Shown: positions 1-64,000 of the stretch, in pieces | How the letters are laid out: each line of letters starts with the position of its first letter | Numbering within the stretch: position 1 is the stretch's first letter | From: Chitinophagaceae bacterium | GTDB taxonomy: Bacteria > Bacteroidota > Bacteroidia > Chitinophagales > Chitinophagaceae | Assembly: GCA_025934485.1 (NCBI GenBank) | Contig: JAICXX010000002.1 | Location: forward strand, 1-64,000 | DNA: 64,000 nt | Reading direction: 5' to 3' | Made by a program: the position numbers and the translations under genes | The notes under the pieces: generated by a model | What the model saw: only the letters and a program-made list of their open reading frames with translations | Databases searched by the model: none | Told to the model about the DNA's origin: nothing

Positions 1-72
1 AAATTCCGGGGTATGATTTTCAACCTTTTAAGTTCTGGTATGCTGATTGTTTTCACTTAGACGTACTCAAAC

Positions 73-534
73 ATGAAAACTATGACATCCGCTACGATCA
101 CTACCGAAATGCAAACACTGAAGGATAGGATAATGGAATTGCAGAGCGCCCTGTTCTTCAACGAGAGCAAATCCATTGTAAAGCTTCCGACGCATGTGAT
201 CTCCGATGTCGAGCTGGATAATGAAGGATCGATCTGGTTTGTGATCCCTAAGCCTTCGATGCACATCGAGGCCTACGATAAGGAAATACCTGCCAAGCTG
301 GATTTCTTCAAGAAGGGAACCGATTTTTTTGTCAAGGTCCGGGGTACGGCTTTTCTGCAGACGGAAATTAGCGGTGAGCTATTGTCTGCTGAGATGCGGG
401 AGCGTTTGACGAATGCCGATGTGATCCTGGTAAAGGTACAGGTTCAGGAAAGCGAGCTGGTGGACAATAGTCCCAAGCCTAAGCAAAACTGGTTGCAGGC
501 CAGCAGGTCGCAACTTTCGAGCTGGTTCTTCTAG
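73..534 (+). CDS. FMN-binding split-barrel-like protein (general stress / PNPOx-like)
   Basis: The 153-residue protein resembles the short pyridoxamine-phosphate-oxidase-like proteins of Bacteroidota: a helical start (LKDRIMELQSALFF), then VKLPTHVI, a strand with WFVIPKP, LDFFKKG and FFVKVRG. These positions match the small FMN split-barrel fold, usually annotated as a general stress protein. No catalytic role can be read from it. The ATG at 73 gives the longest form, but ATG codons at 82 and 109 are also possible, and the one at 109 sits directly before the conserved helix. A terminator-like hairpin follows at 586-603, so it appears to be transcribed alone. Confidence 0.6.
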   Translation: MKTMTSATITTEMQTLKDRIMELQSALFFNESKSIVKLPTHVISDVELDNEGSIWFVIPKPSMHIEAYDKEIPAKLDFFKKGTDFFVKVRGTAFLQTEISGELLSAEMRERLTNADVILVKVQVQESELVDNSPKPKQNWLQASRSQLSSWFF

Positions 535-585
535 AGAAGGGCCCTACATACAGCATACTGCGCGTGTTACATATAGGAAGCTGAG

Positions 586-603
586 TCCGCCACTTGTGGC
601 GGA
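586..603 (+). terminator. Terminator-like hairpin after the split-barrel gene
   Basis: An 8-base perfect inverted repeat (TCCGCCAC, TT, GTGGCGGA) is followed by TTTCAGTTTTT, 52 bases after the stop codon of the upstream gene. Confidence 0.6.
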
Positions 604-971
604 TTTCAGTTTTTGGAGGTGTCCATCGACGTTAGGTTCGCGTAGGGGCAAAAAAAAGGTCCACTGTAGAAACAGCTGACCTCTAACGATTGCTTGCCAT
701 ATGAAAACTCTTTATATCGAAAGGCTTGGTTTTGGCCGCACCTTAGATTGAATCGCTTTGATGACACAAATATACAGCGGTTTTATGGCGTGCGGGAGAC
801 ATCTTCATTTGAATTCTATCATGTCAAAACTGTGAAAAAAAATACAAAATGCTTACTGGTAGCGGGTTTCAGCGGCTCTATTACATGCCGTCCAACGGGC
901 GATCTACCCAAAAACCAGGGTGAAAAACGGGTCGGCATCCTGTACTATCCTGTGCGTTTTGCCGGATATTT
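604..971. other. Gene-poor interval with a minus-strand terminator and a copy of an att-arm repeat
   Basis: No convincing protein is seen. On the minus strand, positions 684-650 read as a hairpin (AGGTC paired with GACCT, inner CTGT with ACAG) followed by eight Ts, a good terminator. Positions 857-872 (TGGTAGCGGGTTTCAG) match 27925-27940 exactly, within the arm of a displaced tRNA att site. Here no tRNA tail is attached. The 290 bases between the DUF92 stop and the minus-strand terminator could be a long 3' UTR or hold a small RNA, which I cannot decide. Confidence 0.4.
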
Positions 972-1739
972 TTAGCTGGTGAGCCCAATGAGCGCACCTG
1001 CGCAGAGGGCGGCGATGCCGGTATTGCAAAAATTTACGACATCGTTTGACAGCCAGCCTTTTCTTTCCAGGGTAGCGCCGAGGATGGAGTCGGCGAGGTT
1101 GCCGAGCAGGCCGGCGAGGGTGATGATGGCGGCGGATCGGGCGAGGTTATGCCAGGCGGAGGGGCCGATCGCGGTTTGCATGGCGGGGGCCGCCGCGCTT
1201 TTGAGTGCGAGCCAGGCGATGGCGATGAGGGCGGAGCCGATGAGTCCGATGAGCAGGCCTTCGAGGCTGATGACGCCGTCGGCCCCGCGTTCGTCCGGTT
1301 TTCCGGTGAGGATATTGATATGGTTGCGGCCGTAGAGCATGCCCAGCTCACTGGAGAGGGTGTCGCCGGTGGCGGAGGAGAGGCTGGCTGCCAGCATAAG
1401 GGTGTACAGATCACGGTGGAGTGGGTAAACGAAGGCGAGTATGCCGAGGATCACTGCTACGCCGCCGTTGGCGATGACCTGGCCGGTGTTGCGGGTCGGC
1501 TGGTGGGCGGCATTGCCTTTTATCGCGAGCTTTTCGTTCTTTTTCCAGGCCGTCGCGGCTGTTGCGAGGAGGAAGAACAGCGCCAATTCCGCGAGACCCC
1601 GGTAGCTGTCGCCGATATAGACGCTTTCGCCGATGATGATGCCGGTGAGGGCTGCCGCGGGGGTGAGCTTTTTCCAGTAGGCGCTGGCTGCGGCGCAGGC
1701 TACCAGGGTCATCAGGATGAGAAGATCGGGGGTGTGCAT
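972..1739 (-). CDS. DUF92 family integral membrane protein
   Basis: This 255-residue, almost wholly hydrophobic protein has about seven membrane segments. Family signatures include the loop GDTLSSELG, then KPDERGADGVISLEG, and GNLADSILGATLE near the C-terminus. DUF92 members include plant VTE6, a phytyl-phosphate kinase, so a CTP-dependent polyprenol-phosphate kinase role is plausible but unproven here. I chose the ATG at 1739; the longer reading frame to 1961 would run into the SRAP gene and adds an Arg/Pro-rich stretch typical of out-of-frame translation. It begins 11 bases after the SRAP stop, so the two are probably cotranscribed. Confidence 0.8.
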   Translation of the reverse strand: MHTPDLLILMTLVACAAASAYWKKLTPAAALTGIIIGESVYIGDSYRGLAELALFFLLATAATAWKKNEKLAIKGNAAHQPTRNTGQVIANGGVAVILGILAFVYPLHRDLYTLMLAASLSSATGDTLSSELGMLYGRNHINILTGKPDERGADGVISLEGLLIGLIGSALIAIAWLALKSAAAPAMQTAIGPSAWHNLARSAAIITLAGLLGNLADSILGATLERKGWLSNDVVNFCNTGIAALCAGALIGLTS

Positions 1740-1750
1740 ACGCCGGATAC

Positions 1751-2551
1751 TTAGAACAGCGCTTTTTGTGTTTCCGGGGCCTGGTCGTCGCCGAGGGGTG
1801 GCAGGTTGGCCCAATCGAAATGGGCGGTCTTGGGCTGGCCGTCGGGACGTTGGATTCGGCTGCGGATGCTGTACACGGGATCGACGACCAGTTGATCCGC
1901 GGGCATTTCGTAGCTCAGGATGTTTTCGATGTCCATGTCCGTGAGATGGGGCTGAAGCCATTTGAGTTCGAGCTCTTCGGGCAGGAAGAGGGGCATGCGG
2001 AAGGCGTTGTCGCCGCTGTTGTGGATCTGGCGCATCAGCGGGTTGGCGGCGCGGGTAAGAAGGGTGAACATGCCGCGTACTTCGCCGGTCTCGGGATCGG
2101 CAAGCTTGGGATTATAGTGATAGAGACCGGGGATGCAGAAGAGCGGCCGGTCTTTTAGCTGGATATGATAAGGAACCTTGTTCTTCCAGCCTTTGATCTC
2201 GCGGTGTTCGTAGATGCCCGTGACGGGGATGAGGCAACGGTTACCTCTGATGCGGTGCCAGAACGAGCGTTTGTCGCCCTGGATCTTCTCGCTGCGGGCA
2301 TTGACCATGGATCTGCGCATGGCTTTGATCTTTTCGGGGGTGTCCATATATTCCGCTATGATGCCCCATTCGAAATATTTGCGATGGTATCCGTCGTTTT
2401 CGAGGGTGATCACAGGATAGCGGTTATGGCCCAGGGCCATGAAGTGCATGCCCGTTTCGAGATCGAAGCTGATCTCGCCGTCGTGGGTGAGGTTGGGAAA
2501 ATAATCATGGATGAGCTGCAATGCGGAATAAAAGGCGATATCGAGGCACAT
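1751..2551 (-). CDS. SOS response-associated peptidase (SRAP/YedK/HMCES family)
   Basis: The family shields abasic sites in single-stranded DNA through a thiazolidine link to the N-terminal cysteine. The chosen ATG at 2551 gives Met-Cys, so Cys2 becomes the N-terminus after Met removal; the longer frame would bury it and must be wrong. Other family motifs are NARSEKI (near residue 90), RCLIPVTGIYEHR with the glutamate of the active site, and IHNSGDNAFRMPLFL containing the conserved His and RMP. Length (266 aa) is normal. It lies 13 bases downstream of a hypothetical gene and 11 bases before DUF92. A Y-family and a C-family polymerase are close upstream, suggesting a damage-tolerance neighbourhood. 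Confidence 0.92.
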   Translation of the reverse strand: MCLDIAFYSALQLIHDYFPNLTHDGEISFDLETGMHFMALGHNRYPVITLENDGYHRKYFEWGIIAEYMDTPEKIKAMRRSMVNARSEKIQGDKRSFWHRIRGNRCLIPVTGIYEHREIKGWKNKVPYHIQLKDRPLFCIPGLYHYNPKLADPETGEVRGMFTLLTRAANPLMRQIHNSGDNAFRMPLFLPEELELKWLQPHLTDMDIENILSYEMPADQLVVDPVYSIRSRIQRPDGQPKTAHFDWANLPPLGDDQAPETQKALF

Positions 2552-2564
2552 GGCGGTGGTTTTG

Positions 2565-3062
2565 CTAGTAATTTTCGATGCCGTCGAAGGGGATGGTGTC
2601 GTCTTCCCCGGCGTGGCTAAATTTAAGGAAAAGCTGGCCAAATTCTTCGTAGAGGCCTATTTCGATCTTGTCGCCTTCTTTTTGGGATCGCCATGCGGGA
2701 TGGTGGCGGCGAAGATAGTTGCGCATCTTTTCCTGGTAGGCCGGCGGCGGTTTCCATTCGACGCCTTTGTGCGCGGCGTAAAAGACCTTGTAGCCGTGGG
2801 GCTGGCCGGCGGCCGTTTCGAGTTTTTTTAGATGAGCGGGGTCGTCGCTGTCGTAGAGGAAGGCATTGCCGTCTTTCGCGAGTGCGGTCATGTGTTGTCC
2901 GGCCAGTCCGCGTTCGTCCGTATCGTAAGCACGGAGCAGGAAGGCGGCGACGAGACGGGGGTCGGCGCCGCGTGGAAAGGTCTGGCGTACGAACCAGCGT
3001 TTTCCCTTGGAGATCTGGTCGTGAAGCAGGCCCGGTGTCAACAGTGGAAAGGGATTGTACAT
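2565..3062 (-). CDS. Conserved hypothetical protein upstream of SRAP
   Basis: A soluble 165-residue protein with no family I can name. It has no signal peptide or membrane segment; visible features are FVRQTFPRG, a LLRAYDTDERG stretch, a PPPAYQEKMRNYLRRHHPAW basic helix and an acidic C-terminus. It ends 13 bases before the SRAP start and starts just after the terminator at 3081-3118, so it is likely first in a three-gene transcript with SRAP and DUF92. The position suggests a role connected to DNA damage, but that is inference from neighbours only. Confidence 0.7.
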   Translation of the reverse strand: MYNPFPLLTPGLLHDQISKGKRWFVRQTFPRGADPRLVAAFLLRAYDTDERGLAGQHMTALAKDGNAFLYDSDDPAHLKKLETAAGQPHGYKVFYAAHKGVEWKPPPAYQEKMRNYLRRHHPAWRSQKEGDKIEIGLYEEFGQLFLKFSHAGEDDTIPFDGIENY

Positions 3063-3080
3063 TGCTGTTGTAAATTACAA

Positions 3081-3118
3081 AAAGAGGCCGCCATCAACAA
3101 AAAGTAGGCGGCCTCTTT
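3081..3118 (-). terminator. Strong hairpin terminator between the dnaE-dinB operon and the SRAP operon
   Basis: AAAGAGGCCGCC (3081-3092) pairs perfectly with GGCGGCCTCTTT (3107-3118) around a 14-base loop. The T-rich flank works on either strand. It separates the minus-strand polymerase operon from the next transcript. Confidence 0.75.
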
Positions 3119-3242
3119 CTCATCATGTCCGGTAATCGAAGCTTACCGGGGGGCCGTCTCGGGTGAGACGGCCGGGACAGGTCTTTTGAGGGTGTGTCTA
3201 AAGGGCCATTTGATCCTAATAGGCAAGGTTGGTTGGAACGGG

Positions 3243-3860
3243 TTATGGCGCTTCGGCCTCGACTAATTTCAGCATTTCGGATAATTTCAAGTCAAACAGC
3301 TCGCCAATGGCCCGAATGTCCCTGATGGGAAAGCTGTCTACATTTTTCAGATAGCCGTCCAATGTGGTAGCTTTTCTGCCGATCTCCCTGGCGATGATCG
3401 ATTTGTTGAAATAATCTATGATCGCTTCCAGGCTGGTAATTTGCTTTTCTATTACCATTAGTTTTATAGCATTATATTTTTTCGGTCTGGGTTCGTCGTT
3501 ATGGACCACTTTTCTCGGATGTTCTGTTTCTATGAGCATACCCATTTCAAAGGGTGCCAAATTGCATAGGAAGCCAAAACGTTTTATTTCCTGGTAAACG
3601 AATTCGTTTGGGTTCGCGATCAACTCGTTGAACCGGCCTTTTTCTTTTCCCAGATCCTTGGCTACACGCGTTTTGGGTATGAGATCGAAGTTGAAAATAT
3701 CACTGAATAGATTTAGCTCCCCGCTTTCAAACATCGGTCTAATGAAGTCATACCCTTTATGCTTCGTCATGCTCAAAATACGGGGATAGCGGTTGCTTAA
3801 ACCACTCGGAAATCGGTGTTTGACTTTCTGGATACCCGTTCTTGACTTTTTATTTCCCAT
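3243..3860 (-). CDS. Tandem two-copy small-domain protein downstream of dinB
   Basis: This 205-residue protein appears to contain the same roughly 65-residue domain twice. Copy 1 runs from about residue 31 (YDFIRPMFESGEL, LFSDIF, KTRVAKDLGKEKGRFNELIANP) and copy 2 from about residue 135 (ITSLEAIIDYF, KSIIAREIGRKATTLDGYLKNV, IRAIGELFDLKLSEMLKLVE). Both align by eye with the single-domain protein at 8270-8545. The pattern of a short helix, a xxLGxxxxRF turn and a terminal helix recalls an XRE-type helix-turn-helix, but this is inference. The start at 3860 lies 11 bases after the dinB stop; an internal ATG at 3770 would begin exactly at the first domain. Confidence 0.75.
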   Translation of the reverse strand: MGNKKSRTGIQKVKHRFPSGLSNRYPRILSMTKHKGYDFIRPMFESGELNLFSDIFNFDLIPKTRVAKDLGKEKGRFNELIANPNEFVYQEIKRFGFLCNLAPFEMGMLIETEHPRKVVHNDEPRPKKYNAIKLMVIEKQITSLEAIIDYFNKSIIAREIGRKATTLDGYLKNVDSFPIRDIRAIGELFDLKLSEMLKLVEAEAP

Positions 3861-3871
3861 ATTCTTACTTT

Positions 3872-5047
3872 CTAATGCCGTTGATTTGACCGACTCGTTT
3901 TAGACACTCCCGCGGCGCGGAAGACGGCGTGTTCGCCGAATTGCCGTTTGATCGAATCGATGGACTGATATAGCCGGATATGTTCCTGGGTGTCTTCGTA
4001 CAGGCTGATCTGGTAGTTGCCGGGGATGAGCCTGGTGAACCGGATGCCCAGGAGCCGGATGAGCAAACGGCGGTCGTAGAGTTTGTCGAAGATCTCGCGG
4101 GCTGTTTGTAGCAGAACGTGATCGGCATTGGTAAAGTCGATGGTCTTCTGGCGGGCGACGGTATCGAAGTTCGAATAGCGGAGCTTGACGGTGAGGCAGC
4201 CGGTGAGCTTATCCTGGCGGCGCAGTTCGAAGCCGATGGATTCGGTGAGGCGGGTTAGCTCGGCGTGCAGGAACCGCAGGTTGATGGTATCGGTCTCGAA
4301 GGTCCGTTCGGTGGAGATGGAGCGTTGTTCGCGATAGGGGACGATGGGGGAATCGTCCAGCGCGTTAGCCTTTCGCCAGAGCTCGAGGCCGGTCTTTCCG
4401 AGCATGGCCTCCAGCATTTCCATGGGGATCTCGCTCAGGGTCCGGATGGTCTCTACGCCGCGCCGGACGAGTTTATAGGCGGTTTCTTTGCCGATACCGG
4501 GGAGCTTGGCAATGGAGAGCGGCGCCAGGAAACTTTTTTCTTTGCCGGGACCGATCTCCAGCATTCCATTAGGTTTGACTTCGTTTGTGGCGACCTTGCT
4601 GATGAGCTTGTTGCTGGCGAGGGCATAGGATACCGGCAGGCCGCTTTCGCGGAGGACCTTTTGTTTGATCTCTCCCGCGAACAAGCTACAGCCAATGAAC
4701 TTATCCATGCCTGTGAGGTCGATGTAGAATTCGTCGATCGAGGCTTTTTCGAAAAAGGGGACGGTGTCCTGCATGATATCGGTGACGAGCCGGGAGTATT
4801 TGCTGTAGGACTCCATATCGCCCCGGAGGATGATGGCCTGGGGGCAGAGCCGGCGTGCGAGTCGCATGGGCATGGCGCTGTGGATGCCGAAGCGGCGGGC
4901 TTCATAGCTGCAGGCGGCTACTACGCCGCGGTCGCCGGACCCGCCGACGAGCAGGGGTTTGCCTTTGAGCCGGGCATCTTTGAGACATTCCACCGACACG
5001 AAGAAGGCGTCGAGATCGAAGTGGGCTATATGGCGGTCGTTATTCAT
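3872..5047 (-). CDS. dinB: Y-family DNA polymerase (DinB / Pol IV type)
   Basis: The 391-residue protein carries the palm motifs HFDLDAFFVSVE (residues 9-20) and SIDEFYIDLT (about 103-112), holding the catalytic acidic residues of translesion polymerases. A helix-hairpin-helix LPGIGKETAYKL (about 180) and a little-finger domain follow. QISLY near residue 340 could be a sliding-clamp peptide. The start overlaps the dnaE stop in ATGAATAA, so the two are translationally coupled. The pairing with a C-family polymerase resembles the ImuB-DnaE2 mutasome, but this protein keeps its catalytic residues, unlike ImuB. Confidence 0.93.
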   Translation of the reverse strand: MNNDRHIAHFDLDAFFVSVECLKDARLKGKPLLVGGSGDRGVVAACSYEARRFGIHSAMPMRLARRLCPQAIILRGDMESYSKYSRLVTDIMQDTVPFFEKASIDEFYIDLTGMDKFIGCSLFAGEIKQKVLRESGLPVSYALASNKLISKVATNEVKPNGMLEIGPGKEKSFLAPLSIAKLPGIGKETAYKLVRRGVETIRTLSEIPMEMLEAMLGKTGLELWRKANALDDSPIVPYREQRSISTERTFETDTINLRFLHAELTRLTESIGFELRRQDKLTGCLTVKLRYSNFDTVARQKTIDFTNADHVLLQTAREIFDKLYDRRLLIRLLGIRFTRLIPGNYQISLYEDTQEHIRLYQSIDSIKRQFGEHAVFRAAGVSKTSRSNQRH

Positions 5048-8021
5048 TGATACGTTTTTTGATGCCTGCTTTTTCGATACGGGTGACTTCGAGATTGTAG
5101 ACGCCGAACTCTTCGAGGACTTTGCCGGTGATGCGGTAGAAGCCTGCCTGGGGCGGATGTGCCGCGTGGATCGGCGGGAAATGGACGGTGTCGATCCAAT
5201 CCATCCGGCTATCGAGAAAGGTGCCGAAGCTCATGGTCTCGCCTTTGACGGTCCGAACAGGTTTGTGAGTGATATGGTAGCCGAAGACGGTGACGGTGCG
5301 GCCTACGTGGGTGGAGAGCTCGCGGGCGGGGAGATAGCGGGAGGGGTCGTCGTCCACGAGGTCGAAGGGGTTGCCTACGGGGAAGCCGAGGAGCTCGACG
5401 TCGTCGTAGTAGTTCTCCAACGGGTACACCGGGAGGATGGGAAGGGTGAACGAGATGGGGGCTTCCCTGAAAAGGGGGTTTGGCAACGACACGGAAAGCC
5501 GGGTCTTCTTTTGCAGGAGATCGCCTTCCCATAGGAGTTCTTTTTTTGTTCTTCCCGTGAACCTAAGCGCGTCTGTGCGGATCAGGAGATCGAGTTGTTC
5601 CGGTGTGACGCGGGTGCGTTCGATGAGGTCGGCGATGCTGACGTAGGGGCCTCGCTGATCGCGTTCCCCCAGCAGCCGTTCGGCGAAGGCCTGTTCGAGC
5701 CCTTTGATATGAACGAAGCCTACATGGGCCTCGTTGCCGCGGATATTGGTGTAATAGTCGCTGTGGTTGACGCAGGGGCGGTGTACGGTGGCGCCCGCGC
5801 GCATGAGCTCATAGAAATAGAGTTCGCGGCTATAGAACCCGCCGAAGTTGTTGATCACGGCCACGGCGAATTCCATGGGGAAATGAGTCTTTAGGAAAAG
5901 GCTTTGGTAACTTTCCACGGCATAGCTGGCCGAGTGGGCTTTGCAGAAGCTGTAGTCGGCAAAGCTCTCGATCTGACGCCATACCTCTTCGACTACCGGG
6001 GTAGGGTATGCGTTTGCGGCACAACTGGCGAAGAATTTCTCCTTTAGCATGGGGAGGTTCCCTTTGCCCCGGTATTTCGAGCTGGTTGCGCGGCGCAGCA
6101 AGTCGGCGTCCGCCATATCGAGTCCTGCCCATTCGTGCGCCACCTGTATGACCTGTTCCTGGTAGATCATCACCCCGTAGGTAGAACCGAGGATCTCTTT
6201 TAGTTTGGGATGGGCGTATTCGAACTTATCCGGGTTGTGATGCCGGTAAATATATTGCTGCATCATGCCGCTGCGTCCTACGCCGGGCCGGATAATGGAG
6301 CTGGCCGCGACCAGGGTCTCGTAGTTATCGCAATGCAGTTTTTTGATCAACTGCCGCATGGCGGGGGATTCGATATAGAAGCAGCCGATCGTATTGCCGG
6401 AACGGAGCTGGTCGCGGATGGCGGGGTCTTTTTTAAAGCGGCCGATATCGCGGATGTCGACATCGATCCGCCGGTTGCGTTTGACGAGGTCTACGCATTC
6501 GCGGATATGGCCGAGGCCGCGCTGGCTCAGCACGTCCAGCTTGTACAACCCGATGGCTTCCGCGACGAACATGTCCATCATGGCGGTGGGAAACCCTTTG
6601 GGCGGCATGTGCAGGGTGCACCAGGAGGCGAGGGGTTCTTCGGAGATGAGGATGCCGCCGGGGTGGATACTCAGGCCGCTGGGGAAGTTCTGCAACAGCT
6701 TTCCGTATTGCAGGATGGTGCGGTGGATCTTATCGAGTTCCTGACGTTTTGCAAAGTTCTGGTTGCGGCCGGCGACGGTATAATAGCCTTTTTCCGCGAG
6801 GCCGTCGATCTCTTCTTTTGGCAGACCGAACACTTTCCCCAATTCGCGAACGATGGCATTGTATTGAAACGTGGGGTACATGCCCAGCAGGGTCGTGTGG
6901 CCGCGGCCATGGCGTTTGATCATATAGTCGATGATCTCGTCGCGGTCCCGGTAGGAGAAGTCGATGTCGAAATCGGGTGGGCTTGTGCGGTGGGGGTTGA
7001 GGAACCGTTCGAAATAGAGGTCGAGGTCGATGGGGTCGACGTCGGTGATCTGGAGACAGTAGGCGACCACGGAATTGGCGCCGCTGCCGCGGCCGACGTG
7101 ATAGAAGCCCCGGCTTTGGGCATAACGGATCATGTCCCAGGCGACAAGGAAATAGGCCGTAAAGCCCATTTGGTCGATGATGCGGAGCTCTTTGTTCACC
7201 CGGTCCCACACCTTTTTGTTGATGCCATAGCGTTTACGGCAGCCGTCACGCGCCAGCTTTTCGAGCAGCACGCGGTCATCCTCGCGGCTGGCGCTATAGA
7301 TCTTTTTGTTCTTGTCCTCGCCGAAGCGCATGGTGATCGAGCAGGCGTCGATAAGCCGATAGGTGTTGGTAATGATGAAGGGATATTGGCGGAAGGCCGT
7401 GAGCATGTCCACCTGGGGAAGGAAATATTCTTTTTCCGTGGCTATGTCTTCGGGGTGCAGTTTGGTCAGCAGGGTATTCTTGTCCATGGCCCGAAGCAGG
7501 CGGTGAAGGTTATAATAGGTCTTGTTCTGAAAGGTCACCGGTTGGCGGATGATCCATTTATCCCCGAAGGCGGTCACGGGTTGCGTCAGCAACCTGGCCG
7601 TCTCGCCGGGCAGAACGCCGATGCGTTCGTGCTGCAGGAGGGACTGCGGCGATTTGGCGCCGAGGGGGTAGATGACAAAGCCGTCGCCCGTGCGGTGGAA
7701 CGGGTCGCCGAGGCTGTCGCTATCGGGGAAGGGTTTTTTTTCCAGCAGGTGGGCGGAGAGGAATTCGTTGATCAGGCGGAAGCCATTGTTGTTGGCTGCC
7801 AGAAGGATATATAGCAAAATGTTCTCCCGGCGGATCTCGACGCCAAGGATGGGTTTGACGTTCTTTTGGGTGCAAAAGTCGACAAAATCCCAGGCGTCGC
7901 AGGTGGAATTGATGTTGGTGAGGGCGAGGGTGGTGGCGCCTGCATCGACGCCTGCGGTGACCAGTTCTTCTGTGGACAGGGTACCGTACTGGAAACTAAA
8001 ATAGGACTTAGTGAAATACAT
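5040..8021 (-). CDS. dnaE: DnaE-type C-family DNA polymerase with degenerate PHP domain
   Basis: About 994 residues, shorter than replicative DnaE. The N-terminal PHP domain has lost its metal ligands: the usual LHxHS is FTKSYFS and the TDH motif is TNIN. The polymerase core is intact: VGRGSGANSVVAYC, then PPDFDIDFSYRDRDEI with the aspartates of the active site. A helix-hairpin-helix and OB fold follow. The ATG at 8021 is preferred over the TTG at 8042 because a TAACTTTG -7 box sits at 8047-8040 and would place the TTG upstream of the transcript start. It is coupled to dinB, so I infer a damage-inducible translesion polymerase rather than the replicative enzyme. Confidence 0.9.
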   Translation of the reverse strand: MYFTKSYFSFQYGTLSTEELVTAGVDAGATTLALTNINSTCDAWDFVDFCTQKNVKPILGVEIRRENILLYILLAANNNGFRLINEFLSAHLLEKKPFPDSDSLGDPFHRTGDGFVIYPLGAKSPQSLLQHERIGVLPGETARLLTQPVTAFGDKWIIRQPVTFQNKTYYNLHRLLRAMDKNTLLTKLHPEDIATEKEYFLPQVDMLTAFRQYPFIITNTYRLIDACSITMRFGEDKNKKIYSASREDDRVLLEKLARDGCRKRYGINKKVWDRVNKELRIIDQMGFTAYFLVAWDMIRYAQSRGFYHVGRGSGANSVVAYCLQITDVDPIDLDLYFERFLNPHRTSPPDFDIDFSYRDRDEIIDYMIKRHGRGHTTLLGMYPTFQYNAIVRELGKVFGLPKEEIDGLAEKGYYTVAGRNQNFAKRQELDKIHRTILQYGKLLQNFPSGLSIHPGGILISEEPLASWCTLHMPPKGFPTAMMDMFVAEAIGLYKLDVLSQRGLGHIRECVDLVKRNRRIDVDIRDIGRFKKDPAIRDQLRSGNTIGCFYIESPAMRQLIKKLHCDNYETLVAASSIIRPGVGRSGMMQQYIYRHHNPDKFEYAHPKLKEILGSTYGVMIYQEQVIQVAHEWAGLDMADADLLRRATSSKYRGKGNLPMLKEKFFASCAANAYPTPVVEEVWRQIESFADYSFCKAHSASYAVESYQSLFLKTHFPMEFAVAVINNFGGFYSRELYFYELMRAGATVHRPCVNHSDYYTNIRGNEAHVGFVHIKGLEQAFAERLLGERDQRGPYVSIADLIERTRVTPEQLDLLIRTDALRFTGRTKKELLWEGDLLQKKTRLSVSLPNPLFREAPISFTLPILPVYPLENYYDDVELLGFPVGNPFDLVDDDPSRYLPARELSTHVGRTVTVFGYHITHKPVRTVKGETMSFGTFLDSRMDWIDTVHFPPIHAAHPPQAGFYRITGKVLEEFGVYNLEVTRIEKAGIKKRINE

Positions 8022-8039
8022 CGTGAGGTCTTGTGGAAA

Positions 8040-8047
8040 CAAAGTTA
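8040..8047 (-). promoter_or_regulatory. Predicted -7 box of the dnaE-dinB promoter
   Basis: Read on the minus strand, TAACTTTG fits the Bacteroidota consensus TAnnTTTG. No good -33 TTTG is present; the -33 zone is occupied by the operator repeats. Transcription would start about 12 bases before the ATG at 8021. Confidence 0.55.
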
Positions 8048-8054
8048 TGCACTA

Positions 8055-8096
8055 ACTAATATTTTTAGTACATAATTACTAAAATTGTTAGTAATT
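8055..8096. promoter_or_regulatory. Two identical operator half-site pairs ACTAA-N5-TTAGT
   Basis: The palindrome ACTAA-N5-TTAGT occurs at 8055-8069 and again at 8078-8092; the second extends to nine-base arms (AATTACTAA and TTAGTAATT, 8074-8096). The centres are 23 bases apart, about two helical turns. They lie between dnaE (minus) and the small-domain gene at 8270 (plus), immediately upstream of the dnaE -7 box, as expected for a repressor site controlling one or both. Confidence 0.65.
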
Positions 8097-8269
8097 TTGT
8101 TCTGATAAAAATGCTTTGCGATCCTTTGCTGGTGCGGGTTTTGGAAGCGTAAGCAAGAAAAGGACAAATTAGGATTTTCTCAATGACGAGGTCGGCAATT
8201 TTTAATGGCAGAAAGAAAATATACTGTGAGTGACGCATTAAATAACTTAAAAAACCTTTTTCTTTGATT

Positions 8270-8545
8270 ATGGGGAATCGCGATACGCGCTACGACCTTA
8301 TCGAGCCCATGATGTCTCAAGGGAAGATAGTGTCTTTTACAGATGTTTTTAAATATATAAAGAAAACTGTCGTTGCAATTGATCTGGGAAAGAAGGTGGA
8401 TCGCTTCACAGTGATGATGCACGATCCCAAAAAGTTTTCGGTAGGCGATATCTATAAGATGAGCGATCTGTTCAAGATCAGCCCGAGGCAGGTATTCGAG
8501 CTGATCGCCAACGAATATCTGCAAAAACATGAGCAAAGAGAATAG
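8270..8545 (+). CDS. Single-copy small-domain protein divergent from dnaE
   Basis: A 91-residue protein starting at the ATG at 8270 (MGNRDTRYDLIEPMM); a TTG six bases upstream is in frame but less likely. It contains one copy of the domain found twice in the protein at 3243-3860: GKIVSFTDVFKYI, KTVVAIDLGKKVDRF, IYKMSDLFKISPRQVFELI. The helix pattern suggests a compact helical, possibly DNA-binding, domain. It is transcribed away from dnaE across the shared operator region, the usual layout of an autoregulated regulator. Its function is unknown. Confidence 0.75.
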   Translation: MGNRDTRYDLIEPMMSQGKIVSFTDVFKYIKKTVVAIDLGKKVDRFTVMMHDPKKFSVGDIYKMSDLFKISPRQVFELIANEYLQKHEQRE

Positions 8546-8625
8546 TTTGCACTAGTAGTTCCATTACCATTGGCCAAGGGGCCCCTTATCCTTTAGAGTC
8601 ACCCTTAATTTAGACACCCTTTCGC

Positions 8626-8657
8626 AATAGGCCGCCCCGGTACGGGGCGGCCTTATT
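8626..8657. terminator. Bidirectional hairpin terminator
   Basis: AATAGGCCGCCCCG pairs with CGGGGCGGCCTTATT around GTA. It separates the convergent genes ending at 8545 and 8694. Confidence 0.75.
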
Positions 8658-8693
8658 GTTGGGATGTTTATGAGTGGGAGCCGAAGGATGAGA

Positions 8694-9653
8694 TCAGAGC
8701 CGAATCACGATCTTTCCTTTGGTGCGGCCGGTTTCTATGTTTTGGTGCGCTGCAGGGATCTGGTCGAACGGGAAGGTTTGTGAGATGTGGCTATGCAGGG
8801 CGCCGGTCAGAAGCAGTTCAGCGATCGACTCCATGTCGGCGCCGTTGGAGGAGACTCCCAGCCTGTGGGCGAAGATATTTTTTTCCCTGATCTTTTGCAG
8901 CAGTGCTTCGTCGGTGAAGAACTCGACGATGCTGATCAGGCGGCCGCCGTTTTTCAGCGCTGCGACGGAACGATCCAGATGGCCGGGTGTGCTTACGGAG
9001 TCCAGGACGATATCGGCGTCGTTGATGACGTCTTCGAACCGCTGGGTTTTATAGTCGATGTGCTGGTGGGCGCCGAGTTGCAAAACGAAGCCCTTGTTCT
9101 CCGGGGAGCTGGTGGTGATCGCCGTTGCGCCGAAGTGTTTGGCGATCTGGATGGCGTAGTGGCCTACTCCGCCAGCGCCGGAGTGGATGAGAACTTTGTC
9201 TCCTTTCTTTATTTTGGCGTAGGTCACCAGCGCCTGCCAGGCGGTGAGGGCGGCGAGGGTAGCGGCGGCGGCTTCTTCGTGAGAGCTGTTGGCGGGTTTG
9301 AGGGCCAGCTGGTATTCGGGAGCCGTGACGTATTCTGCATAGGCTTTGCCGTGACCTGTAAAACGGATCATGCCGAAGACCTCGTCTCCTTTTTTGAACC
9401 GCGTCACGGCGGCGCCCGTGGCTGTTACGACGCCGGAGACATCCCAGCCCAGGATCACCGGCGATTCTCCCGGCTGAAGCTGGAGCACGAAGTTGAGAAA
9501 GGCTTCATTACCGCGAACGACTGTATCTACAGGATTGATGCTGATCGCTTTAGTTTGTATGAGTACTTCATTTTCGGCCGGCTGGGGGATGGGGAGCTCG
9601 GCGAACTGTAAGTTTTCAACACCGCCGGGTTTGACTAAGACCAATGCTTTCAT
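8694..9653 (-). CDS. NADP-dependent zinc-free MDR oxidoreductase (quinone-oxidoreductase type)
   Basis: The 319-residue protein has the medium-chain dehydrogenase layout: an N-terminal GroES-like domain (INPVDTVVRG, GWDVSGVV) and a Rossmann domain with GAGGVGHYAIQIAK near residues 155-168. The cysteine ligands for structural or catalytic zinc are absent, as in quinone oxidoreductase-like members. Substrate cannot be predicted. It is divergent from the AraC gene at 9741 across an 87-base gap, and such pairs often consist of a regulator and its target. Confidence 0.88.
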   Translation of the reverse strand: MKALVLVKPGGVENLQFAELPIPQPAENEVLIQTKAISINPVDTVVRGNEAFLNFVLQLQPGESPVILGWDVSGVVTATGAAVTRFKKGDEVFGMIRFTGHGKAYAEYVTAPEYQLALKPANSSHEEAAAATLAALTAWQALVTYAKIKKGDKVLIHSGAGGVGHYAIQIAKHFGATAITTSSPENKGFVLQLGAHQHIDYKTQRFEDVINDADIVLDSVSTPGHLDRSVAALKNGGRLISIVEFFTDEALLQKIREKNIFAHRLGVSSNGADMESIAELLLTGALHSHISQTFPFDQIPAAHQNIETGRTKGKIVIRL

Positions 9654-9740
9654 ATACTTGTTTTTTGATGACTTAAAATTCAGGTTTTCGGCTCGCGGAA
9701 GGTGGTATCATTTTGGGTTAATATTGTAAATTAGCGGGGT

Positions 9741-10571
9741 ATGATCATTCAGAATTTGCACCAGGCGTTCGATATCGAATATAAAGAGGTGGATATCTGT
9801 CCGATAGACGAACATCGTCATACATTTTTCGAGCTGGTGTATATCCTCCATGGGAATGGGGAACAGCAGGTCAACCAGCATGGCCTGGCTTATGCACCGG
9901 GCGATCTCTTTCTTATTCTTCCCCAGGATACCCATGTCTTCGTATGTGCTGCAACGACAGGCTTTCTTTTTGTACGCTTCAACGATATTTACCTGGAAGG
10001 CGGAATTCAAAAGATGGAGTTTATCTTTCACAATGCTTCGCATACTCCAGGATGCATCCTCCGGGAGGAGGGGGACAGGCCCCTGGTGCGGGCATTGGCG
10101 GAAGCGCTGGCGCGGGAAAGCGGCGGCGACCGGAAGTTTCACCGGGAGGTCATCCAGCAGCTGGTGAATACGCTGATCACGCTTGTGGCCAGGAATATCG
10201 GCTTACCGGTACCCGACCGCCTGGTGGAGGGGCAGAGCAGGCTGATATTGGACATCATCGGCTATATCCATCAGCATATCTACTCTCCGGAGCTGCTGAG
10301 GGCCAACGAGCTGGCGTCAAATTTCAATATTTCGATCAACTATATCAGTGAATACTTCAAAAAGCAAACCGGCGAGACGCTTCAGCAATACATCACCGGC
10401 TACAAGCTCAAGCTGGTCGAGAGCCGGTTGCGTTATAGCGATCTGCGGATGGGCGAGATCGTTGCCGAACTGGGGTTTACCGATGAAAGCCATCTGAACC
10501 GGACCTTTAAGAAGTATCGGGGGATGAGTCCGAGCTTTTATCGTAAACAAATGCGTATATTGAGTAGATGA
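9741..10571 (+). CDS. AraC family transcriptional regulator
   Basis: A 276-residue protein with an N-terminal cupin-like sensor (HRHTFFELVYILHGNGEQQV, PGDLFLILP) and a C-terminal double helix-turn-helix (residues about 185-270: ELASNFNISINYISEYFKK, then MGEIVAELGFTDESHLNRTFKK and MSPSFYRKQ). It is divergent from the MDR oxidoreductase and overlaps the next gene by four bases (ATGA), so it is coupled to the lipoprotein. The oxidoreductase promoter is a likely target; the inducer is unknown. Confidence 0.9.
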   Translation: MIIQNLHQAFDIEYKEVDICPIDEHRHTFFELVYILHGNGEQQVNQHGLAYAPGDLFLILPQDTHVFVCAATTGFLFVRFNDIYLEGGIQKMEFIFHNASHTPGCILREEGDRPLVRALAEALARESGGDRKFHREVIQQLVNTLITLVARNIGLPVPDRLVEGQSRLILDIIGYIHQHIYSPELLRANELASNFNISINYISEYFKKQTGETLQQYITGYKLKLVESRLRYSDLRMGEIVAELGFTDESHLNRTFKKYRGMSPSFYRKQMRILSR

Positions 10572-11041
10572 AATACACCTTACTCATCCCCGTTTGCTTG
10601 CTGGTCTTTTCTTGCCAGACCCCTTCGACATCTGCGCCCGGCGCCGCGGCGGCCGCGCCGCCGGACTCTTCTTCCACGGCTTTGCCTATCCAGGGTACCT
10701 GGCGGTTGATCACGGGCACGGTGATCACGAAAGGCGTTCCGGTGGTGACCGATTATACGAAGGGATCGAGCTTTATCAAGATACGGAACGGCTCGCATTT
10801 CGCCTTTTTAAAACATGATCTGAACGTGGCTAAGGACTCTTCCAATCATTTCGATGCCGGTGGTGGGGTCTATACGCTCAAAGGCGATCAATATACGGAG
10901 CATCTCGACTATTATACCGACAAACAGTACGAAGGGCAGAGCTATACCTTTACCGTGAGCTTTCATGGCGACACGCTTGTGCAGCAGGGTATGGAAGGCG
11001 CGGACCGGGAGAACATCGAGCGATATGTGCGACTAAAATAA
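10568..11041 (+). CDS. Small lipoprotein of unknown function
   Basis: 157 residues with a lipoprotein signal peptide ending in LLVFSC (Cys16), an Ala/Pro/Ser-rich linker and a compact beta-rich domain starting IQGTWRLITGT, which recalls lipocalin-like stress domains found in Bacteroidota lipoproteins. The start codon overlaps the stop of the AraC gene. No enzymatic motif is visible. Confidence 0.75.
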   Translation: MKYTLLIPVCLLVFSCQTPSTSAPGAAAAAPPDSSSTALPIQGTWRLITGTVITKGVPVVTDYTKGSSFIKIRNGSHFAFLKHDLNVAKDSSNHFDAGGGVYTLKGDQYTEHLDYYTDKQYEGQSYTFTVSFHGDTLVQQGMEGADRENIERYVRLK

Positions 11042-11061
11042 ATTGCAAAAAAGACCCGCCT

Positions 11062-11130
11062 GTCGGGCTGGAAGCCCGACGCCCGAAGGGCCATCATAAA
11101 CGAAGAAGACCCCGCGAAGCGGGGTCTTCT
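11062..11130. terminator. Two consecutive hairpins between convergent genes
   Basis: The first stem is GTCGGGCT/AGCCCGAC (11062-11080). The second, AGAAGACCCCGC/GCGGGGTCTTCT with loop GAA (11104-11130), is followed by Ts on the plus strand, and lies between the lipoprotein and OmpA genes. The second is a strong bidirectional terminator. Confidence 0.8.
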
Positions 11131-11132
11131 TT

Positions 11133-12032
11133 TTATTGAGCATCGTCTGGCGTCTGTAGCAGGCGATACAGCTCATCCAGTTTGGGGGATAAGATGATAT
11201 CGGTCCTTCTGTTGAGTGCCCGGCCTTCCGAGGTGCTGTTGCTTTGAACGGGATCGTACTGGCTATGGCCCGAAGCGATCACGCGGGTGGGGTCGACCTG
11301 GTAATCGTTGGTGAGGATGCGTACGATGGATGCGGAACGTGCGAGGCTGAGGTCCCAGTTATCCTGATATCTTCCGTGGATCGGTATAGAGTCGGTGTGG
11401 CCTTCGATGTCGACCGTGATGTCGGCATTAGCGTTGAGGACGGCGGCCAGCTTGCCAAGGGCTTCTTTGCCTTTGGGGTTGACGACGGCGCTACCGCTGG
11501 GGAACAGCAGATTTTCCGACAAGCTCACGTATACTTTGCCATTCTTGATCGAGACGGACAGTTCGTTCGATTTAAAGCCTACCAGGGCGTCCGTCATTTT
11601 CTTCCGGATCTGCTCTATGGCTTTTTTCTGTTTGTCCATGAGGGCCTGGAGATGTTCCAGCTTGGCCTGCTGCGTGATCAGGTCTTGTTTGCTTTTGCTG
11701 AGCAGGGCCAGCCGGTTAGCGGACTCGGTGGAGAGGTCTTTGTTTTTATCCCGCAGGTCGGCGAGCTGTTTTGTCGCCGTTGCCAGCTGGCTTTGGGTGT
11801 TGGCCAGTTCCTGGCTAAGCGAATCGATCTGGTGCTGCCGGTCGGCCGCCAGCTGATCCGCCTGGGAGAGCTTCGATTGCAGGTCTTTGACCTTGCCCGC
11901 CAGCTGTGCGCTATCATAACGGGCAGAGGAGAGTGCCTGTTGGGAGGCGTTAAACTTACTGGTAGGAACACAACCCGTGAACAATGCAAAACCCGCAGCG
12001 AGTGAAAGAAGTGCGGAAGAGATCTTTGTCAT
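11133..12032 (-). CDS. OmpA-family peptidoglycan-binding lipoprotein with long coiled coil
   Basis: 299 residues. A lipoprotein signal ends at ALFTGC (Cys21). Residues about 30-150 form a long heptad-rich coiled coil. Residues about 165-285 are an OmpA-like domain with VDIEGHTDSIPI, LSLARSASIVRIL and GRALNRRTDI, the residues that contact diaminopimelate. It likely links the outer membrane to the cell wall. Its promoter region is shared with the divergent M1 peptidase gene. Confidence 0.92.
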   Translation of the reverse strand: MTKISSALLSLAAGFALFTGCVPTSKFNASQQALSSARYDSAQLAGKVKDLQSKLSQADQLAADRQHQIDSLSQELANTQSQLATATKQLADLRDKNKDLSTESANRLALLSKSKQDLITQQAKLEHLQALMDKQKKAIEQIRKKMTDALVGFKSNELSVSIKNGKVYVSLSENLLFPSGSAVVNPKGKEALGKLAAVLNANADITVDIEGHTDSIPIHGRYQDNWDLSLARSASIVRILTNDYQVDPTRVIASGHSQYDPVQSNSTSEGRALNRRTDIILSPKLDELYRLLQTPDDAQ

Positions 12033-12164
12033 AGACTTAGACTTTAACTTAGATAATGGCCGCTAATTTACAGCATTTTATCTTAGCACTGCATTAGAAT
12101 CGCATTAGATCGTCATGTGTAGCCAAAAGCTTATCTTGGCTGGAATAACCTAAAACTTTTGCCT

Positions 12165-14036
12165 ATGACGCGGCTACTTATTGCATTGTTGTGTACCTGT
12201 TGTTGTGGCGGGGCCTTCGCCCAGCCCGTGCTGCCTGTGCCGCGGAATATCCAGGCGGCTATCGACAAGGGCACGCGTACCACCACCGGTATGCCCGGGC
12301 CCAACTACTGGCAGAACCGGGCGGACTATTCCATCCAGGTGCGATTCGATCCGCGAACGCGGTTGGTGAGCGGCCAGGAATCAATCGCCTATACCAACAA
12401 CAGCCCGGATACGCTGAGACAGCTACTTTTTAAGTTGTATCCGAATCTCTATAAAAAAGGAGCGGCTAGGAATTCGGCCGTGAAACCGGATGATCTCACG
12501 GATGGGGTAGCGGTGAGCAATGTCGCGATCGAAGGCCAGCCGGCGACGGGTGCACCCAAAGGGGCCAATGGAACGGATATGGGCCTTGGAACACCTTCGA
12601 TCGCGCCGGGGCAGACCCTGCATGTGTCGCTGGACTTTGCCTATACGTTGAACAAGACCTCGCATATCCGTACGGGACAGGTCGACAGCGGCGCTTTTTT
12701 CATCGCCTATTTTTTCCCACGGGTAGCCGTATACGATGACATTGACGGATGGAACCGCAATCCTTACCTGGGCGATGTGGAGTTCTACAATGATTTCTGC
12801 AATTTCGACGTGGGGATCACGGTTCCCGGCGATTACACGGTATGGGGAACGGGTGATCTGGTCAACCGCCAGGAGGTCTTATCCCCGGTGGTCAATCAGC
12901 GGATCGACCGGGCGTCCACGGGCAACGACATCGTGAATGTTGTAGATACGGCCGAGCTTGGTTCGGTGATGCACCGGGCCGACTCCAATACCTGGAAATT
13001 CAGCGCGAAGAATGTCACCGATTTCGTATTTGCGACAAGCAATCATTATGTCTGGCAATCCTCCAGTGTCGTGGTAGACCCTGCCACGGGCCGGCGGACG
13101 CGGGTAGATGCGGTGTTCAATCCCGCGCATAAGGATTTCTTCGAGGTGGCGGGCTTTGCGCGGAAAACGGTGGAGGCCATGAGTTACCGGTTCCCGGCCT
13201 GGCCCTATCCTTATCCGCATGAAACGGTCTTCGACGGGCTCGATCAGATGGAGTATCCTATGATGGTAAACGATAACCCGCTAGAGAACCGGGCCGAAGC
13301 CATAGAGCTCACCGATCACGAGATCTTTCATACGATGTTCCCTTTTTACATGGGTGTCGATGAAACGAAATATGCGTGGATGGATGAAGGGTGGGCCAGT
13401 ATCGGGGAATGGCTGATCTCGCCGATGATCGATTCGACGATCGTCGACGAGTATGGCGTAGGCGCCTATGCAGCCGGCGGAGGCAAGGAGACCGATCTGC
13501 CGGTGATCACCCTGAGTACGCAGGAGAATGGGGTCGATTATTTTCTGAATGCCTATGCCAAGCCGGCCTTTGGTTATCTCTATGTCAAAGACCTGTTAGG
13601 CGACAGCTTATTCCGGAAGGGCCTGCATGAATACATCCGTATATGGCATGGCAGGCATCCGGGGCCGCTGGATTTCTTCGGTAGCGTCAATGCCGGGTCG
13701 GGTCGTAACCTGAACTGGTTCTGGAAACGCTGGTTCTATGACAATGGCTATCCCGACCTCGGCATCAAAGCCGTCACGCATAAGGGAGCCGTCGCTTCCG
13801 TGGTCATCATCAACAAAGGCGGCAAACCCATTCCCATCGATCTCGCCATCGAGTGCGCGGATGGGACGACCCGGAAGATCCATCGAAGTGTGAAAGTCTG
13901 GGAGAGGGGAAATACCGAAGTGTCGATACCCGTGGAGACGGGATCGCCCATAAAAAAGATGCGGCTGGGCAGCACGTATGATCCGGACAGCGTACCGGCG
14001 GATAATGTATGGCCTAGAAGTTCGGGTCGAAGTTGA
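12165..14036 (+). CDS. Secreted M1-family zinc aminopeptidase-like protein
   Basis: 623 residues from the ATG at 12165; the TTG two codons earlier is less likely. A signal peptide (LLIALLCTCCCGGAFAQ) is followed by a beta-sandwich N-domain and the gluzincin motif HEIFH near residue 388, with the third zinc ligand in MDEGWAS 19 residues on. The family trims N-termini of peptides, here outside the cytoplasm. The C-terminal 12 residues overlap the stop of an opposing coding-looking fragment (14012-14155). Confidence 0.92.
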   Translation: MTRLLIALLCTCCCGGAFAQPVLPVPRNIQAAIDKGTRTTTGMPGPNYWQNRADYSIQVRFDPRTRLVSGQESIAYTNNSPDTLRQLLFKLYPNLYKKGAARNSAVKPDDLTDGVAVSNVAIEGQPATGAPKGANGTDMGLGTPSIAPGQTLHVSLDFAYTLNKTSHIRTGQVDSGAFFIAYFFPRVAVYDDIDGWNRNPYLGDVEFYNDFCNFDVGITVPGDYTVWGTGDLVNRQEVLSPVVNQRIDRASTGNDIVNVVDTAELGSVMHRADSNTWKFSAKNVTDFVFATSNHYVWQSSSVVVDPATGRRTRVDAVFNPAHKDFFEVAGFARKTVEAMSYRFPAWPYPYPHETVFDGLDQMEYPMMVNDNPLENRAEAIELTDHEIFHTMFPFYMGVDETKYAWMDEGWASIGEWLISPMIDSTIVDEYGVGAYAAGGGKETDLPVITLSTQENGVDYFLNAYAKPAFGYLYVKDLLGDSLFRKGLHEYIRIWHGRHPGPLDFFGSVNAGSGRNLNWFWKRWFYDNGYPDLGIKAVTHKGAVASVVIINKGGKPIPIDLAIECADGTTRKIHRSVKVWERGNTEVSIPVETGSPIKKMRLGSTYDPDSVPADNVWPRSSGRS

Positions 14037-14155
14037 AATAGATGGGGTTCGACAGGCCGACCATATTGCCGCGGGGGTCGCTGCCGCCGCGGCCGGTGAG
14101 CTTGCGACCGTTTGTGTCGTTTGTCCAGGGCGGAGGCCGTCTGGACTATGGCGGC
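14012..14155 (-). pseudogene. Possible C-terminal gene remnant
   Basis: On the minus strand a short open stretch ends at 14012 with a sequence rich in Gly/Asn and ending NPIYFNFDPNF, which looks like the tail of a secreted beta protein. It has no start codon or upstream continuation (an in-frame stop lies before it) and overlaps the end of the M1 peptidase. It may be a leftover of a deleted convergent gene, or chance. Confidence 0.25.
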
Positions 14156-14169
14156 ATATTAGGAAATTG

Positions 14170-15000
14170 TTACTTCCCCCCGGAGAAGAGATAGCGGAGC
14201 CCGCTGTTTAGCGCGGCGGGAAAGACGGAGAAGTGGGTCTCGCCTTCCAGCACCTGTGTCCGGATGCGGAGGTTGGGGTAATGCCGGCCGTCGAGAAGCC
14301 CCGCGAGCTGTTTTACGTTTGTTTCCATATGGGTAAAGCCCGCCTCGGTCTCTTCGCGGCCGCCGGCGGAAAGATAGATGCGTGCTTTCAGGTCCCGGTG
14401 GGTTTGGGTGTATTCCCGAAGGTATTTGAAGATCACGGTGCTGTCGTACCAGATGGATGGGCTGGCGATCAGGTACCGTTGGAATGTCTCCGGCTGGTGA
14501 AAAAGAACATAGAGACCGAATACGCCGCCGATGGCCATGCCTGCATAGACGGCGTCGGAAGACGCCCTGTAGTTCTTATGGACGAATGGCATCAGCTCTT
14601 CTTTGATGAATCGGAGAAATACGGCCGACCGGCCGGCATGGGAACGGCGGAGTGTGGGATCGCGATCGGGGGTCATGTCGCGGAGACGCAGGATTCGGGC
14701 GAGGCTATCGGTGCGGTAGCCGATGCCCACGACGATGATGGGTGGGAGCTGTTTTTTTTGCATCATGCGCCGGGCGGACCGGACAGCGTCCGTGAAATTG
14801 TTGTTGGCATCGGTGACATACAGTACGGGATAGCTGGAATGAGCAGTGTTGTAGCCGGCTGGCAAGGCAACGGAGATCACGTAGTCGTCGCTGGCGATGG
14901 CGGAATGCAGATGCCTGGTCTGTGTGCTGTCCTTTTGCTGGGCCGTTGCCTGTGTGAAGGGTAGGAGGAGGATCAGCACGATATAGCTGTATGATTGCAT
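14170..15000 (-). CDS. Secreted esterase-fold protein lacking the nucleophile serine
   Basis: A signal peptide (MQSYSYIVLILLLPFTQATA) starts at the ATG at 15000; the longer TTG start would precede it awkwardly. The 276-residue protein fits the putative esterase (Fes/IroE-like alpha/beta hydrolase) family: YPVLYVTDANNNF, IIVVGIGYR, RDMTPDRDP, a C-terminal ETHFSVFP carrying the catalytic His. The nucleophile elbow, normally GxSxGG, reads GMAIGG with Ala (codon GCC). It is therefore probably not a classical serine esterase; binding or decay are both possible. Confidence 0.8.
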   Translation of the reverse strand: MQSYSYIVLILLLPFTQATAQQKDSTQTRHLHSAIASDDYVISVALPAGYNTAHSSYPVLYVTDANNNFTDAVRSARRMMQKKQLPPIIVVGIGYRTDSLARILRLRDMTPDRDPTLRRSHAGRSAVFLRFIKEELMPFVHKNYRASSDAVYAGMAIGGVFGLYVLFHQPETFQRYLIASPSIWYDSTVIFKYLREYTQTHRDLKARIYLSAGGREETEAGFTHMETNVKQLAGLLDGRHYPNLRIRTQVLEGETHFSVFPAALNSGLRYLFSGGK

Positions 15001-15042
15001 GTACTTTGGTGTGGTTAGACCAACCAATTTACAACTAAAAGC

Positions 15043-15072
15043 AAAGCCGGCCCGTTTTGGAAGGCCGGCTTT
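15043..15072. terminator. Hairpin in the divergent interval
   Basis: AAAGCCGGCC pairs with GGCCGGCTTT around a ten-base loop, with T-runs on the plus side. It lies between two divergently transcribed genes, where it may insulate readthrough or act as a leader structure for the gene at 15129. Confidence 0.5.
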
Positions 15073-15128
15073 TTCCCTTGCGCCGGATAATCCCGGATTT
15101 GGCCTTATCTTGCACGGGTAGTACGTAT

Positions 15129-16118
15129 ATGAAAAAATCAGTTGTTCTCTTCCGGCATCTAAGCCTCGTGTTTTTTGTTTGTCTTTCTTTGTTCGCTGCG
15201 GGCCAGGTTCCCGAGCCGAATACGATCCTTTTTGGCCGGGGCACTTACCCGGGCGACGATAGCAGTTATGCGATGATCCGGTCTTCGGGTTTTACGACGA
15301 TGATGCTTTCGAGCTTTTATATCAAAGCGAATGGAGATGTATATTCGGGTGACGACGGAAGCCGGCCCGTGATCCATGCGGGGCATTATTCGGGGGATGA
15401 GGGCTGGCTCAAGCGGGTAGCTTCACTGCGCAAGGACGGTTCGATCCGGCGGATCGAGATCCTGCTGGAAGGGCGATGGTATGGTCAGCCGCCCAATACC
15501 TATGATTTTATCCGGGACTGGATCGATTCCAGCAAGGGGGCGCCGGGCACCGTTGCCGGAACGGGGCGCGGAAGTACCCTGTACGGCATCCTTAAGGTCA
15601 TGAAGGAGACCATCGGGGTGGACGCCATTTGTATCGACGACGAGTCGGTGTATGACAGCGCGTCGATCATCCGGCTGGGTGAACTGGCCCGGAAGACCGG
15701 GTTGCACATGACCCTTTGCCCCTTTACTAAGATACCTTACTGGAAATCCATCCTTGACAACAGCCGTGCGGGTGTGGTCGACGCCATCTATCTGCAATGT
15801 TATGACGGCGGCAAGAATGCTGTCCCGGGCGACTGGGTCCGGGGGCTGGCGTCTGCCGTGCCGGTGTATCCGATCTTTTTGTGTCGTGGGGCGTTTAGTA
15901 CCTGCGGTGTTTCGCATAACAGCAAATCGCCGGAGGAGATCAGGGCGCAGCTGCGGGAGTTCAAGACCGGCGATCCCGACCTATCCGGTGCCGGTGTCTG
16001 GCAGATGGCGGATATCAAAGACTATATCCGGCAGCGGTGTTCGGTAAGCGACCCTTCTTCGGGGAGCGCCACTACGGTACCGCAGTACCTGGAGCAGCTC
16101 AGGGAAAGCCTTCATTAA
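15129..16118 (+). CDS. Secreted TIM-barrel protein, GH18-like
   Basis: 329 residues with a signal peptide (about 1-25, ending AAGQ) from the ATG at 15129. The body reads as a TIM barrel: GFTTMMLSSFYI, IRRIEILLEGRWYG, VDAICIDDE, TLCPF and AIYLQCYDGG. VDAICIDDE resembles the GH18 chitinase motif (hydrophobic, D, G, x, D, x, D, x, E) with the last Asp and Glu present but Gly and the first inner Asp replaced. I infer a carbohydrate-related, possibly non-canonical glycosidase. It stands alone upstream of the sigma factor gene. Confidence 0.55.
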   Translation: MKKSVVLFRHLSLVFFVCLSLFAAGQVPEPNTILFGRGTYPGDDSSYAMIRSSGFTTMMLSSFYIKANGDVYSGDDGSRPVIHAGHYSGDEGWLKRVASLRKDGSIRRIEILLEGRWYGQPPNTYDFIRDWIDSSKGAPGTVAGTGRGSTLYGILKVMKETIGVDAICIDDESVYDSASIIRLGELARKTGLHMTLCPFTKIPYWKSILDNSRAGVVDAIYLQCYDGGKNAVPGDWVRGLASAVPVYPIFLCRGAFSTCGVSHNSKSPEEIRAQLREFKTGDPDLSGAGVWQMADIKDYIRQRCSVSDPSSGSATTVPQYLEQLRESLH

Positions 16119-16201
16119 ATATTAATAAATATTTATTTTACATTTATGTCATAAATTGTAAGTCCTAATTTGTATACATTCGTCGCTCAAAACTAACAAA
16201 A

Positions 16202-16735
16202 TTGCTTAGCATAAAGGAATTAAAGGATGGGGATGAATATTACTTCAGAAAAGTATTTGATCAATACCATCAAAAACTTTATTTCTTCATTCTATACAAA
16301 ACAAGATCCGAATATATAGCCGAAGAAGTGGTGCAGATGGCATTTACGAAACTTTGGCGATGCCGTCAAACCCTACAGGAAGAATACACCATCTCCACCC
16401 AGTTATTCCGGATCGCCACTACCATACTCATCGACTTTTTGCGAAAATATAATAATAAAAATGTGGTGACCGCCCGGCTGGATGTAGTCGAGATCGAACG
16501 GGGGATCGACAGTACAACCGAGAAAATGCGCGGCGCCGAATTGCAAAAGAGGATATCGGAAGCCGTCAATGACCTGCCCCCTATGCGGAAGCAGGTATTC
16601 GAGATGAGCCGGGAGCAGGGTATGACCTACCGGGAAATTGCCGAAACCTTATCCGTCTCTTCCAAGACTGTTGAAACACATATATATAAAGCGCTGAAGC
16701 AGATAAAAAAGCATATCAGCGTAGTCATCGATTAA
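16202..16735 (+). CDS. ECF RNA polymerase sigma factor (FecI-like)
   Basis: 177 residues. Region 2 shows YHQKLYFFILYKTRSEYIAEEVVQMAFTKLW split over residues 18-50; region 4 shows MRKQVFEMSREQGMTYREIAETLSVSSKTVETHIYKALKQI. The start is TTG (no in-frame ATG or GTG nearby). It is followed by fecR and a TonB receptor, the standard cell-surface-signalling set. An AT-rich leader (16119-16201) precedes it. Confidence 0.9.
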   Translation: MLSIKELKDGDEYYFRKVFDQYHQKLYFFILYKTRSEYIAEEVVQMAFTKLWRCRQTLQEEYTISTQLFRIATTILIDFLRKYNNKNVVTARLDVVEIERGIDSTTEKMRGAELQKRISEAVNDLPPMRKQVFEMSREQGMTYREIAETLSVSSKTVETHIYKALKQIKKHISVVID

Positions 16736-16758
16736 CCTATTTACAAATTGATATTAAA

Positions 16759-17655
16759 TTGAAAGAATTCATAGGAGAGGAAGAATGGGAGGAATTTCAA
16801 CCCCCTCATAGTTTATCGCCGGAACTATCGGAAAAGCTATGGGATGGTATAAGGAAAAATACTGCATCTGCTGCCATGTCGTTTTCCTATTTCCGCTGGG
16901 TGGCAGTAGCGGCTTCCGTTCTATTGGTTGCCGGCCTGTCCTGGCAGTATATCTTTAAAAATCACGAGACGACTATCGCCAGTGCATCAGCTGTCGCGGT
17001 AACAAAGAACATTGTCAATACTACTCCTCAAAAAAAGGCACTCACGCTAAGCGACGGTTCCACGGTGGATCTGTTGCCCAGCAGCACGCTTTCCTACCGG
17101 GAAGACTTCAACACTCTGAAAAGAGATGTAGCCTTAAAAGGAGAAGCAACATTCGACATCGCCAGGGACGTCTCCAAACCCTTTTCGGTGTATTGCAATT
17201 CCGTTCTGATCACTGTTCTAGGTACGCGATTTACGGTGAATTCTTACGATTCGAACACGGTTACGAAGGTAGTATTGCATGAAGGAAAGATAATGGCAAA
17301 GATCTTCGATCCTTCTTCCCGGGACAATAAAAACGAATATTACCTTATTCCGGGCGATGTCTTTATCTATAAAAGATCGGCCCGTATCCTGCATCTTGAA
17401 AAAGACAAAGATGGCTGCTATGTATTCGACAACTACCCGCTCGATGTGGTATTCGACCAGTTGCAGATTATCTATAACACAAAAATTGTATATAACAGAA
17501 CGGAGCTAGGCAACCGCACTTTTATTGGAAAAATAGACAAAAAAGATCCACTTTTTCCTATTCTCCAAAGCATTGTGCTCCTGAATAACTTCGATTTGCA
17601 TAAACAAGCCGATAGCTTCATTGTAAGCGCCGCACATTCCACCGGCCGAAATTAA
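16759..17655 (+). CDS. FecR-family anti-sigma factor (DUF4974)
   Basis: 298 residues starting at TTG, 23 bases after the sigma gene stop. A short cytoplasmic N-terminal part is followed by one membrane helix (VAVAASVLLVAGLSWQYIF, about 50-70) and the periplasmic FecR domain (LTLSDGSTVDLLPSSTLSY, GEATFDIARD, LGTRFTVNSY) and a C-terminal DUF4974/STN-like domain. It likely holds the sigma factor until the partner receptor signals. Confidence 0.9.
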   Translation: MKEFIGEEEWEEFQPPHSLSPELSEKLWDGIRKNTASAAMSFSYFRWVAVAASVLLVAGLSWQYIFKNHETTIASASAVAVTKNIVNTTPQKKALTLSDGSTVDLLPSSTLSYREDFNTLKRDVALKGEATFDIARDVSKPFSVYCNSVLITVLGTRFTVNSYDSNTVTKVVLHEGKIMAKIFDPSSRDNKNEYYLIPGDVFIYKRSARILHLEKDKDGCYVFDNYPLDVVFDQLQIIYNTKIVYNRTELGNRTFIGKIDKKDPLFPILQSIVLLNNFDLHKQADSFIVSAAHSTGRN

Positions 17656-17714
17656 TTTAATATTACCAGTAAGGGTAGCCTTCAGGTCATGCGTATAATA
17701 AAGAAAAAAAATTC

Positions 17715-20429
17715 ATGCGCATTCCGTTTATTCTATTATTGGCCCTCTGCCTTCATATTCAGTTGATTGCCAGTGCGCAAAGTGCCAATGAAGTAAAGGG
17801 ACAGGTAAATGACGAGAGCGGGCAGCCCGTTGCCTACGCCTCCGTGGTGGCAAGAAACCATAGTACCGGCACCGCTACTGCGACACAAACCGATTCTTTG
17901 GGCATCTTCACTTATCACAATTTGCCGGCGGGAGGTCCTTATTCCTTTGTTGTTTCCCATGTGGGTTTTCAAACGCAAACCCTATCCGGATACGACATAA
18001 AGGCCGATGCCAACGTATCCCTGCTGGTCAAATTAAAAGCGGTAGAGAATGGTTTGAATGAGATCATCGTTACCGGGCGTGCGGGTGCGTTGAATCAAAC
18101 CAAACTGCAAACGAGCTATTCCGTTACAAGCATCGGTTATAATGCGCTTAGCCTGCAAGGCCCCACGAGTGTTACCGAGACCTTGAAATCGGTGCCCGGT
18201 TTTTGGGTGGAGGCGTCTGGCGGTGAGGCGAGTGGCAATGTGAGAGCAAGAGGTGTTCCTGTGGATGGGTTTGGTTCGATCCAGTTAATGGAAGACGGAA
18301 TTCCTGTACAACACGACCCGGCCTTAGGTTATCTGAATGCGGACCAGGCCTTTCGTTTTGATGAGACCATTCAGTCTATCGAAGTCGTTCGCGGCGGTCC
18401 TTCTTCCGTATTCTATTCAAACGCGCCCGCAGGTGCCGTAAACTATATCCCCCGTGCCGTTGGCGATAAAACCGAAGGGATCATTAAGCTGGGTTTGGGC
18501 GATAACAATTTCAACAGAGAAGATTTTTGGATCGGCGCTCCCATCGGTGATGGCTGGAAATTTGCTACCGGCGGGTTCTATCGCACCGGGAATGGTGCGC
18601 GTAATCCCGGTTATACCGGCAATCGCGGCGGACAGATCAGGGCTTCCATCGGCAAGACCTGGGAGAAGACATCGCTGAATATCGACTTCAAGCAGTTGAA
18701 TGACGATGTGGTGTTCTATACCGATATGCCGATGACCTACAATAACAAGGGCAAGATAGTGCCTGCACCGGGTTTTAATGGCAACTACGGGGCAATTGCC
18801 GGCGGCGAAACGGAAAGAATGAATATGCTCCAGGGCGACAGCAGTCTCTATCATTTTGACAATACGCTGGGGACGTCGGTAAACAGAAGCCAGGTAACCG
18901 TCAAATTCCAGGCAGAACTCTCCAACGACTGGATACTGAAGAATTCACTTCGTTACTCGAACATGCAAACCCAACGCAACGGGGTATATGCGCTTAATGT
19001 ATTAAGCGCCGATTCGTTTTATAAGGTCCAGTCGCCAAGCTTGCTGCCACAGGCGCCCGGCGCAACGCAATTAGGTTTCCAGTATGCAACTACAGGTTCT
19101 GCATTCAACAACGCCAATCAAAACGGCAATGGTCTTGTTATTCAAGGCGGTTTAAGAGGGATTACGATGCCGCAGACGGAAGTCGACAACGATCTGCATC
19201 TTTCGCATGTGTTTTATACGGGTTCGCAAAGACACGATTTTAACCTGGGCTACTACTACGCACATTTCAATCAAAACTTCAGCAGATATTCCTCAGACGT
19301 ATATCTGGACGTTCAAAATAATTCAAGACTGTTGAATATTGTGGCCCTGGATGGTGGCGGAAATGTAGTAAAGAACTTTTCCAATAACGGAGTATCCCGT
19401 TATGGATACGAGTGGGCGGATGCCAATGGTGAACAGACAACCAATGCGCTTTATGTTAGCGATGAGTGGCAGATCACTCCTGCCTTCCGGCTCGATGGTG
19501 GGGCGCGTTGGGAATATACGGAAACGGATGGCGTTGTAGAACAATCGAAAACGGTAAACCTGGGTAGTTACGCGACATCCCAGATATCAACCGGAAACGG
19601 GACATGGCTTGGCTATAACCATCATTTCGATTACACTACCTGGACAGTGGGCGCAGACTATCAACTTTCGGGCAATATGGGTCTTTTCGGCCGGTATACC
19701 TCTGCAGCACGTATCCCGGGATTCGGCACCTATTATACCAATGTCAATTCGACGGCGACTACTCAAACAATGCAGCTCGGCGAAGTCGGTTTCAAATATG
19801 CCCGCAGGCTGTTCTCTTTTTATGGAACGGGATTCTTTACAAGGTATAATAACGTAGGCTTTACCAATGAAGTTAGTACCATAAACGGCACCTTCACTTC
19901 GGTAAATGCATTTGCCAATACGAATACCTTTGGTCTTGAACTGGAGGGCAGCATATTCCCGGTACAATGGTTCGATCTTTCTGCGACTGCCACATTGCAG
20001 CACGGAGAATACGAAGGGCTTAAGGCAGAGGCTGTTTCGGGAGGTATTTTAACCCAAGCCTACAATTACAACGGGCATCGGCTTATCAGGGTGCCTCAGG
20101 TCTCCGTCCGGGCCGTTCCCGGATTCAATCTTTTTGGCAACCGGCTTCGCCTGCAATCGGCGATCGAATACGAAGGAAAGCGCTATACGGACGTTGCCAA
20201 CTCGCAGATCCTTCCAGCCTATACGAAAGTCGACCTGGATGCTTCGGTAAAGCTAACCAGGGAGATCACCGTTTTTGGAGTCGTTGACAATCTTACCAAT
20301 TCCCTGGGGCTTACAGAAGGTAACCCACGTGCGGGTGAGATCCAGAGTAACGAGGCAAATCAATATATCTTCTTAGCGCGTCCGCTGCTCGGAAGGAGCT
20401 TTAAAGTCTCCATTCGATATAAATTTTAA
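17715..20429 (+). CDS. TonB-dependent receptor with N-terminal CarboxypepD-like domain
   Basis: 904 residues: signal peptide (1-21), a carboxypeptidase-regulatory-like beta-sandwich (about 28-112, GQVNDESGQPVAYASVV), a plug (VTETLKSVPGF, RARGVPVDGFGSIQLMEDG, IEVVRGGPSSVFY) and a 22-strand barrel ending in the aromatic SIRYKF. FecA-like receptors take up siderophores or metal complexes; the ligand is not readable. It follows fecR by 59 bases, so it is probably the signalling receptor of this set. Confidence 0.93.
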   Translation: MRIPFILLLALCLHIQLIASAQSANEVKGQVNDESGQPVAYASVVARNHSTGTATATQTDSLGIFTYHNLPAGGPYSFVVSHVGFQTQTLSGYDIKADANVSLLVKLKAVENGLNEIIVTGRAGALNQTKLQTSYSVTSIGYNALSLQGPTSVTETLKSVPGFWVEASGGEASGNVRARGVPVDGFGSIQLMEDGIPVQHDPALGYLNADQAFRFDETIQSIEVVRGGPSSVFYSNAPAGAVNYIPRAVGDKTEGIIKLGLGDNNFNREDFWIGAPIGDGWKFATGGFYRTGNGARNPGYTGNRGGQIRASIGKTWEKTSLNIDFKQLNDDVVFYTDMPMTYNNKGKIVPAPGFNGNYGAIAGGETERMNMLQGDSSLYHFDNTLGTSVNRSQVTVKFQAELSNDWILKNSLRYSNMQTQRNGVYALNVLSADSFYKVQSPSLLPQAPGATQLGFQYATTGSAFNNANQNGNGLVIQGGLRGITMPQTEVDNDLHLSHVFYTGSQRHDFNLGYYYAHFNQNFSRYSSDVYLDVQNNSRLLNIVALDGGGNVVKNFSNNGVSRYGYEWADANGEQTTNALYVSDEWQITPAFRLDGGARWEYTETDGVVEQSKTVNLGSYATSQISTGNGTWLGYNHHFDYTTWTVGADYQLSGNMGLFGRYTSAARIPGFGTYYTNVNSTATTQTMQLGEVGFKYARRLFSFYGTGFFTRYNNVGFTNEVSTINGTFTSVNAFANTNTFGLELEGSIFPVQWFDLSATATLQHGEYEGLKAEAVSGGILTQAYNYNGHRLIRVPQVSVRAVPGFNLFGNRLRLQSAIEYEGKRYTDVANSQILPAYTKVDLDASVKLTREITVFGVVDNLTNSLGLTEGNPRAGEIQSNEANQYIFLARPLLGRSFKVSIRYKF

Positions 20430-20448
20430 TGGCCTGTATGGTGGGGCA

Positions 20449-22833
20449 TTATTCATTACGTAAGGACCGCACCGGGTTCATCAATGCGGATTTTACCGAC
20501 TGGAATCCCACCGTGAGGGCCGTAATGACAAGCGCAGCTACGGCAGCCAGCACAAATACGAGGGGGTCGATGGTGATCCGGTAATCATAGCCCGCCAGCC
20601 ATTGATGCAGAAAATAATACGCCACCGGCGTTGCGATCAAACAACTGATGGCTACCAATGCGATAAAGTCACCCGATAGTAAAAACAGCACCTGGCTTAC
20701 TGTAGCGCCCAGCACCTTGCGGATGCCGATCTCCCTGGTGCGCTGTTCGGCCATATAGGCCGTGAGTCCAAAAAGTCCGAGACAGGAGATAAAGATCGCC
20801 AGCGCCGCGAAGATCCCCGCCAGGCGCCCGATGAGCATTTCCGTGGCGAATTTGGCGGCATAGTTTTGATCGACGAAAGAATAGTCGAAGGGGAAGCCCG
20901 GGTTATATTTCTCATAAATGGTCTTGATCTTCGCCAATGCCGCGGATGTGGACACCGTGGGACTCAGCCGCATACTGAGCCTCCAGGCCCAGCCCGGTTG
21001 AAAGATAAAGGCGGCAGGCAGTGTTGCGGCAAAGGGATTTGCCGTCAGGGCATCTTTTACTACACCGATGATCCGCAGCCGGTGGGTGGCATTGATAAAC
21101 GACATTTCCAGATATTGGTTAAGGGGTTGCTTCAATCGCATCCGTCGGGCAGCCGTTTCGTTGATGATGATGCAGGACGAATCCGCTCCGTCATTCCCGG
21201 TAAAATTATCCCCTGCAACAAAGCCGATGCCGAGGGTGCGGAAATAGTCGGGATCGCCAACGGCATTCACCGCAATAGCCAAAGGTTCGTTCGGCATTTT
21301 TCCCGGCCAATTGTCGATCGTGTTGCGCGAATCTAAATCCGTTTGCGGTACCGCCGACTTCGTCATGTTGCTCACTGCCCCCGATGCCAGCATCGCCTGT
21401 TTGAATGCCGCATACCCATCCGTATAGACTCTCGATACGATCAGCCGTTTCGGGTCATAACCCTTCGGCCGGTCTTTGGCATATTGTATCTGCTGGTAGA
21501 TGATAATGGTGCTGACGATAAGGGCGATACTGCAGGTGAACTGTAACACGACGAGCACCTTCCTTGCCAGAGATGCTGCCGGCCCGATGTTCGTCGCCCG
21601 CTTGAGGACCTTCACAGGCTGAAAGGAAGAAAGGAAAAAGGCGGGCCGGCTTCCCGCGAGCAGTCCCGTGAGCAATACAAACGAGGCCATCGTCAGCCAG
21701 AACAACCCGTTTCCGTAGGGCATCCGGACGGCGTCACCGGTAAGCGCGTTGAAAGCAGGCAGCACCGCCTGCACCAGGACAAGCGATAGCAAAAATGCCA
21801 GCGCCGTCATGAGCAGTGACTCCAGCAGGAACTGCAAAATCAGGTGATTGCGCAGCGATCCCATCACTTTTCTCACGCCTACCTCCCTTGCCCGTTTTTC
21901 GCTTCGGGCCGTAGAGAGGTTCATAAAATTGATGCAGGCGATCAGCAACACCAATATCCCAACTATGCTGAACATGCGAACATAATCGATCAATCCCCCT
22001 TGCGGCCGGCCATCCCTGAAGGTCGAATACAGATGCCAGTCCTTTAACGGGAAGAACATCGGCTCGCGGTGAAAGGTCGCGTAAGACTGCGGTGCATACT
22101 GACGCACCAGCTGCGTGGCCTTGCCCTGCGCGCTGGCGGCATCGGCGCCCGGCCGCAACGAAACATACATCTGGTAATAAGCATAGTTCCAGTTAGTCAT
22201 TGCCGCCTTTATCCAGTCATTCTTAGCGAAGTCGCTAAATGGGATGAGGAAACCGAACTGGAAACTGCTGTTGCGCGGCAGGTCCCGTACCACGGCTGTT
22301 ACCTTCAGCGGGTTACCGACCCCGAATTCGACAGTTTTGTTCAGGGCATCCGTTGTTCCGAACAGGCTCTTTGCCATCGCCTGTGTGATCACGATCGAAG
22401 GGGTTTGACCCTGCAACGCCGTGGTAGCGTCACCCGCCACCAGCGGAAATGGGAAAACCTGCAGAAAGTCCTCGCCGGCATAAACCGCATCGCCGTAGAT
22501 ATGCTTGTCTTTTACGGTAAAAACGGCACGACCGATATCGAAGGCCGGCGCCACATGGGCTACTTCGGGAATATCCTTTTTGATGGCGTCGGCAAGCGGA
22601 AGACACACTTCGGCCTGGTTGCGGATCACACCGTTGTCGTTGTAGTTGAAGCGCACCTGGAAAGCCTGCCCGTAGTCGGGAATAAAATGGTCATAGGAAA
22701 GCTGCCAGGTTACCCAAAGGCCGATCAGCAAGGCAACGGCCATACCGATCGCGAGGCCCGATAAATTCAGAATGCTGTATAGTTTGCCGCGGACAATGTT
22801 GCGCCAGGCGGTTTTGAGAAAGATGCTAAGCAT
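20449..22833 (-). CDS. MacB/FtsX-type ABC transporter permease
   Basis: 794 residues with the two-module layout typical of Bacteroidota: an N-terminal membrane helix (LSGLAIGMAVALLIGLWV), a periplasmic MacB_PCD domain, an FtsX block (KRAREVGVRKVMGSLRNHLILQFLLESL), a second periplasmic domain and a second FtsX block (EQRTREIGIRKVLGATVSQVLFLLSGDF). It lacks an ATPase domain and no ATPase gene lies nearby, so it must work with a distant partner. Efflux or lipoprotein/peptide export is likely. It converges with the TonB receptor gene. Confidence 0.92.
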   Translation of the reverse strand: MLSIFLKTAWRNIVRGKLYSILNLSGLAIGMAVALLIGLWVTWQLSYDHFIPDYGQAFQVRFNYNDNGVIRNQAEVCLPLADAIKKDIPEVAHVAPAFDIGRAVFTVKDKHIYGDAVYAGEDFLQVFPFPLVAGDATTALQGQTPSIVITQAMAKSLFGTTDALNKTVEFGVGNPLKVTAVVRDLPRNSSFQFGFLIPFSDFAKNDWIKAAMTNWNYAYYQMYVSLRPGADAASAQGKATQLVRQYAPQSYATFHREPMFFPLKDWHLYSTFRDGRPQGGLIDYVRMFSIVGILVLLIACINFMNLSTARSEKRAREVGVRKVMGSLRNHLILQFLLESLLMTALAFLLSLVLVQAVLPAFNALTGDAVRMPYGNGLFWLTMASFVLLTGLLAGSRPAFFLSSFQPVKVLKRATNIGPAASLARKVLVVLQFTCSIALIVSTIIIYQQIQYAKDRPKGYDPKRLIVSRVYTDGYAAFKQAMLASGAVSNMTKSAVPQTDLDSRNTIDNWPGKMPNEPLAIAVNAVGDPDYFRTLGIGFVAGDNFTGNDGADSSCIIINETAARRMRLKQPLNQYLEMSFINATHRLRIIGVVKDALTANPFAATLPAAFIFQPGWAWRLSMRLSPTVSTSAALAKIKTIYEKYNPGFPFDYSFVDQNYAAKFATEMLIGRLAGIFAALAIFISCLGLFGLTAYMAEQRTREIGIRKVLGATVSQVLFLLSGDFIALVAISCLIATPVAYYFLHQWLAGYDYRITIDPLVFVLAAVAALVITALTVGFQSVKSALMNPVRSLRNE

Positions 22834-22958
22834 ACTCTGCGGCTACCAAAAAGATGCCGGTTGCTAAAGAAATTACAAATCAGGGGGTTATGGGCTTTCG
22901 GGTGGGGTGGAGTGTACGCTATCGATACAGGGGATGTACGTGATTATCCTTGCCCTTT

Positions 22959-24917
22959 TTATCTCCTCGCTCGAATAAAAGACTTTGCCATTCTCCCGCC
23001 CCTCGTATCAAGCACAAGAAAATAAGTCCCCGCCGCCAGTTCACTTACCGGCAAAGTCATTGTCGTCACACCCGCATGCAATGCAACCCCATAATTACGC
23101 AGTAATTGCCCCTGTGCAGAAAAGAGCTGTAGGCTTGCCTGTTCTTCGCCGACGCAAAAAAACCTCGTGGTCAGCTCATCAACCACCGGATTGGGCTGAA
23201 GTGTCAGCCATTGAACCGAATCGCTCATAGGCCGGCTGATCGCAATGATAGAAGAATATTCTGTGCCGCCCTGCGCGTCAACCCAGACAAGACGATAAAG
23301 CACCGTCCCCGGTAATTCGGTTAGATCGGAATATCGATATGTCAAAGAATCACCCGAGGCAGCCACCGTCGCGACCGATGTAAAATGGGCCTGATCAACC
23401 GATCGTTCAATCGTAAAGGAGGTGATGGGGTCGGCCGTCGAATTTAGACCCCACGTAAGCAAGGCTCCCACACCTTCCTCGCGACCGGTAAAATAGTTCA
23501 GGGGAGAAAGAGCCAGGACTACACAGGTATTCGCTGTCGATTGCGGGGCAACATAAGAAGTAAGATCAACGCCGGCGCTGCCAGCCGTCGCGCCATTGCC
23601 GAGACCCGTGCATGACGCTAAGCTATTCCCCGAACTCACGACACCGTTAGTACCGCCTGTCGTTGAAGCGACGACGGCCGAGGGAAAACCGGACCCCGCG
23701 GCCCACACTACGCCTCCGGCGCCACCGCCGCCCGGACCGGTACAGTCGGGAACCAGGTTGCTGGAGTTGGAACCGTTTCCCCCCATCGCTTGTGCGACGA
23801 TGCTGCCTGTGATCGATGTAGCATTGAGAATGATCGTTCCACCGGCGCCGCCACCGCCGCCTCCATCCCCTTCGGCCTGTGTAGGATCGGTATTCGTAGG
23901 GTTCAACGGGGCCAGACCGGAGGCCAGCAGTCGTCCGCCTCCACCTGCGATAGTAGGCGCATCCAGGATGATGATACCGCCGCCATTGCCGCCTGGCAGT
24001 CCTACGCCATTATTCTCATGTCCGCTGCCGCCGCCACCGCCCAAGAAGATTCGATTGTTACCCACACTATAGCCAAAAGATGACAGGCCGGCGCCCCCGA
24101 TACCAGGGTACTGACCATGGCATTTAAAAAAACTCTCTCCGGCTCGCTGTCCGCCGGCGCCGCCCGTACCATAGTTACCACCGCCGGCGCCGCCGGTATT
24201 GGTGTTGTTGCCACCACCGCCGCCATTGGCCAGCTTGCCCATCCCACATTCTTCGTTAAGGATGTAAGGCGTGATGCCCTCACCTTTCATACCGCCGGTA
24301 TAATCGCCATTGCCTGCCGACGGGAGATAATAATTATCGACTGTGGTAGCCCAATCACAACCGAAAGGCGGGACGGGGTAGTTGATCAACACGCCACCGA
24401 TAAGGCCCTGACCGCTGACATCGATATCTGCATTCAGAAAAATAGTGTTCGACGCACTTATCGCCACGATCCCTCCTTTACCCGTCGTCGGGTCCCAGGC
24501 GCTGGCCGTTACAGCACCCGAGACGATCACAGATCCATAGGACGGAACCGAAACAAGCTGAACATTGCCCGTGGGATCATATGCCTTCAGCAAATTCGCT
24601 TGAAGGGTAACGGCGTTGCCGTTGATCGTGCAGATAGTACCGAATTCATAATTGCCCGCGTCGCCGATGCCCGAGATATCGCCGTAAGTCGAAGCATTCG
24701 CGCTGTTGATGGCAGCCCCTTTCATCTGGATAAGGAGCACCCGCTCGCCCGGATACAGGCCGGCGGCATCGTCGACAGTCACTGAATTAATTGCTGAATT
24801 GATGGCCGTTACCTGGTAATAGGCATTGACGATACCAGATATATTCTGCGCGTTGACCTGAAGACAACTATAGAATAGAACGGCCAGGAACAACTTTATG
24901 GTCGAGCGGTTTTTCAA
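22959..24917 (-). CDS. Glycine-rich secreted protein with type IX sorting domain
   Basis: 652 residues. A signal peptide (FLAVLFYSCLQVNAQ) leads into a beta-rich region; residues about 225-405 are loaded with Gly-rich runs (GGGGGNNTNTGG, GGGGGSGHENN, GGGGGGAGG), a Gly-stacked surface typical of adhesive proteins. A fibronectin-like part (ITSFTIERSVDQAHFTSVATV) is followed by the C-terminal sorting domain (LQPNPVVDELTTRF, AAGTYFLVLDTRGG, ending KSFIRARR). It is exported by the type IX system and probably anchored at the surface; the ligand is unknown. Confidence 0.88.
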   Translation of the reverse strand: MKNRSTIKLFLAVLFYSCLQVNAQNISGIVNAYYQVTAINSAINSVTVDDAAGLYPGERVLLIQMKGAAINSANASTYGDISGIGDAGNYEFGTICTINGNAVTLQANLLKAYDPTGNVQLVSVPSYGSVIVSGAVTASAWDPTTGKGGIVAISASNTIFLNADIDVSGQGLIGGVLINYPVPPFGCDWATTVDNYYLPSAGNGDYTGGMKGEGITPYILNEECGMGKLANGGGGGNNTNTGGAGGGNYGTGGAGGQRAGESFFKCHGQYPGIGGAGLSSFGYSVGNNRIFLGGGGGSGHENNGVGLPGGNGGGIIILDAPTIAGGGGRLLASGLAPLNPTNTDPTQAEGDGGGGGGAGGTIILNATSITGSIVAQAMGGNGSNSSNLVPDCTGPGGGGAGGVVWAAGSGFPSAVVASTTGGTNGVVSSGNSLASCTGLGNGATAGSAGVDLTSYVAPQSTANTCVVLALSPLNYFTGREEGVGALLTWGLNSTADPITSFTIERSVDQAHFTSVATVAASGDSLTYRYSDLTELPGTVLYRLVWVDAQGGTEYSSIIAISRPMSDSVQWLTLQPNPVVDELTTRFFCVGEEQASLQLFSAQGQLLRNYGVALHAGVTTMTLPVSELAAGTYFLVLDTRGGRMAKSFIRARR

Positions 24918-25009
24918 TCATATTAGGATTATTCGTAAGATACTCTTTTCTTACGAAAGCTGCAAATGGCGCGGGAATTGTTTTATGGTTAGCCTATTTT
25001 TAGCTTGCT

Positions 25010-25840
25010 CTAACGGGCCTGCCTGAGGGCGTCGGCAAATGCCTGGGGTAAAGGGCTGCTTTCGATGGCTTTGGCGGCTTTCTCTACATCGTATTCAAAA
25101 CGGATAAATTCTACTTGAATGCTGTCTTTGTCGCTGGTGCTGCTGTGGTCATCGATACGCAGAAGGACATAACAGCCGCGGGGGTCGCCGTCTTTGGGCT
25201 TGCCGACGGAGCCGATGTTGATAGCATGGCGGTAGCCGGACGCGTGCCCAGGCCGGAGGGGCGCGGACGGTCCGGCGGATGGCTCGTCCGCAACGGATGG
25301 CACGCCCGCAAAGGAGGGCAGGATGCGGTGGTACGGCTTATGGGTGTGGCCGAAGCACATTATATCGGCATCGGCATCCTGCATGATTCGCAGGAGGCTT
25401 TTTTCCTCCCGGTCTTCAAACAGATATTCGTTTACGCGGCGGGGACTGCCGTGAACCAGCAGCAGGTTGAGCTTGTCCTGGTTTAGCTGGAACTCGACGC
25501 GAATATGGGCCGGGAGGGCTCGCAGGTAGGCACGCTCTTTTTCCCCGACGACCTGGTTAGTATAGGATATGGATACCGCGCCGTTGGCTTTTTCCTCATC
25601 GGTCTTATAGGCGCAGCCGCAGTCGTCGCTGGTACGGCCGACGCCGTAGTCATAATTGCCAGCGATGGTGGGAATGCCCCGGCTACGAATCTCGTTAATG
25701 ATTTCATTAGGCCATATGTTATACCCTACCAGGTCGCCTAAACAGTAAATGGCGTCGGGTTTTTGTTGCTCGATGCTGGCAAAAAAGGCTTCGAGCGCTG
25801 GTAGGTTGGCGTGTATGTCAGAGAACAGGGCGATTTTCAT
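25010..25840 (-). CDS. Calcineurin-like metallophosphoesterase (YfcE/MJ0936-like)
   Basis: 276 residues with all metal-binding motifs: FSDIHANL (N-terminus), GDLVGY, GNYDYG (the usual GNHD variant of this subgroup), VHGSP and GHTHKP. A Pro/Ser-rich insertion precedes the NIGSVGKP motif. It overlaps the aquaporin stop by 23 bases, so it is the last gene of the arsenic operon by position. Whether it acts on arsenicals or merely rides along is unknown. Confidence 0.88.
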   Translation of the reverse strand: MKIALFSDIHANLPALEAFFASIEQQKPDAIYCLGDLVGYNIWPNEIINEIRSRGIPTIAGNYDYGVGRTSDDCGCAYKTDEEKANGAVSISYTNQVVGEKERAYLRALPAHIRVEFQLNQDKLNLLLVHGSPRRVNEYLFEDREEKSLLRIMQDADADIMCFGHTHKPYHRILPSFAGVPSVADEPSAGPSAPLRPGHASGYRHAINIGSVGKPKDGDPRGCYVLLRIDDHSSTSDKDSIQVEFIRFEYDVEKAAKAIESSPLPQAFADALRQAR

Positions 25841-26498
25841 TTTTTGTATTTAGATAGTTCGAGGTAGGGATGGCGAGGGCGGCACCCGCTACGGGCGCTG
25901 TCAGGTAGACCCATAGGTTTTGGGTTTCTCCTGATACAAGGGCGGGTGCCAGGGACCGGGCCGGATTCATAGAAGCGCCGCAGATGGGGCCTGCAAACAT
26001 AGCTTCCAGCAGGATAACCCCGCCGACGGCGATGCCGGCAAATAATCCTTGTTCTTTCGACCCCGTGGAGACCCCCATGATGACGAGCATAAGGATAAAG
26101 GTTAAGATCAGTTCCAGTACAAAGGATTGCCAGGCGCTCCCCGCGGGGACGGTGGCACCAAGCAGCCGGTTGGCCGGGAACAGAACACGAAGGAGGCAAC
26201 TGGCAAGTAGCGCCCCGGCCATCTGACCAGGGACATAAAAGCACAGGGTCCGAAAGGGCAGTCTGCCAGCCAGAGTGAAGGCGATGCTAACGGCGGGATT
26301 TAGGTGCGCACCTGATATTTCTCCCAATCCATAGATCATGGCCATGACGATAAGACCAAAGGTAACGGCGACGCCTGCATGTGATACCGCGCCGCCGGTT
26401 TCCTTGTCGATAACGATGGCTCCGGTGCCACAGAAGACCAGGGCAAAGGTGCCGATAATTTCAGCTACGGATCGTTGTACCATATTGGGCTCGTTCAT
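25818..26498 (-). CDS. Aquaporin / MIP channel in the arsenic operon (AqpS-like position)
   Basis: About 226 residues with six membrane segments and both pore motifs, GAHLNPAVS and GASMNPARS. The start at 26498 (MNEPNMVQ) lies just past the arsM stop; the longer frame to 26570 reads through arsM and gives a Lys-rich artefact. In other bacteria MIP channels in ars operons (AqpS) conduct arsenite or methylated arsenicals, so this placement between arsM and the phosphoesterase suggests such a role. Confidence 0.85.
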   Translation of the reverse strand: MNEPNMVQRSVAEIIGTFALVFCGTGAIVIDKETGGAVSHAGVAVTFGLIVMAMIYGLGEISGAHLNPAVSIAFTLAGRLPFRTLCFYVPGQMAGALLASCLLRVLFPANRLLGATVPAGSAWQSFVLELILTFILMLVIMGVSTGSKEQGLFAGIAVGGVILLEAMFAGPICGASMNPARSLAPALVSGETQNLWVYLTAPVAGAALAIPTSNYLNTKNENRPVL

Positions 26499-26508
26499 CG
26501 GCTGGTAA

Positions 26509-27360
26509 TTATTGACAGCAGTCTGGACCGCAACAGGTTTTTGCTTCTTTTTCTTTGGGTTTTTCCGCATAGACGGTGATGCTGTAGATCCCGGTGCCGG
26601 AGTTCTTGAAGGCGGTGATCTCGTCGGCGGTGAGATACTGACAAAGTATGTCGTCCGGGACGGTGATGGATTTTTCCTTCTGTAGGGTAATAGTCTGGAA
26701 TCCGGTGGCGTCGATCAATCCCAGGTATTCGTCCTTCTGAATGGCACCGGCTACGCAGCCGGCATACATTTCGGCTGCTTCGCGGATCCTGGCGGGTAGC
26801 TCGCCGGCGAGAACTATATCGGAAATGCTAAAATGTCCACCGGGTTTCAGGACGCGGTAGATTTCCCGGAAAACGCCCATTTTGTTCGGGACCAGGTTCA
26901 GCACGCAATTGGAGACGATGACGTCAGCGACATTCGCGGTGACGGGCATTTTCTCAATATCTCCCTGGCGGAACTCGACGTTGTTGTAGCCGAGCTTATC
27001 GACATTGGCGCGTGCCTTTTCGATCATGGCCGGGGTGAAGTCGATGCCTATGATGCGGCCGGTCTCACCAGTCTCTTTGCGGGCGATAAAGCAGTCGTTG
27101 CCTGCGCCGGACCCAAGGTCGATGACAGTATCGCCGGGTTTGATCTGCGCAAATTGGGTGGGTAACCCGCAACCCAAGCCCAGATCGGCATCGGGATTGT
27201 AGCCTTCGAGTGTGGTGTAGTCGTCGGTCATGATGTTGGCCGTTTCGATAGAACAGCAGCCGGAGCCGCAGCAGGACGCGGCGTTGTCTTCCTTGTTTTG
27301 GAGGGCGATGGCGCTGTATTTCTCGCGTACCATTTCCTTTATTTGTTCGGTGGTTTCCAT
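26509..27360 (-). CDS. arsM: Arsenite methyltransferase
   Basis: 283 residues. The SAM-binding motif is VIDLGSGAGNDCFIARK. The arsenite-binding cysteines of the family are visible in LGLGCGLP, SNCVLNLVP and YAGCVAGAI. CCGSGCC near the N-terminus and CCGPDCCQ at the C-terminus are extra cysteine clusters that may bind arsenic or metals. It converts As(III) to methylated species. It sits behind arsR and ahead of the aquaporin, with an ArsR-like box upstream. Confidence 0.93.
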   Translation of the reverse strand: METTEQIKEMVREKYSAIALQNKEDNAASCCGSGCCSIETANIMTDDYTTLEGYNPDADLGLGCGLPTQFAQIKPGDTVIDLGSGAGNDCFIARKETGETGRIIGIDFTPAMIEKARANVDKLGYNNVEFRQGDIEKMPVTANVADVIVSNCVLNLVPNKMGVFREIYRVLKPGGHFSISDIVLAGELPARIREAAEMYAGCVAGAIQKDEYLGLIDATGFQTITLQKEKSITVPDDILCQYLTADEITAFKNSGTGIYSITVYAEKPKEKEAKTCCGPDCCQ

Positions 27361-27433
27361 GATGTATAGTTTAAATTAATTGATCGTGTTAGTGGGCTGT
27401 TTCGGCCGCGGGTGGTTGTGGGCTTATTTTAAT

Positions 27434-27449
27434 ATTGCTATATTACGAT
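27434..27449. promoter_or_regulatory. ArsR-like box before arsM
   Basis: ATTGCTATATTACGAT matches 15 of 16 bases of the sequence at 27825-27840 upstream of arsR, in the same orientation. It suggests a second ArsR site controlling arsM directly. Confidence 0.5.
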
Positions 27450-27477
27450 GATTTGGCTCAAAAAAAAGGTTCCGGGA

Positions 27478-27810
27478 TTAGCCACAGCAGTTGTCGGCGC
27501 CTTTGTATGCGGCGAACAAGGCGCCGATGTCCTTTTGGTAGAGCGCCCAGGTCTTTGGATCGATGCAGTAGCATACGCTGGTGCCTTCAATGGTGCCCTG
27601 GATGAGGCCTGCGTTTTTCAACTCTTTGAGGTGTTGGGAGATGGTCGGTTGGGCCAACCCCAGCACCTCCACAAGGTCGCCATTGATACAGGCATTCGCC
27701 TTGATCAGATGTTGGATGATAGCGATACGAGCAGGGTGGGCGAGGGCCTTCATCATGCCCGCGAGCTTGTTCTGCTTATCGGAGAATATTTCGGATTTGG
27801 TCAGGCCCAT
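27478..27810 (-). CDS. arsR: ArsR-family arsenic-responsive repressor
   Basis: 110 residues with a winged helix: MMKALAHPARIAIIQHLI, INGDLVEVLGLAQPTISQHLKELKNAGLI, TSVCYCID. Candidate metal thiols are NACI, CYC and the C-terminal NCCG. It is the first gene of the operon and its own promoter carries a palindromic site. Confidence 0.9.
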   Translation of the reverse strand: MGLTKSEIFSDKQNKLAGMMKALAHPARIAIIQHLIKANACINGDLVEVLGLAQPTISQHLKELKNAGLIQGTIEGTSVCYCIDPKTWALYQKDIGALFAAYKGADNCCG

Positions 27811-27813
27811 GTG

Positions 27814-27859
27814 AATATTGTTTCATTGCAATATTACGATTAATAAACAATCACGCAAA
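27814..27859 (-). promoter_or_regulatory. arsR promoter with overlapping ArsR operator
   Basis: On the minus strand TTTG (27859-27856) is followed after exactly 19 bases by TAATATTG (27836-27829), a one-mismatch fit to the Bacteroidota TAnnTTTG promoter. The palindromic pair AATATTG/CAATATT (27814-27835) overlaps the -7 box, as expected for an autorepressor. Confidence 0.6.
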
Positions 27860-27886
27860 AAAATTTGCGGCTGATAATGTAAAGTG

Positions 27887-27940
27887 GTAGGGAGGGTGTC
27901 GAACCTACCCCTCCAAATCCTTGTTGGTAGCGGGTTTCAG
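27887..27940. repeat. Displaced tRNA-Ser 3' end / att-like site 3
   Basis: The block 27891-27940 matches 38041-38090 at about 46 of 50 positions. It starts with a partly diverged tRNA-Ser 3' tail (GGAGGGTGTCGAACC) and continues into a shared arm ending GTAGCGGGTTTCAG. It marks the left limit of the accessory region. Confidence 0.65.
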
Positions 27941-27952
27941 GAGGCCGTGTAT

Positions 27953-28360
27953 CTATAACCGCGAATATATCTGCGTTAGTACTGCAGCCTTGTCTTTTTC
28001 GATCTCATTAGCAAAGGCAATGGCCTCCGGATGGACCTTGTGGTGTTTCTCGCTCCAGGCAATAATCTCTACAAGTATGGGTGCCAGGTCGGCCCCCTTT
28101 GGTGTGAGCTGATAAAGTACCTTAGCCTTGCTATCCGGATGCTTGGCCTTCGAGATAATGCCAGCACATTCGAGCAGGACGAGCCGGTCGGCAAGGATAT
28201 TCGTAGCGATGCCTTCCCCTCCCTTCAAAAGATCACCATATGTGTTGAGTCCCTTAAACATAATGTCCCTGATAATGAGCAGAGACCATTTGTCTCCAAA
28301 GATGTCCAGGGCTGTACTGATCGGGCAGTCTGACCGGAACGCAATTATCCTTTTTTTCAA
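27953..28360 (-). CDS. HxlR-family winged-helix regulator
   Basis: About 135 residues from the TTG at 28360. HxlR signatures: CPISTALDIFGDKWSLLIIRDIMF, LKGGEGIATNILADRLVLLE and VLYQLTPKG. The longer frame to 28423 crosses the operator palindromes and is unlikely to be translated. It is divergent from an SRPBCC gene at 28449 across two operator copies. Confidence 0.85.
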   Translation of the reverse strand: MKKRIIAFRSDCPISTALDIFGDKWSLLIIRDIMFKGLNTYGDLLKGGEGIATNILADRLVLLECAGIISKAKHPDSKAKVLYQLTPKGADLAPILVEIIAWSEKHHKVHPEAIAFANEIEKDKAAVLTQIYSRL

Positions 28361-28377
28361 ATGATACCAATTATTGA

Positions 28378-28427
28378 ACTTGCAAATTACAAGTAATTTT
28401 TTATTTTTACACTTGCAAAACACAAGT
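28378..28427. promoter_or_regulatory. Two HxlR-type operators ACTTG-N7-CAAGT
   Basis: ACTTGCAAATTACAAGT (28378-28394) and ACTTGCAAAACACAAGT (28411-28427) share perfect five-base arms and are 33 bases apart, three helical turns. They lie between the divergent hxlR-type and SRPBCC genes and probably control both. Confidence 0.7.
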
Positions 28428-28448
28428 TAATTACAAAATCATCTGTCA

Positions 28449-28910
28449 ATGAGTACTTTGCAGGCCAGGAGTCAAGCTGTGGTGAATGTGCCTATATCCA
28501 GCGTATGGGCGATTATTACGGACATAACTCTGCTTCCAAGAATCAATCCGGGTGTGATCAAGGCAACGGGTACGATGAACGAGTCGAATGCGGTGCGCAC
28601 TTGCGAGGTGGAAAACAAAGGTCGAAAAGGCATAATTACAGAAAAGCTCGTTGAATTTGTCCCCGGGAAGAGGATGGTTTGGAGGGTGGAAAGCGACACC
28701 ATGGGCATGAGCAAAATGCTACTGGATACACAATTTTCGCTGCTGCTGGAAACGGTGACGGATTCGAGTACGAAGGTGACGGCGGAGACACATTATTCAC
28801 CGAGGACATTCCTGGCCGGGATTATGAATGGACTGGTGATGAAAAAAATGTTTGCCAGGGCGCAGGAAAAAATCTTACAGAACTTATGGACGCTGGCCCA
28901 AACTCAGTAA
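28449..28910 (+). CDS. SRPBCC (START-like) family protein
   Basis: 153 residues with the SRPBCC pattern: VVNVPISSVWAIITDITLLPRINPGV, FVPGKRMVWRV and a long C-terminal helix. These proteins bind small hydrophobic ligands or act as aromatase/cyclase-like enzymes; no specific ligand can be read. It is divergent from the HxlR-type gene. Confidence 0.85.
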   Translation: MSTLQARSQAVVNVPISSVWAIITDITLLPRINPGVIKATGTMNESNAVRTCEVENKGRKGIITEKLVEFVPGKRMVWRVESDTMGMSKMLLDTQFSLLLETVTDSSTKVTAETHYSPRTFLAGIMNGLVMKKMFARAQEKILQNLWTLAQTQ

Positions 28911-28915
28911 TTTAT

Positions 28916-29143
28916 ATGACTGCTTTGCGTAATGAGATCATCATTGGTGCGCCCATGGAGAGAATTTGGGCTACCTTAACCAATATTGAAGTGGATAAAG
29001 CGCTGACCTATGAACTGACAGCCTGCTCTTTTCCTATACAAGGCTTATCGCATACATACAGTTTTGAGCAGGCCTTAAGTCCGATCATGAACTTCTTTAT
29101 GCCAGATAAAATAACGGCCTTATGTCATACAGCGAAAAATTAG
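28916..29143 (+). pseudogene. Truncated SRPBCC-like ORF
   Basis: A 75-residue frame starts like an SRPBCC protein (RNEIIIGAPMERIWATLTNIE) but continues at once into an unrelated-looking end (LSPIMNFFMPDKI), so most of the domain is missing. It overlaps the TfoX-like gene by 22 bases. It looks like a fusion of two ends after an internal deletion. Confidence 0.4.
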
Positions 29144-29469
29144 CGGATCGGATCCGGCGGCGGTTGGCGGGGCTGCCGAACATAGAAGAAAAAAAGATGA
29201 TGGGCGGACTCACTTTTATGTACAACGGAAAGATGTGCGTGGGCATCATCAGGGAAGAGCTGATGTGCCGGATAGATCCTGCCTTGCATGAGCAGGCGAT
29301 CTGCCGAAAAGGATGTCGAACGATGGATTTTACTAACCGGCCGATGAGTGGCTATGTTATGGTGGACGAAAGTGGGATGAAAAGCAGGGCGGATTTCGAC
29401 TATTGGATCGATCTGGCCCTGGATTTTAATAAGCGGGCCAAGGCTTCGAAAAAGAAGAAAGCGTCATAG
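29122..29469 (+). CDS. TfoX/Sxy N-terminal domain protein
   Basis: 115 residues matching the stand-alone TfoX_N domain: ADRIRRRLAGLPNIEEKKMMGG, LTFMYNGKMCVGI, MDFTNRPMSGYVMVD and a Lys-rich tail. Family members are linked to competence regulation in gamma-proteobacteria, but in Bacteroidota the role is unknown. It lies ahead of an AraC gene by 8 bases. Confidence 0.8.
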   Translation: MSYSEKLADRIRRRLAGLPNIEEKKMMGGLTFMYNGKMCVGIIREELMCRIDPALHEQAICRKGCRTMDFTNRPMSGYVMVDESGMKSRADFDYWIDLALDFNKRAKASKKKKAS

Positions 29470-29477
29470 AGTTTCCA

Positions 29478-30335
29478 ATGATTACCAGCCATAAAAAAAT
29501 TGATCTGTGGGGTAAGACCCTGATCGAAACGATCATTATCAAAGCCCCTTACCGCTTGTCGGTAAATTTTCCTCAGCAAGCCTGTTTCATTTATTACAAA
29601 AAAGGAAAAACGCTGATCAACTCCCCGGCCGAACAGGTGCTGGTCGGGAGCGATGAATCGGTAATTTTGAATTGCGGGACGTATTTTACCAACCTGCTCG
29701 AATATTCCGATAACGACTTCTATGAAATACTGGTCTTTCATCTACATGCGGATATGCTCAAAAAATTGTATAGGCAGGAAGTTCCCGCCTTTTTGAAAAA
29801 GGATAATGAGCGCCCATATATCCAAAAGATCGTCTCAAAGGATATTATCAGGAAATTCATCGAAAACCTGGAATTCTACTTTGAGAACCCCGCCTTTATA
29901 AACGACGATCTACTCGAGCTGAAGGTAAAGGAACTGATCCTCATTCTTCTGCAAAGCAAGAACTCCACATCAATAAAGGACTTGCTGCGGGACTTGTTTA
30001 CACCTCACGAACTAAACATCAGGGACACTGTCCAGCGGCATCTGTATTCAACTATTACGGTGAAGGATCTTGCTGAGTTGGCAAACATGACTTTGGCGAC
30101 CTTCAATCGTAAGTTCATCGAAGTATTTCAGGATACGCCTGCCAATTACATCAAAACCAAAAGATTGGAAAGGGCGAAGGAACTGCTGCTGGTCAGCACC
30201 CTGAGCATCAGTGAAATTGCCTTCGAGACCTGCTTTAATGACGTGTCGCATTTTTCAAGATCGTTTAAGCAACAATTTAAGGTTACTCCAGCCTCCTGCC
30301 GCGAAAGGAAAGCAAACACTCCTCCTGCTGAGTGA
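29478..30335 (+). CDS. AraC family transcriptional regulator
   Basis: 285 residues with an N-terminal sensor region and C-terminal double helix-turn-helix: VKDLAELANMTLATFNRKFIEVFQDTPANYIKTKR and ISEIAFETCFNDVSHFSRSFKQQF. It precedes an SDR and a DoxX-like gene in the same direction, which it may regulate. Confidence 0.88.
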   Translation: MITSHKKIDLWGKTLIETIIIKAPYRLSVNFPQQACFIYYKKGKTLINSPAEQVLVGSDESVILNCGTYFTNLLEYSDNDFYEILVFHLHADMLKKLYRQEVPAFLKKDNERPYIQKIVSKDIIRKFIENLEFYFENPAFINDDLLELKVKELILILLQSKNSTSIKDLLRDLFTPHELNIRDTVQRHLYSTITVKDLAELANMTLATFNRKFIEVFQDTPANYIKTKRLERAKELLLVSTLSISEIAFETCFNDVSHFSRSFKQQFKVTPASCRERKANTPPAE

Positions 30336-30416
30336 ATTGTTCAACAAATTGACATTTTTAGACAAGGCCTGAAGGGATCGAAATAGCAACTTTGTGTAAA
30401 GGACAAAAAGAATGCG

Positions 30417-31214
30417 ATGAAACCAATTATCGATCCGTCGATGTTCGGAATATGGGCTTTGATCACAGGAGCCTCTTCAGGCATTGGGGAAGAATTTGCG
30501 CGACAACTGGCGGCGGGAGGTTTGAATTTGGTCCTGGTCGCCAGAAGAAAGGGGCTGATGCAAACGCTGGCCGGACGACTTTCGTCCAGACAAAAAATTG
30601 AATGTCTGGCCATTCAGGCCGACTTGTCAAAGCGGGAAGATCTGGATGCTCTGATTGAAAAGACCAGCCACCTGGAGACCGGTTTGTTCATATCAAATGC
30701 CGGTACAGGGGATGTAGCGAGGTTCCTCGATCGTGGGATTGACGATCTCGGCGAAAGAATTCATCTCAACGCTACATCGCACTTGTTGCTTACCCATCAT
30801 TTCGCGAAAAAAATGGCAACAAGGGGGAAAGGCGGCATATTGCTGACCGGCGCCATGGGGGCGGTGGACGGAGTACCATACATGGCGGCCGAAGCGGCAA
30901 CCAAGGGTTTTATTCAGGCATTGGGGAAAAGCTTGCATTCTGAGTTGAGAGAGTACGGTATCCATATCACCGTTCTAGTCACCACGCCTACAGAGACGCC
31001 CGTTTTTTATAAACTTGGATTTACTCTTCAAAATTCCCCGGTAAAACCGCTCCGCGTGGAGCAATGCGTGACCGAAGCATTGGCTGCTTTGGCAAAGAAC
31101 CAAATGCTGGTTTATCCTGGTCTGAAATTCAGAGCGCTAAGAGCACTGACCCCTGAATTCCTAAGTCGAAAAATCGCGGCAAAAATGCTGAAAAAGAATA
31201 ACAATATTAAATAA
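30417..31214 (+). CDS. SDR-family short-chain dehydrogenase
   Basis: 265 residues. The nucleotide-binding motif reads ALITGASSGIGEEFARQL, followed by LFISNAGTGD. The usual catalytic YxxxK is replaced: the region reads VPYMAAEAATKGFIQALG, with Tyr five residues earlier than expected and Ala-Ala-Thr-Lys in its place, so activity is uncertain. It is followed one base later by the DoxX-like gene. Confidence 0.78.
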   Translation: MKPIIDPSMFGIWALITGASSGIGEEFARQLAAGGLNLVLVARRKGLMQTLAGRLSSRQKIECLAIQADLSKREDLDALIEKTSHLETGLFISNAGTGDVARFLDRGIDDLGERIHLNATSHLLLTHHFAKKMATRGKGGILLTGAMGAVDGVPYMAAEAATKGFIQALGKSLHSELREYGIHITVLVTTPTETPVFYKLGFTLQNSPVKPLRVEQCVTEALAALAKNQMLVYPGLKFRALRALTPEFLSRKIAAKMLKKNNNIK

Positions 31215-31215
31215 C

Positions 31216-31578
31216 ATGAGACGAAGATGGATTTATATTGCAAGTACCGCATTGATAGCGCTGATGTCTTTGGTTGCCGGTATAGGTAATCTTATTCCCT
31301 TTCCGCACATTGAAAGCGATCTCCTCCATCTAGGGTATCCGCCATATTTCAGAATCATACTTGGAAGCTGGAAGGTTATTGCCGCGATTGTAATAATAAT
31401 CCCCCGGAGGCTATGGATCAAGAACCTGGCCTATATAGGGATTTTGCTCGACCTATCGGGCGCTGCTGCGTCGAGACTGGCAGTAGGGGATGGTGTGATA
31501 AAAGTGATCCTACCACTGATCATTTCAGTTTGGGTTGGTGTTTCGTGGTGGAATTTCAGGACACGGCTAAGCAATTGA
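31216..31578 (+). CDS. DoxX-like small membrane protein
   Basis: 120 residues, four membrane helices, with the DoxX-like YPPYFRIILGSWKVIAAIVII and a C-terminal helix ending WWNFRTRL. The start follows the SDR stop by one base. The family has been linked to thiol/redox homeostasis but this member is not specific. Confidence 0.75.
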   Translation: MRRRWIYIASTALIALMSLVAGIGNLIPFPHIESDLLHLGYPPYFRIILGSWKVIAAIVIIIPRRLWIKNLAYIGILLDLSGAAASRLAVGDGVIKVILPLIISVWVGVSWWNFRTRLSN

Positions 31579-31621
31579 AAGAATTGCGGCGACAAGGCTC
31601 TGGCATTTTTGGGACATTTGC

Positions 31622-31990
31622 TTGGGAGTAAAGGAGAACTCGTCCTGCAGCCAGGAGACCATGCGGCTCATTACAGCGGCGGCGGCCGCCTCTGCGAGAG
31701 ATCTTACTTGCCTATGCCTGGCTATTGCTAGCGCGCAATGGGGCAGTTCTGCTTCACCCACTGGTTGGATTGACGGCTTTGCCGGTGGCAATCAGGCTAA
31801 GGACGGATCCGCCGTGGTGATCGCTCCAGCATCGGCCGCTGTCTTTGGCAACCAGGATCTGCGGAGCTATCCGCGGGTATTGGTGCCGCTATTTACTGGC
31901 CCGCCGCTAAGCATTCTGATCCATGTTGCCTTGATCAAAAATCTGCTATCCATCCAGCGACGGTCGCATATCACGGGCGCGTCGAGATAA
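31622..31990 (+). CDS. Weakly supported hypothetical membrane protein
   Basis: The 122-residue frame ends with a plausible membrane segment (RVLVPLFTGPPLSILIHVALI). Its first third is Ala-rich and could be noise. No family is recognised. It may be a decayed gene in the interval between the DoxX-like and ArsR-like genes. Confidence 0.3.
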   Translation: MGVKENSSCSQETMRLITAAAAASARDLTCLCLAIASAQWGSSASPTGWIDGFAGGNQAKDGSAVVIAPASAAVFGNQDLRSYPRVLVPLFTGPPLSILIHVALIKNLLSIQRRSHITGASR

Positions 31991-32002
31991 AAAAAATATT
32001 GG

Positions 32003-32044
32003 TAAGTGTATGCTTATTTATATACTTACATAAGCGTACGCTTA
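32003..32044. promoter_or_regulatory. Paired palindromic operators before the ArsR-like gene
   Basis: TAAGTGTATGCTTA (32003-32016, imperfect) and TAAGCGTACGCTTA (32031-32044, perfect) share the same frame TAAGnGTAnGCTTA and are 28 bases apart. They lie just before the ATG at 32051 and fit ArsR-family autoregulation. Confidence 0.7.
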
Positions 32045-32050
32045 CTAATT

Positions 32051-32403
32051 ATGACTACTGAATCAAGGCGGGACATTTTCCAGGCTATTGCGGACCCGAC
32101 GAGAAGGAAGATCATCGAGTTGCTTTCGGAGCAGCCCATGAACCTGCGTACGATCGCTGAGCATTTTAAGATCAGCCGTCCTGCTATTTCGCAGCAGATA
32201 AGAATATTGGATGAATGCCAAGTGATCGAGACCATGGGGAAGGGAGGGAAACCTTTTGCTCGATTCGTCCGGGAGAATTGAAAAAGCTCGCCGATTGGGC
32301 CGGGCGTTATAAGGGCTTGTGGGAAGGGCGGATCGATGCTTTCGAGAACTATGTAAACCAACTGCAAAGCAGGAAAAATAAACAACATGGAAAATCCAAA
32401 TGA
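32051..32403 (+). pseudogene. Frameshifted ArsR/SdpR-type regulator
   Basis: The first frame (32051-32281) encodes a normal ArsR-type domain: IADPTRRKIIELLSEQPMNLRTIAEHFKISRPAISQQIRILDE. Near 32235-32250, in a G/A-rich run, the reading frame slips; the expected C-terminal half (SIRPGELKKLADWAGRYKGLWEGRIDAF) continues one frame over to 32403. It overlaps the start of the SRPBCC gene at 32387, the usual partner of this type. A sequencing indel or a true mutation are equally possible. Confidence 0.7.
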
Positions 32404-32854
32404 TTTCAGCAAACGGATCTTGTCGATCAAGCGGTCTTTTAACGCGCCGATTGCGACTGTATGGGAAGCCTGGACGCGGCCAGAGCATATTATACAGTGG
32501 TGGGCGCCCAAGGGAAGGAAAGTACAGGTCATCCACCATGAATTCAAGCCGGGTGGATGCTGGAAATATGTTATGCCCATGCCGGATGGGAGTGAATTCA
32601 TTTCTGAAGGGATCTACTCGGAGATCGTCGAATGCCGAAAGATCGTGACTTCTGCCAGTTTTCGGCCAATGACAGAGGACGTCGTCCTGCAGTGCATTTT
32701 TGAAGAGGACGGGGACAAAACGCATTTTGTTTTCAGTGTTATCCATCCGACGGAAGAATACTGCCTGCAGCAGGAGAAAATGGGCTTTTACAACGGGTGG
32801 GGCTCCGCTTTGGACCGGTTCGAGAAGTCGATCAGCGCCGGCTTGCCGAGTTGA
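32387..32854 (+). CDS. SRPBCC / AHSA1-like protein
   Basis: 155 residues with the AHSA1 pattern: IKRSFNAPIATVWEAWTRPEHIIQWWAPKG, FEEDGDKTHFVFSVIHP and MGFYNGWGSALDRFEKSI. ArsR-SRPBCC pairs of this kind are common in Bacteroidota. It overlaps the tail of the frameshifted regulator. Confidence 0.88.
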   Translation: MENPNDFSKRILSIKRSFNAPIATVWEAWTRPEHIIQWWAPKGRKVQVIHHEFKPGGCWKYVMPMPDGSEFISEGIYSEIVECRKIVTSASFRPMTEDVVLQCIFEEDGDKTHFVFSVIHPTEEYCLQQEKMGFYNGWGSALDRFEKSISAGLPS

Positions 32855-32857
32855 AAA

Positions 32858-33016
32858 CTAAAGATCGCAGCAATCTCCCTCTTTCGGGCGCAGCCGCGCA
32901 TGGCAATGCTCGCATTCATAGAAGTACAGGTAGCTGTTCAATGACATCGTTTCATTTTTCCGATGACCACAGACGGGGCAGGTGATAGTAGAATCCAAAA
33001 TAATCGCATTGCTCAT
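32858..33016 (-). CDS. Small cysteine-rich zinc-ribbon-like protein
   Basis: A 52-residue protein found by reading the minus strand: MSNAIILDSTITCPVCGHRK, then YECEHCHARL and GDCC. Two CxxC pairs form a likely zinc ribbon, with a further CC pair. Related proteins as I recall them continue after GDCC for about 14 more residues; this one stops two residues later (DL), so it may be C-terminally truncated. It converges with the SRPBCC gene. Function unknown. Confidence 0.7.
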   Translation of the reverse strand: MSNAIILDSTITCPVCGHRKNETMSLNSYLYFYECEHCHARLRPKEGDCCDL

Positions 33017-33169
33017 TTGTTTTCCTTTATTTAGCTTAGCTCGTAGCTGTAGGTAGCTGATTCTATAAGTGGAATGCCAACCTTAGCAATGATTTTGTCA
33101 CAGAGGTGATCTGACGTTCCTTTGGCCGAATAGCCAATTGCCGTTGGCGATTTTGTTGATCAAAGGCAA

Positions 33170-33375
33170 TTGAAAAAATTACTTTCAAGGATTACTCTGA
33201 ATCCCCATATCAACCATGGTCAACCAGGCATTCGGAATAGCCGGTATACAGTGGCCGCCATCCTCGAATACCTTGCAGGTGTGATTTGATTGGTGCCGTT
33301 CTATCAGAATTTCCAGATCTTGAAAGAGACGATATTCTCGCTTGCATTGCCTATGACACCCATTGTCAGGCATGA
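33170..33375 (+). pseudogene. Frameshifted DUF433 antitoxin-like gene
   Basis: The plus strand reads a DUF433 start (LLSRITLNPHINHGQPGIRN, then SRYTVAAILEYLAG) that meets a stop at 33287-33289, while the rest (LSEFPDLERDDILACIAYD) is in another frame up to 33375. One indel near 33283-33290 restores a normal DUF433 protein. Its usual toxin partner is not seen. Confidence 0.6.
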
Positions 33376-33716
33376 GCGGATTGCACGCTTTTCGGTAATT
33401 TGAAATGCCGAATCTTAGATCTCTTGACCTTTTTTTCGGCATGCCAGAGCTCATAGTTGGTTTGTAAATTGGTCCAAAACGTGGCGCTATTGCCGAAAGC
33501 GGCAGACAGCTTGACTGCCATTTCCGGGCTAATGCCGGCTCGTTCATTAACAACAGCGGAGACATTGGCCCTCGTCATGCCCAGTCACTCGGATGTCATC
33601 GCGTCAAGGGCGTCCAGGATCAAGCCAATCTTAGTTAGATACTCGCCAGGGAGTCTCGAACCGTTGCCTTTTTTGAAAAACAGGCGCAATCCCTTGTGAG
33701 TTATTGTCTGGATCAT
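33366..33716 (-). pseudogene. Collapsed higBA toxin-antitoxin locus
   Basis: The minus frame begins at 33716 like a HigB toxin (MIQTITHKGLRLFFKKGNG, ILDALDAMTSE), stops at 33585 and continues in the same frame as the C-terminal two-thirds of a HigA antitoxin (LGMTRANVSAVVNERAGISP, FWTNLQTNYELW). The C-terminal half of HigB and the N-terminus of HigA are missing, so a deletion joined the two genes. The promoter palindrome is still present. Confidence 0.7.
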
Positions 33717-34236
33717 GCAATCCTATGGCGTTTAAGAACTGTATTGCGTATTAATACGCTTATCACATAAATATAGACTTTTTGTATTAATTAGAATTGC
33801 GTAGGGAATAGCAAAATTGAAAAAGAAGGCATCGTCGTCTTAAATAGGCAAGCCCCGAACCGCGTGTTCAAAAATATTAATCCGGTCCCTTTTGAAAATG
33901 AAAAGCTACTAAACTACCTTTAGAAAACCGTCCAGTGTAAAAGGGGTCGATACAAGTGCGGGTTTTTAAAGTTACTCTGCGAAGAGGGAGGGAAATGTGC
34001 TCGATCTCCAATATGTTGGTTATCAAACTTTTGCTAGTCTGGGCCGGGTTGCGGCATGAATTCGGCGGTGAGAAAGAACGTAGGCGATCTCAATCTACGA
34101 ATTCTTTAGCCAGTGTGAAACTAAATCATTGCTGGGGTTGGGAGCCAAAAATTTGGTATTTTACCAATCATGCCTTATAGTTGTTCCTCTTTTGGAACAG
34201 GGGCAAATTCGCGGTAAATTTGTAAAAACATCTCTT
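33717..34236. other. Gene-poor interval between two toxin-antitoxin loci
   Basis: Apart from the palindrome at 33746-33759, only short broken reading frames are visible (for example a 35-codon stretch near 33810-33920). I see no complete gene or RNA. Confidence 0.4.
33746..33759. promoter_or_regulatory. Perfect 14-base palindrome at the higBA promoter
   Basis: GCGTATTAATACGC lies 30 bases upstream of the HigB start codon and fits an operator for the lost HigA protein. Confidence 0.6.
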
Positions 34237-34488
34237 ATGGCGACGACCTCTCCGTTGGACAGTGAGTTTATGCAATACTGGCTTAAGTTATCTCTGGGCC
34301 AGAAAGAATCACTATTAAGTGTTGCTAAAAACTTTGTTGGCCTGCTGAATGAAACTGAAGCAGTTGATCTTAGGAGAAAGCTTATTCAGGAAGAAAGGGA
34401 AAAATACCTACGCGGTGACGGAAGGTCCTATAGTTGGGAAGAGGTAAAAAATATGGCCCTGAATAAAGACCAAAGGCATGGCCTATAA
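34237..34488 (+). CDS. Antitoxin of a RelE/ParE-type module
   Basis: An 83-residue protein from the ATG at 34237 with helical N-terminus and a C-terminal tail (REKYLRGDGRSYSWEEVKNMAL) typical of antitoxins that wrap a RelE/ParE toxin. It overlaps the toxin gene by 11 bases. The longer upstream frame adds unrelated sequence and was rejected. Confidence 0.75.
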   Translation: MATTSPLDSEFMQYWLKLSLGQKESLLSVAKNFVGLLNETEAVDLRRKLIQEEREKYLRGDGRSYSWEEVKNMALNKDQRHGL

Positions 34489-34771
34489 GTTAGAGATCAG
34501 ACCTCTGGCGACGATGGAAATTCTGGAGGCTTTTGATTGGTACGAATTGCAAAGGGTAGGTCTAGGGGTTGAATTTCTTGATGAATTAGATACTTTCTAT
34601 AAAAGCTTACTGCGCAATCCCAGTTCTTACGGGTATTACGACAAACCTGTCCGCCAGGGTAAAATGGAACGATTTCCTTATGTAGTTGTTTTCGAAATTT
34701 TTGATGAGCTCATACTGGTTTATAGCGTTTTTATGACCAAGCAAGATCCTGGTAAAAAAAGATTGGGTTAA
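34478..34771 (+). CDS. RelE/ParE-family toxin
   Basis: 97 residues with the ParE-like pattern: LEIRPLATMEILEAFDWYELQ, LGVEFLDELDTFYKSLLRNP, then RQGKMERFPYVVVFEIFDELILVYSVF. The overlap with the antitoxin implies coupled translation. ParE poisons gyrase whereas RelE cuts mRNA; the target is not decidable here. Confidence 0.85.
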   Translation: MAYKLEIRPLATMEILEAFDWYELQRVGLGVEFLDELDTFYKSLLRNPSSYGYYDKPVRQGKMERFPYVVVFEIFDELILVYSVFMTKQDPGKKRLG

Positions 34772-34890
34772 CCATTGATATTTTTAGATCGTGTAATGCC
34801 TTTGGGTCCAGATTTTCATGCTTGTATATGTTTGTGGCAGTGGCTTTATTTTGGTCATGCTCCATGACCAAGCAGCCCTGTATTTGCTTT

Positions 34891-35256
34891 TTAGGCGCGA
34901 TACCGTTTGAGGAATTCTGATAAGCGTCCCAGGTTGTCGGGTTTTATTTTGCCTTGGTAATATCCGAAGACATCCGGGTCCGGGTCACCATTGGCTTTAA
35001 AATACCAGAATATATACCCTTGATGCATCATAAAAACAAGATCGTCGACGTTCAAAAAGTTTTCTGTTCCGTCTTCCGCCAGAAGCTCCGTCGCCCACTC
35101 ATTTAGGTCTGCATGGTCGTTTAAGAGGTCGGTTCCAACCAGGTCTTTAGGAAGGGAATACGAGCAAAAGCTGAAGAAGTCTTTGAATAATTCGGGCACG
35201 ATAATTTGTCGACCCTGTTCTATTTTCGATAGTCTCGACATTCTTCCAGCATTCAT
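34891..35256 (-). CDS. SMI1/KNR4 (SUKH) family protein
   Basis: 121 residues with the SUKH pattern: an N-terminal helix ending SKIEQGRQIIVPELFKDFFSF, DLVGTDLL, FLNVDDLVFMMHQGYIFWYF and PDVFGYYQ. Such proteins often serve as immunity proteins in contact-dependent or polymorphic toxin systems, but no toxin gene lies next to it. Confidence 0.65.
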   Translation of the reverse strand: MNAGRMSRLSKIEQGRQIIVPELFKDFFSFCSYSLPKDLVGTDLLNDHADLNEWATELLAEDGTENFLNVDDLVFMMHQGYIFWYFKANGDPDPDVFGYYQGKIKPDNLGRLSEFLKRYRA

Positions 35257-35420
35257 TTTTGTATTTGGTATGTTAGATGGCCTAGTGTTTAGTCAATCTA
35301 AAATTGTTGGATAAAGCTTTTTTAGGTTAATTCTGGCATCCTTGGTGGTAAATCGCCAATTAATGATTATGCGTAATTTAGAACGTTTCTTGAAAATCGA
35401 CCAACTAATCATAAAATCTC

Positions 35421-36404
35421 TTATGAAACTACAGATTCTTTATTATATTTATTGCGATACTCTAATGGAGATAACCCAGTAATTTTCTTGAAAATATTTC
35501 TGAACGCCTTCAAATCAGAATAGCCAACATCATACATTACTTCATTAACATTCTTCCTTGTTGATTCAAAACTTCTTTTGGCGGCTTCTACTTTTATTCG
35601 TTGTACATATTCAAACGGACTATTTCCTGTAGCTTTCTTAAATCTTCTATCAAAGTTTCGCCTGTCAATAGAAAACTTCGCAGAGAGTTCATCTACAATA
35701 ATTTTATCGTCAATATTTTTTTCAATAAATAATTGTGCTTTTTTTATCTCATCATCTTTATGATTTTTTTGTCCCGAGAAAATTAAAAAATCCGACTGAT
35801 TATTCCTGTCCAGATCAACTCCAGAAATCTTAGCGCAATAAACTGCAGTTTCTCTATCATAATATTTTTCAATAATATGTAGTATTAAATTCATAGAGGA
35901 AATAGCGCCACCTGAGGTATAAACTCCATGTTCCTCAGTAATTATTTTTTCAATTGTAAGATTAACTTCCGGGTACAACCTTTTAAAAACTTCGGCAGCG
36001 CGCCAATGCGTTGAACATTGTTTCCCATTCAATAATCCGGCAGATGCAAGTATAAACGCGCCGGTACATAAACTCGCCACTTCAGAACCTTCTTTATAAT
36101 GACTTATTACCCAATCAATCATTCTTTTGTTCTGTTTTAATGATTTCTCAATGTTGTCACCGAGGGATGGTACAATAATCAAATCTGTTTTCATCACTTC
36201 GTCAAAGCTCCTATCCTGGAGTATCGAATAAGAACCATGCTTTACAATATTTCCTTTTGCATCACCTATCAAAGTAGTTTTAAAAACAGCGGCTTTTCCT
36301 CTTTCAATAAAGTACTCATTGGCCTTTTCGATCACTTCAATAGTTAAAATTAAACTACTTGATGCGGTCGCTCTATTGGGTAAAAGGATTGCAAGTTGTT
36401 TCAT
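35421..36404 (-). CDS. GlxA-type regulator (DJ-1/PfpI-like domain plus AraC HTH)
   Basis: 327 residues. Residues 1-190 form the DJ-1/PfpI-like domain with ASLCTGAFILASAGLLNGK; the C-terminal 110 residues are an AraC double HTH (IIVDELSAKFSIDRRNFDRRFKKATGNSP, NEVMYDVGYSDLKAFRNIFKKITGLSP). The gene is visibly AT-rich compared with its neighbours, as are the next two genes. It is divergent from an SDR gene, probably its target. Confidence 0.9.
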   Translation of the reverse strand: MKQLAILLPNRATASSSLILTIEVIEKANEYFIERGKAAVFKTTLIGDAKGNIVKHGSYSILQDRSFDEVMKTDLIIVPSLGDNIEKSLKQNKRMIDWVISHYKEGSEVASLCTGAFILASAGLLNGKQCSTHWRAAEVFKRLYPEVNLTIEKIITEEHGVYTSGGAISSMNLILHIIEKYYDRETAVYCAKISGVDLDRNNQSDFLIFSGQKNHKDDEIKKAQLFIEKNIDDKIIVDELSAKFSIDRRNFDRRFKKATGNSPFEYVQRIKVEAAKRSFESTRKNVNEVMYDVGYSDLKAFRNIFKKITGLSPLEYRNKYNKESVVS

Positions 36405-36546
36405 TTGATTTTTTTAGTAAAGATAAAATATTTGATTGTCCTAATCAACACCCAAAAATGTCTGATTTACACACTGTGGGGGTATGTTATTGAACATACA
36501 TTTGTAGTAATAAAATTCAAATAAATTAAAATTGAAAAAAAACAAC

Positions 36547-37410
36547 ATGGAAAAAAAAGTCATTTTAATTACGGGAACAAATAGCGGTTTTGGTTGGCTC
36601 ACAGCTAACACTTGTGCAACTTTAGGACACAAAGTATACGCTACAATGCGTGAAACAAAAGGTCGTAATGCTGAAAAAGCAAAGGCATTGGTTCAGCAAG
36701 AAAACATTGATGTGTTAGAGGTAGATGTTACCAATGGAAAACAGGTAACAGATGCAATTGCTACTATCATTAAAAAAGAAGGTAGAATTGATGTGGTAGT
36801 AAATAATGCAGGAATCTCCGCAGTCGGAATTGCTGAATCATTTACCGAAGATGATTTGGATAGAATGCTCAATGTAGCTGTAACGGGACCCTGGAGAATC
36901 ATCAGAGCAGCTTTGCCTTATATGCGTAAGCAAGGCGAAGGTTTGATTGTAAATATTTCAAGCGTTGGAGGTCGTTTCTCTTTTCCTTTTACAACAGTTT
37001 ACAATGGTGCTAAGTTCGCAGTTGAAGGGTTAACAGAGGGCTTACATTATGAAGTAAGACCTTTGGGTGTAGATGTGGTGATGATTCAACCTGGTCCGTT
37101 TCCCACAGAAGTCTGGGAGAAAGTCGAAACTGGCTCAGATACTACAGTAATTACTGGATATGGCGCCTTAGCAAAAGTTCCCGAACAAATTATAGGAGGT
37201 TTTAAGCAAATGTTTGAAACCTTAAAACCAAATCCTCAATTGGTTGCCGACGCAATTGTAAAGTTAATTGATACGCCTAAAAGCAAACGACCTTTAAGAA
37301 CAGTTGTTGACCCGGCATCCGGAAGCTTTGCTGAAATAGCAAATAAAACTGTTAAGGAGCAATACGAAAGTTATCTGACTGCATTTGGCATGAAAGAAAT
37401 GTTGAGATAA
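36547..37410 (+). CDS. SDR-family oxidoreductase
   Basis: 287 residues from the ATG at 36547. Classical SDR motifs: VILITGTNSGFGWLTANT, VVVNNAGISAVG, NISSVGG and YNGAKFAVEGL (the catalytic Tyr and Lys). It is divergent from the GlxA-type regulator and followed by a small monooxygenase-like gene; all three share AT-rich codon use. Confidence 0.9.
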   Translation: MEKKVILITGTNSGFGWLTANTCATLGHKVYATMRETKGRNAEKAKALVQQENIDVLEVDVTNGKQVTDAIATIIKKEGRIDVVVNNAGISAVGIAESFTEDDLDRMLNVAVTGPWRIIRAALPYMRKQGEGLIVNISSVGGRFSFPFTTVYNGAKFAVEGLTEGLHYEVRPLGVDVVMIQPGPFPTEVWEKVETGSDTTVITGYGALAKVPEQIIGGFKQMFETLKPNPQLVADAIVKLIDTPKSKRPLRTVVDPASGSFAEIANKTVKEQYESYLTAFGMKEMLR

Positions 37411-37521
37411 ATTATTTACTAACAAATAAAACTATCATATAGAATTTCGACAATCAAAAAAGAATGACGGAAAAAAAGTACAGCAATCATAATTTACTCA
37501 CTAACAATTAAGATCAATAAA

Positions 37522-37836
37522 ATGAAAAAGATATTAGTCCGCTATAGGATAAAAGCAAACAAAGTTGCAGAGAACGAACAACTCGTTAAAGAGGTTTACG
37601 AACAATTGCATGTGATACAAATTCAAGGTCTTCGATACGCTACCGTCAAACTAGAAGACGGTGTTACCTTTGTTCATATTGCTTACCATGAGAATGAACA
37701 AGTCAGTAAAGAATTAGGCAGCTTACCTGCATTTAGAAAATTTACGAAAAACATCAATGATCGGTGCGATGAGCCCCCATTGGTTAGTTCCGTTTCAATT
37801 GTTGGCTCTTATAACTTTATCTGGGATAGAAATTAA
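37522..37836 (+). CDS. Small dimeric alpha-beta barrel-like protein
   Basis: 104 residues (ILVRYRIKANKVAENEQLVKEVYEQL, YATVKLEDGVTFVHIAYHE, FRKFTKNINDRC) resembling the antibiotic-biosynthesis-monooxygenase-like / DUF fold. Part of the AT-rich trio; function unknown. Confidence 0.6.
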   Translation: MKKILVRYRIKANKVAENEQLVKEVYEQLHVIQIQGLRYATVKLEDGVTFVHIAYHENEQVSKELGSLPAFRKFTKNINDRCDEPPLVSSVSIVGSYNFIWDRN

Positions 37837-37990
37837 GAATTCAAGCAGTAATTATTTTTGAAAAAGTGAATAATCAAAACGAGTAGACGGGGCTCGAACA
37901 ATAGCGAATAAAAAAACAGGCTTATTATCAATGAATTGCATTTAATAGCTGTTTTCCGCCAATTTAAATTGTGGTTTATGAAAAAAGAAA

Positions 37991-38017
37991 CGCGCTAAAA
38001 ATTAATATTTTAGCGCG
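37991..38017. terminator. Perfect ten-base hairpin terminator
   Basis: CGCGCTAAAA pairs with TTTTAGCGCG around a seven-base loop. It sits just outside the tRNA-tail repeat, in the position that the tRNA-Ser terminator occupies at 52.7 and 55.8 kb. Confidence 0.65.
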
Positions 38018-38032
38018 CTTTAAATTTACTAA

Positions 38033-38090
38033 GCGGAGAGGGAGGGTGTCGAACCTACCCCTTCAAATCCTTATCTGTAGCGGGTTTCAG
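38033..38090. repeat. Displaced tRNA-Ser 3' end / att-like site 2
   Basis: 38033-38046 (GCGGAGAGGGAGGG) is identical to the end of the intact tRNA-Ser gene (55846-55859) plus a T-loop-like TCGAACC; 38056-38090 is the arm shared with the sites at 27.9 and 52.75 kb. Similarity to the 52.8 kb copy continues about 120 bases further. Confidence 0.7.
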
Positions 38091-38357
38091 GAGATCCCCT
38101 ATTGTCAGGTCTCTAAGAAGTCCCCGTGAGGGGAAATCGACTATAACAATTTCGAAACGTCATCGTAAACATTTGTTTCACAAAGAACTACCCCGAATTT
38201 ACCGAAATATTTTCACAGATCGTCAACTGGTCTGTTAACGACGAGAGGTGAAGGATTCGCTTTGATATTCGTTGGTTTCGCGCTGAGTATCGCAGGGAAG
38301 TATCGGCCGTTCAGTTGCAGGAGATAAAAAGGTGGAGCAGGAATCCCCCCGGAGAAA

Positions 38358-38405
38358 AAATAAAAGTATTGTAATGCTTTTATTTAAAATATATTTCTAT
38401 CTTTG
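38358..38405 (+). promoter_or_regulatory. RIC-operon promoter with near-perfect palindromic operator
   Basis: AAATAAAAGTATT (38358-38370) pairs with AATGCTTTTATTT (38373-38385) with one mismatch around GT. A TATCTTTG -7 box follows at 38398-38405, its first base 26.5 bases from the operator centre. The operator replaces the -33 region, a geometry typical of class II activators. The site at 47025-47050 has the same palindrome and the same spacing on the minus strand. Confidence 0.7.
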
Positions 38406-38426
38406 TGGAGACGCAAAAAAAAGGTT

Positions 38427-39386
38427 ATGTCTACAATACAAGAAAACACACTCGATGTTACGTTGCTGGAGCCCCGGCAGAAACATCCCACCATCTTTTC
38501 CCGCTTCGATGAGCTATCGGGAGGGGAAAGCCTGACGATCTTTAACGACCATGACCCCAAGCCCCTATATTACCAGTTGCTGGGAGAAAGAGGGGATGTG
38601 TTCAACTGGGAATACCTTGAAAAAGGTCCCGAATCATGGAGGGTTCGTATCACCAGGCGGGGAAGCGGAGCGCAGGGTGAAACCCTTGGGCAGATTGCGG
38701 CTAAAGATATCCGCAAAGCACAGGTGTTCAAGAAGTATGGCCTCGACTTCTGTTGCGGCGGGAAGAAGACGGTTGTCGAAGCCTGTGCCGAAAAAGGCAT
38801 CGATGTTACCAGGGTGGAGCAGGAGCTCCAGCAGGCCGGCAAGGGAGCGGATGCCCGTCCCCTGCCATACAATGAATGGGATCCGGGGTTTCTCGCGGAT
38901 TATATCGTGAATACCCATCACCGGTATATCAGGAAGAACCTGCCGGACCTTGTTGCTTACGCCTACAAGGTGGCTCAAGTGCATGGAACCAGCCATCCCG
39001 AACTGCCGGCGGTGTATGAATTGGTAGAGCATATCAATGCCGAGCTGAGTGCGCACCTGGAGATCGAAGAGAGGATATTGTTCCCTTATATCAAAGCCCT
39101 GGCGACTGGTGGATCTAAGGCAAATACGGAGGAATTACTGATTTTCGGCTCCGCCGGCAACCCGATAGGCCGGATGGAGATAGAGCATGAGACGGTTGGG
39201 CGGGACCTGGAAGCCATCAGGGAGCTAACGGCGAACTATGCCCTGCCGGAGGATGCCTGTGCCAGCTACAGCCTCCTGTTCCGCATGCTTGCGGAATTTG
39301 AAGAGGACCTTCATTTGCATGTACACCTGGAGAACAACATATTGTTCCCCAGAACATTGGAGCTGGAGGAGCAGCTGGGTTTTTGA
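38427..39386 (+). CDS. RIC/ScdA-type iron-sulfur cluster repair di-iron protein with N-terminal DUF2249
   Basis: 319 residues from the ATG at 38427. Domains in order: DUF2249 (about 15-80, TIFNDHDPKPLYYQLLGERG), ScdA_N with FKKYGLDFCCGGKKTV (about 105-120), then a hemerythrin-like di-iron domain with THHRYIRKNL, HLEIEERILFPYI, MEIEHETVG and HVHLENNILFP. The family repairs iron-sulfur clusters damaged by nitric oxide. First gene of a five-gene operon. Confidence 0.92.
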   Translation: MSTIQENTLDVTLLEPRQKHPTIFSRFDELSGGESLTIFNDHDPKPLYYQLLGERGDVFNWEYLEKGPESWRVRITRRGSGAQGETLGQIAAKDIRKAQVFKKYGLDFCCGGKKTVVEACAEKGIDVTRVEQELQQAGKGADARPLPYNEWDPGFLADYIVNTHHRYIRKNLPDLVAYAYKVAQVHGTSHPELPAVYELVEHINAELSAHLEIEERILFPYIKALATGGSKANTEELLIFGSAGNPIGRMEIEHETVGRDLEAIRELTANYALPEDACASYSLLFRMLAEFEEDLHLHVHLENNILFPRTLELEEQLGF

Positions 39387-39402
39387 ATTCACCCGGGCAG
39401 CG

Positions 39403-40257
39403 ATGCCCCGAAAAACGATTCGCATCATGATCACTGTTAACGCAAATACCAGGATTGCCGAAGTCCTTCGGGAACATCCGGCCGCGTTGGAAGCCATTAT
39501 CGGCATCTCGCCCGGGTTTGAGCGGCTTCGCAATCCTTTAAGAAAGCTCATGGCTGGAAGAACTTCCATTGCCATGGCCAGCAGGATGGGGGCATGTACC
39601 GTCGACGAGTTCCTGAACCGGCTGGGAGTACTGGGATTTGCGATAGACCGGGAAGCGGTGCAAACCGGGGAATCCGGCGCAATATCGACGATCGGACCTG
39701 CTATGCCGGCTTTCCTGCGGGAAATTGGTCCTGACCGGGTGACGGAGCTGGACGTCCGGCCCATCATGGCGGGTGGGAAGGATCCTTTGAGCCAAATCCT
39801 TGCAGCAATCCACATGCTCGGCCAGGGGACTGTCCTGAAGATCGTGAATAGCTTCGAGCCTACCCCGTTGATCCTATTGCTGGAAAAGAAGGGGTTTGTA
39901 TCGTGGACGGATCATGTACAGGACGATGTAATTCATACTTATTTCTACCGGCGTGCGGAAGCATCTCCGGTGACCCCAGCGCATCCCCCTGCATTGGATG
40001 ATTGGGACGGAGCCATGGAGCGTTTTGCAGGAAAACAGGTGACCCTCGATGTCAGGGATCTGGAAATGCCTTTGCCGATGCTGACGATCCTGGAGCTGCT
40101 GGATGACCTGCCAGCGGGCCATGCCTTATTCGTTCACCACAAGCGTATCCCCGTCTTTCTTTTGCCGGAGCTGAACGAAAGAGGGTTCGAATATTGTATC
40201 CGGGAGATCCGGGATAGTGAGGTAGATATTCTTGTCTTTAAAAAATCAACTACTTGA
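39403..40257 (+). CDS. DUF1858 plus double DUF2249 protein
   Basis: 284 residues from the ATG at 39403 (39427 is an alternative). An N-terminal DUF1858-like domain (ITVNANTRIAEVLREHPAALE) is followed by two DUF2249 domains, one from ELDVRPIMAGGKDP and one from LDVRDLEMPLPMLTILELL. DUF2249 occurs with NO and iron-sulfur genes; biochemical role unknown. It ends just before the membrane protein gene. Confidence 0.8.
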   Translation: MPRKTIRIMITVNANTRIAEVLREHPAALEAIIGISPGFERLRNPLRKLMAGRTSIAMASRMGACTVDEFLNRLGVLGFAIDREAVQTGESGAISTIGPAMPAFLREIGPDRVTELDVRPIMAGGKDPLSQILAAIHMLGQGTVLKIVNSFEPTPLILLLEKKGFVSWTDHVQDDVIHTYFYRRAEASPVTPAHPPALDDWDGAMERFAGKQVTLDVRDLEMPLPMLTILELLDDLPAGHALFVHHKRIPVFLLPELNERGFEYCIREIRDSEVDILVFKKSTT

Positions 40258-40262
40258 GTGGA

Positions 40263-41537
40263 ATGAGTCATACGGTGGGAAGCAATACCACTCATCGGGT
40301 GGTATTGCCTTTTTATTTCTATGCGGCTTTGGCTTTCCTGGCTGCGACCGTGCTGTTGCTTCAGTCCAGTTCAGCCTTTACAGGCCATTTTTTTCAGCCG
40401 GCGATCCTTGCCGTGACGCACACGATGGCGCTGGGCTGGGGAACCATGATCATCATGGGCGCCAGTCACCAGCTTTTGCCCGTACTCGCGGAAAACAGGT
40501 TGTTCAGCGTCGCACTGGCGTATGTTTCATTCGTATTGGCTGCAATCGGCATTCCGCTGCTGGTATACGCCTTCTATACTTTTCAATTGGGATGGCCGGC
40601 GAGATGGGGCGGGAGCGCGATCGTCCTCGCCATAATTTGTTTTGTTATCAATGTTTGGGGAACGCTGACGGGGGGCAACAGGGATAATGTGCACGCAGTC
40701 TATGCCGTGACTGCATCGGTGTGGCTATTGCTGGCTGCCTTTACCGGTCTGGCACTGGTATACAATTTTACTTCGCCCTTCCTGCCGCAAGGCTCCCTCG
40801 CCTATCTTCCCTTGCATGCGCATATCGGCATAGCAGGCTGGTTCCTCTTATTGGTGATCGGCGTCGGATCAAGGTTGATCCCTATGTTCCTGATCTCGAA
40901 GTACACCAACGAACGATTACTTTGGGTCATTTATTTCCTGATTAACGGCGGGCTGTTGACTTTCTTATTTTTGTTCTTCCTGCCCCCCGGTCTTTCTTTT
41001 GCCTGGATGCCTATTATGGTCGTAATCATCGCCCTGATCCTTTTCGGCTATTATTGTTACTGTTGTTACCGGGAGCGCATCCGCAGACAGGTGGACAGCC
41101 GGATGAAAATATCTCTGGCATCCGCCGGCATGCTATTGATACCTCCCGGTCTGCTGATCATAGTAGTCGCTGTTCTACCGGCCGGCCACGTGGATAGCCG
41201 GCTTTTGCTCGTTTATGGATTCGCTACCTTTTTTGGCTGGGTAACGGCCATTATCCTGGGGATGACGTTCAAGACCCTGCCATTCATCGTGTGGAATAAG
41301 CTCTACCATGCACAGACCAGCGCCGGAAGATCGCCGAACCCCGGAGAATTGGCGGACAACAACCTGTTCGGAGTCACCGTCGCCGCCTGGCTGGCCGGGT
41401 CACTGGTCTTTATCGCCGGGATCTGCTGCCGCAGGGTGCCTGTACTACGTGGCGGAGCCGCTCTGTTGGTGGCTGCTGCCATCTTGTATAATTGGAATGT
41501 ATGGAAGGTTTTGACCCATAAATCACCGGCGAAATGA
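40263..41537 (+). CDS. Heme-copper-oxidase-subunit-I-like (NnrS/NorB-like) 12-TM protein
   Basis: 424 residues with about twelve membrane helices and the paired histidines HTMALGWGTMIIMGASHQLLP and LHAHIGIAGWFLL, a pattern seen in single-subunit heme-copper-oxidase relatives found beside NO-stress genes. Electron-transfer or NO-handling function is likely but the exact class is uncertain. The stop overlaps the start of the next gene by four bases. Confidence 0.65.
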   Translation: MSHTVGSNTTHRVVLPFYFYAALAFLAATVLLLQSSSAFTGHFFQPAILAVTHTMALGWGTMIIMGASHQLLPVLAENRLFSVALAYVSFVLAAIGIPLLVYAFYTFQLGWPARWGGSAIVLAIICFVINVWGTLTGGNRDNVHAVYAVTASVWLLLAAFTGLALVYNFTSPFLPQGSLAYLPLHAHIGIAGWFLLLVIGVGSRLIPMFLISKYTNERLLWVIYFLINGGLLTFLFLFFLPPGLSFAWMPIMVVIIALILFGYYCYCCYRERIRRQVDSRMKISLASAGMLLIPPGLLIIVVAVLPAGHVDSRLLLVYGFATFFGWVTAIILGMTFKTLPFIVWNKLYHAQTSAGRSPNPGELADNNLFGVTVAAWLAGSLVFIAGICCRRVPVLRGGAALLVAAAILYNWNVWKVLTHKSPAK

Positions 41538-41857
41538 ATGTAGTCACCAATAACGACTTGCAGTGCACGATCGCACTGGCTGCCCTGGAAAACGTCCTGG
41601 ACCCAGAGATCGGCCTGAATGTAGTCGACCTTGGATTGATCTATCGGCTCGATTTTGATGAGTCGGGCTCGGGCATAGCCGTGACCATGACCCTCTCTAC
41701 GCCCTTTTGTCCAATGGGTGAATCCATCACGGGCTCGGTGGAGCAGGTGCTGAAAGAGACATTTGCCGGGCCTTCTGTGACCATCGAACTTACCTTTCAG
41801 CCGCCCTGGAGCTATGATCGGATCTCCGAGGCGGGGAAAATTTTTTTAAGTAGATAA
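41534..41857 (+). CDS. MIP18/DUF59-type iron-sulfur assembly factor
   Basis: 107 residues with the DUF59 motifs LENVLDPEIGLNVVDLGLIYRL and MTLSTPFCPMGESI, including the conserved Cys. It acts in cluster insertion. Start codon overlaps the membrane protein stop, so it is translationally coupled. Confidence 0.88.
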   Translation: MNVVTNNDLQCTIALAALENVLDPEIGLNVVDLGLIYRLDFDESGSGIAVTMTLSTPFCPMGESITGSVEQVLKETFAGPSVTIELTFQPPWSYDRISEAGKIFLSR

Positions 41858-41860
41858 ACT

Positions 41861-42292
41861 ATGCTGAGTCTTACCTGCAAAACGGCCATCAAAGCGGTTA
41901 TCTTTCTAGCAACCCGAACGGATCCCGCCGAACGGCCGGGTATTAAAGAGATTGCAGCGGGTATCCGCGCCAACGAGCACACCGTGGGCAAACTGCTGCA
42001 AACGCTGGTGAAGCAAAAGGTGATCAACAGCGCCAAGGGGCCGTCCGGCGGGTTCTATATCTCCGGCGAACAGCAGAAGCAGCCGGTCATGGCCATCATT
42101 GAAGCCATCGACGGAGATGCCCTGTTCACGGAATGCGGCCTGGGGCTGAGCAAATGTTCAGCGGCGCATCCCTGTCCCATTCACGATGATTTTAAAGAAA
42201 GCAGGATGCTCCTGGAGAAGCTTTTCAGGACCCGGCGGATCATCGATCTATGCGGCACGGTAAGCAGCGGGGCCGCTTATCTCACGGGGTAA
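41861..42292 (+). CDS. Rrf2-family regulator with iron-sulfur cysteines (NsrR/IscR-like)
   Basis: 143 residues: winged helix (IKEIAAGIRANEHTVGKLLQTLVKQKVI, GPSGGFYI) and a cysteine cluster C-x6-C-x5-C (ECGLGLSKCSAAHPCPI) that fits a cluster ligand set. Last gene of the RIC operon, so it may regulate the island in response to NO or iron-sulfur status. Confidence 0.9.
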   Translation: MLSLTCKTAIKAVIFLATRTDPAERPGIKEIAAGIRANEHTVGKLLQTLVKQKVINSAKGPSGGFYISGEQQKQPVMAIIEAIDGDALFTECGLGLSKCSAAHPCPIHDDFKESRMLLEKLFRTRRIIDLCGTVSSGAAYLTG

Positions 42293-42344
42293 TCCGACGG
42301 CATACAATGCCAAGCCGGTGCCCCGGATATAGACGGCGATTGTT

Positions 42345-44024
42345 TCACGAATCGGCCAACAGGTCATAGTATTCGTCATCCTCATTTTTCCCGCCGAACC
42401 CTTCGCCTATCTTTTTACTGCTATCCAGGAACTCGATGGACCGGATCCATTTGACCATTTTATAACCGAGCTGGTTCTCCACCCGGAGCCGCAGCGGTGC
42501 GCCATGCTCAACGGGTAGCGGTGAATAGTTCATTTCCCAGGCAAGGATGCAACCAGGTTTGAGGCAATTGTCCAGCGTGTGGGTATCATAGTAGGCGCCT
42601 CCATACAGCCCCTCGCCAAAGGAAAAGAATGCCACCACCGTGGCGCCGGGCTTCGGCCGGACTATTTCGACGATCCGCCGCATTGGGATCCCGCCCCATT
42701 CGGCAATGCCGGTCCATCCCTGGATGCAATGATGCATGGTGATCTGTTGCTGCATTCCCATGGCCTGAAGATCGGCAAGGGATAGCTGTACCGGGTGCTC
42801 CACCATCCCGCCGACGGACAGCCGGTAATCCCGGAAGGATTGATCTGCCAGCAGCCGCCATTCCTCCGATTGCGGCATCTTACCGTTCATCCAGAAGTAA
42901 GACGAAATATCCTTTTGCCGGTAATATAGCTTTGGTTTTAGTCGATTAATGGTCAGCCGCCATAGGGTTCCGTTGATCGCCACCTCTATCCGCTGCAGGA
43001 CCCGGGGCCGTCGCCAGGACAGCCAATGCGCGAAAACGGCAAAGAGCACCACTGCCAGCACGATGGCGCTACCGATGACGATACCTCTCCAGTCCGACAG
43101 GCTGTCTGTACCCAGGATGATATGATTCATATTCCGCATTGCGCCGGTCAGGACCACGAGCGCGACGTGGATCACCAGGAAGACCAGGAACGCGAGTAGT
43201 ACCAGGAAATGCACCGAGCGGGCCGCCTGCCGGTTGCCGAAGAGTTTAGGCAGCCAATGCATCCGGTTCTCGACCGCCGGTGACATGGCCATCCCCGAGA
43301 CGAGGGCCACCGGTGCGAGCAGAAAGACAACTGTGAAATAGGATAATTGCTGCAGGGCATTGTAGCGAAAAAAACCATTTGGTTCGGCCGGCCAGTGAAA
43401 TGTGGCATAATGAACAAACACGCTCCATGCATCGGGAAGGACCGACCAGGAGGTGGGCACCAGCCGCCGCCAATGATCCGTTGCCAGCAGTAAGACGATA
43501 AATATGACCCCGTTCAAAATAAAGAAAGGGACGGTGATAAAATGCCAGCATCGTGCAATCCCTACCGAGTGCCGGAACCCCGGCAGACCCAGCACCGGGC
43601 TGATATACCGGGCGTCATCCTTGGCCGTATATACCCGGTCCCGCGGCACCTTATGGGGCGTGAACCGGATCCATTCCGAATCAGGACTGCAGCCGTTGTT
43701 CCAATATAGGCGCGGATGGTCGGCGAGGATCGATAACCCACTCCGCATGATCAACGAAAGGAAAAAGAAATTGACCCAGTGAGAAAGCCGGACCCAGCCG
43801 GGAAAGCCATGCGGTAATTCCTTTGTAGCCGTCGCCAGTACCGGGCCAACGGGTCCCGGATTAGCCGGAAGTCCACCGATCGCCAGTTGCAGCCACGCGG
43901 CACCCACCGTAGCTGCGACGAGCCCGGCGAATGTCCACCAGACATATGGTTTGAGCCCGATGAAGACGCGCCTCTCAGCCGGATACTTTACGGCCTGCTC
44001 TGCCGGTGAAAACTGCGTAAACAT
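42345..44024 (-). CDS. Fusion of cytochrome b membrane domain and Moco (sulfite-oxidase-like) domain
   Basis: 559 residues. Residues about 25-345 hold membrane helices with many histidines (RLSHWVNFFF, RCWHFITVPFF, VHFLVLLAFLVFLVIHV) like cytochrome b561/YedZ; residues about 385-545 form an oxidoreductase molybdopterin-binding domain with MHHCIQGWTGIAEWGG (Moco Cys) and APLRLRVENQLGYKMVKWI. MsrPQ-like systems have these as two proteins. It probably reduces an oxidised substrate with quinol. It lies 57 bases after the NDH-2 gene on the same strand. Confidence 0.85.
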   Translation of the reverse strand: MFTQFSPAEQAVKYPAERRVFIGLKPYVWWTFAGLVAATVGAAWLQLAIGGLPANPGPVGPVLATATKELPHGFPGWVRLSHWVNFFFLSLIMRSGLSILADHPRLYWNNGCSPDSEWIRFTPHKVPRDRVYTAKDDARYISPVLGLPGFRHSVGIARCWHFITVPFFILNGVIFIVLLLATDHWRRLVPTSWSVLPDAWSVFVHYATFHWPAEPNGFFRYNALQQLSYFTVVFLLAPVALVSGMAMSPAVENRMHWLPKLFGNRQAARSVHFLVLLAFLVFLVIHVALVVLTGAMRNMNHIILGTDSLSDWRGIVIGSAIVLAVVLFAVFAHWLSWRRPRVLQRIEVAINGTLWRLTINRLKPKLYYRQKDISSYFWMNGKMPQSEEWRLLADQSFRDYRLSVGGMVEHPVQLSLADLQAMGMQQQITMHHCIQGWTGIAEWGGIPMRRIVEIVRPKPGATVVAFFSFGEGLYGGAYYDTHTLDNCLKPGCILAWEMNYSPLPVEHGAPLRLRVENQLGYKMVKWIRSIEFLDSSKKIGEGFGGKNEDDEYYDLLADS

Positions 44025-44081
44025 AAAAAATTATCCGAGTAGTAAAGTTAAGGCAGTTTTCGATGCGAATGACCGGCATTT

Positions 44082-45443
44082 TTATCGCTTCAAGGTTAGT
44101 GTTAGGCCATCCGCCTCCTGATGATTTTGATTTTCATTACGGGGCTTCGCCATTCCACTTCCACCGTAGCGTCTCTCGGTCGGTTTAATAATTAAGCGCA
44201 GCGAGGAGTCATAGGTGAAATATTGCCATACCCAATTTATCAAGACGATAAGCCTGTTCCTGAATCCGATAAGTGAGATCAGGTGGACAAACATCCATGC
44301 AAACCAGGCAATAAAGCCCTTCAATTTTACAATTCCGATCTCCGCGACTGCCCTATGACGGCCTACTGTGGCCATCGACCCTTTATTTTTATAGCGGAAG
44401 GGGACCTGGTCATGACCGGATACGACGCGCCCCAAGTTCGTTGCCAGGAGATTTGCCTGTTGAATGGCGACCTGTGCAACCTGGGGATGTCCTTTGGGAT
44501 AATCAGGAAGCTGCATGATTGCAACATCGCCGATAGCAAAGACATCCTTCATCCCAATCACCTCGTTGAAAACATCGACACGAATTCTTTTATTGAGCTG
44601 TAGAGCTTCCGAGGGTAGACCTTTTATTTCCGCGCCTATTACGCCCGCGGTCCATATGACGCATCTGCTGCCGATAACGCTGCCATCGCTTAGAAGCACC
44701 CTGGCACCGTCAAATCGTTTGAGAATTGTATCCGTCCGGACTTCTACACCTAATTTGGCCAGGTACTCTTTTACGGTTGCCCCGGATTTTTTGTCCATAC
44801 CATTTAACAAGCCACTTGCCGCTTCGATAAGAAAGATGCGCATTTTGCAGAAATTCACTTCGGTATAGTCCTTTGGCAGAATATGCGCTTTCATTTCCGC
44901 TATAGCTCCAGCCAGTTCTACGCCGGTAGGACCGCCTCCAACGATCACCACGTTAAGTAGCGCCTCTCTTGTTCCTTCGTCTTCCGCGATAATCGCTTTC
45001 TCATAGTTCTGAAGCAATGTATTTCTCAGTAACAGCGCCTCGGATACGGATTTCATCGAATACGCATTTTCCTGCAGCTGTCGATTATCGAAATAGTTGG
45101 TGATGGATCCCTGCGCGAGTACCAGGTAATCATACGAGATATCTCCGATGGAGGTATCTATAGTTTTGGATGGCTCGTGTACGGATAATACCTCGGCCAC
45201 CCGGATATAAACATTTTCCTGTTTTCGGAATATTTTTCGCAGGGGAAAACTGATGCTGCCTGGATCCAGTCCGCCGGTAACCAGCTGGTACAGCAGCGGC
45301 TGAGACTGGTGATAGTTGTTCTTGTCCAGGAAGATTACCTGAAATCGTGTCGGGGTTAATTTTCTGGCGAGGGATAATCCTGCGAAACCTGCGCCTATGA
45401 TAACGACCCGCTTCTGATCTGGTTTGAGATCCGGCCAGTCCAT
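44082..45443 (-). CDS. Type II NADH:quinone oxidoreductase
   Basis: 453 residues: FAD-binding VVIIGAGFAGLSLARKL, NADH-binding VVIVGGGPTGVELAGAIAEM, DVFAIGDVA, and a C-terminal hydrophobic anchor (WFAWMFVHLISLIGFRN, VLINWVWQYF). It feeds NADH electrons to quinone without proton pumping, a route that tolerates NO better than complex I. Starts 6 bases after the hemerythrin fusion stop. Confidence 0.92.
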   Translation of the reverse strand: MDWPDLKPDQKRVVIIGAGFAGLSLARKLTPTRFQVIFLDKNNYHQSQPLLYQLVTGGLDPGSISFPLRKIFRKQENVYIRVAEVLSVHEPSKTIDTSIGDISYDYLVLAQGSITNYFDNRQLQENAYSMKSVSEALLLRNTLLQNYEKAIIAEDEGTREALLNVVIVGGGPTGVELAGAIAEMKAHILPKDYTEVNFCKMRIFLIEAASGLLNGMDKKSGATVKEYLAKLGVEVRTDTILKRFDGARVLLSDGSVIGSRCVIWTAGVIGAEIKGLPSEALQLNKRIRVDVFNEVIGMKDVFAIGDVAIMQLPDYPKGHPQVAQVAIQQANLLATNLGRVVSGHDQVPFRYKNKGSMATVGRHRAVAEIGIVKLKGFIAWFAWMFVHLISLIGFRNRLIVLINWVWQYFTYDSSLRLIIKPTERRYGGSGMAKPRNENQNHQEADGLTLTLKR

Positions 45444-45449
45444 AAAACA

Positions 45450-46256
45450 TTATTTAAGGGTCCAAAAATGATCATTCCAGTTGTTGTCCACATCCAGCTG
45501 CTTTTCCGAGCCAATTCGTTCTAAAGCTGATAATTGGGCCCCGGTTAGAACTTTTTGCAGATGGTTAAACAGCGTTCTTTCTTCAAATCGGATATGCCGG
45601 TCGAGCGTATCGGCAAAAGCCGCCAGCAAATCTTTGTTTGAGCTATCCCTGGTGATCAGCTCAACGAGCTCATAGATCTTTCTGTGATCGCCCAATGCCT
45701 TGGCCCGGACAAAGTCCCCTTCGGGTAGTTGAGAGAATAAGTCCGCTTCTTCCTTCCTGAAATGAGGTGCCAAATCCTGTTGAAAGAGATAAAGCAGATA
45801 ACTGCTTATCCGTTCTCCGGATATAGCTGATTCCAGGCCTCGTCTTATTTTCCAGGCCAGTAATAACCCGAAGTGGTGATCTCGGGAGAATGCAACAAGC
45901 GCGGGATGTCGTTTGATGGGCAGTTTTTTGTCTTCGGTTTTACGGGTCAGCTTCTCAACAAGCCTGGAACCGGTGTCTTCGGCATAAATCCCATAGGCGT
46001 TCACAACAAAGCCCTTTATCCCAAATTTATCGGAAGAAATTGCGAATAAGATCATCTCGTCATCAGGGTCGGTCTGGCCCTCAAATCTGAGTATATCGTC
46101 GATTTGAAACTCTTCCGGAGAAAGTGTCGCGGAGGTGCTGCTGCATATAAGGCAGTTGTCTCCAGGAAGGATAGAAAAGTCCTGGGTATAACCTCTAGCC
46201 CTGAGCTGGTCGAGCGCATCAACAAGTGTATCGCAGTCCGTTAATAGATTTTCCAT
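45450..46256 (-). CDS. PRPP-synthetase-like N-domain fused to a hemerythrin-like domain
   Basis: 268 residues. Residues 1-105 match small Bacteroidota proteins often labelled phosphoribosylpyrophosphate synthetase (ALDQLRARGYTQDFSI, LSPEEFQIDDILRFEGQTDPDDE, MILFAISSDKFGIKGFVVNAYG) though they lack that enzyme's motifs. Residues about 120-235 form a hemerythrin-like helical bundle (FSRDHHFGLLLAW, HFRKEEADLFSQL, HIRFEERTLFNHL). An oxygen/NO/iron-sensing role is inferred. Second gene of the minus-strand operon. Confidence 0.8.
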   Translation of the reverse strand: MENLLTDCDTLVDALDQLRARGYTQDFSILPGDNCLICSSTSATLSPEEFQIDDILRFEGQTDPDDEMILFAISSDKFGIKGFVVNAYGIYAEDTGSRLVEKLTRKTEDKKLPIKRHPALVAFSRDHHFGLLLAWKIRRGLESAISGERISSYLLYLFQQDLAPHFRKEEADLFSQLPEGDFVRAKALGDHRKIYELVELITRDSSNKDLLAAFADTLDRHIRFEERTLFNHLQKVLTGAQLSALERIGSEKQLDVDNNWNDHFWTLK

Positions 46257-46277
46257 GATAAATATTTTGTTTGTTAA

Positions 46278-46970
46278 CTAATTATTGTGGTCTTTCTCGA
46301 GTTGTAGTTTCTTTGGAAAAAGAATGTCATTCTCAAGATGAATGTGAATATGAAGGTCATTCTCAAATTCCGCCAGCATTTTGTAGAACACGGAGTATGT
46401 GGCACAGGCATCTTTTGGCAGCGCGTAATCGTTGCATAAGTGCACTATCTCATGGATCAATCCTGCCATCGACTCGTGCTCCATTTCCATAACATTTACC
46501 GGCTGGTGCATGGTCTGGAAACACCTCTGGCGCGGGCCGCCCTTACCGGCCTTTACGAGCTCCTTTATGTAGGGGAATAATATACCTTCTTCCTTTGCCA
46601 TATGCTCTGTCAATTCCGAGCTAAACTCATCTGCCAGGCGCTTTATTATCCTTAGTTCCGGATGATCTTCGCCATGGACCCGATTTAGCTTCCAGGCATA
46701 AGCCATGATGGCCGTGAGGTTTCTCCTTATGTACGCATGATGGATATTAAAGATGTAATCTGCCAAAACATCCGCGCGCCAGTCGTTATATGGTTCAATA
46801 GCATACTTCTTGAAAATCTCCGTCTTCCTGAGCTCTTTGGTGGCGATTTGATCAATTATCGTCAGGTTCTCCCCTTCCGTCAAATAGTCAAATCCGGCGT
46901 AGATGGAAGGATGCTTTCGAGTTAGCCCGAACTCCGTGACGTTGACCGTATTTTCCGTTGCCGTTTGCAT
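46278..46970 (-). CDS. Short RIC paralogue lacking the DUF2249 and CCGG segments
   Basis: 230 residues, clearly related to the 38427 protein (EFGLTRKHPSIYAGFD; KELRKTEIFKKYAIEPYNDW; FNIHHAYIRRNL; HMAKEEGILFPYI; MEMEHESMAG; HIHLENDILFP). Compared with it, about 60 residues of DUF2249 and about 40 residues including DFCCGG are absent, leaving the di-iron domain. It is therefore a hemerythrin-like paralogue without the ScdA_N cysteines. First gene of the minus-strand operon. Confidence 0.85.
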   Translation of the reverse strand: MQTATENTVNVTEFGLTRKHPSIYAGFDYLTEGENLTIIDQIATKELRKTEIFKKYAIEPYNDWRADVLADYIFNIHHAYIRRNLTAIMAYAWKLNRVHGEDHPELRIIKRLADEFSSELTEHMAKEEGILFPYIKELVKAGKGGPRQRCFQTMHQPVNVMEMEHESMAGLIHEIVHLCNDYALPKDACATYSVFYKMLAEFENDLHIHIHLENDILFPKKLQLEKDHNN

Positions 46971-47003
46971 ATCCCTTGTAGTCCTGGTGTGGAGTTGTTA
47001 GCA

Positions 47004-47063
47004 CAAAGATAGGGAAGAATTTGTAATAAAAGTATTAGAATACTTTTATTTTTTGTAAGTTTG
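47004..47063. promoter_or_regulatory. Divergent promoter with perfect 12-base-arm operator
   Basis: AATAAAAGTATT (47025-47036) pairs perfectly with AATACTTTTATT (47039-47050) around AG. On the minus strand a TATCTTTG -7 box (47011-47004) starts 26.5 bases from the centre, identical to the 38.4 kb promoter. On the plus strand TAAGTTTG (47056-47063) is a -7 candidate for the transketolase gene at 18.5 bases. Confidence 0.75.
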
Positions 47064-47123
47064 TATGGCGAACTCCGCGGCTATCGGCGGCATATCGCAT
47101 TTAATTCATTAAAAGCTATATAT

Positions 47124-49010
47124 ATGCAAGGCGTATTGAATTCGGGATACGAGGTTGCTGCATCCCTAAGAGAAAAAGCAGCCCTGATACGTAAATGGTG
47201 CCTGATCTCGACTACCGAGGTCGGATCGGGGCACCCTACCTCTTGTCTATCAGCGGCAGACCTGACAACCGTTCTCTTCGGCAAGTATTTCAGCTACGAT
47301 ATAGAGCATCCGCTAAATCTCTATAATGATCGCTTCGTTTTATCGAAAGGACATGCGGCGCCCCTGCTATATGCTTTGTTCGGCGTAGCGGGCGCTTACC
47401 CGTTGAACGAACTTAAGACATTGCGGAAATTCGGCAGCCGGTTTCAGGGTCACCCGGTACCCAGGTTTGAGTTTAGCGAGGCCGCCACGGGCTCTCTGGG
47501 CCAGGGACTATCGGTGGGAGCGGGGCTGGCGCTGGTGGCCAAAAGGGAAAAGTTGCCCTCGAAAACCTATGTGCTCTTGGGCGATGGAGAGTTGGCGGAG
47601 GGACAAATTTGGGAAGCGGCCAACTTTGCCGCCTATCATCAATTAGATAACCTCATTGCCATTGCGGATATCAACCGCCTGGCGCAAAGCGGAGAAACGA
47701 TGTTCGGTCATCATTTGGATAAGTATGCAGATCGCTTCCGTGCATTCGGTTTTGAGGTCATTACGATCGATGGTCACCGTCTTGAAGAATGCGATCACGC
47801 ATTGGAACAGGCTGTATACAATAAAAGTGGAAGACCGGTCGCCATTATCATGAAAACCATAAAGGGAAAAGGTATTTCTTTTTTGGAAGACAAGGAAGGT
47901 TGGCATGGGAAAGCCTTGAATCGGGAACAATTACAACTTGCATTGGCTGAGTTGGGCGAAACAGATGACCGCGTCCGGTTCACACTAAAAAGACGCCAGG
48001 GCTTCGCAGTGACAAAGGAAGTACACCCCGCCGTCAATATCGACAGGGCATTCCAAAAGGGAAACGAATACGGGCTCCGGGAGGTTTTCGGGCAGGCGCT
48101 CGCCGGGTTGGGAAAACAACAGCCGAACGTATACGCGCTGGATGCCGACGTCAAGAACTCGACATTCACGCAAGACTTTGCATTTCAAATCCCCGAGCGG
48201 TTCGTAGAGTGTTATATAGCAGAGCAAAACATGGTATCCGCAGCCGTAGGCTTATCCCGGTTGGGCAAAATACCTTTTGTCTGTACATTCGCCGCTTTTT
48301 TTACCCGGGCTGCTGACCAGATCCGGATGGCAAGAGTATCCGGGGGAAATATTAAATTTGTGGGCAGCCACGTCGGTGTTTCTATCGGCGAAGACGGTCC
48401 TTCCCAAATGGCCCTGGAAGATATTGCATTGTTTGGCGCAGTGCCTGACTGCGTTATTTTTCAGCCCGCGGACGCAGTTGCAACAGTTCAGTTAATGTCT
48501 TTAATGATTCAGCATCAGGGGTTTGCATATATGCGTATACTTCGCCCAAAGACAAAGGTGTTGTATGCCAATGATGAGAGATTTCATATTGGTGGGTCGA
48601 AGGTATTGCGACATTCCGATGGCGATTTGCTCACGATCGCCGCTACCGGGATCACCGTATTTGAAGCCTTGTCCGCCGCAGATCAATTGAGGGACCAGGG
48701 TATATTCGTCCGGGTGGTGGATTGTTATTCCATTAGCCCCATCGATAAGAAGACACTGGCAGCCTGTCTCCAGAAGACTCGAAATCCGTTCCTGATCACC
48801 GTTGAGGATCATTTTGTGCATGGGGGAATGGGGGATTTCGCCGCTGCGGCCCTTTCTGATATGGGAATGCCTATTCGCATAGAGAAAATGGCGGTATCGA
48901 AGATCTCGCAATCGGGAAAGATGGAACAGCTATTGGATGATGCCCGCATCAGTGCCGCGCATTTGGTGGCCAGAGTGAAAGACCTATTATCAAGGAACGG
49001 CAAAGAATAG
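47124..49010 (+). CDS. Transketolase
   Basis: About 628 residues from the ATG at 47124; the frame to 47061 would start inside the promoter. Thiamine-diphosphate motif GDGELAEGQIWEAANFA and IAIADINRL, pyrimidine-domain AEQNMVSAAVGL and EDGPSQMALEDIALFG, and a C-terminal transketolase domain. It joins sugar phosphates in the pentose-phosphate pathway. Single-chain form; a second transketolase elsewhere in the genome is expected. Divergent from the short RIC gene. Confidence 0.92.
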   Translation: MQGVLNSGYEVAASLREKAALIRKWCLISTTEVGSGHPTSCLSAADLTTVLFGKYFSYDIEHPLNLYNDRFVLSKGHAAPLLYALFGVAGAYPLNELKTLRKFGSRFQGHPVPRFEFSEAATGSLGQGLSVGAGLALVAKREKLPSKTYVLLGDGELAEGQIWEAANFAAYHQLDNLIAIADINRLAQSGETMFGHHLDKYADRFRAFGFEVITIDGHRLEECDHALEQAVYNKSGRPVAIIMKTIKGKGISFLEDKEGWHGKALNREQLQLALAELGETDDRVRFTLKRRQGFAVTKEVHPAVNIDRAFQKGNEYGLREVFGQALAGLGKQQPNVYALDADVKNSTFTQDFAFQIPERFVECYIAEQNMVSAAVGLSRLGKIPFVCTFAAFFTRAADQIRMARVSGGNIKFVGSHVGVSIGEDGPSQMALEDIALFGAVPDCVIFQPADAVATVQLMSLMIQHQGFAYMRILRPKTKVLYANDERFHIGGSKVLRHSDGDLLTIAATGITVFEALSAADQLRDQGIFVRVVDCYSISPIDKKTLAACLQKTRNPFLITVEDHFVHGGMGDFAAAALSDMGMPIRIEKMAVSKISQSGKMEQLLDDARISAAHLVARVKDLLSRNGKE

Positions 49011-49051
49011 TGGGAATGTAATTGCCGAATAAAAACCAGGAGGGTAATCAT

Positions 49052-49396
49052 ATGGAACTAAACATTAAAAGGGTCTACGAGAAGCCGGCCAAAGAGGACG
49101 GAACGCGTATTCTTGTGGACCGCCTATGGCCGCGGGGTCTTACGAAGGAGAAGGCCCACATTGATTTGTGGTTAAAGGAGATTGCTCCGAGTACGGAACT
49201 CAGGAAATGGTTTGGGCATAACCCTGCCAGGTGGGACGAATTTAAAAAGAGATACCGGGTGGAGTTAAAAACGAATAAGGAGCAGGTTTCGTTGCTGAAG
49301 GAAGAGCAACAAAAAGGAGTTGTCACATTGGTTTATGGCGCCAAAGACGAGGAACACAATGAGGCCCTTGTTCTCAAAGAATGGCTTGACCATTGA
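49052..49396 (+). CDS. DUF488 family protein
   Basis: 114 residues from the ATG at 49052, preceded by AGGAGGG 9 bases upstream, an unusually strong ribosome site for this phylum. Signature [35 protein letters not shown] split across the start and [19 protein letters not shown] near the end. Function unknown; 41 bases after transketolase. Confidence 0.88.
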
Positions 49397-49437
49397 GTTT
49401 TGCTGCTAACAACCACGATTGCTTAAAAATATAATTT

Positions 49438-52215
49438 ATGTCGAAAGATCCTTACCAGGTCAAAAGGCTGCTAACCACAAAAAACGGCACTTTCACCTAC
49501 TTCAGCCTCGAAGAGCTTGCCAATAAGGGACATGATATTGCTAAATTGCCTTTTTCCATCCGGATTCTGCTGGAGAATGCACTGCGAAATTTTGATGATT
49601 TCGCTATAACCCATGACAATATAGAAACCATTCTCCAATGGAAACCCGCCGGCTCGGATAAGGATATCCCATTTAAACCTGCCCGGGTATTAATGCAGGA
49701 TTTTACCGGTGTTCCGGCTGTCGTGGATATTGCGTCACTCCGGGCGGAAATAGCAAGGAAGGGGAAAAATCCTGATCGGATAAGTCCGTTAATACCGGTT
49801 GATCTCATAATCGATCACTCTGTACAGGTGGATTATTTTGGAACGGAGTATTCTTATGTTCGCAACATGGACGAAGAGTATAAGCGCAACCGGGAGCGCT
49901 ACAAGTTTTTAAAATGGGCTCAACATTCACTTAATAATTTTAGCGTGGTTCCCCCGGGTATGGGCATTTGTCACCAGGTGAACCTGGAATATTTATCTAA
50001 GGGTGTAATTGAGAGAAATGGAGAAATATTTCCTGATACATTGGTGGGGACAGATAGCCATACACCCATGGTAAATGGGATAGGCGTTGTAGCCTGGGGT
50101 GTCGGGGGTATTGAAGCAGAAGCTGCTTTGCTTGGTCAACCCATCTATTTTATAATGCCTGAAGTTATCGGCTTGAAACTTACAGGCAAATTGCCCTTGG
50201 GTTCCACTGCCACAGATTTGGTATTGACGATTGCCGAGCTCTTACGGAAATATGGGGTCGTTGGAAAATTTGTAGAAGTGTTTGGTTCGGGTCTTGATCA
50301 TCTTACTGTTCCGGACCGTGCTACTATCGGGAATATGTCCCCGGAATTTGGGTGCACGATTACCTATTTCCCGTTCGATGACAAGACCCTGGAATATATG
50401 CGCAGGAGCAACCGGTTCGAAGAACAGGTAAGACTATTGGAAGATTACTGCAAGGCCAATATGTTGTGGAGGACCGGGAATGAAAATATTAATTATACCG
50501 ATATTGTCGAATTGGACCTCTCGTCGATAGAGCCTACGGTCGCCGGCCCCAAACGGCCGCAGGATAAAATCTTATTAAAGGAGTTTAAGGCAAAATTTAT
50601 CGGGCTGTTAGATCAAACGTTTGGGCGTAAATACAAAGAAGTAAAACAATTAGGTAATTGGATGGCGGAAGGAGGTAGTCAACCTAACAAGCAAGCTGCA
50701 TCTGAACCTGCACCACCGGCGGAAATAGAAGAAACTGTCGTGAACGGGATGAAGAATGTTTGGGTAACTTCCGAAAAAGAAAGTTTTATGCTTTCTGATG
50801 GTGCGGTTGCTATTGCCGCCATTACTTCCTGTACCAATACCTCCAATCCGTTTGTTATGCTCGGGGCAGGACTGGTAGCCAGAAAAGCGAGAGAACGCGG
50901 ATTGAAAGTGAAGCCATGGGTTAAGACCTCTCTTGCCCCAGGCTCAAAAGTGGTAACGGATTATCTTGAAAAAGCCGGCCTGTTGGGTGACCTGGAGGCT
51001 ATGCAATTTTATACCGTTGGGTATGGGTGCACTTCCTGTATCGGCAATTCCGGGCCGTTACCCCTGCAAGTTGCGAAAGCGATAGACGAGTACGATTTGG
51101 TGGTGGCCTCGGTACTTTCAGGCAACCGGAATTTTGAAGCCAGGATACATCCGCAGGTAAAAATGAATTTCTTGATGTCGCCGATGCTGGTGGTGGCTTA
51201 TGCTATTGCCGGCAGGGTTGACATAGACCTCATCAATGAGCCGATAAGTTTCGATCCTAATCAGCAACCTGTTTTTCTGAAAGATATCTGGCCGGAGGAT
51301 GATGAGATTAACGAAATAATGAGGCAGGTGCTTTCACCTAAAGATTTTGCAAAGAATTATGGGGAGATATTTGAAGGTAATGAAATATGGAGAAACCTTA
51401 TCATTCCTGAAGATAAGTTGTATGTGTGGGATAAGAGTTCAACCTATATTAAAGAGGCCCCGTTTTTCCATGACATCTCTGTAAACGCCGGATCATTGAA
51501 GGACATCTTTAACGCAAGAGCTCTATTAGTATTGGGCGACAGTATCACCACGGATCATATTTCCCCGGCGGGGCAGTTTAATCAATTTTCATCTGCAGGG
51601 GAGTATTTAATCAGCAAAGGTGTGAAAAAAGAGAACTTCAACTCGTACGGCTCAAGACGGGGGAATGACGAAGTAATGGTACGAGGCACTTTTGCCAATG
51701 TACGTATCAAAAATAAGCTGGTACAAAAAGAAGGAGGCTATACAAGATATTTACCCACGGGCGAGGAAATGTCCGTCTATGACGCTTCAATAAAGTACAA
51801 GCAGGCCCAAATGCCTTTGATCATATTGGCGGGAAAGGAATATGGTAGCGGTTCATCAAGAGATTGGGCCGCAAAAGGTACATTCCTGTTGGGTGTTAAA
51901 GCAATACTCGCAGAAAGTTATGAACGCATACACCGGAGTAATTTGGTGGGGATGGGTGTCTTACCCCTTCAATATGTGAATGGTGATAGCGCTGAAAAAT
52001 TAGGGCTATCCGGAAAAGAAATATTTTCCATCGCAGGTATTGCCCGCGACATGAAGCCCTTAAAGCAAGTGCAGATCGTTGCTAAAGACGAGACGGGCGG
52101 AGAGATCAAATTCAAGGTGATTGCCCGGTTAGATTCAAAAATCGAAATCGAGTATTATCGACATGGGGGGATATTACAATATGTATTGAGGCAATTCCTG
52201 GAGAAAGGCAATTAA
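49438..52215 (+). CDS. acnA: Aconitate hydratase, AcnA/IRP type
   Basis: 925 residues, full length. Cluster cysteines are in ITSCTNTSNP and GYGCTSCIGNSGP; active-site segments include DLVLTIAELLRKYGVVGKF, GTDSHTPMVNG, and swivel-domain LVLGDSITTDHISPAGQ and KEYGSGSSRDWAAKG. It interconverts citrate and isocitrate. AcnA-type enzymes are more oxidant-resistant than AcnB, which fits an NO-stress island. Probably cotranscribed with DUF488. Confidence 0.93.
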   Translation: MSKDPYQVKRLLTTKNGTFTYFSLEELANKGHDIAKLPFSIRILLENALRNFDDFAITHDNIETILQWKPAGSDKDIPFKPARVLMQDFTGVPAVVDIASLRAEIARKGKNPDRISPLIPVDLIIDHSVQVDYFGTEYSYVRNMDEEYKRNRERYKFLKWAQHSLNNFSVVPPGMGICHQVNLEYLSKGVIERNGEIFPDTLVGTDSHTPMVNGIGVVAWGVGGIEAEAALLGQPIYFIMPEVIGLKLTGKLPLGSTATDLVLTIAELLRKYGVVGKFVEVFGSGLDHLTVPDRATIGNMSPEFGCTITYFPFDDKTLEYMRRSNRFEEQVRLLEDYCKANMLWRTGNENINYTDIVELDLSSIEPTVAGPKRPQDKILLKEFKAKFIGLLDQTFGRKYKEVKQLGNWMAEGGSQPNKQAASEPAPPAEIEETVVNGMKNVWVTSEKESFMLSDGAVAIAAITSCTNTSNPFVMLGAGLVARKARERGLKVKPWVKTSLAPGSKVVTDYLEKAGLLGDLEAMQFYTVGYGCTSCIGNSGPLPLQVAKAIDEYDLVVASVLSGNRNFEARIHPQVKMNFLMSPMLVVAYAIAGRVDIDLINEPISFDPNQQPVFLKDIWPEDDEINEIMRQVLSPKDFAKNYGEIFEGNEIWRNLIIPEDKLYVWDKSSTYIKEAPFFHDISVNAGSLKDIFNARALLVLGDSITTDHISPAGQFNQFSSAGEYLISKGVKKENFNSYGSRRGNDEVMVRGTFANVRIKNKLVQKEGGYTRYLPTGEEMSVYDASIKYKQAQMPLIILAGKEYGSGSSRDWAAKGTFLLGVKAILAESYERIHRSNLVGMGVLPLQYVNGDSAEKLGLSGKEIFSIAGIARDMKPLKQVQIVAKDETGGEIKFKVIARLDSKIEIEYYRHGGILQYVLRQFLEKGN

Positions 52216-52246
52216 TGATTTCATAAATAATTATAAACTATCAGTC

Positions 52247-52591
52247 ATGAACAGTAGTCAACTTTACCCGCAAGCCACCAGGGAAATCTCTGAAAAAAGG
52301 GCATCGCTTGCTCCTGAAATTACGGAAGCATTCAGAAATTTCAGCAAGGCCGTGTTCAAGGACGGGGCATTGCCGGAAAAAACGAAACAGCTTATTGCAG
52401 TAGCGGTTGCACATGTTACGCAATGCCCATACTGCATACACGGACATGTTGCGCAGGCTATGCGAAAAGGAGCAAGCCAACAAGAGATTATGGAAGCTAT
52501 TTGGGTCGCGGCTGAAATGCGCGCCGGGGGCGCTTATGCGCATGCAGCATTGGCCATTGATGAGATGGAATCGAAGGAAAAATCGATGTAG
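52247..52591 (+). CDS. Carboxymuconolactone-decarboxylase / AhpD-like protein
   Basis: 114 residues with the AhpD core HVTQCPYCIHGHVAQAMRKG (CxxC plus His), a thiol peroxidase or disulfide-reductase type active site. It lies 31 bases after the aconitase gene, closing the stress island on the right. Confidence 0.88.
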   Translation: MNSSQLYPQATREISEKRASLAPEITEAFRNFSKAVFKDGALPEKTKQLIAVAVAHVTQCPYCIHGHVAQAMRKGASQQEIMEAIWVAAEMRAGGAYAHAALAIDEMESKEKSM

Positions 52592-52707
52592 AGCCGAAGC
52601 TGGCGTGGCAGAATGAAATATTTGATGATGAGATTTCTATTCGGAGCTGAGCAGGCTTCGTTTAGGTATAGAATTTAGGTTCAGGAGAAAATGATCGTCG
52701 TAAAAAA

Positions 52708-52770
52708 GCCTCATAAAACGTTGGTTAACAATGTTCTATGAGGCCAAGCGGAGAGGGAGGGTGTCGAACC
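52708..52770. repeat. Displaced tRNA-Ser 3' end with its terminator / att-like site 1
   Basis: 52672-52763 is a diverged direct repeat of 55768-55859: the same flank (TAGGTTC-GGAGAAAAT type), the same terminator hairpin (GCCTCATA...TATGAGGC, 52708-52744) and the tRNA tail GCGGAGAGGGAGGG (52748-52761). The arm 52771-52805 matches the 38.06 and 27.9 kb copies. This is the clearest sign of insertion at the tRNA. Confidence 0.8.
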
Positions 52771-52961
52771 TGTCCTTTAAAGTCCTTATCTTTAGTGGAT
52801 TTCAGAAAATCCCGGTTTACTGGTCTCTAATAAGTCCCCGCGAACCGAAATCGGCTTTTTGCATATTCGAAACGTCACATTTTCTTCACAAAGAACTACC
52901 TCGAATTTAATATAATAGATTGAAGGTCTATAAAATAAAGAGGGAAAATCCAAAAAACAAT

Positions 52962-53321
52962 TCAAGTTTCTGAAACACCTTGCGAAGCTCTTACTTCGAA
53001 GACACACCCATGTCCACGGGAAGTCCGCAATTCCACGGAATCATTGCATGACTCGGCTTTTTTTTGTAAATATCGGTGAGGCCGGTGCCTCTTTGCTGTG
53101 AGCTTATTAAATCCCACGCCAACGTCCTCTATGGTAAACCGTACGCCCTTTTCATTGCTATCCAGGCAGATAGTTACATTCTTAGCATGGCTATATTTGA
53201 CGATGTTATTCAGGTACTCCTGCAGGATGCGATACAGGGCTAGTTTTTTGGATTGATCCATGGATTCTACCTCCCGGCTACCACGCTGTACCCACGATAT
53301 TGTTATCGAACAATTTGGTTC
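52962..53321 (-). pseudogene. Histidine kinase C-terminal fragment with scrambled G2 box
   Basis: The fragment starts after a stop at about 53321 and contains an HATPase domain of the NarX/DesK type (KLALYRILQEYLNNIVKYSHAKN, EDVGVGFN). Between the gene's A-rich tracts the frame shifts by one and back again: the translated KRHRPHRYLQK replaces RGTGLTDIYKK, readable in the alternative frame, which destroys the GTGL box. N-terminal sensor and phosphoacceptor His are missing. Confidence 0.7.
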
Positions 53322-53344
53322 TCATGTTTATAATGGGGTTATTA

Positions 53345-53741
53345 TGATGATATGGATTTACCGGCGAGAAACTTTGGATAATGTCGGGAACTTTGTGTAA
53401 TTCTTGCGTTTTATCCAGGGAGTATTATAGTCCGCTCCATGCTCCAGGAATTTTTTTTTGTGGGATACGTTGTCGAAACTCGAAAGGACAATCACCTTAG
53501 TCTGTTTGTCCTGTTGGCGGACGGCGGTGAGGATATCTATACCGTTGCCATCGGGTAATCTTACATCGAGTACGATCACTGCGGGATGCGACTGCCTATA
53601 TAGCTTCAATCCGGAAGTGACCGAGCTCGCATGGAGAAGGTGCTCTGGCACCAGCCAATCACTTAGTGCCTCAGTCAGGGGTTGGACTACCAGGTCAGAA
53701 TCATCTATGATCAGAATATTGAACGAATCTGGATTATGCAA
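53345..53741 (-). pseudogene. Response regulator receiver, frameshifted near its C-terminus
   Basis: Receiver domain from 53741: ILIIDDSDLVVQPLTEAL, VIVLDVRLPDGNGID (phosphoacceptor Asp), KVIVLSSFDNVSHKKKFLEHGADY. After GADY the frame changes; the expected end (SLDKTQELHKVPDIIQSF) is in the next frame. Single-domain regulator, no output domain. Upstream of the kinase fragment on the same strand. Confidence 0.7.
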
Positions 53742-54128
53742 GTAGGGTTTTCAGAGTTGAAAAATAGAAACAATTCCCAGTGTTTGTTATAGTTCATACA
53801 GTAATGCCTGTAGTAGTGACCATGACAATGTTTACTGGCTACAATAATTGCTTTATGCGACAAGTAAAAAGGCAGAGAGTAAATTGCGTGTAAGGATATC
53901 TTCTTTCACGATAAAAATAGGCAGGAAGGGTCGAGCGTCAAGATTCCGTCCCCTCTATAAAGTTACCAAAACGCTTGAATAGTTTACCAAAGCATATATG
54001 AGACCTTCTAGCGACCTGTTCCAAGTTAACCTGCGGTATGACGTAGGTCATAACATCTCTTGTGAGATGGGTTTATTTTTAATCCATATTTAACTTTCTG
54101 ATCCATCAACTTGAAAATTCGATTCCGT
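53742..54128. other. Gene-free interval with a small palindrome
   Basis: No gene is visible. TATGAC-GTAG-GTCATA (54037-54052) is a perfect six-base-arm palindrome about 75 bases before the next ORF and could be a Crp/Fnr-like site. Confidence 0.4.
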
Positions 54129-54452
54129 ATGAAACCAATTTTACCCCTTTTTACCCTTTCAACCCTCTGTACTCAACTGTTGTTTTCCCAGAACTCCCTT
54201 GATAATGCGGGGCTTTCGGCCGTGGCCTTTAGCTTGCGCAAGTTAAGCAGCAATTATGCTGGGGCAGCTATCAGGATCGTTAATTCCGGGGGGCTTTATA
54301 CACTCAATGGAAAGACGACCGCCCAGTTCTCCGCTGCGATGACCTCGTTCCTGGAGACGTCTGCGGTGAATAAATGGCATGCGGGTTATCCGTTCCCCGA
54401 GATCATTGCTCCCGATGGCAACAAGCAAACAAGAACGATGCGCATTTATTAA
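54129..54452 (+). pseudogene. N-terminal fragment of a secreted protein
   Basis: A signal peptide (MKPILPLFTLSTLCTQLLFS) leads into AVAFSLRKLSSNYAGAAIRI, a stretch seen at the start of arabinofuranosidase-B-like and related secreted Bacteroidota proteins, and ends after about 107 residues. The catalytic part is absent, so it is probably truncated; the PAS-kinase gene starts 14 bases after its stop. Confidence 0.45.
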
Positions 54453-54466
54453 AAAACAGCAAGTCT

Positions 54467-55594
54467 ATGAAACCCCTGAAGGTGCCACATATATCGAAGG
54501 GAGTCCGCTCTCCTTCCCATTCGGATGCGAACTTGTATATCGCGTCTTCAAAAGAAAATGCCGTTGGGGAAACGTTGGCCGGTAAAGAACTGTTGGATTA
54601 TAAATTCGCCCTGGACAAGTCGTCTATCGTAGCGATCACGGACGTAAAAGGAATCATCACTTATGTAAATGACAGTTTTTGCCGGATTTCGAAGTACAGC
54701 GCAGCGGAATTGATTGGCCAGGACCATCGCATCATCAATTCAGGATACCATCCAAAGGAGTATATCCGGGGTCTTTGGAAGAACATTGCCAATGGCAAAA
54801 TATGGAAGGGAGAGTTTAGGAACAAGGCAAAGGACGGCAGCTTCTATTGGGTGGATACAACCGTTGTTCCGTTCCTGAATGAATCCGGCAAGCCTTACCA
54901 GTATCTTTCCATCCGGACGGATATTACCGAACGCAAACAGATGGATGAAGCCATACAAAATGATCAGGCGGAACGACAGATGGAATTGACCCGGGCCATC
55001 CTCCAGGCCCAGGAAATGGAAAGAAATACCCTGGGAAGGGAATTACACGACAATATCAACCAGATCCTTGCGTCGGTCAACTTGAAACTGTGCTATCTCC
55101 TCGAGGCGCCAGGAAACCACCCGGACATAATTAAGGAATGCAAGGAAAATGTGCAATACGCCATACAGGAAGTCAGGAATCTCTCTCACCGGATGGTCAT
55201 CCCCCCTTTTTCAGATACCACACTGACGACCGAACTGGCGACGCTGTTGAAAAACTATCGCTACCAGCAAACCGTTCAGTTCGACTGCAGCAAACTGCGG
55301 GAAGCCCTCGTTCCTTTAGCTGTTAAAGAGACCTTATTCCGAATCGCCCAGGAGCAGTTGAATAATATTGCCAAGCATGCACGGGCGGCTGCCATCAAAA
55401 TACGATTGGATGGCAGCGCACATTGGGTCCATATGGCGATACAAGACGATGGGATTGGGTTTGATCCGCATCAAAAGCGCAAGGGAATTGGGCTGGGGAA
55501 CATAATCAGCCGGGCGGAGGCGTATCACGGAACGGCCAAAATATATTCTGAACCGGGAAAAGGATGTCTTTTAAAGGTAACAATCCCGATTTAA
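54467..55594 (+). CDS. PAS-domain histidine kinase (NarX/DesK type)
   Basis: 375 residues from the ATG at 54467. PAS/PAC domain at about 45-165 (IVAITDVKGIITYVNDSFCRISKYS, FRNKAKDGSFYWVDTTVVP), HisKA_3 with the phosphoacceptor in GRELHDNINQILASVNLKL, then HATPase_c with RIAQEQLNNIAKHA, DDGIGFDP and KGIGLGNI. No membrane segment, so it is cytoplasmic. No intact response regulator follows; the only one nearby is broken. Confidence 0.9.
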   Translation: MKPLKVPHISKGVRSPSHSDANLYIASSKENAVGETLAGKELLDYKFALDKSSIVAITDVKGIITYVNDSFCRISKYSAAELIGQDHRIINSGYHPKEYIRGLWKNIANGKIWKGEFRNKAKDGSFYWVDTTVVPFLNESGKPYQYLSIRTDITERKQMDEAIQNDQAERQMELTRAILQAQEMERNTLGRELHDNINQILASVNLKLCYLLEAPGNHPDIIKECKENVQYAIQEVRNLSHRMVIPPFSDTTLTTELATLLKNYRYQQTVQFDCSKLREALVPLAVKETLFRIAQEQLNNIAKHARAAAIKIRLDGSAHWVHMAIQDDGIGFDPHQKRKGIGLGNIISRAEAYHGTAKIYSEPGKGCLLKVTIPI

Positions 55595-55805
55595 TAATCC
55601 ACAGACCGCAAATCGCGAATTTGGACATAGCAAACAGTTCGGCGGCTATCATTATCTTATTAGCCCTAATACCTGTTTTTCAGCGCTGAAATCGTTTCCG
55701 TATTCAATGACCGGGAGTTAATCTTTTTGGGGGTTAATCGTAGAAATTTGTATTTCGCATATGTATAGTAGTTAGGTTCGGGAGAAAATAGCCTGCACAA
55801 AAAAA
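55595..55805. other. Interval between the kinase and the tRNA terminator
   Basis: No gene is seen. From 55768 it belongs to the direct repeat shared with 52672-52763. Confidence 0.5.
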
Positions 55806-55842
55806 GCCTCATAAAATATTGATTGACAAAATCTTATGAGGC
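55806..55842 (-). terminator. tRNA-Ser terminator
   Basis: GCCTCATAA (55806-55814) pairs with TTATGAGGC (55834-55842); on the minus strand it is followed by a T-run. It directly follows the tRNA 3' end and is duplicated at 52.7 kb. Confidence 0.85.
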
Positions 55843-55846
55843 CAAG

Positions 55847-55933
55847 CGGAGAGGGAGGGATTCGAACCCTCGGTACGGTTGCCCGCACAACGGTTTTCGA
55901 GACCGCCACAATCGACCGCTCTGCCACCTCTCC
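55847..55933 (-). tRNA. tRNA-Ser(CGA)
   Basis: 87 bases with acceptor stem GGAGAGG/CCTCTCC, discriminator G, anticodon loop CTCGAAA (anticodon CGA, reading UCG), a long variable arm typical of class II tRNAs and the T-loop TTCGAAT. CCA is not encoded. Its 3' end is the presumed attachment site of the elements to the left. Confidence 0.95.
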
Positions 55934-56130
55934 ATTGGGTGCCGCGCTGAGGCGCGGGCGGTTGGGATGCGCTGCTCGAAAGGGGGAAGCCCTCGCGGGC
56001 AGCGGGACGCAAAAATAGCGGTTTTGGGGCAAAAAATCATGAAATATCCCAAATTCGGGCGGGGGGTATTTGGGGGGAAGAGGGCCGATTCGGGGAAAAG
56101 GAATAGTTTTGCCGCCTAATTTGGTTGGAA

Positions 56131-57486
56131 ATGTCAACGGGAATTGTTTTGATCATCGACGACGAGGAGAAGCTGCGGTCCTTACTAAGCCGGATCATCC
56201 GGCTCGAGGGGCTGACGGTATTGGAAGCGGATACGCTGAAGGCGGGTAACAAACTGCTAGATAAAGAGGACATCGATGTGGTGCTCTGCGACGTCAAGCT
56301 GCCGGATGGAAATGGCGTGGGTTTTGTCCGCGACATGAAACTGCGGCATCCGCTTGTCGAAGCGATCCTGCTGACAGCCTATGGCAACATTGCCGATGGG
56401 GTCGCGGCCATGAAGAACGGCGCCTTCGACTACATCACCAAGGGCGACGATAACGACAAGATCATTCCGCTGCTTTCGCGTGCGCTCGAGAAGGTGCAAC
56501 TGCAGAAACGGGTCAGCCAGCTCGAACAGCAGGTGGGGAAACGCTACACCTTCGAGACGATCCTCGGCCATAGCCCGCTGATCGCCGAAGCGATCGTCCT
56601 GGCGAGGAAAGTGGCCCCCACGGAGGCTACGGTACTCCTGCTTGGCGAGACGGGTACGGGCAAAGAGGTCTTTGCGCAGGCGATCCACCATGCCAGCAAA
56701 CGGGTCAACAAACCCTTCATTGCCCTGAACTGCAGCGCTTTCAGTAAGGAGCTGCTGGAAAGCGAATTGTTTGGGCACAAGGTCGGATCCTTCACGAGCG
56801 CTATCCGGGATAAAAAGGGACTTATCGAAGAAGCCAACCTGGGAACGCTTTTCCTGGACGAGATCGGAGAAATGCATATTGATCTGCAAGCAAAATTACT
56901 CCGGGTCCTTGAGACGAGCGAATTCATCAAGGTCGGCGACACCCGGCCGACGCGCGTCAATGTGCGGATCATCGCCGCCACCAACCGCGAATTGCAACAG
57001 GAGGTAGATGAAGGGCGGTTTCGCGACGACCTGTACTACCGGCTCAACGTCTTCACCATCTCGCTGCCCTCGCTCCGCGACCGGAAAAAAGATATCCCCG
57101 CGATCGCCGAGTTCTATCTCCGCTTTTTCTCGGGCAAAGGAAACAAACGCATCGACACCATGAGCAAGGAATTCCTCGACCGGCTGCAACAGCACGAATG
57201 GAAGGGGAATATCCGCGAGCTCAAGAACATCATCGAACGGGCCGTGATCCTCGCCGACGGCCATGAACTCACCATCGAGAACCTTCCCACCGAACTCCAG
57301 GTAGCAGGCCCCAAGACCAACGGCCCGCTCTCCGCCTTCGACCTGGCATCCGTGGAAAAACTGCATATCCAGCGTGTACTCAACCACACCCGCGGCAACA
57401 AGACGGAAGCGGCCCGCCTGCTGAACATCGGGCTTACCACGCTTTACCGGAAGATCGAAGAATACAAGCTCACGTACGACGCCTAG
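56131..57486 (+). CDS. NtrC-type sigma-54 response regulator beside kdp
   Basis: 451 residues from the ATG at 56131. Receiver (VVLCDVKLPDGNG, phospho-Asp), AAA+ domain with Walker A GETGTGKE, Walker B GTLFLDEIGE, and Fis-type HTH (NKTEAARLLNIGLTTLYRKIEEY). The sigma-54 contact loop, normally GAFTGA, reads GSFTSA. It probably serves the KdpD-like sensors downstream, in the place of KdpE. Confidence 0.92.
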   Translation: MSTGIVLIIDDEEKLRSLLSRIIRLEGLTVLEADTLKAGNKLLDKEDIDVVLCDVKLPDGNGVGFVRDMKLRHPLVEAILLTAYGNIADGVAAMKNGAFDYITKGDDNDKIIPLLSRALEKVQLQKRVSQLEQQVGKRYTFETILGHSPLIAEAIVLARKVAPTEATVLLLGETGTGKEVFAQAIHHASKRVNKPFIALNCSAFSKELLESELFGHKVGSFTSAIRDKKGLIEEANLGTLFLDEIGEMHIDLQAKLLRVLETSEFIKVGDTRPTRVNVRIIAATNRELQQEVDEGRFRDDLYYRLNVFTISLPSLRDRKKDIPAIAEFYLRFFSGKGNKRIDTMSKEFLDRLQQHEWKGNIRELKNIIERAVILADGHELTIENLPTELQVAGPKTNGPLSAFDLASVEKLHIQRVLNHTRGNKTEAARLLNIGLTTLYRKIEEYKLTYDA

Positions 57487-57671
57487 GGGCGCTCGCCAAC
57501 CGCTCATGGCGCCCGCTCCCCCCATTTCGGCGAAAAGCCTTTCATTTTGACAGGGTAGGATGGCGGCCGGGAAACGGCGTCGCCGGCTGAAAGTCCCGGC
57601 TGGCGCGGGGCGTAGCGTACGGGAACGTTTCGGGCATCCCTTTTGGCTTCTCACCCGCAAAAATATAAGCT

Positions 57672-57755
57672 ATGCAGACAGCGATGCTATTCCTGGCAGG
57701 AATCGTGTGTTTCTACCTGTTCTTTAAATCCATCGATTATTTCGAAAATATCTAA
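57672..57755 (+). CDS. 27-residue membrane ORF before kdpF
   Basis: MQTAMLFLAGIVCFYLFFK then SIDYFENI: one membrane helix plus a polar tail. Comparable mini-ORFs appear to sit in front of kdpF in related genomes, as I recall, suggesting an extra small Kdp subunit. It ends 10 bases before the kdpF start. Confidence 0.6.
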   Translation: MQTAMLFLAGIVCFYLFFKSIDYFENI

Positions 57756-57765
57756 TCTTAAAGCT

Positions 57766-57846
57766 ATGATGACCGGACTCTTCATTCTATCCATTGCCGT
57801 GTTTGTTTATCTCTTGTACGTCCTGATCAAACCGGAGAAATTTTAA
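57766..57846 (+). CDS. kdpF: KdpF small subunit
   Basis: 26 residues (MMTGLFILSIAVFVYLLYVL then IKPEKF), one membrane helix with the KPEKF end typical of KdpF, which stabilises the Kdp complex. Lies 16 bases before kdpA. Confidence 0.85.
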   Translation: MMTGLFILSIAVFVYLLYVLIKPEKF

Positions 57847-57862
57847 TCTAAACGCTTTCATC

Positions 57863-59581
57863 ATGTTTACCGAATTAACCGGCGTGATCGTCACCTTCCT
57901 GCTAACCCTGCTGATCGCTTTTCCACTCGGAAGGTATATCGCCAGGGTTTACAGGGGTGACAGGACGCTCCTCGACTTTATGGGTCCGTTGGAACGCTTT
58001 ATCTTCCGGATCTGCGGCATCGACCCTACCAAAAAAATGAGCTGGAAGGAATTCCTGAAAGCCATGCTCACCATCAACCTGCTATGGTTTATTTATGCCT
58101 TCGTGCTTTTTCTGTTCCAGGGCAAACTGCCGATGAATCCCGATGGCAATCCCAGCATGTCGCCCGACCTGACTTTTAATACTGCGATAAGTTTCCTGGT
58201 AAATTGCAATTTGCAGGACTATTCCGGGGAGACCGGCGCCACTTATCTGACGCAGCTCTTTGTGATCACCTTTCTGCAATTCGTGAGCGCGGCGACGGGC
58301 ATCGCCTGTCTCGTGGCGTTGCTCAACGGGCTCAAGGAAAAGACGACCCAAAACCTGGGCAATTTCTGGATGATCTTCACCAAAACGATCACCCGCATCC
58401 TGCTGCCTATCTGTGTGGTCATCGCCGTGCTGCTGGCTTTTCACGGCACACCGACGAGCTATGACGGCAAAGATACCGTGATCACGATGCAAGGGGATAC
58501 CGTGCAGGTCAGCCGTGGCCCTGCCGCAGGGATGATCGCTATCAAACATCTGGGAACAAACGGAGGCGGATGGTTTGGCGCCAACTCCGCGCATCCGCTC
58601 GAGAACCCGGATTATTTTACAAATATCCTGGAGATGGTCGCGCAGCTGCTCATCCCCATCGCTATGATCTTTGCATTGGGTTTTTATATCAATCGGAAAA
58701 AGTTTGCTTACGTGACCTTTGCGGTGATGACCATCGGCATGTTGTGTCTGCTGATACCGACGATGATCACGGAGATCCATGGAAATCCGGCAATCGCCAG
58801 GATGGGCATCGCGCAGCCAATGGGCGCCATGGAAGGAAAAGAGGTGCGGTTCGGTCCGGCGGCTTCGGCGTTCTGGAGCATCGTGACGACTATCATCTCC
58901 ACCGGTTCGGTGAACTCCATGCACGACAGCTCCATGGCCCTCAGCGGCCTAATGCAGCTACTGGGCATGATGGTCAACGCTTTCTATGGCGGCTGCGGAG
59001 TGGGTATCCTCAACTACTATATCTATGTGATCATCGCGGTGTTCATCGCCGGACTGATGGTCGGCCGAACGCCGGAATTCATGGGGCACAAGGTCGAAGC
59101 CCGAGAGGTCAAGATCGCGGCCCTGGTGACGTTGCTTTCGGCCTTTCTGATCAAGGGGTTCACGGCTTTGGCGTGTTATGTTCTCGTGTATCATGGCAAT
59201 GCTCCCTGGGCCGTCAAACCATCAGCCTGGCTCAACAATCCGAGGTACCATGGCTTCTCGGAGATGCTGTATCAGTTCACGTCCACCAACGCCAACAACG
59301 GCAGCGGTTTTGAAGGGCTGGCCGACAACAACGTCTTCTGGAACGTCACCGGGGGTATCGTCATGATCCTTGGTCGTTACCTGCCTATCATCGGACCGAT
59401 TGCCATCGCCGGCTTGCTGGCTAACAAGAAATATATCCCCGAGTCGTCAGGGACGCTAAAAGCGGATTCGCTAACCTTTGGTATCATGGTCTTTGTGGTG
59501 ATCATTATTGTTACGGCCTTGTCCTACTTTCCGCCATTGGCCTTGGGACCTATTGCGGAATATTTTAGTCTAAAAGCGTAA
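57863..59581 (+). CDS. kdpA: Potassium-transporting ATPase, KdpA channel subunit
   Basis: 572 residues with ten membrane helices and the four selectivity-filter regions: [35 protein letters not shown] and [12 protein letters not shown]. It binds and conducts potassium for KdpB. Upstream leader 57487-57671 is GC-rich and partly hairpin-forming. Confidence 0.97.
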
Positions 59582-59586
59582 AGAAA

Positions 59587-61599
59587 ATGAAGAAATTAAT
59601 CTTACCTGCACTCAAGGAGAGCTTTGTCAAGCTGAAACCGGGATCGATGTTCCGGAATCCTGTGATGTTCACCGTTTACCTTTGTACGATCGTCATGTTC
59701 TTCGTGTGTATCTGGATCATGAGTGGAGAACATTCGCAGGGATCGCTGACGTATAATGTCTTCATTCTCGTGATCCTTTTTATCACCGTGCTTTTCGCCA
59801 ATTTCGCGGAGGCCATCGCGGAGGCCCGCGGGAAGGCACAGGCCAATAGCCTGCGGAAGACCAGGGAGGATACACCGGCCAAAAAAGTATTTGCGGTTGG
59901 CGAGATCTTTGTAGGCGAGGTCAAGGTCGTGCCTTCTTCGCAACTGCGGAAAGGGGATGTTTTCATCGCCGAGACCGGGGATATCATCCCGATGGATGGA
60001 GAGATCATCGAAGGACTCGCGACAATCGATGAGAGCGCGATCACCGGCGAGAGTGCGCCCGTGATCCGGGAAGCCGGTGGAGATAAGTCCTCTGTCACCG
60101 GCGGTACCAAGGTCTTAAGCGATAAGATCAAGGTGCGGGTGACCACGGAGCCCGGCGAGAGCTTTCTCGACAAGATGATCGCGCTGGTGGAAGGCGCTTC
60201 GCGGCAAAAAACGCCGAATGAGATCGCCCTCACTATTCTGCTGGCGAGCTTCACCCTCATTTTTCTCATTGTGTGCGTGACGCTCAAACCGTTTGCCGAC
60301 TACGCACAGACTCCCATTACTGTTGCAGCATTTGTATCTCTCTTCGTCTGCCTTATCCCCACCACCATCGGCGGCTTGCTGAGCGCCATCGGGATCGCGG
60401 GGATGGACCGGGCGCTACGCGCTAACGTGATCACCAAGAGCGGTAAGGCCGTGGAAACTGCTGGCGACCTGGATACGCTGCTGCTGGACAAAACGGGTAC
60501 GATCACCATCGGCAACCGTAAGGCCACACATTTCTGGCCAGCCGACGAGGTTGACGAAAAGACATTTATAGAAGCCTGCGTGCTCTCGTCGTTGGCGGAT
60601 GAAACACCCGAAGGGAAATCGATCCTCGAGCTGGCGGGTGCAACGCCCGCCTCCTATAGCGTCAACGACGCACGATTCATCCCCTTCACGGCGGAAACAC
60701 GATGCAGCGGGATCGATGTCTCGGGCATGAAGATCCGTAAGGGTGCGGTGGATGCCATCCGGACCCTGGTCAGCAGGGCGGGCGAGATCATCCCGCTGAC
60801 GATGGAAGCCAAAGTCAGAGAGATCGCGTCAAACGGGGGTACCCCACTCGCGGTGAGCGAAGGCGGCAAAGCCATGGGCGTGATCGAGTTGCAGGACATC
60901 ATCAAACCCGGTATCCAGGAGCGTTTCCAACGGCTGCGGAAGATGGGTGTCAAGACCGTGATGGTCACGGGTGACAACCCGCTAACGGCAAAGTATATCG
61001 CCGAAAAGGCCGGCGTCGATGATTTTATCGCCGAAGCCAAGCCGGAGGACAAGATGAACTATATCCGCAAAGAACAGCAGGGCGGGAAACTGGTCGCGAT
61101 GATGGGCGACGGCACCAATGATGCCCCGGCGCTGGCGCAGGCGGATGTCGGCGTAGCAATGAACAGCGGTACGCAGGCGGCGAAAGAGGCGGGCAATATG
61201 GTCGATCTCGACAACGATCCTACCAAGCTGATCGAGATCGTAGAGATCGGTAAACAGCTGTTGATGACACGGGGTACGCTGACGACCTTTTCCATTGCTA
61301 ACGACGTGGCGAAATATTTCGCTATCGTGCCGGCGTTGTTCATCACTTCGATCCCGGCCTTGCAGGCGCTGAACATCATGCAGCTCAAGAGCCCCGAAAG
61401 CGCGATCCTGAGCGCTGTGATCTTCAATGCGATCATCATCCCGATCCTGATCCCGCTGGCACTTCGTGGCGTGGCGTACCGGCCCATCGGAGCCAGTGCC
61501 CTGCTGCGTCGTAATCTGCTGATCTACGGGTTGGGCGGGATCATAGTTCCGTTCATCGGGATCAAGGCCATCGATTTGTTCCTGGGATTGTTCATGTAA
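59587..61599 (+). CDS. kdpB: Potassium-transporting ATPase, KdpB catalytic subunit
   Basis: 670 residues. P-type ATPase motifs: TGES (AITGESAPV), [12 protein letters not shown] (phosphorylated Asp), KPEDKM, and [10 protein letters not shown]. It hydrolyses ATP to drive potassium through KdpA. 5 bases after kdpA. Confidence 0.97.
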
Positions 61600-61611
61600 A
61601 AAATAAAAAGT

Positions 61612-62187
61612 ATGAAAAAATATATCTTACCAGGTTTGAAGCTGAGCGCCGTATTCATAGTCTTGTGTTCGGGCATCTATCCGCTGCTGATCGCGGCCGT
61701 GGGTAAGCTGACCCCTGGCGGCGGTAAGGGCGAGACCGTAAGCGTGAATGGCAAGGTCGTGGGCTATGCGAATATCGGGCAGAAGTTCACAGAGGACAAG
61801 TATTTTTGGAGTCGCCCGTCGGCTGCGGCTTATAATGCTGCGGCCAGCGGGGGGAGCAACAAGGCACCTTCGAACCCGGATTATCTAAAGGATGTGCAAA
61901 CACATATCGATAGTTTTCTGGCGCACAATCCCGGCGTAAAAAAAGAGGACATCCCGGCGGAGCTGGTGACCTATTCGGGCAGCGGGCTGGATCCGGATCT
62001 TTCTCCCGCCGGTGCGAAGATACAGGTGGCGCGGATCGCCGCGGTCCGGCATCTCGACCGGGATAAACTAAATGCGCTGGTGGATCGTTATACCCAGGGA
62101 CCGCTATTGGGTATCCTGGGACCCAGTAAGGTGAACGTTTTAAAACTGAATATTGCATTAGATGAGCTAAGCCATGGCGGACGATAA
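61612..62187 (+). CDS. kdpC: Potassium-transporting ATPase, KdpC subunit
   Basis: 191 residues: one N-terminal membrane helix and the KdpC domain (KYFWSRPSAAAYNAAASGGSN, SGSGLDPDLSPAGAKIQVARI, GPLLGILGPSKVNVLKLN). It is an accessory/catalytic chaperone of KdpB. Overlaps the kdpD start by 14 bases. Confidence 0.95.
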   Translation: MKKYILPGLKLSAVFIVLCSGIYPLLIAAVGKLTPGGGKGETVSVNGKVVGYANIGQKFTEDKYFWSRPSAAAYNAAASGGSNKAPSNPDYLKDVQTHIDSFLAHNPGVKKEDIPAELVTYSGSGLDPDLSPAGAKIQVARIAAVRHLDRDKLNALVDRYTQGPLLGILGPSKVNVLKLNIALDELSHGGR

Positions 62188-63301
62188 AGACCCGAGCGTA
62201 CAACATTTTCTGGATCTGATCCGCGCGAGCAGGCGGGGTAAGTTCAAGATCTACATCGGCATGAGTGCCGGTGTGGGGAAGACGTATCGGATGCTGCAGG
62301 AGGCGCAGACCTTGTTACGAAATGGCGTGGATGTAAAGATAGGCTATGTCGAGACCCATGGCAGAAAGGAAACCGAAGTTCAGTTGCAGGGTTTGCCGGT
62401 GTTGCCCCGGCGAAAGCTTTTTTATAAAGGTAAAGAGCTGGACGAGCTGGACGTACAGGCTGTCATCAATCTGCACCCTGAAGTGGTGATCATCGACGAG
62501 CTGGCGCATACCAATATCGAGGGCAGTCAGAATGAGAAACGCTGGCAGGACGTAATGGAGGTGCTCAATGCAGGGATCAATGTCATCAGCGCGGTCAATA
62601 TTCAGCATATTGAAAGCCTGAATGATGAGATCCGGAAGATCACGGGTGTCGAGGTCGCCGAACGGGTGCCGGACAGTGTGCTGGAAGAGGCGGATGAAGT
62701 GGTCAATATCGATCTCACCGCCGATGAGCTGGTAGCCCGGCTCAAGGAGGGTAAGATCTATGCGGCGGATAAGATCGGCATCGCCCTGCAGAATTTTTTC
62801 CAGGCAGAGAAGATCCTTCAGCTGCGTGAGCTGGCGCTCAAAGAGGTGGCAAGCCAGGTAGAGCGAAAGATCGAGCTGGAGCTGCCCAGGGGAGCTCATG
62901 TGCGGAACGAGCGGTTCCTCGCCTGCATCAGCAGCAACCATGAGACCTCTAAAAAGGTCATCCGGAAGACGGCGCGGCTGGCGAGCTACTATCACAGCCG
63001 GTGGTGGCTGCTGTATGTTCAGACGCCCCGGGAGGATGGCGACAAGATTGGCCTCGCCGCACAACGACATTTGATCAATAATTTTAAATTAGCAACGGAA
63101 TTGGGGGCCGAGGTGATCCGGCTAAAACAACCTAATATTGCCAAAGGAATAATGGAAACAGCTGAAAGTCATTCTATTACGACGATTTGTATCGGTAAGC
63201 CGCATTTGAGCCTGTACAATGTGATCCTGTCTACGGCTGTTTTTAATCAACTGCTGACCAAACTCGCGACATCGGAGATCGATGTGGTGATCTTATCGTA
63301 A
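62174..63301 (+). CDS. KdpD N-terminal sensor half (no kinase)
   Basis: 375 residues: Walker A (IGMSAGVGKTYRMLQEA), VETHGRKE, IIDELAHTN, VSAVNIQH motifs of KdpD, then a USP-like domain (about 230-375). It ends before the membrane and kinase parts, so this is the split form. A separate kinase gene follows at once, probably its partner. Confidence 0.92.
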   Translation: MADDKDPSVQHFLDLIRASRRGKFKIYIGMSAGVGKTYRMLQEAQTLLRNGVDVKIGYVETHGRKETEVQLQGLPVLPRRKLFYKGKELDELDVQAVINLHPEVVIIDELAHTNIEGSQNEKRWQDVMEVLNAGINVISAVNIQHIESLNDEIRKITGVEVAERVPDSVLEEADEVVNIDLTADELVARLKEGKIYAADKIGIALQNFFQAEKILQLRELALKEVASQVERKIELELPRGAHVRNERFLACISSNHETSKKVIRKTARLASYYHSRWWLLYVQTPREDGDKIGLAAQRHLINNFKLATELGAEVIRLKQPNIAKGIMETAESHSITTICIGKPHLSLYNVILSTAVFNQLLTKLATSEIDVVILS

Positions 63302-64000
63302 TGCCCATGAGTGTACGTCTGAAAACGAAATTATCGCTGGGGCTTGTCTTCCTGTTCGTGGTGATCCTGTTGTTCGGGATCCTCGGGTTGTTCTATATCA
63401 ATCGGCTCAGCGATGAGGGGCGGCTGGTATTGAAGAACAACCATGAGTCGATCGTTTATTGCAACCGGATGCTCGAAGCGTTGGAAGACATCAACACCAA
63501 CAAGCGGTCGCTGGACGTGTTCCGCGACAACCTGGCAAAGCAACAGAACAATATCACCGAAGTAGGGGAGAAGGAGGCCACGGATGAGCTCTCCAAGAAC
63601 TTCAACGAGATGCTGGTGGATCCCAGCGATCAAAGCAATTATGCGGATATCCGGCGTTCCATCAATAAGATACTGGACGTGAACGAACAGGCAATCGTAC
63701 GCAAGAATGCCAGCGCACAAAAAACGGCGGAAGGCGCCAAGGAGGTGCTCACGATCCTGTTTACCATATTGACCCTGCTGTCTTTCACCTTTATATTCAA
63801 TCTGCCGGGCATCATCTCCGATCCGATCAGAAGCCTGTCTGAGGGTATTCGCGCCATCGCGGGTAAGAACTACAAGAAGCGCATCTATCTGCGGCAGGGT
63901 GATGAGTTCGGGGAACTGGCCAATGCCTTCAATACCATGGCCGAGAAGCTGGATGAATATGAGAACAGTAATCTGGCGCAAATCAAATTCGAGAAGAGAC
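63301..64000 (+). CDS. Membrane histidine kinase, HAMP part (cut by window end)
   Basis: The frame starts at ATG 63301 in TAATG overlap with the KdpD half (63307 is an alternative) and is still open at 64000. Two membrane helices (LSLGLVFLFVVILLFGIL and TLLSFTFIFNLPGIISDP) flank a periplasmic helical domain, followed by a HAMP linker (IRAIAGKNYKKRI, GDEFGELANAFNTMAEKL). The kinase core lies beyond the window. Confidence 0.85.
   Translation, partial: MPMSVRLKTKLSLGLVFLFVVILLFGILGLFYINRLSDEGRLVLKNNHESIVYCNRMLEALEDINTNKRSLDVFRDNLAKQQNNITEVGEKEATDELSKNFNEMLVDPSDQSNYADIRRSINKILDVNEQAIVRKNASAQKTAEGAKEVLTILFTILTLLSFTFIFNLPGIISDPIRSLSEGIRAIAGKNYKKRIYLRQGDEFGELANAFNTMAEKLDEYENSNLAQIKFEKR

Follow-up and report, generated by a model that had tools for sequence, protein, structure and literature searches.

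The analysed window, a 64,000-nucleotide stretch of a Chitinophagaceae genome, contains an island of two convergent operons, each starting with a gene for a RIC (iron-sulfur cluster repair) or RIC-like protein and each preceded by a long palindrome, S1 or S2 (Table 1). The RIC1 operon also encodes a membrane protein, which we read as NnrS-like, and ends with the gene of an Rrf2-family protein, Rrf2-A. S2 also faces the transketolase-DUF488-aconitase operon and may act in both directions.

Table 1. Features of the island and its surroundings (positions in the window).
Feature	Position	Strand	Basis or remark
Operator S1 (A-type Rrf2 operator; AATAAAAGTA-N6-TGCTTTTATT)	38359..38384	+	letters; own-genome scan; conserved ahead of RIC genes of relatives
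-7 box TATCTTTG, RIC1 operon	38398..38405	+	first base 26.5 from S1 centre; spacing conserved
RIC1, iron-sulfur cluster repair di-iron protein with DUF2249, ScdA_N (DUF542) and hemerythrin domains	38427..39386	+	Pfam; TIGR03652 above cut-off
DUF1858 and DUF2249 protein	39427..40257	+	Pfam
NnrS-like membrane protein	40254..41537	+	weak COX1 Pfam match below cut-off; conserved in operon
MIP18/SufT-like FeS_assembly_P protein	41534..41857	+	domain and family profile matches
Rrf2-A regulator, proposed to bind S1 and S2	41861..42292	+	Pfam; C92, C99, C105 and H108 conserved in relatives
Protein with cytochrome b561 and molybdopterin oxidoreductase domains, at the end of the presumed RIC2 operon	42345..44024	-	Pfam
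NDH-2-like NADH dehydrogenase	44082..45443	-	Pfam
Hemerythrin-domain protein	45450..46256	-	Pfam
RIC2, RIC-like hemerythrin protein	46278..46970	-	score under the TIGR03652 cut-off; ScdA_N domain not detected
-7 box TATCTTTG, RIC2 operon	47004..47011	-	first base 26.5 from S2 centre
Operator S2 (perfect A-type match, putatively bidirectional)	47025..47050	.	letters; own-genome scan
TAAGTTTG, candidate -7 box of transketolase operon	47056..47063	+	first base 18.5 from S2 centre
Transketolase, possible S2 target	47124..49010	+	profile matches
DUF488 protein, possible S2 target	49052..49396	+	annotation in this analysis
Aconitase (iron-sulfur enzyme), possible S2 target	49438..52215	+	annotation in this analysis
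Protein of the carboxymuconolactone decarboxylase (CMD) family, possible S2 target	52247..52591	+	annotation in this analysis

S1 reads AATAAAAGTATT-GT-AATGCTTTTATT, one mismatch away from perfect symmetry, and S2 reads AATAAAAGTATT-AG-AATACTTTTATT, so that the long palindrome of the preliminary description is borne out by the letters themselves, as two near-identical 26-bp copies. Because the central 6 bp vary among relatives, the functional motif is taken as two 10-bp half-sites, AATAAAAGTA-N6-TACTTTTATT, and a 12-N2-12 palindrome is ruled out by this free centre. In the own assembly (6.75 Mb in 381 contigs, 93.4% complete), the full 26-bp pattern with up to three mismatches matches S1 and S2 only, and the reversed pattern used as a control gives no matches. 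The half-site AATACTTTTATT with up to two mismatches is found 16 times in the window versus a mean of 6.55 in shuffled sequences. A third own-genome site with three mismatches was taken as a chance match, as the fetched 3.5 kb contain no gene of the island type. Thus, the palindrome is not scattered through its own genome without relation to stress genes; at the same time, the hcp and norB genes, suggested earlier as possible further targets, are not found behind any of the own-genome operator sites.

The scan of named genomes with the exact motif yielded at least 117 stretches. Among the matches listed, 90 of the 105 stretches in Bacteroidota are located within 250 bp of a RIC gene, as compared with none of the 12 outside this phylum, which look like chance matches. 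Operators of this type, followed by the same repair genes, are present in several Bacteroidota orders. That S1 and S2 are AT-rich chance or structural features is therefore extremely improbable: reversed controls do match in many relatives at up to two mismatches, and exact matches do occur in other phyla in the absence of RIC, but neither fits the two own-genome sites with an empty control or the proximity to RIC of most exact stretches in Bacteroidota. Since the reversed control matches so often in relatives, counts at up to two mismatches were not taken as proof by themselves.

In both island promoters, the distance of 26.5 bases between the operator centre and the -7 box agrees with the original description, and the TATCTTTG box conforms to the TAnnTTTG consensus of the Bacteroidota sigma-A promoters. 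No TTG that could form a -33 element was read at either promoter, the operator occupying its place, as had been noticed. We compared 104 RIC promoters with at most two mismatches to the operator (84 with none, 15 with one, and five with two); as they were picked in this way, their operator conservation is partly due to selection. The operator-box offset is exactly 26 in 51 of the 104, and in 81 of the 89 promoters having a box its first base falls at offset 23-27, the spacer sequences being not conserved. Such tight spacing exceeds the need of a plain repressor and would suit an activator too. A minor class of seven promoters has offsets 13-18, with which the 18.5 bases between the S2 centre and the transketolase-side box may be compared. 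Among the 15 promoters without the TAnnTTTG box, ten have an upstream TGA-N6-TCA site, which in nine cases lies 29.5-30.5 from TACTTTTA inside the operator; the latter could be the -7 box of these promoters. As the operator is conserved at RIC genes and its distance to the -7 box is constrained, the initially proposed coregulation of the RIC1 and RIC2 operons is well supported at the level of sequence.

The preliminary description placed the operator near -41, at the class II position of a Crp/Fnr activator. According to PMC9723704, the TAnnTTTG box occupies positions -12 to -5 in Flavobacterium psychrophilum. If this also holds here, the operator is centred near -38.5 instead of the class II position -41.5, and we reject the class II geometry on these grounds, relying on the box position from another species of Bacteroidota. 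A Crp/Fnr-type sensor of NO or oxygen could still bind S1 and S2 and activate both operons. The half-site spacing of AGTA-N6-TACT is that of Crp/Fnr sites, and HTH_Crp_2 proteins are encoded in all 15 genomes examined, with 12 matches in one of them (G000). Moreover, the FNR-like HcpR is reported to regulate dnrN in Bacteroides fragilis (PMC1274295). However, crp/fnr-like genes are rarely found nearby: an HMM built from 28 proteins detects them in three of 40 fetched neighborhoods (BLAST tags six of the same 40), and BLAST detects them in three of 90 RIC slices among the matches listed. Further, the Crp/Fnr-like TGA-N6-TCA sites are separate from the operator and upstream of it in 22 of the 104 related promoters (mean 3.3 and maximum 8 in shuffled sequences), and in one relative (G052), where both the operator and Rrf2 are gone, RIC is preceded by TGATTTGAATCA. 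Given the operator position, the rare linkage and the separate sites, Crp/Fnr as the binder is rejected and we give this possibility very little credence.

The gene content of the relatives points to Rrf2-A. Among 40 loci chosen from operator hits, 29 are sites preceding RIC, and 23 of these 29 operons contain the Rrf2 gene downstream on the same strand; of the remaining six, four are cut by contig ends and two (L067 and L072) are not. The Rrf2-A clade, defined by a score of at least 160 bits (the next best being 130), is present in 27 of 195 relatives, and the operator with up to two mismatches is found in 25 of these 27, as compared with 15 of the 168 relatives lacking the clade; in this survey of relatives the reversed control also matches often. 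The two exceptions are G141, which has a site with three mismatches and a -7 box ahead of an operon with two extra genes, and G163, whose operon adjoins a contig end. In genomes with RIC and no Rrf2-A, none of the 29 fetched slices contains the operator at up to two mismatches; among genomes without Rrf2-A, G064 retains a site with three mismatches and G049 has one with two mismatches near RIC. Rrf2-A was detected in only 40 of the 90 RIC slices among the matches listed, many of the slices being short or cut. At locus L199, a lone Rrf2-A gene is preceded, 58 bp upstream, by an exact operator with the box at 26. Thus linkage, co-loss, autoregulatory sites and the variation of the operator with the Rrf2 clade favor the island's Rrf2 protein, named at the outset as another candidate. 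Judged by sequence data, it is the likely binder of S1 and S2, rather than a Crp/Fnr protein.

Rrf2-A matches PF02082 at 62.9 bits (cut-off 30), and therefore has the Rrf2 superfamily domain; its score with TIGR00738, 58.8, is below the cut-off of 73.3. The AF2 model (mean pLDDT 85.9) has the winged helix fold of Rrf2 proteins, with RsrR, NsrR, CymR and IscR as the best Foldseek matches. The sequence alone finds nothing in PDB at E 0.01, and the Rrf2 profile finds 14 Rrf2-type chains. The ligand-type cysteines C92, C99 and C105 are retained in all 67 labelled proteins and in 16 of 16 in a second set, making Rrf2-A a candidate iron-sulfur regulator.

Together with the site, its spacing and its conservation, the computed features listed above lead us to infer physical binding, repression and release upon Fe-S damage. 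We consider it probable that S1 and S2 are operators of Rrf2-A, which would control its own operon, the RIC2 operon and, possibly, the transketolase-DUF488-aconitase operon, with repression relieved by Fe-S damage. An Rrf2-A dimer would bind the two half-sites of 10 bp, the 6 bp between them being neutral in sequence, and would span roughly -51 to -26, where a -33 element is lacking. Through S1 it would control the RIC1-DUF2249-NnrS-like-MIP18-Rrf2 operon and through S2 the convergent RIC2 operon, with possible control of the transketolase side from the other face of S2. Nitric oxide or another stress would damage the cluster on C92/C99/C105 (and H108) and release repression, and the repair genes would thereby be turned on after such damage. 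Both the sign and the signal are predictions. The sign is suggested by the seven operators at offsets 13-18 and by the boxless promoters with TGA-N6-TCA upstream and TACTTTTA inside the operator, as activation from a site so close to, or over, a presumed -7 box is hard to imagine; hence, repression is preferred to the activation assumed initially. It is rather unlikely, though conceivable, that the same Rrf2 protein acts at S1 and S2 mainly as an activator replacing the -33 element, close to the class II idea, with a second sign possibly brought by the cluster state. The lack of TTG at -33 and the narrow range of box offsets despite non-conserved spacers, seen also in 19 of 24 boxes at paralogous Rrf2 promoters (offset 24-27), would agree with an activator, but the operator centre near -38.5, as estimated from the F. 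psychrophilum box, would not.

A wider form of the operator has only eight sites in the own genome (none in the control), namely S1, S2, one ahead of each of the four other Rrf2 genes, one ahead of transaldolase and one ahead of DUF488. Base pair 5, counted from the centre, is of T-type when residue 41 is T or S (56 of 56 labelled), and of A-type when it is F or Y (11 of 11; 28 of 28 in a second count). One label, that of L217, was assigned as A-type by hand, the exact A-type site lying farther upstream than a nearer site with two mismatches. As the operator type switched only once on the tree, this pairing counts as one event. Of 70 paralogous Rrf2 genes with F or Y at position 41, only 28 have a recognizable variant operator within 170 bp before the start. 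In the ScNsrR and EcIscR complexes, bases are contacted at +4 to +6, -8 and +-10, the central 7 bp being free of base contacts (PMC9338935). Tentatively, the Bacteroidota Rrf2 paralogs could form a family with the common outer half-site AATAAAAG, told apart by the two inner base pairs, which would be read near residue 41. Each would fill the -33 slot at a fixed distance and thereby take over the role of the -33 element, creating parallel insulated Fe-S damage regulons (here five Rrf2 proteins and eight sites), including a switch that spares aconitase and pentose-phosphate enzymes.

For RIC in several Bacteroidota orders, the analysis proposes a regulator, an operator and a small regulon that can be tested, and the paralogs form a natural series in which a single residue and two base pairs may be used to dissect Rrf2-DNA specificity. 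The data also suggest an Rrf2 protein positioned where the -33 promoter element belongs. Among the titles and abstract openings surveyed, there was no account of an S1/S2-type operator or of RIC regulation by an Rrf2 protein in Bacteroidota. The HcpR and HcpR2 NO sensors of Bacteroides and Porphyromonas also regulate nitrosative stress genes, including dnrN in B. fragilis, but belong to the Crp/Fnr family, and the HcpR2 motif GTAACnnnnGTTAC, as given in PMC1274295, is unlike S1 and S2. With IscR, the regulator of Fe-S homeostasis, Rrf2-A shares the Rrf2 fold, and its operon contains a MIP18/SufT-like gene. Its C-x6-C-x5-C-x2-H pattern resembles the IscR ligand set. However, the score with the NCBIfam IscR equivalog is 36.6 bits against a curated cut-off of 207.55, the operator letters differ, and no isc or suf operon was seen among the own-genome operator sites examined. 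NsrR, the NO-sensing Rrf2 repressor of proteobacteria and Streptomyces, has in common with Rrf2-A the fold (AF2 model versus the NsrR-hmpA1 complex 7b0c, TMq 0.74), three conserved cysteines (92/99/105 versus 93/99/105 in ScNsrR), a long palindrome with a neutral centre (PMC9338935) and, as in the island, ric/dnrN and nnrS among the targets reported in PMC1274295 and PMC9268430. Nevertheless, the window protein has no match to the NCBIfam NsrR equivalog at E 0.001 (the L199 homolog scores 23.3 bits, cut-off 182); it has a conserved H108, and the place of the ligand Asp8 of ScNsrR is taken by K7/T8; its operator is unlike that of NsrR; and the island regulator is encoded inside the RIC operon itself.

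The palindromes S1 and S2, two predicted operators each heading an iron-sulfur repair gene (RIC1 and RIC2), lie where the preliminary description had placed them, as confirmed by re-reading the sequence, and in both the first base of the TATCTTTG box is 26.5 bases from the centre, as it had claimed. The genome scan proposed there, run over the whole 6.75-Mb assembly at up to three mismatches, found the full pattern only at S1 and S2 (reversed control, 0). At the same threshold the full pattern has matches in 29 genomes (195 relatives scanned), and the aligned matches of relatives yield the refined motif AATAAAAGTA-N6-TACTTTTATT, with free central bases. In the window's own genome the refined pattern adds one three-mismatch site, on contig C4, where the fetched stretch contains no island-type gene.

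Operators and associated genes in the window and its genome, with one site from a relative
Feature	Position	Direction	Genes or distance
S1	38359-38384		AATAAAAGA-N8-TCTTTTATT site
S1 operon		rightward	RIC1 - DUF1858/DUF2249 - NnrS-like - MIP18/SufT-like - Rrf2
Rrf2-A gene	41861-42292	+	
S2	47025-47050		AATAAAAGA-N8-TCTTTTATT site
S2 operon		leftward	RIC2 - hemerythrin - NDH-2 - molybdopterin oxidoreductase
S2, other face	47124-52591		transketolase, DUF488, aconitase, CMD protein
Other AATAAAAGA-N8-TCTTTTATT sites			one ahead of each of the four other Rrf2 genes
Same, transaldolase			53 bp ahead of gene
Same, DUF488			106 bp ahead of gene
L404 (similar set)	G000 C182:20500-31500		transaldolase ... 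aconitase, CMD, then Rrf2
Operator in relative G049	L393:3945-3970		between RIC and putative nosZ-like divergent cluster

We found no paper on this operator, hereafter A-type, in a literature search. RIC adjoins the site in 23 of 30 loci, two of which are the window's own; the other seven have one to three mismatches to the refined motif. At up to two mismatches 105 of 394 genomes have matches, but the reversed control also matches in many, and we therefore relied on exact or near-exact matches together with their position. The exact motif was found in at least 117 stretches of named-genome contigs. Among the exact matches listed, 105 of 117 stretches are from Bacteroidota, and 90 of these 105 have RIC within 250 bp; the remainder comprise one stretch at the Rrf2 gene itself, one at a DUF2249 operon, and 13 others (three before a small cupin gene, five within 300 bp of a slice end, and five unexplained), whereas none of the 12 non-Bacteroidota stretches has RIC. 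Of the 62 RIC stretches among 80 matches listed, 30 belong to Chitinophagaceae; the others come from orders that include Saprospirales, Sphingobacteriales, Cytophagales, Flavobacteriales, and Bacteroidales, or carry no order name. A small cupin-like gene stands behind an exact A-type operator at four fetched loci (L058, L133, L166, and L236); in a Pfam scan of L058, L133, and L166, Cupin_2 exceeds the cut-off only for L166, and this gene may be a further regulon member. In two Flavobacteriaceae (L143 and L150), an exact operator lies upstream of a gene resembling ribosomal protein L3, with RIC not nearby.

The preliminary description had named Crp/Fnr proteins and the island Rrf2 protein (Rrf2-A) as candidates for binding. 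Linkage, co-occurrence with the operator, and an autoregulatory site all point to Rrf2-A as the predicted binder. From the gene order downstream of S1, the Rrf2 gene sits within the S1 operon. In 40 neighbourhoods hand-chosen from matches at up to two mismatches, RIC adjoins the site in 29, and the Rrf2 gene follows downstream on the same strand in 23 of the 29, some of these operons being RIC-Rrf2 alone; of the six without it, four are cut by contig ends and two (L067 and L072) are uncut. Crp/Fnr linkage proved rare, with three of the 40 neighbourhoods by HMM and six tagged by BLAST, some perhaps via a response-regulator domain. The 90 RIC slices from the exact matches listed, many of them short, contain Rrf2-A in 40 and Crp/Fnr in three.

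Of 195 relatives, 27 encode a close Rrf2 scoring 160 bits or more (next score 130), and 25 of these 27 have an operator at up to two mismatches, versus 15 of the 168 others. G141 has a three-mismatch operator with a -7 box, its operon carrying two extra genes before RIC, and in G163 the operon lies at a contig end, with RIC absent there. No operator at this threshold was found in 29 fetched slices from genomes with RIC but without this Rrf2. A telling case is G052, which keeps RIC-DUF2249-NnrS-MIP18 but lacks both this Rrf2 and the operator. Two genomes depart from this pattern by having a site but no close Rrf2: G064, at three mismatches, and G049 (83% complete), at two mismatches and with no Rrf2 in the slice either. 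L199 shows a solitary Rrf2-A gene preceded by an exact operator whose box lies at 26, an arrangement suggestive of autoregulation. Proteins of about 352 aa with a terminal Crp-type helix-turn-helix and a response-regulator-like start (open frames; one start read) are common among relatives (contig C87 of the window's genome, L095, L101, L104, and others).

We collected 104 distinct operator-RIC promoters from all loci, with operators at up to two mismatches (84 at 0, 15 at 1, 5 at 2). TAnnTTTG lies within 50 bp of the operator in 89 and is lacking in 15. The offset from operator centre to the first base of the box is 26 in 51 promoters, 25 in 11, 24 in 10, 27 in 7, and 23 in 2, with a minor class at 13-18 (7) and a single promoter at 34. 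The spacer sequence is not conserved in RIC promoters, and thus the distance itself is constrained. The earlier placement of the operator near -41 was not borne out: in Flavobacterium psychrophilum TAnnTTTG occupies -12 to -5, according to PMC9723704, which, if it applies here too, puts the centres of S1 and S2 near -38.5.

The unusually fixed spacing and the absent -33 element count against repression, and Rrf2 could instead activate or act dually, which we consider unlikely. Repression by Rrf2 is probable, since seven of the 104 operators (those at offset 13-18) overlie the spacer, and since 10 of the 15 promoters without TAnnTTTG carry a Crp/Fnr-like TGA-N6-TCA no more than 45 bp ahead of the operator, nine of these elements standing 29.5-30.5 bases before TACTTTTA within the operator. 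These nine come from the genus group holding Flavisolibacter, plus Paracnuella and Paraflavisolibacter. Were TACTTTTA the -7 box, the TGA-N6-TCA element would sit at the class II distance from it, and Rrf2 on the operator would obstruct polymerase. Crp/Fnr-like sites lie upstream of the operator in 22 of the 104 promoters (shuffled mean 3.3, maximum 8), and TGTCA-N7-GTAA, 0-11 bp upstream (for example L273, L277, and L065), in 16 (mean 0.1, maximum 1) and in reverse orientation in none; part of the family therefore seems to have separate activators. Neither element is found upstream of S1 or S2.

Some Rrf2 paralogues have a variant, putative B-type operator. F or Y occupies residue 41 in 70 further Rrf2 proteins; the 170 bp before the start contain AATAAAAG-N10-CTTTTATT at up to two mismatches for 28 of them (30-49% identity to the window protein) and lack it for 42. 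All 28 sites have A instead of T beside AATAAAAG, in both arms, and box spacing is the same (19 of 24 boxes at 24-27). In the window's genome, AATAAAAGA-N8-TCTTTTATT at up to two mismatches has eight sites (control, 0). Operator type splits the Rrf2 tree cleanly, with one change versus at least eight in 200 shuffles; this agreement is also its weakness, being a single event. Residue 41 is T in 55 proteins and S in one at A-type sites, and F in 11 of 11 at B-type sites. It lies near the start of helix 39-51 in the predicted model, and would correspond to the +4 contact His42 of ScNsrR in our alignment anchored on the wing Lys/Arg-Gly. For the ScNsrR and EcIscR complexes, PMC9338935 describes helix-3 contacts to base pairs +4 to +6 and -8, wing contacts at +-10, and a central 7 bp without base contacts.

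S2 may be bidirectional, its regulon including a spare Fe-S enzyme, because TAAGTTTG lies 18.5 from its centre on the transketolase side, within the minor spacing class, and because the similar set on C182 has B-type operators ahead of transaldolase and of Rrf2. In both sets aconitase and a CMD protein accompany a pentose-phosphate enzyme, with an Rrf2-type operator at each set. By BLAST, no fetched relative has transketolase beside the operator, except for a 21% match in L092.

NO is inferred as the signal from the targets, RIC and the NnrS-like gene; the latter name is our own reading, Pfam giving only a weak COX1 match. All 67 labelled proteins share C92, C99, and C105, and a set of 16 aligned proteins shares these together with H108; Rrf2-A likely carries an Fe-S cluster. 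The protein belongs to the Rrf2 family by Pfam, but fails the NCBIfam tests for both NsrR and IscR. The cluster ligands of ScNsrR, as published, are Cys93, Cys99, Cys105, and Asp8, compared with C92, C99, and C105 in the window protein.
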